Source of the DNA: Rhodocyclales bacterium
GTDB lineage: Bacteria > Pseudomonadota > Gammaproteobacteria > Burkholderiales > Rhodocyclaceae
Length of the DNA stretch: 12,325 bases
NCBI GenBank assembly: GCA_021286885.1
Contig: JAJTBM010000053.1
Coordinates: 1-12,325 of the forward strand
Direction: 5' to 3'
Below the pieces are notes generated by a model. That model did not search any database, was not told the DNA's origin, and saw only the letters and a program-made list of their open reading frames with translations. Positions 1-12,325 of the stretch are shown here, piece by piece. How positions within the stretch are numbered: the first letter of the stretch is position 1; each line of letters opens with the position of its first letter. The position numbers were made by a program, and so were the translations under genes.

Positions 1-770
1 GTTTTGGCGACCCGCTATTCGTGCGTACGCCCCGGGGCATCACCCCGACGCCCCGGGCCCTGGCGCTGACCGGGCCAGTAAAGCGCGTGCTGGCCGACAT
101 CGAGCAGCTTCTGACCCCCACCGACTTCGACCCGGCCAGCGCCGCATTCACCGTATCGGTGGCCGCCACCGACTACGCCCTGCGGGCCGTGGTGGCGCCC
201 TTCATCGCCGCCCTGCGCCCCCGCGCCCCGGGCATCCGGGTGGCCGTGCGCCCCATGGACGAAGCCGACATGCAGGCGCGCATGGAAAGGGGCGAGCTGG
301 ATCTGGCCCTGCTCACCCCCGAAAGCGCCCCACCCGACCTGCACAGCCGGCGCCTGTTTGATGAAAGCTATGTGTGCGTGCTGCGCGCCGGCCACCCCCA
401 GGGCGCCAGTCCGCTGGATCTGGACAGCTTCTGCGCGCTGGATCACGCCATCGTGTCGCTCCAGGGCGGCGGCTTCAGCGGCGCCACCGATGCGGCCCTC
501 GCCCAACTAGGGCGCACGCGCCGGGTGATGGTGTCGGTGCCCAGCTTCGTGATGCTGCTCGACCTGATCCGCAGCACTGATCTCGCCGCCCTCGTCCCCC
601 GCCGCCTGCTCACCGACCTCCAGGGCCTCCAAGCGCTCGAAGCGCCGCTCCCCATCCCCGGCTTCACCAAGCTTCTCACCTGGCACCCCCGCACCCACGA
701 CGACCCGGGGCACCGCTGGGTGCGCGGGGTGATGGCGGAGGTGTGCGGGGTGGGTGATACGCCCGGTTGA
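1..770 (+). CDS. LysR-type transcriptional regulator, 3' part (5' end outside the window)
   Basis: The reading frame is already open at base 3 and begins with FGDPLFVRTPRG, the conserved end of a LysR winged helix-turn-helix domain. The DNA-binding domain is therefore mostly upstream of the window, and the GTG at 21 is an internal valine, not a start. After a linker helix, about 200 residues form the periplasmic-binding-protein-like effector domain: it opens with FTVSVAATDYAL and contains GELDLALLTPE and FDESYVCVLRAGHP, all typical of LysR effector domains. Such proteins bind a small-molecule co-inducer and regulate a divergent or nearby gene. The target and ligand cannot be read here because the promoter side is missing. 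The gene ends one base from the convergent SRPBCC gene. The family assignment is firm; the specific regulator is not identified. Confidence 0.93.
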   Translation, partial: FGDPLFVRTPRGITPTPRALALTGPVKRVLADIEQLLTPTDFDPASAAFTVSVAATDYALRAVVAPFIAALRPRAPGIRVAVRPMDEADMQARMERGELDLALLTPESAPPDLHSRRLFDESYVCVLRAGHPQGASPLDLDSFCALDHAIVSLQGGGFSGATDAALAQLGRTRRVMVSVPSFVMLLDLIRSTDLAALVPRRLLTDLQGLQALEAPLPIPGFTKLLTWHPRTHDDPGHRWVRGVMAEVCGVGDTPG

Positions 771-771
771 C

Positions 772-1284
772 TCAACCCGCCGCCCGCCGCGCCGCCGCCA
801 CCAGCCCGTTCAGCCACAGCTGATGGCCATTGATCATCGGATTGGTCGGGTCCTGGGCCAGCGCCAGGGCGGGTTTGCCCTTCTGGGTTTCCTGGGTCAG
901 GATGCGCAGCCGCCCACCCGAGAGTTCTTCAATCAGCCAGGCGTGATGCACATCCAGCCGGGTCTCGGCATCGTCCCCCGCCCAGCCATGCCACGCCACC
1001 CGCGCCGGCTGGCCCGGCACCGGCGGCACATGCTCCACCACCTGCGCCTCCACCGGAAAACCAAAGGTCGTGAAGAAAAAGCGCACCCCCGCCTCCAGCG
1101 CCGGCCCCTTCCCATCGTAAAACCGCACATCCGCCGAATTGGGGTAATACTCAGGCCAACAGGCCGGAATATTCAGCAAAGGCCACACCTGCTCCACCGT
1201 CAGCCCCGTGACGATGACTTCGTTGGACACATAGTTCTCAGTAAAACCCGGCACATACCCCGCCGGCCACAGAATTTCGCTCAT
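772..1284 (-). CDS. SRPBCC (START/Bet v1-like) domain protein
   Basis: This is a protein of 170 residues. An early segment (NEVIVTGLTVEQVWPLLNIP) followed by WPEYYPNSADVRF is the usual opening of polyketide-cyclase/START-like SRPBCC proteins: first strand, then the helix carrying VW..L and W..YY. Later strands (EAGVRFFFTTFGFPVEAQV, VAWHGWAG, HHAWLIEEL, GRLRILTQET) and the C-terminal helix (LWLNGLVAAAR) complete a helix-grip fold. These proteins bind hydrophobic ligands in a cavity; the ligand cannot be predicted. The frame is open to 1329, but the ATG at 1284 begins the conserved MSEILWPAGYVPGF and is preferred. The upstream ATG at 1329 lacks a ribosome-binding site, and the GGAG upstream of 1284 is also rather distant. 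The gene is convergent with the LysR gene, one base apart, so the two share no promoter. Confidence 0.85.
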   Translation of the reverse strand: MSEILWPAGYVPGFTENYVSNEVIVTGLTVEQVWPLLNIPACWPEYYPNSADVRFYDGKGPALEAGVRFFFTTFGFPVEAQVVEHVPPVPGQPARVAWHGWAGDDAETRLDVHHAWLIEELSGGRLRILTQETQKGKPALALAQDPTNPMINGHQLWLNGLVAAARRAAG

Positions 1285-1350
1285 AGCAGACACCACACTC
1301 CATCCATGGGGCCAGGCCCCGTTATTCACACCCCGACCGCAACGCGGCCC

Positions 1351-1426
1351 GGTGGAGTGATGATGACGGGCGGGGGGAGATAAGGCTAATCGTGGTGGTG
1401 GATGGGGGGCATAAGGTGGAGTGATG
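1351..1426. repeat. Perfect 12-base direct repeat GGTGGAGTGATG (1351-1362 and 1415-1426)
   Basis: The same 12 bases occur twice, 64 bases apart, in the presumed upstream region of the SRPBCC gene; read on that gene's strand they are CATCACTCCACC. They could be paired regulator sites, for example for the LysR protein encoded next door, or a product of local duplication in G-rich sequence. LysR sites normally contain T-N11-A, which is not obvious here. The repeat itself is seen directly; a function is not shown. Confidence 0.45.
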
Positions 1427-1439
1427 TCGGAGGTGTGCG
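1421..1439 (+). repeat. Second copy of a 19-base segment from the LysR 3' end (18/19 match to 729-747)
   Basis: Bases 1421-1439 read GTGATGTCGGAGGTGTGCG and match 729-747 inside the LysR coding end at every position except the seventh. In the LysR frame the original encodes VMAEVC and the copy would encode VMSEVC. The two copies bracket the SRPBCC gene. This could be a remnant of duplication or of an insertion event, but G-rich composition makes partial coincidence possible. Confidence 0.4.
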
Positions 1440-1483
1440 AGCCAAGAACAATGCCACCACTACCACCATCCCAAACGGGTAAT

Positions 1484-1496
1484 GTATTTTAAATAC
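1484..1496. promoter_or_regulatory. AT-rich palindrome GTATTTTAAATAC before the 220-aa gene
   Basis: GTATTT, one T, AAATAC forms a perfect 6-base inverted repeat in the only AT-rich patch of this intergenic region, 13 bases upstream of the ATG at 1510. It overlaps possible -10 hexamers (TATTTT at 1485-1490 or TTAAAT at 1489-1494), so a dimeric protein bound here would block the promoter. No good -35 is visible. It could be the operator of an unseen regulator or simply the AT-rich promoter core. Confidence 0.4.
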
Positions 1497-1509
1497 CCCA
1501 AAAAAACAT

Positions 1510-2172
1510 ATGGAATCAATCACCGGCTACACCATCAAGAATAAGAAGCACCTGGGCCACTGGAATGCCCTGATGGAAGAATGGATGCTCTGCATTGAAC
1601 GCTACTGCCGCCTTTCCAACGGAGATGCCCCCTATTGGTACACCGAGCGGGCCAATGTGGGTCTGCTGGCCGGAGCGGCATGGCGCTGTGGCTGGATTGC
1701 GCTGGAAGAGTTTCAATCTGAAAAAATCGACGTTTCTACCGATGAGACCACCAGCAAAACCAACGCAGCCCCTAAAACCACATGGAATGGCCGTTGCGAC
1801 CTGTGGATGGCCAGCGAAAAAAGCGCCGAAGTCGTTGAAGCCAAGTTCACATGGCTCAACCTCCTGTCCAAGCAACTGCCCGAACTGGCCGGCGCCTGCC
1901 TGGAGCTTGCGCTCCAGGATGCAGCCAACACCCAGGCGGGTACTGACGTGAAAGCCGTCGGCGTGGCCTTTCTGCCCATCTACGCAAAAGCCGACCAAAT
2001 CGGAGACGAAACCGCGCTGACCACCCTGCTGCACGAAACCCTGCCCCGCCTGGAAACGCTCCCAGCCGATCTGGTCGCCTGGTCTTTTCCCAAAGGCCTG
2101 CGGGCGCACGTAGGCGAGCAGTACAACAACTACCTGCACGGTGTGCTGCTGCTGGCTGAGGTGGTGCGTTAA
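1510..2172 (+). CDS. Hypothetical protein with PD-(D/E)xK nuclease-like signature
   Basis: I do not recognise this 220-residue soluble protein as a named family. The visible pattern resembles the PD-(D/E)xK nuclease core: an N-terminal helix with an acidic residue (E46 in WYTERANVGLLAGAAW), then NGRCDLWM with D97, then EVVEAKFTW giving E110-x-K112. The D97 to E110 spacing of 13 fits that fold. A long helix follows, then a hydrophobic strand (VKAVGVAFLPIYA). There is no signal peptide or membrane segment. The ATG at 1510 has no Shine-Dalgarno sequence and follows an A-run, so the transcript may have a very short leader. Codon use is less GC-rich than in flanking genes, matching the large STAND gene downstream. 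The 481-base gap to that gene argues against a tight operon. It could be a defence nuclease, a solitary-endonuclease relative or an inactive relative. A real gene is likely; the nuclease fold is an inference. Confidence 0.75.
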   Translation: MESITGYTIKNKKHLGHWNALMEEWMLCIERYCRLSNGDAPYWYTERANVGLLAGAAWRCGWIALEEFQSEKIDVSTDETTSKTNAAPKTTWNGRCDLWMASEKSAEVVEAKFTWLNLLSKQLPELAGACLELALQDAANTQAGTDVKAVGVAFLPIYAKADQIGDETALTTLLHETLPRLETLPADLVAWSFPKGLRAHVGEQYNNYLHGVLLLAEVVR

Positions 2173-2272
2173 GACGGATCACGGCCGCCCTTCCACTTGC
2201 GGGCGCCGCACCTATCGCGGTGCCAACAAGCGCCCTCCCGGCATGCTGTCGCCCCCACAGGCCCCGGGCCAC

Positions 2273-2290
2273 GCCCTGCTTGAACAGGGC
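2273..2290 (+). other. Small hairpin GCCCTG-CTTGAA-CAGGGC
   Basis: A perfect 6-base GC-rich stem with a 6-base loop lies 100 bases after the stop of the 220-aa gene. There is no following T-run, so it is not a standard intrinsic terminator. It could still protect or weakly terminate the upstream transcript. Confidence 0.25.
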
Positions 2291-2617
2291 ATGCACCGCA
2301 GCAAGGGTTGGCGCCCGGTCAGGGCCGGAAATCAGCGCTCAGCATCGAAGTCGACAGGTAAATGACCCATCTGCGCCCATACCAGCGTGGCAGCCACAGC
2401 CTGAAGCGTGGTAGACAGACCTGCACCGCCACATGGTCCCCAGCAATCCATGGTGGCTATGCCTGGCGAGCGCACTACTGCTCAGGGGATCCAGATAATG
2501 GACCGTGGCAGCAACTCCACTGCCTCCCCCCTGGGCTACCTGTCGGTCATCGGTTGTGAGTAATTGCAGGCAGGAAAAAAGCTTATTGGGGTGCCTGAAA
2601 AAACTTGACCACTACAT

Positions 2618-2653
2618 TTAACTGCCGCCAGTCAGTGGTGAGATACTAGGCAG
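2618..2653 (+). promoter_or_regulatory. Candidate promoter of the STAND nuclease gene
   Basis: TTAACT (2618-2623) could serve as -35 and GATACT (2642-2647), preceded by TG, as an extended -10, with 18 bases between them. Each matches its consensus at 4 of 6 positions. Transcription would then begin around 2654, at the start codon, giving a leaderless or nearly leaderless message. The only Shine-Dalgarno-like bases are AGG at 2648-2650, three bases from the ATG. This is weak sequence evidence only. Confidence 0.25.
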
Positions 2654-5600
2654 ATGAATGAGACCAAAGCCACTGCACGCGCCCCGCTCCAGGGCACCCA
2701 AGTAATGAGCACTGTTGCCACGGGCGGCGGTGGCGGCATCTTCCAGGCTCGAGTAGGGACCCTCTACCTAGCCAACATGCTAACCGGGTTGCCGACAGCC
2801 TTTTGCTTGCACGGCGCTCGAGTCGAGGAGCTGCGCTTCGAGGCGCGCTACAAGAACGCCCACACCGACGACATCTACTGTCGACTCACGGACGCGAAGG
2901 GCACCTGGCTGCAACTCATCCAGTGCAAGCGAGGACTAAACGCCACTGCAGGCGATAAGGACTTCATTGACGGCTTGCAAGGTGCTTGGCGCGACTTCCT
3001 TGGAATCGAAAAGAGTCCATTCGATCACGCCTGTGACGTCCTAGTTCTTGCAACCATAGCCCCAGCCACGGGCGCCAACCAAGCTGCGAAGCGTCTGTGC
3101 GAACTTGCTCGTGCGTCGGTAGACCTTGCGGACTACCTGCAGAAGGTTAACTCCAGACTCTTCGACAAGAAACACAAGGACACCTGGGAAGCATTCAAGA
3201 CGGTCTCGAAGAATACATTGACTGGCAAGTACTCGGAGGAGCTGGTCTTCCAACTGCTCCGGCGTCTGCGTGTCGACATCCACGACCTCGGCACCGACTC
3301 CTCGCAGGAGCTCAGTCTCGTCCAAGCACTCTTGTCTTCGGGGCAGCCGGGAGACTCCGGGCAGGTAGTGTGGGACGGCCTGTTCTCATACGTCCAGGAG
3401 CAAGGCATTGCCGTAGGTACTGTGACTCAGTCGACCTGGGCTCAGACGGCCAAGGACGGGTTGCAAGCGGCAGTGAGCCGCTTGAAGTCATCACGTGGGC
3501 TAGGCAGCGTTGCCGAACGTTTGACTCAGCGTGCCCTGCTTCAGCTATCCCTTATCGCGACAGCGCTACCCAACGGCGCCCATATCTACCGAGGGGAGTG
3601 TGCGGGCCGTGTGCTGGCAGCTCTCGACGAACGCCAGCTTGTCATCATTACTGGCGGCCCTGGGGCAGGCAAGTCCGCTGTTGTCTCGGAGCTTGCCCCT
3701 CTGCTGCGAGAGTCCGGCCCACTGTTCTTCTTCCGAGGAGATGAACTGGACGTGCCAGCCCTGGCAGCAGTTCAGTCGCTCAACGGGCTTCAGGACCCGG
3801 TGCTGGGCATTGACACCCTGCTGCGCACAGGAGAACCCACCGTCATCATCGACTCGCTGGAGAAAGCTCTCGAGGCACAGAACCCCGGCGCGCTTGAAGA
3901 GCTGCTCGCACTTGTCCTAAAGAACAAGTCCTCGAGGCTGTGCATCACGACGCGCTCCTATGCTCTCAATGGCTTGTACACAAACTTTCTCTACAGCTTC
4001 TCCAGCCAGGTCGTTGACGTACCCGTCCTGACGGATGCCGAGATCGCCACCGCAGCAGCTGGCAGTCCGCTGGAGGAGATTGTTGCCAAAGACGCCGGAG
4101 TCAAGGAGGTTCTGCGCACACCCTACTACCTGCAGCTTGCCTTCAAGTACGCCGCCGGGGGAGCAGTGCTACCCAGTGCTTCAGGCAACGACCTCAGGCG
4201 CGCGCTGTGGACAGAGCGGGTTGCACCCAGCAAGGGCCTTTCGGCCGCCATGCGCACAAGGAGGCAAACCGCCTTCGACGAAGTCTGCTACCTGCGCACG
4301 GAACGCTTCGCACAGTTTGTCGAGGCGCCTGCAGACGCAGAAGCGGTTGCGGCGCTACTGCAAGACGGCGTGCTCGCCCAAGATGATGCTGCTCGCGTAT
4401 CGCCGGCACACGACGTTCTGGAAGACTGGTCTCTCTTCTTCAGGGTGGAGCGGGAGGTGCGCTCCGCCGAGCGCAACTGGTCAGCGTTGTTCACAAAGCT
4501 AGGCTCACATGCAGGTATGCGACGAGCACTGCGCTCGTGGACAGCCCAGAGATCGGCTGAAGGCGACGCTGACGCCTACTCGCTCTTGGAGGCAGCTCTG
4601 CGGACCGATTCTCCGATTGCTCAGCTGTGGCGCGATGAGATTGCCATAGGTCTGCTGCGCTCGGAGCGTGTCGAGGATCTGGTTGCAAGGCTTGGAAGCA
4701 ATGGCACCTTAAGCAGCGTCGCTTTGCTTCAGCGCCTGAGCCACCTACTGAGGGTTGCTTGCAAGGGCCCGACTTCCATCGACTACTCGCACCTGGCAGC
4801 CGACCCAGCCAAGAAAGAACTTGTAGCCCGGGTTGGGATGGCCGCACCGGTAGGCAAGGCATGGGATGTGATGATCGGACTGGTCGCGAGGGCATTCCCA
4901 TCCCTGCCACCGCAAGCTCATTCATGGGTTGTCCAGCTCGCTGAGGATGCAGTTGCGCACGATGACGCCTGGCACCGGCCCACTGCACGCGTGGCCAACG
5001 TCTTCAGCATGGCTGAACACTATTGCTGGCATGACAACGACACGTGGTACCGCGGTAATTCGGTTGGCAAGCGTTTCTACGAGCTTTTGTGCCGCTGCTC
5101 CGGGGCTGACCCCGCCAAGTTCAAGGTGTTCATTGACGCACTTGTGAAGCGGGTTTCCGACGACCGAGAGGACCGCGACGTCTACGCAGAAGAGCGCTTG
5201 GAGTTCCTCACCAACGTCAAGCACTGCAGGGAGCCCGTCTACTTCAACGCAGATTTGGTGCGCACGGCGTTTTGGGCCCTCTATACCGAACCCGGGCCAC
5301 GAACTGGGCGTCACTTCGGCATGGATGGCTGGGAGGCAGCCATGGGCCTCAGCCAGAGGGTGACGCATGCGTTCTTCCCTCCTTCTGTGTTGCAAGGGCC
5401 CTTCCGGTGGCTCTTGCTCCACTCCTTCGCCAAGAGCGTGCGCTTCGTCGTCGACCTATGCAATCACGCGGCTGCGTGCTTTGCGAAGTCGCATCCGGAG
5501 GAGGTCACCTTGCTTTCGCCGGAGCAAAGCCCGAACGGGCGGGCCCACATCCACGACTGGCGGCTTTGGGCAGCCTATCGCGGCCACTCCGTCTCCAGCT

Positions 5601-7708
5601 ACTTATTGAATTGCGCACTCATGTCGCTAGAGGAAAGGCTACTCATCGAAGCGAAGCCGCAACCGAAGATTATCTCCGAGGTCCTTGAGTTCATTCTAGA
5701 GATCGGGGAGTCGAGCTTCACTACGGGGGTGGTGGCAGGCGTCCTGATGGCGCATCCAAACCTTGTCACCGAGAAGATGCTGTCGCTCTTCAAGTGCCCC
5801 CAGTTCTTCGCCGACGACATAGCGCGTTACGTTGGCGAGGCGAGTTCTCTGGCTATCCACGGCGGCCACGATGGCTTGGATGCCGATAGGCAAAAAGAGC
5901 GCATTGCCAGCAATAAACTGCCGCACAGACAGCAGCACCTAGAGATGCTCGTGCTCAAGTTGCAGATCAACCGCCCTGACCTCCGGGAGGGCATCTTTGC
6001 GGTCCTCGACAAGCACACTGAAGATCTCAAGACCGCCCAGGACGTGCCTGACGGCTGGCGAATGGGGCTCAAGCGTATGGATGTTCGCGGGATGAAGCTC
6101 GGCGAGCCAGTTGATGGCGGAAAGTACGTCCCTCTGGAGATCGCGAACCTGGAACCCGAGCTCAAGCAAGTAAGCGATGAAGCTCATTCAAGAAGTCAGC
6201 TCATGAACCGGCTGGCGGCTGTCCAGCTATGGGTTGGAGCCATAACTCAACCGACTCTCAGCTCGGCCTCGGGAGCTGCAGACCACTTCTCTTCCTCGTC
6301 CGAGGTGTACCAGGAATTCCAGCAACTTCTTGGGGAGGTTAAAGGGGAGGACGAGGCCATATTGCTGGGGCTGGATGACGACCTGCCTTGTGCGCTGATT
6401 CAACGCTGGCCAGCAGACACATCTGAAGCCCTCCAGTGGGCCAAGGACCACCTTCTCGACCTCACCTCGACGCGCCTGGACAATGACACTTGGGTGCACC
6501 GTAGTTCAATGACGGGTGAGCTGAGAGCCAAGACACTCATCCTGCTGGCAAGCGTAGATCCAACCATCCCAAAGCTGCCTGTATCTCTTGCCAACATCAT
6601 TACGGAGCCCGTCTGGAAGGTTCGCCGGGCCGGAGCCCTTGCCATCTCGGAGGTTCTGAGGCCCAAGCAACCTCAACTCGCTGAGATTCTGACCACGGCG
6701 CTCGCTTTGTACGCCGAGGCGCTCGATACGACGATTGGCGCTGCGCAAAGGCGCGAGCGTGACTTCGTCGAAGAGGCAAGAGACGCAACCAGCAAGGCGC
6801 TTGTGGCTACCCTCACAGGCGGGCGGCTTCCACCCCGACCTAGCCCCAAGAGCCTAGCGGCTGTTAAGGAGTGGACGATCGCACTAGATGCCGCCCGCAG
6901 CGAGACGTCCGAGACTTGGAGAGTCCAGGCGCTCACAACACTGGTTCGCCTCATGGCCGACCAAGAAGGCAAGCCGCGAGTCGACCAGTACGACCCAGAC
7001 TACGTCGACTTCGAAGCGCGCTGGGAAGTGGGCGACCTTCTGGCGGCTGAACTACTGGCTCAGGGGATAGATAAGACTCCTGTCTTTGAAGCCCTCGACT
7101 ACTGCCTTGAGGATGGCCCGGAGCTCAGCGAAAGGGTACTGGAGTCAACCTTGCACAGGAGCATGAAGCAGGACTACGCGAACGCAGAAGCCTTTTGGCG
7201 AGTGTGGGACCGTGCCGCAGTGAAGCTCCTTTCAGACGAGTCATTGCGCACGCGCTCTCGGCGCGTGTACAGCAGGAACGAAAAGCCGCTCGCTGTTCTG
7301 CTGTTCCAGTCCATCCAGTGGGAGACCTGCCACGACTTGCCACTCCTACGAAGCCGCCCACGCTTCGTGGCCGACTGCCTGGTTGCGGTAGGAGAAGGCT
7401 GGCATGCCCTCGAACATCTTCTTGCCCTGATGGCTGGGGTTGGCAGGGCAACGGCGGTGCCTTCCGCGATGGGACAACTGAGGGAAGCGATAGCCAAGGC
7501 GCCGACTGACTTGTTTAACGACGGAAGCAGCCTTTGGGATGTTGAGACTGTATGCCAAGCGGCGGTGCACGAACATCGTCGGGCGCTTCTTCGCGATGTA
7601 ACCCTCAGGCAAGCCACCCTTGACGTACTGGACAGGCTCGTAGACGCCGGATCGTCCTTGGCCTTTCAGTTGCGTGACTACTTGGCGACGTCATCACCGG
7701 CAGCTTAG
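2654..7708 (+). CDS. Avs-like STAND NTPase with N-terminal Cap4/DUF4297-like PD-(D/E)xK nuclease
   Basis: This 1684-residue uninterrupted protein is a probable anti-phage sensor-effector. Residues about 20-230 look like a Cap4/DUF4297-type nuclease: glycine stretch TGGGGGIFQARV (23-34), acidic pair D72-D73, and QLIQCKRG with Q90-x-K92 as the (D/E/Q)xK motif. Residues about 310-600 are a STAND/NACHT-type ATPase: Walker A GGPGAGKS (334-341), Walker B VIIDS ending in D400, a sensor-like ITTR (431-434), the RTP..L motif near P490, and the winged-helix signature HDVLEDW (586-592). Residues 600-1684 are mostly helical, with HEAT-like segments such as VWKVRRAGALAISEVL. This region matches no named domain I can recall and would be the ligand sensor. 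In Avs systems such C-terminal regions bind phage proteins and trigger oligomerisation and DNA cleavage. The ATG at 2654 was chosen; the ATG at 2705 (MSTVATGGGG) would also keep every motif. Base composition is less GC-rich than in flanking genes, which suggests horizontal acquisition. The architecture is firm; the exact Avs type and the trigger are unknown. Confidence 0.88.
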   Translation: MNETKATARAPLQGTQVMSTVATGGGGGIFQARVGTLYLANMLTGLPTAFCLHGARVEELRFEARYKNAHTDDIYCRLTDAKGTWLQLIQCKRGLNATAGDKDFIDGLQGAWRDFLGIEKSPFDHACDVLVLATIAPATGANQAAKRLCELARASVDLADYLQKVNSRLFDKKHKDTWEAFKTVSKNTLTGKYSEELVFQLLRRLRVDIHDLGTDSSQELSLVQALLSSGQPGDSGQVVWDGLFSYVQEQGIAVGTVTQSTWAQTAKDGLQAAVSRLKSSRGLGSVAERLTQRALLQLSLIATALPNGAHIYRGECAGRVLAALDERQLVIITGGPGAGKSAVVSELAPLLRESGPLFFFRGDELDVPALAAVQSLNGLQDPVLGIDTLLRTGEPTVIIDSLEKALEAQNPGALEELLALVLKNKSSRLCITTRSYALNGLYTNFLYSFSSQVVDVPVLTDAEIATAAAGSPLEEIVAKDAGVKEVLRTPYYLQLAFKYAAGGAVLPSASGNDLRRALWTERVAPSKGLSAAMRTRRQTAFDEVCYLRTERFAQFVEAPADAEAVAALLQDGVLAQDDAARVSPAHDVLEDWSLFFRVEREVRSAERNWSALFTKLGSHAGMRRALRSWTAQRSAEGDADAYSLLEAALRTDSPIAQLWRDEIAIGLLRSERVEDLVARLGSNGTLSSVALLQRLSHLLRVACKGPTSIDYSHLAADPAKKELVARVGMAAPVGKAWDVMIGLVARAFPSLPPQAHSWVVQLAEDAVAHDDAWHRPTARVANVFSMAEHYCWHDNDTWYRGNSVGKRFYELLCRCSGADPAKFKVFIDALVKRVSDDREDRDVYAEERLEFLTNVKHCREPVYFNADLVRTAFWALYTEPGPRTGRHFGMDGWEAAMGLSQRVTHAFFPPSVLQGPFRWLLLHSFAKSVRFVVDLCNHAAACFAKSHPEEVTLLSPEQSPNGRAHIHDWRLWAAYRGHSVSSYLLNCALMSLEERLLIEAKPQPKIISEVLEFILEIGESSFTTGVVAGVLMAHPNLVTEKMLSLFKCPQFFADDIARYVGEASSLAIHGGHDGLDADRQKERIASNKLPHRQQHLEMLVLKLQINRPDLREGIFAVLDKHTEDLKTAQDVPDGWRMGLKRMDVRGMKLGEPVDGGKYVPLEIANLEPELKQVSDEAHSRSQLMNRLAAVQLWVGAITQPTLSSASGAADHFSSSSEVYQEFQQLLGEVKGEDEAILLGLDDDLPCALIQRWPADTSEALQWAKDHLLDLTSTRLDNDTWVHRSSMTGELRAKTLILLASVDPTIPKLPVSLANIITEPVWKVRRAGALAISEVLRPKQPQLAEILTTALALYAEALDTTIGAAQRRERDFVEEARDATSKALVATLTGGRLPPRPSPKSLAAVKEWTIALDAARSETSETWRVQALTTLVRLMADQEGKPRVDQYDPDYVDFEARWEVGDLLAAELLAQGIDKTPVFEALDYCLEDGPELSERVLESTLHRSMKQDYANAEAFWRVWDRAAVKLLSDESLRTRSRRVYSRNEKPLAVLLFQSIQWETCHDLPLLRSRPRFVADCLVAVGEGWHALEHLLALMAGVGRATAVPSAMGQLREAIAKAPTDLFNDGSSLWDVETVCQAAVHEHRRALLRDVTLRQATLDVLDRLVDAGSSLAFQLRDYLATSSPAA

Positions 7709-7780
7709 GCCGAACAACTGACCTCCATCCAGCCGCCGATTGTTTTCATCATCTGCGGCAGCAATTTTTCACTAACCGCG

Positions 7781-7802
7781 TCAACCCACCACATCAACCC
7801 AC
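7781..7802. repeat. Tandem direct repeat TCAACCCAC (7781-7789, 7794-7802)
   Basis: Two identical 9-base copies sit 13 bases apart, 22 bases upstream of the ArsR operator, in the region where a -35 element or an activator site would lie. There is no family knowledge to assign a protein. It may be coincidental repeated sequence in a C-rich stretch. Confidence 0.3.
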
Positions 7803-7823
7803 GCCCCCTTCCCCTCCCCCAAC

Positions 7824-7843
7824 ATTTCAACTATCCTTGAAAT
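7824..7843. promoter_or_regulatory. ArsR operator, overlapping the putative -10 and abutting the arsR start codon
   Basis: ATTTCAA (7824-7830), 6 bases, TTGAAAT (7837-7843) is a perfect 7-base inverted repeat, the dyad form with TTCAA/TTGAA arms seen before arsenic operons and bound by ArsR dimers. It ends at the base before the arsR ATG. TATCCT (7832-7837) inside it could be the -10, placing the transcription start near the ATG; no good -35 is visible. ArsR bound here would block RNA polymerase directly, giving autoregulation relieved by As(III). Confidence 0.75.
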
Positions 7844-8179
7844 ATGGAAACAAAAACTGTTGTCACCGCGCTGGCGGCCTTGGCGCATGAGTCGCGGCTG
7901 GGGGTGTTTCGGGCGCTGGTGCAGGCGGGGCCTGCGGGGCTGGCGGCGGGGAGGATTGGGGAGTTGACGGGGATTGCCCCCTCGTCCCTGTCCTTTCACC
8001 TGAAGGAGCTGGCCCATGCGGGGCTGGTGAGTTCGCGGCAGGCGGGGCGCTTTGTGATTTATTCGGCCCGCTTTGACGCCATGAACGGGCTGCTCGCCTA
8101 TCTCACGGAAAACTGCTGCGGGGGTGAGCCCTGCTGCCCTTCGTCACTCAATGCTTCTGGAAAGGATCAGGCATCATGA
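7844..8179 (+). CDS. arsR: ArsR-family arsenite-responsive repressor
   Basis: This 111-residue winged helix-turn-helix repressor controls the arsenic operon. ALAHESRLGVFRALV is the conserved first helix of the family. GRIGELTGIAPSSLSFHLKELAHAGLV (37-62) is the helix-turn-helix with recognition helix SSLSFHLKEL, followed by the wing (SSRQAGRFVIYS). Near the C-terminus ENCCGGEPCCP gives C91, C92, C97 and C98. This resembles the C-terminal As(III) site of the Acidithiobacillus ferrooxidans type (a vicinal Cys pair plus one more) rather than the ELCVCDL site of E. coli ArsR. The ATG at 7844 is the only reasonable start, because an in-frame TGA lies six bases upstream. No Shine-Dalgarno sequence is present because the operator occupies that space. 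The stop overlaps the next gene in ATGA, which points to translational coupling. Confidence 0.94.
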   Translation: METKTVVTALAALAHESRLGVFRALVQAGPAGLAAGRIGELTGIAPSSLSFHLKELAHAGLVSSRQAGRFVIYSARFDAMNGLLAYLTENCCGGEPCCPSSLNASGKDQAS

Positions 8180-8637
8180 AACGTCTGCATGTGCATATCT
8201 CGGTCGAAAACCTTCAGAACAGCGTCCGCTTTTATTCGGCGGTGTTTGCGGCAGAACCCAGCGTTCTGCATCCGGACTACGCCAAGTGGATGCTGGATGA
8301 CCCCCGGGTGAATTTTGCGATCTCCCAGCGGGGCAGTAAGGTGGGGCTGGATCACCTGGGCATCCAGGCCGAAACTCCCGAAGAACTCGCGGAGCTGGGA
8401 AACCGGCTTGAGGCGGCGGCCCTGCCCCATGTGGCCCAGCCGGGTTCCACCTGCTGCTATGCCCGCTCCGACAAGCACTGGAGCGTGGACCCGAGCGGGA
8501 TTCCCTGGGAAAGCTTTCATACCCTGGAGAGCATTCCCACCTACGGGGCGCCGGTGCTGAACATTCTCAACCAGCCTTCCGGCGGCGAGGGCTGCGGTTG
8601 CCCGAGCGTGCCGGGCAAGACTTCTTCCTGCTGCTGA
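8176..8637 (+). CDS. arsI: ArsI/CadI-family vicinal-oxygen-chelate metalloenzyme (probable C-As lyase)
   Basis: This 153-residue glyoxalase-fold (VOC) protein follows arsR with an ATGA overlap and has AAAGGA (8161-8166) as ribosome-binding site. It starts MKRLHVHISVENLQNSVRFYSAVF, the first VOC repeat. Metal-ligand candidates are H5 (or H7), H60 in GLDHLGIQ, and E112 in GIPWESFHT. The vicinal pair C93-C94 in STCCYARSDK matches the trivalent-arsenic-binding cysteines of ArsI, with the same 19-residue Cys-to-Glu spacing I recall for Bacillus ArsI. ArsI uses Fe(II) and O2 to split the carbon-arsenic bond of methyl- or aryl-As(III), yielding As(III) for the operon's pump. The cysteine-rich tail (C140, C142, C152, C153) may bind metal. 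The related name CadI reflects cadmium induction in mycobacteria. The family is firm; true lyase activity is inferred. Confidence 0.85.
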   Translation: MKRLHVHISVENLQNSVRFYSAVFAAEPSVLHPDYAKWMLDDPRVNFAISQRGSKVGLDHLGIQAETPEELAELGNRLEAAALPHVAQPGSTCCYARSDKHWSVDPSGIPWESFHTLESIPTYGAPVLNILNQPSGGEGCGCPSVPGKTSSCC

Positions 8638-8642
8638 GGAGG
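8636..8642 (+). promoter_or_regulatory. Ribosome-binding site GAGGAGG deciding the arsC start
   Basis: A near-perfect Shine-Dalgarno sequence overlaps the arsI stop codon. It lies 10 bases before the ATG at 8653 but only 4 before the GTG at 8647, so the ATG is the better start. The overlap couples arsC translation to termination of arsI. Confidence 0.7.
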
Positions 8643-8652
8643 ACGCGTGCCC

Positions 8653-9198
8653 ATGTCCACTTCCCTATCCACCTCCATGCCTGTTGTACGCGTATTGATC
8701 CTGTGCACCGGCAATTCGGCCCGCAGCATCATGGCCGAAGGGGCGATCAATGCGCTGGGGCGGGGCCGGGTGCTGGCGTATAGCGCCGGCAGCCGCCCCA
8801 CCGGGCAGGTGCATTCCCTCGCCCTGGCCCAGCTGGCCCGGGCGGGGTTTGCGGTGGGCGCGCCCCACAGCAAGTCCTGGGATTGCTTTGCGGCGCCGGG
8901 CTGCCCGCCCATGGATTTTGTGATTACGGTGTGCGACAACGCCGCCGGTGAAACCTGCCCGGTGTGGCCCGGCCAGCCGGTGCGGGCCCACTGGAGTCTG
9001 CCCGACCCGGCCGCTCCGGCCCCGCACCCGGAGGCCCAGGAGGCCGCCTTTGGCGCGGTGTTTGCCGAGATCCTGCGGCGCGTGCACGCCTGGCTGGGCG
9101 ATGCGCCCGAGGCGCTGGATCAGGCGGCCCTGGTCGAGCGCCTGCGTGCCATTCCCATCCACCCGGCCCCCGGAGCCTTTGATCATGCAGCGCCCTGA
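8653..9198 (+). CDS. arsC: Arsenate reductase, LMW protein-tyrosine-phosphatase type
   Basis: This protein of 181 residues reduces As(V) to As(III) in the cytoplasm so that ACR3 can export it. The phosphatase-like anion loop is CTGNSARS (C18 to R24, a C-X5-R motif) right after the first strand VVRVLIL. The two further redox cysteines are C94 and C102 in VCDNAAGETCPVWPG, forming the Cys relay of thioredoxin-type ArsC. The general-acid Asp lies in SLPDPA (D118). The N-terminal leader MSTSLSTSMP is slightly longer than usual; a downstream ATG at 8677 would remove it. The start at 8653 is chosen on Shine-Dalgarno spacing over the GTG at 8647. The 3' end overlaps acr3 by 14 bases. The electron donor (thioredoxin or glutaredoxin/mycothiol-type) is not determined by the sequence. 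Confidence 0.93.
   Translation: MSTSLSTSMPVVRVLILCTGNSARSIMAEGAINALGRGRVLAYSAGSRPTGQVHSLALAQLARAGFAVGAPHSKSWDCFAAPGCPPMDFVITVCDNAAGETCPVWPGQPVRAHWSLPDPAAPAPHPEAQEAAFGAVFAEILRRVHAWLGDAPEALDQAALVERLRAIPIHPAPGAFDHAAP
9172..9175 (+). promoter_or_regulatory. Ribosome-binding site GGAG deciding the acr3 start
   Basis: GGAG inside the arsC 3' end stands 9 bases before the ATG at 9185. The alternative ATG at 9230 has only C-rich sequence upstream with no Shine-Dalgarno match. This supports the earlier start and a 14-base overlap with arsC. Confidence 0.5.
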
Positions 9199-10258
9199 GC
9201 CCGCCACCTGCCAGCCCACGCCGGCCCCCATGAATCTGTTTGAACGCTACCTGAGCCTGTGGGTGGCCCTCTGCATTCTGGTCGGGATCGGGCTGGGGCA
9301 GGCCTTGCCCGGGCTGTTCAAGACCATCGGCGCCCTGGAGCTGGCCCGGGTGAACGGGCCCGTGGGCCTGCTGATCTGGGTGATGATCATCCCCATGCTG
9401 GTCAAGATCGACTTTGGCGCCCTGCATCAGGTGCGGGCCCACTGGCGCGGCATCGGCATCACCCTGCTGGTGAACTGGGGGGTGAAACCCTTTTCCATGG
9501 CCTTGCTGGCTGCCATATTCATACGCGGGCTGTTTGCGCCCTATCTGCCCGCCGAGCAGCTGGACAGCTATGTGGCGGGCCTGATCCTGCTGGCGGCGGC
9601 CCCGTGCACGGCCATGGTGTTTGTCTGGAGTCGGCTCACCCACGGCAACCCGTATTTCACGCTTTCCCAGGTGGCCCTGAATGATCTGATCATGATCCCT
9701 GCGTTTGCGCCCCTGGTGGGCCTGCTGCTGGGCATGTCGGCCATCACGGTGCCCTGGGATACCCTGCTCATCTCGGTGCTGCTCTACATCGTGGTGCCGG
9801 TGATCCTGGCCCAGCTGTGGCGCCGCCGGCTGCTGGCCCGGGGGCCGGCGGCGCTGGAGCAGGCCCTCGCCCGGGTGGGCCCGTGGTCGATGGGGGCGCT
9901 GCTCCTGACCCTGGTGCTGCTGTTTGCCTTTCAGGGGGGCGCGATTCTGGATCAGCCCCGGGTGATCGCCCTGCTGGCGGTACCGATACTGATCCAGGTG
10001 TTCTTCAACGCCGGGCTGGCGTACGGGCTCAACCGGCTGGCCGGCGAGCAGCACAGCGTGGCCTGCCCCTCGGCCCTGATCGGGGCGAGCAACTTCTTCG
10101 AGCTGGCGGTGGCTGCCGCCATCAGCCTGTTCGGCCTGGAATCCGGCGCCGCGCTGGCCACGGTGGTGGGGGTGCTGGTGGAAGTGCCGGTGATGCTGGT
10201 GGTGGTGCGCATCGTCAACCACAGCCGGGGCTGGTACGAGCAGCGGCGGGGGCACTGA
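9185..10258 (+). CDS. acr3: ACR3-type arsenite efflux permease
   Basis: This 357-residue inner-membrane protein, with about ten hydrophobic segments, belongs to the BART superfamily and expels As(III) using the proton motive force. The ACR3 hallmarks are present: LLAAAPCTAMVFVWSRLT with essential Cys C141 in the fourth transmembrane region, GNPYFTLSQVALNDLIM after it, and ALIGASNFFELAVAAAISLFG containing N303 and E306 of the ninth. The first segment begins FERYLSLWVALCILVGIGLG, typical of bacterial ACR3. The 9185 start has a Shine-Dalgarno sequence and overlaps arsC; the ATG at 9230 (MNLFERYL) matches the usual N-terminus of the family and would give 342 residues. This is the last gene of the arsenic operon, with 96 bases before dinB. 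Confidence 0.95.
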   Translation: MQRPEPATCQPTPAPMNLFERYLSLWVALCILVGIGLGQALPGLFKTIGALELARVNGPVGLLIWVMIIPMLVKIDFGALHQVRAHWRGIGITLLVNWGVKPFSMALLAAIFIRGLFAPYLPAEQLDSYVAGLILLAAAPCTAMVFVWSRLTHGNPYFTLSQVALNDLIMIPAFAPLVGLLLGMSAITVPWDTLLISVLLYIVVPVILAQLWRRRLLARGPAALEQALARVGPWSMGALLLTLVLLFAFQGGAILDQPRVIALLAVPILIQVFFNAGLAYGLNRLAGEQHSVACPSALIGASNFFELAVAAAISLFGLESGAALATVVGVLVEVPVMLVVVRIVNHSRGWYEQRRGH

Positions 10259-10333
10259 GTACCCGGCACGGAAGCCCGGGCCCCCGGGGCGGGGTGGCCA
10301 CTCGGCCCCATCGGAGGCACAATAACGGCATCG

Positions 10334-10349
10334 CTATATTTATATACAG
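10334..10349. promoter_or_regulatory. LexA (SOS) box upstream of dinB
   Basis: CTATATTTATATACAG matches the LexA consensus CTGTATATATATACAG at 14 of 16 positions; the right half-site is perfect and the left has G to A at its third base. It ends 5 bases before the dinB ATG and overlaps -10-like hexamers (TATATT 10335-10340, TATATA 10341-10346). LexA bound here would occlude the promoter, making dinB damage-inducible independently of the arsenic operon. The altered left half may make binding weaker. Confidence 0.75.
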
Positions 10350-10354
10350 CCACC

Positions 10355-11518
10355 ATGCTTCCCCTGCCCCGCAGCATCGCCCACCTGGACATGGACGCCT
10401 TCTTTGCGTCGGTGGAACTGCTGAGCGCCCCCGATTTGCGCGGGCAGCCGGTGGTGGTGGGCGGGCGGCGGGCCCTGGCGCCGAGCCATGGGGAACCCCA
10501 TCCCCGGCTGCGCAGCTATGTGGGGCGGGGGGTGATCACCACCGCTACCTACGAGGCCCGGGCCCTGGGCGTGCATTCGGGCATGGGGCTGATGAAGGCG
10601 GCGCGGCTGGCGCCCGATGCGTGGTTGCTGCCGGCCAACTTCGATGCGTACCGGGAATACTCCCGGCGTTTCAAGGCAGCGGTGCAGGCCCTGGTGCCGG
10701 TCATGGAAGACCGGGGCATTGATGAAATCTACCTGGATCTGAGCAGCCAGAATCCCGAAGGCCGGCTGGACGTGGCCCGCAGCCGGGCCCTGGCGCTGCA
10801 ACAGTCGGTACGCGACGCCACCGGGCTCAGCTGTTCTCTGGGCATCGCACCCAACAAGCTGCTGGCCAAGCTGTGCTCAGATCTCGACAAGCCCGCCGGG
10901 ATCACGGTGCTCGGGCGGGCAGATCTGGAATCCCGGATCTGGCCCCTGCCGGCGCGGCGCATCAACGGCATCGGCCCCAAGGCGGCGGCGCGGCTGGACG
11001 GGCTGGGCATTCACCAGATCGGCGCGCTGGCCCGGGCGCCCCTGGGCTTGCTGCAGCAGCATTTTGGGGAGCGCTACGGGCTGTGGCTGCACCGGGCGGC
11101 CCACGGGGAGGACGAGCGCCCGGTGGTCACCGAGAGCGAGCGCAAGAGCTTCTCGCGGGAAACCACCTTCGAGCGGGATCTGCACCCGCGCCTCGCCAAA
11201 CCCGAACTCTCGCGCCAGTTCACCCGCCTGTGCGAACAGGTGGCCGAAGACCTGCGGCGGCGCGGCTATGTGGGCGCCACCATCGGCATCAAGCTGCGCT
11301 TTGAGGATTTCCAGACCGTCACCCGGGATCACACCCTGCTGCTGCCCACCGCCGACCCGGCCCTGATCCGGCGCACGGCAGGCGAATGCGCCCGGCGCAT
11401 CCCCCTCGACAAGCGCATCCGGCTGCTGGGGGTGCGGGTGGGCAAGCTCTCGGCCCCGCCCGAGGCCCCATCCCCCGCCCCCGAAAGTGCCCGCCAGGCG
11501 CGGCTGTTCGACGACTGA
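10355..11518 (+). CDS. dinB: DNA polymerase IV (Y-family translesion polymerase)
   Basis: This 387-residue Y-family polymerase copies past damaged bases. The catalytic acidic residues are visible: D12 in HLDMDAFFASVE, and D123-E124 in GIDEIYLDLS. F17 is in the steric-gate position. Thumb helix-hairpin-helix residues are INGIGPKAAARLDGLGI (203-219), and the little-finger domain follows from about 255. The C-terminal QARLF (381-385) is a beta-clamp binding motif, so the protein is full length. Residues about 38-57, between VVVGG and GRGVITTATYEAR, form an insertion of roughly 17 residues absent from E. coli DinB but, as I recall, common in betaproteobacterial homologues. No Shine-Dalgarno sequence precedes the ATG; the LexA box lies directly upstream. 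Confidence 0.95.
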   Translation: MLPLPRSIAHLDMDAFFASVELLSAPDLRGQPVVVGGRRALAPSHGEPHPRLRSYVGRGVITTATYEARALGVHSGMGLMKAARLAPDAWLLPANFDAYREYSRRFKAAVQALVPVMEDRGIDEIYLDLSSQNPEGRLDVARSRALALQQSVRDATGLSCSLGIAPNKLLAKLCSDLDKPAGITVLGRADLESRIWPLPARRINGIGPKAAARLDGLGIHQIGALARAPLGLLQQHFGERYGLWLHRAAHGEDERPVVTESERKSFSRETTFERDLHPRLAKPELSRQFTRLCEQVAEDLRRRGYVGATIGIKLRFEDFQTVTRDHTLLLPTADPALIRRTAGECARRIPLDKRIRLLGVRVGKLSAPPEAPSPAPESARQARLFDD

Positions 11519-11572
11519 ATTAGCGCCAGGATGTGATGATGGTGATACAGAAACGCGCCGTGCTGGCTGCGC

Positions 11573-11908
11573 TTACTTGATGATGATGGGCGGCGGCTGG
11601 ATCACCACAGCCGGGGCCGGCACCACCACTGCAGGCGGCGCCTGATACACGGGCTGAGGCGGCGGACTCACGTAGCGAGGCCCCTGGCAACGCCGCTCAT
11701 CATAAAACTTGCCATTGTGGCGCCAATGGCGCTCCACCTTGCAATGGCCATCCCAGAACACTTCAACGCGCTCACCCTTCCAGCCAGGTCCCCCCCGGCC
11801 AGGGCCATCGTGATCATGGCCACGCCCATGGCCCGGATCGGCCAACACAGGGGCCGCCAACACCAAACCCAACAGGGCCACAGCCAAACGGGATGCAGAC
11901 TTCTTCAT
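11573..11908 (-). CDS. Small secreted His/Gly- and Pro-rich protein
   Basis: This is a protein of 111 residues with a clear Sec signal peptide: MKKSASR, a hydrophobic core AVALLGLVLA, and cleavage after VLA at residue 23. The mature part begins with a His/Gly/Asp-rich stretch (DPGHGRGHDHDGPGRGG) that could bind metal. A short middle region (RVEVFWDGHCKVERHW, then DERRCQG) has two cysteines, C56 and C74, which may form a disulphide. The tail from 82 is made of Pro/Val/Ala segments ending PPPIIIK. The start is supported by AAGGAGAG (plus-strand 11915-11922), six bases before the ATG. It converges on dinB with 54 bases between. I recognise no named family. A periplasmic or envelope location is likely, and a metal-binding role is only a guess. 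Confidence 0.8.
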   Translation of the reverse strand: MKKSASRLAVALLGLVLAAPVLADPGHGRGHDHDGPGRGGPGWKGERVEVFWDGHCKVERHWRHNGKFYDERRCQGPRYVSPPPQPVYQAPPAVVVPAPAVVIQPPPIIIK

Positions 11909-12325
11909 GAGCTTCTCTCCTTACACAGTCGAGGGTGCATCTTGATTGAGACAACGACAGACCCAGCCCCTCGTCAATTCAGTTGCTGAAATACCCGTGC
12001 TTGTGGGACGTCAATCTGTACAAAAATGTTCCCCTCTGCGGAATTAACGCACATTCAAAGCACCGCACCTTGACCCACCAACAAACTCCGTGCGAACCTC
12101 ATCCGCGCATCAAGAGTCGGCGTAAACCCACGCCCGACGCCAACCTGCACCCGAGCAAGGTGGCGCCCCGCCCAGGCGGGAGATGTGGCCGGAAGGCAAA
12201 CAACGGAGCGCCCCCGCGCAGCCCTTGGCGGTCTTTTGCGGCCCCTCCCCCACCGGCTTTTGGATGCATGCCCTCCCCGCATGAAAGGAAAGCCCGTGTC
12301 TGCCCCCACCGCTCCCATCCCCCCC
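11909..12325. other. 417-base terminal region without a confident gene
   Basis: The first 150 bases should hold the promoter of the secreted-protein gene, read leftward. TTGACG-like hexamers occur on that strand (reverse complement of plus-strand CGTCAA at 11972-11977 and 12009-12014) but have no matching strong -10. From about 12055 the sequence becomes GC-rich, with short inverted repeats, including CCCGCC-CA-GGCGGG at 12167-12180. It also contains one weak minus-strand open frame, listed separately. No tRNA, rRNA or CRISPR unit was seen. Confidence 0.45.
12055..12318 (-). CDS. Doubtful 87-codon open frame, possibly part of a repeated intergenic element
   Basis: The frame runs from an ATG at 12318 to a stop at 12055 and is also open beyond the ATG to the window edge, so it may be partial. 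The product is basic and rich in Arg and Gly, with segments such as GFPFMRGGH, TSPAWAGRHLARV and GFTPTLDARMRFARSLL. It has no hydrophobic core or recognised domain. The ATG directly follows a run of G with no spaced ribosome-binding site. I have an impression of similar phrases in many short hypothetical proteins, which would fit a dispersed repeat translated by gene finders, but I cannot confirm this. Confidence 0.2.
   Translation of the reverse strand: MGAVGADTGFPFMRGGHASKSRWGRGRKRPPRAARGRSVVCLPATSPAWAGRHLARVQVGVGRGFTPTLDARMRFARSLLVGQGAVL

Follow-up and report, generated by a model that had tools for sequence, protein, structure and literature searches.

The window analysed here, a stretch of 12,325 nucleotides from a Rhodocyclales bacterium, carries one long gene of the STAND class, whose domains and neighbours are collected in Table 1. 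As a sequence-only reading of this DNA had held, the gene is complete and encodes a single intact protein, in which the nuclease signature, both Walker motifs and the winged-helix motif HDVLEDW are indeed present and are kept across the alignment of the family, so that they are not chance resemblances. Within the downstream arsenic-type cluster, an ArsR-like HTH protein, a glyoxalase and a low-molecular-weight phosphatase/ArsC-like protein were identified by Pfam, and an ACR3-like transporter and the DinB-like polymerase were recognised from their ORF sequences. The GC content is 58-62% across the STAND gene and the 220-aa ORF upstream of it, and about 65-71% in the flanks. The source genome is a draft, 80.5% complete. 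Among 23 genomes searched, the ACR3-like flanking gene was matched in 17 and the unnamed gene on the reverse strand in two, own genome included.

Table 1. Genes of the window and features of the STAND protein (nucleotide positions in the window; residue numbers refer to the STAND protein)
Feature	Positions	Strand	Basis or remark
LysR-like regulator	3-770	+	recognised from sequence
Gene without name	772-1329	-	
220-aa ORF (P0002)	1510-2172	+	upstream of STAND gene
Whole STAND gene	2654-7708	+	intact ORF, ATG start, 1,684 aa; Cap4-type nuclease, STAND NTPase/winged helix, Avs4-type sensor
Cap4-type PD-(D/E)xK nuclease (effector), residues 1-290	2654-3523	+	
Predicted catalytic residues E63, D72/D73, Q90-x-K92	2840-2929	+	family alignment
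STAND NTPase and winged helix, residues 291-620	3524-4513	+	Pfam, hhalign
Walker A GGPGAGKS, residues 334-341	3653-3676	+	K340 in 122/122 covering rows
Walker B aspartate D400, end of TVIID	3851-3853	+	122/122 covering rows
Winged-helix motif HDVLEDW, residues 586-592	4409-4429	+	H586 and D587 in 122/122 covering rows
Sensor, first part, Avs4-type alpha-helical repeats, residues 621-1240	4514-6373	+	hhalign; 8dgf_A by sequence
Sensor, last part, Avs4-type, residues 1241-1684	6374-7705	+	hhalign and fold match
Arsenic-type cluster, then DinB-like polymerase ORF	7844-11518	+	directly 3' of STAND gene

The 220-aa ORF presents a pattern resembling that of PD-(D/E)xK nucleases (E67, G94-R95-D97-L98, E110 and K112), invariant in 19 of 19 aligned relatives. 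Its product matched nothing in Pfam, PADLOC or NCBIfam and nothing in the PDB better than E 0.15, and the 19 family members gave weak Pfam matches only, each confined to a single member. One of its 71 homologues is named in UniRef after the HamA (anti-bacteriophage) type. The ORF possibly represents a small nuclease family without a name.

A protein search for the STAND protein gave at least 128 matches at E ≤0.001 among 7,993 scored candidates, of which the best 120 were taken; leaving out the window's own entry and adding P0199 and P0200 from a profile search, a set of 121 relatives was obtained. In 106 of these, coverage is 95% or more for every one of four regions; the other 15 are partial. 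The complete relatives are 42-94% identical to the window protein (54-94% for the 104 that came from the protein search), and all but one (P0005) keep all eleven residues tested. Seven partial relatives are without part or all of the nuclease, a pattern to be expected from late gene starts or from contig ends, and no other effector was seen among the 121 listed. The named hosts among the matches listed include Burkholderia, Xanthomonas, Stenotrophomonas, Ralstonia, Pseudomonas, Paraburkholderia, Vogesella, Rhodoferax, Rubrivivax and Pseudoxanthomonas, together with one Burkholderiales draft genome. The spread is patchy: own genome apart, the gene was found in none of 59 kin genomes, and profile A1 matched none of the 368 others among 369 genomes of the class. 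Furthermore, tblastn at an E limit of 1e-5 found no copy in 50,697 phage records, and among 72,556 plasmid records the best matches were less than 60% identical, with no place covering 80% of the query.

The N-terminal domain has Cap4-type proteins as its best fold matches and contains the PD-(D/E)xK core with the QxK element, here Q90-C91-K92 after E63 and D72/D73. In the family alignment, which has 123 rows and holds the window gene twice (P0001, P0003), E63, D72 and D73 are each kept in 116 of 116 covering rows and Q90 in 117 of 117; K92 is kept in 115 of 116, the exception being an arginine in P0005, which may reflect a sequencing error or mark an inactive copy. From these kept residues we infer that the domain is a DNase. 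Between residues 1-290 and three Avs4 proteins, no relation was detectable by hhalign (probability 0.3). In the following domain, H586, D587 and E590 are invariant also when five distant relatives are aligned; the match of this domain to Pfam nSTAND3 reaches 21.6 bits, under the cut-off of 27.2, and by hhalign it matches Avs4 with a probability of 99.3 and E 1.4e-20.

The remaining thousand or so residues had been described from the letters as an unassigned region without a recognised match, which might define a different class of sensor. This can no longer be maintained, as the region is assignable to a known type, Avs4, by sequence, profile-profile comparison, tree and fold, an outcome that the reading itself had named as its refutation. 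Its first part matches Avs4 by hhalign with a probability of 100 and E 1.7e-39 (reversed controls at most 0.1), and the last ~230 residues match the last ~225 of Avs4 with probabilities of 93.0-97.1 and E values from 3.4e-7 to 6.1e-11. Moreover, the fold match of the sensor model (pTM 0.59; rmsd to 8dgf 7.0) runs to residue 1587, the last of 8dgf_A, in a comparison that left 135 of 1000 chains unaligned. The sensor is thus homologous to Avs4 over its length, although residues ~1241-1448, the least conserved in the family alignment (mean 0.726 vs 0.80-0.81 in nuclease and NTPase), are linked to it by the fold match only. On these profile and fold matches, a new sensor class was rejected. The other part of that description holds: the protein is Avs-like and joins a Cap4-type nuclease and a STAND NTPase to a sensor of alpha-helical repeats. 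Against a library of viral structures, the C-terminal model gave no match at E ≤0.001.

Nevertheless, the protein is not filed as Avs4 proper, because it scores 363 bits on the NCBIfam equivalog model NF041815, whose cut-off is 1500, and its effector is not that of E. coli Avs4. It is rather a distant member of the Avs4 clade: in a tree of NTPase plus sensor, rooted at the midpoint and with long rows and uneven composition flagged, its sister group consists of Avs4 and the Haliscomenobacter and Hymenobacter proteins. Comparison with PADLOC and NCBIfam, up to an E value of 1, listed no match to models of Avs1, Avs2, Avs3 or Avs5, the presence of such a model in the libraries being confirmed for Avs2 in PADLOC only. 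The clade has no sharp border, since by hhalign the first part of the sensor has weaker matches in other Cap4-STAND proteins as well (E 2.5e-12, 1.5e-10 and 1.1e-5). With a profile built from six widely spread proteins (A6: the window protein, E. coli Avs4 and those of Hymenobacter, Azospirillum, Haliscomenobacter and Calothrix), matches were obtained in 15 of the 398 genomes sampled from the phylum, own genome included; the Avs4 model matched 5 of the 398.

Within this clade, more than one kind of N-terminus is joined to an Avs4-type sensor. The E. coli type occurs at loci L007 and L044; the Cap4 type in the window family, in Hymenobacter and, more remotely, in Azospirillum and others. The Calothrix protein has a short N-terminus and scores 1,422 bits on PADLOC Avs4. 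On a Haliscomenobacter hydrossis plasmid (L009), the protein encoded at 3110-8077 matches PADLOC Avs4 with 522 bits over 265-1650, and its N-terminus, presumably trypsin-like by its motifs, is matched by two further PADLOC models, Avs2 over 22-215 and LmuA over 14-231. Before it lie genes for a nucleotidyltransferase, for a protein with a SLATT domain and for a hypothetical protein of 347 aa, and the locus is a candidate protease-activated system. The proteins of L034-L037 and L039-L041 combine a Cap4-type N-terminus and a STAND NTPase with long sensors that are more divergent; the four proteins scanned (L034, L036, L037 and L039) all match PADLOC Avs4 weakly, and the N-termini of L036 and L037 match DUF626_VIII. 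The ancestral effector of the Avs4-sensor clade may have been the Cap4-type nuclease, which occurs in the Hymenobacter protein and the outer Cap4-STAND groups as well; the E. coli nuclease and the protease-like N-terminus of Haliscomenobacter would then be later replacements, although the tree that would orient these changes has a midpoint root. PMC12799240 describes effector-gene exchange among defence systems as common. The literature covered, which included few subscription papers, did not yield the combination of a Cap4-type effector with an Avs4-type sensor, and passages of PMC7159879 hold nothing on the window family.

With its observed layout, a sensor homologous to Avs4, a nuclease of Cap4 fold, kept catalytic and nucleotide-binding residues and a patchy spread, the window protein is read here as an anti-phage STAND receptor that acts as a single protein, belongs to the Avs4 clade and carries a Cap4-type effector, a reading to which we give a probability of about 0.8, the steps of its mechanism being proposed by analogy with Avs1-4. 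Most likely, it is not a new class of sensor but an anti-phage alarm of familiar type, unusual in how its parts are combined. The resting protein would be inactive. Its helical-repeat arm would bind a structural protein of the phage through a conserved fold. In view of the Avs4-type sensor the portal is the likeliest such ligand, though at ~20-26% identity it is a guess. Binding would lead to oligomerisation, probably into a tetramer as in Avs3 and Avs4, which oligomerise in this way; the N-terminal nucleases, brought together, would then cleave phage and host DNA, and the cell would be killed or arrested before progeny form. According to PMC12931631, recognition of terminase, portal or Ksap1 makes Avs1-4 cleave the DNA of phage and host, and the ligand of Avs5 is JADA.

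The identity of the ligand is the point at which this scheme is most exposed to an alternative. With the same architecture, the arm could read a terminase, another virion protein or an early protein fold. That the ligand may have changed follows from the low score on the Avs4 equivalog model and an identity of ~20-26%; the lower conservation of the sensor relative to nuclease and NTPase, and the differences in ligand among Avs proteins, also speak for it. Nevertheless, the fold match spans the Avs4 sensor to its last residue and profiles match both of its ends, and what Avs4 recognises is the fold of its ligand, not the sequence, so that divergence would be tolerated. We hold a non-portal ligand to be rather unlikely, and the same tentative standing is given to its extension, a separate Avs type in which an Avs4-shaped arm has been re-targeted to a non-portal phage fold and wired to a Cap4-type nuclease.

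Other alternatives concern the role of the gene or its affiliation. Against the preferred reading stands that no conserved defence neighbour turned up beside three named relatives. Instead of serving phage defence, the STAND nuclease could act on plasmids, mobile elements or stress, which would agree with the lack of a defence island around the gene; the parts however have phage-defence proteins as their nearest solved relatives (Avs4, Avs3, LmuA, Cap4 and HerA-DUF) and the spread is patchy, which makes such a role improbable. Still less probable is a two-gene system with the 220-aa ORF as second subunit: this ORF is the nearest neighbour, on the same strand, and has the conserved nuclease-like pattern, but 481 bases separate it from the STAND gene and among the loci compared tblastn found it only in those of the window's own contig, not at L002 or L004 (L003 offers only 508 upstream bases); a coupled system was rejected on these grounds. 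Most remote of all is an affiliation with PDC-M54A, PADLOC's name for a broader set of Cap4-STAND proteins, in which the window protein would be a member whose sensor is unrelated. Its models do match residues 23-422 (E 3e-16) and the N-terminal halves align, but a tree sets two M54A proteins on a separate long branch (100/100), and this, with the sensor comparison below, contradicts the affiliation.

The single-protein receptor of the Avs4 clade represents a large, uncharacterised branch of Avs4-type receptors with another effector, through which the modularity of bacterial STAND receptors becomes testable. It raises the question of whether an Avs4-type arm at ~25% identity still reads portals and drives a different nuclease. 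With Avs4 itself (AVAST type 4; E. coli, PDB 8dgf; PADLOC PDLC02169), the window protein has in common the STAND NTPase, with intact Walker A, Walker B and winged helix, and the helical-repeat sensor, at ~20-26% identity by region; it differs in the effector, which in E. coli we take to be a Mrr-like nuclease, also of the broad PD-(D/E)xK fold, and which its own Cap4-type nuclease does not match (hhalign probability 0.3). From Avs3 (PDB 8dgc) it differs in the sensor, and from Cap4 of CBASS (6wan, 6vm6), which by the entry titles senses cyclic nucleotides through a SAVED domain, in that no SAVED domain was found. Lamassu LmuA (9hr5) and the HerA-associated DUF protein (9c1m) are effectors that form subunits of their own and are driven by partner proteins; the nuclease described here is instead part of the same chain as its STAND receptor. 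PDC-M54A likewise fuses a Cap4-like nuclease to a STAND NTPase, but its C-terminal sensor does not match that of the window protein (hhalign probability 0.2-0.3, two M54A proteins). Finally, a plasmid protein of Hymenobacter aerilatus (P0195, L006), from another phylum and annotated as a hypothetical protein, likewise joins a Cap4-type N-terminus to an Avs4-type sensor, aligning to window residues 19-1149 and to the C-terminus at ~25% identity; its gene (3986-9025) adjoins a plasmid replication gene.
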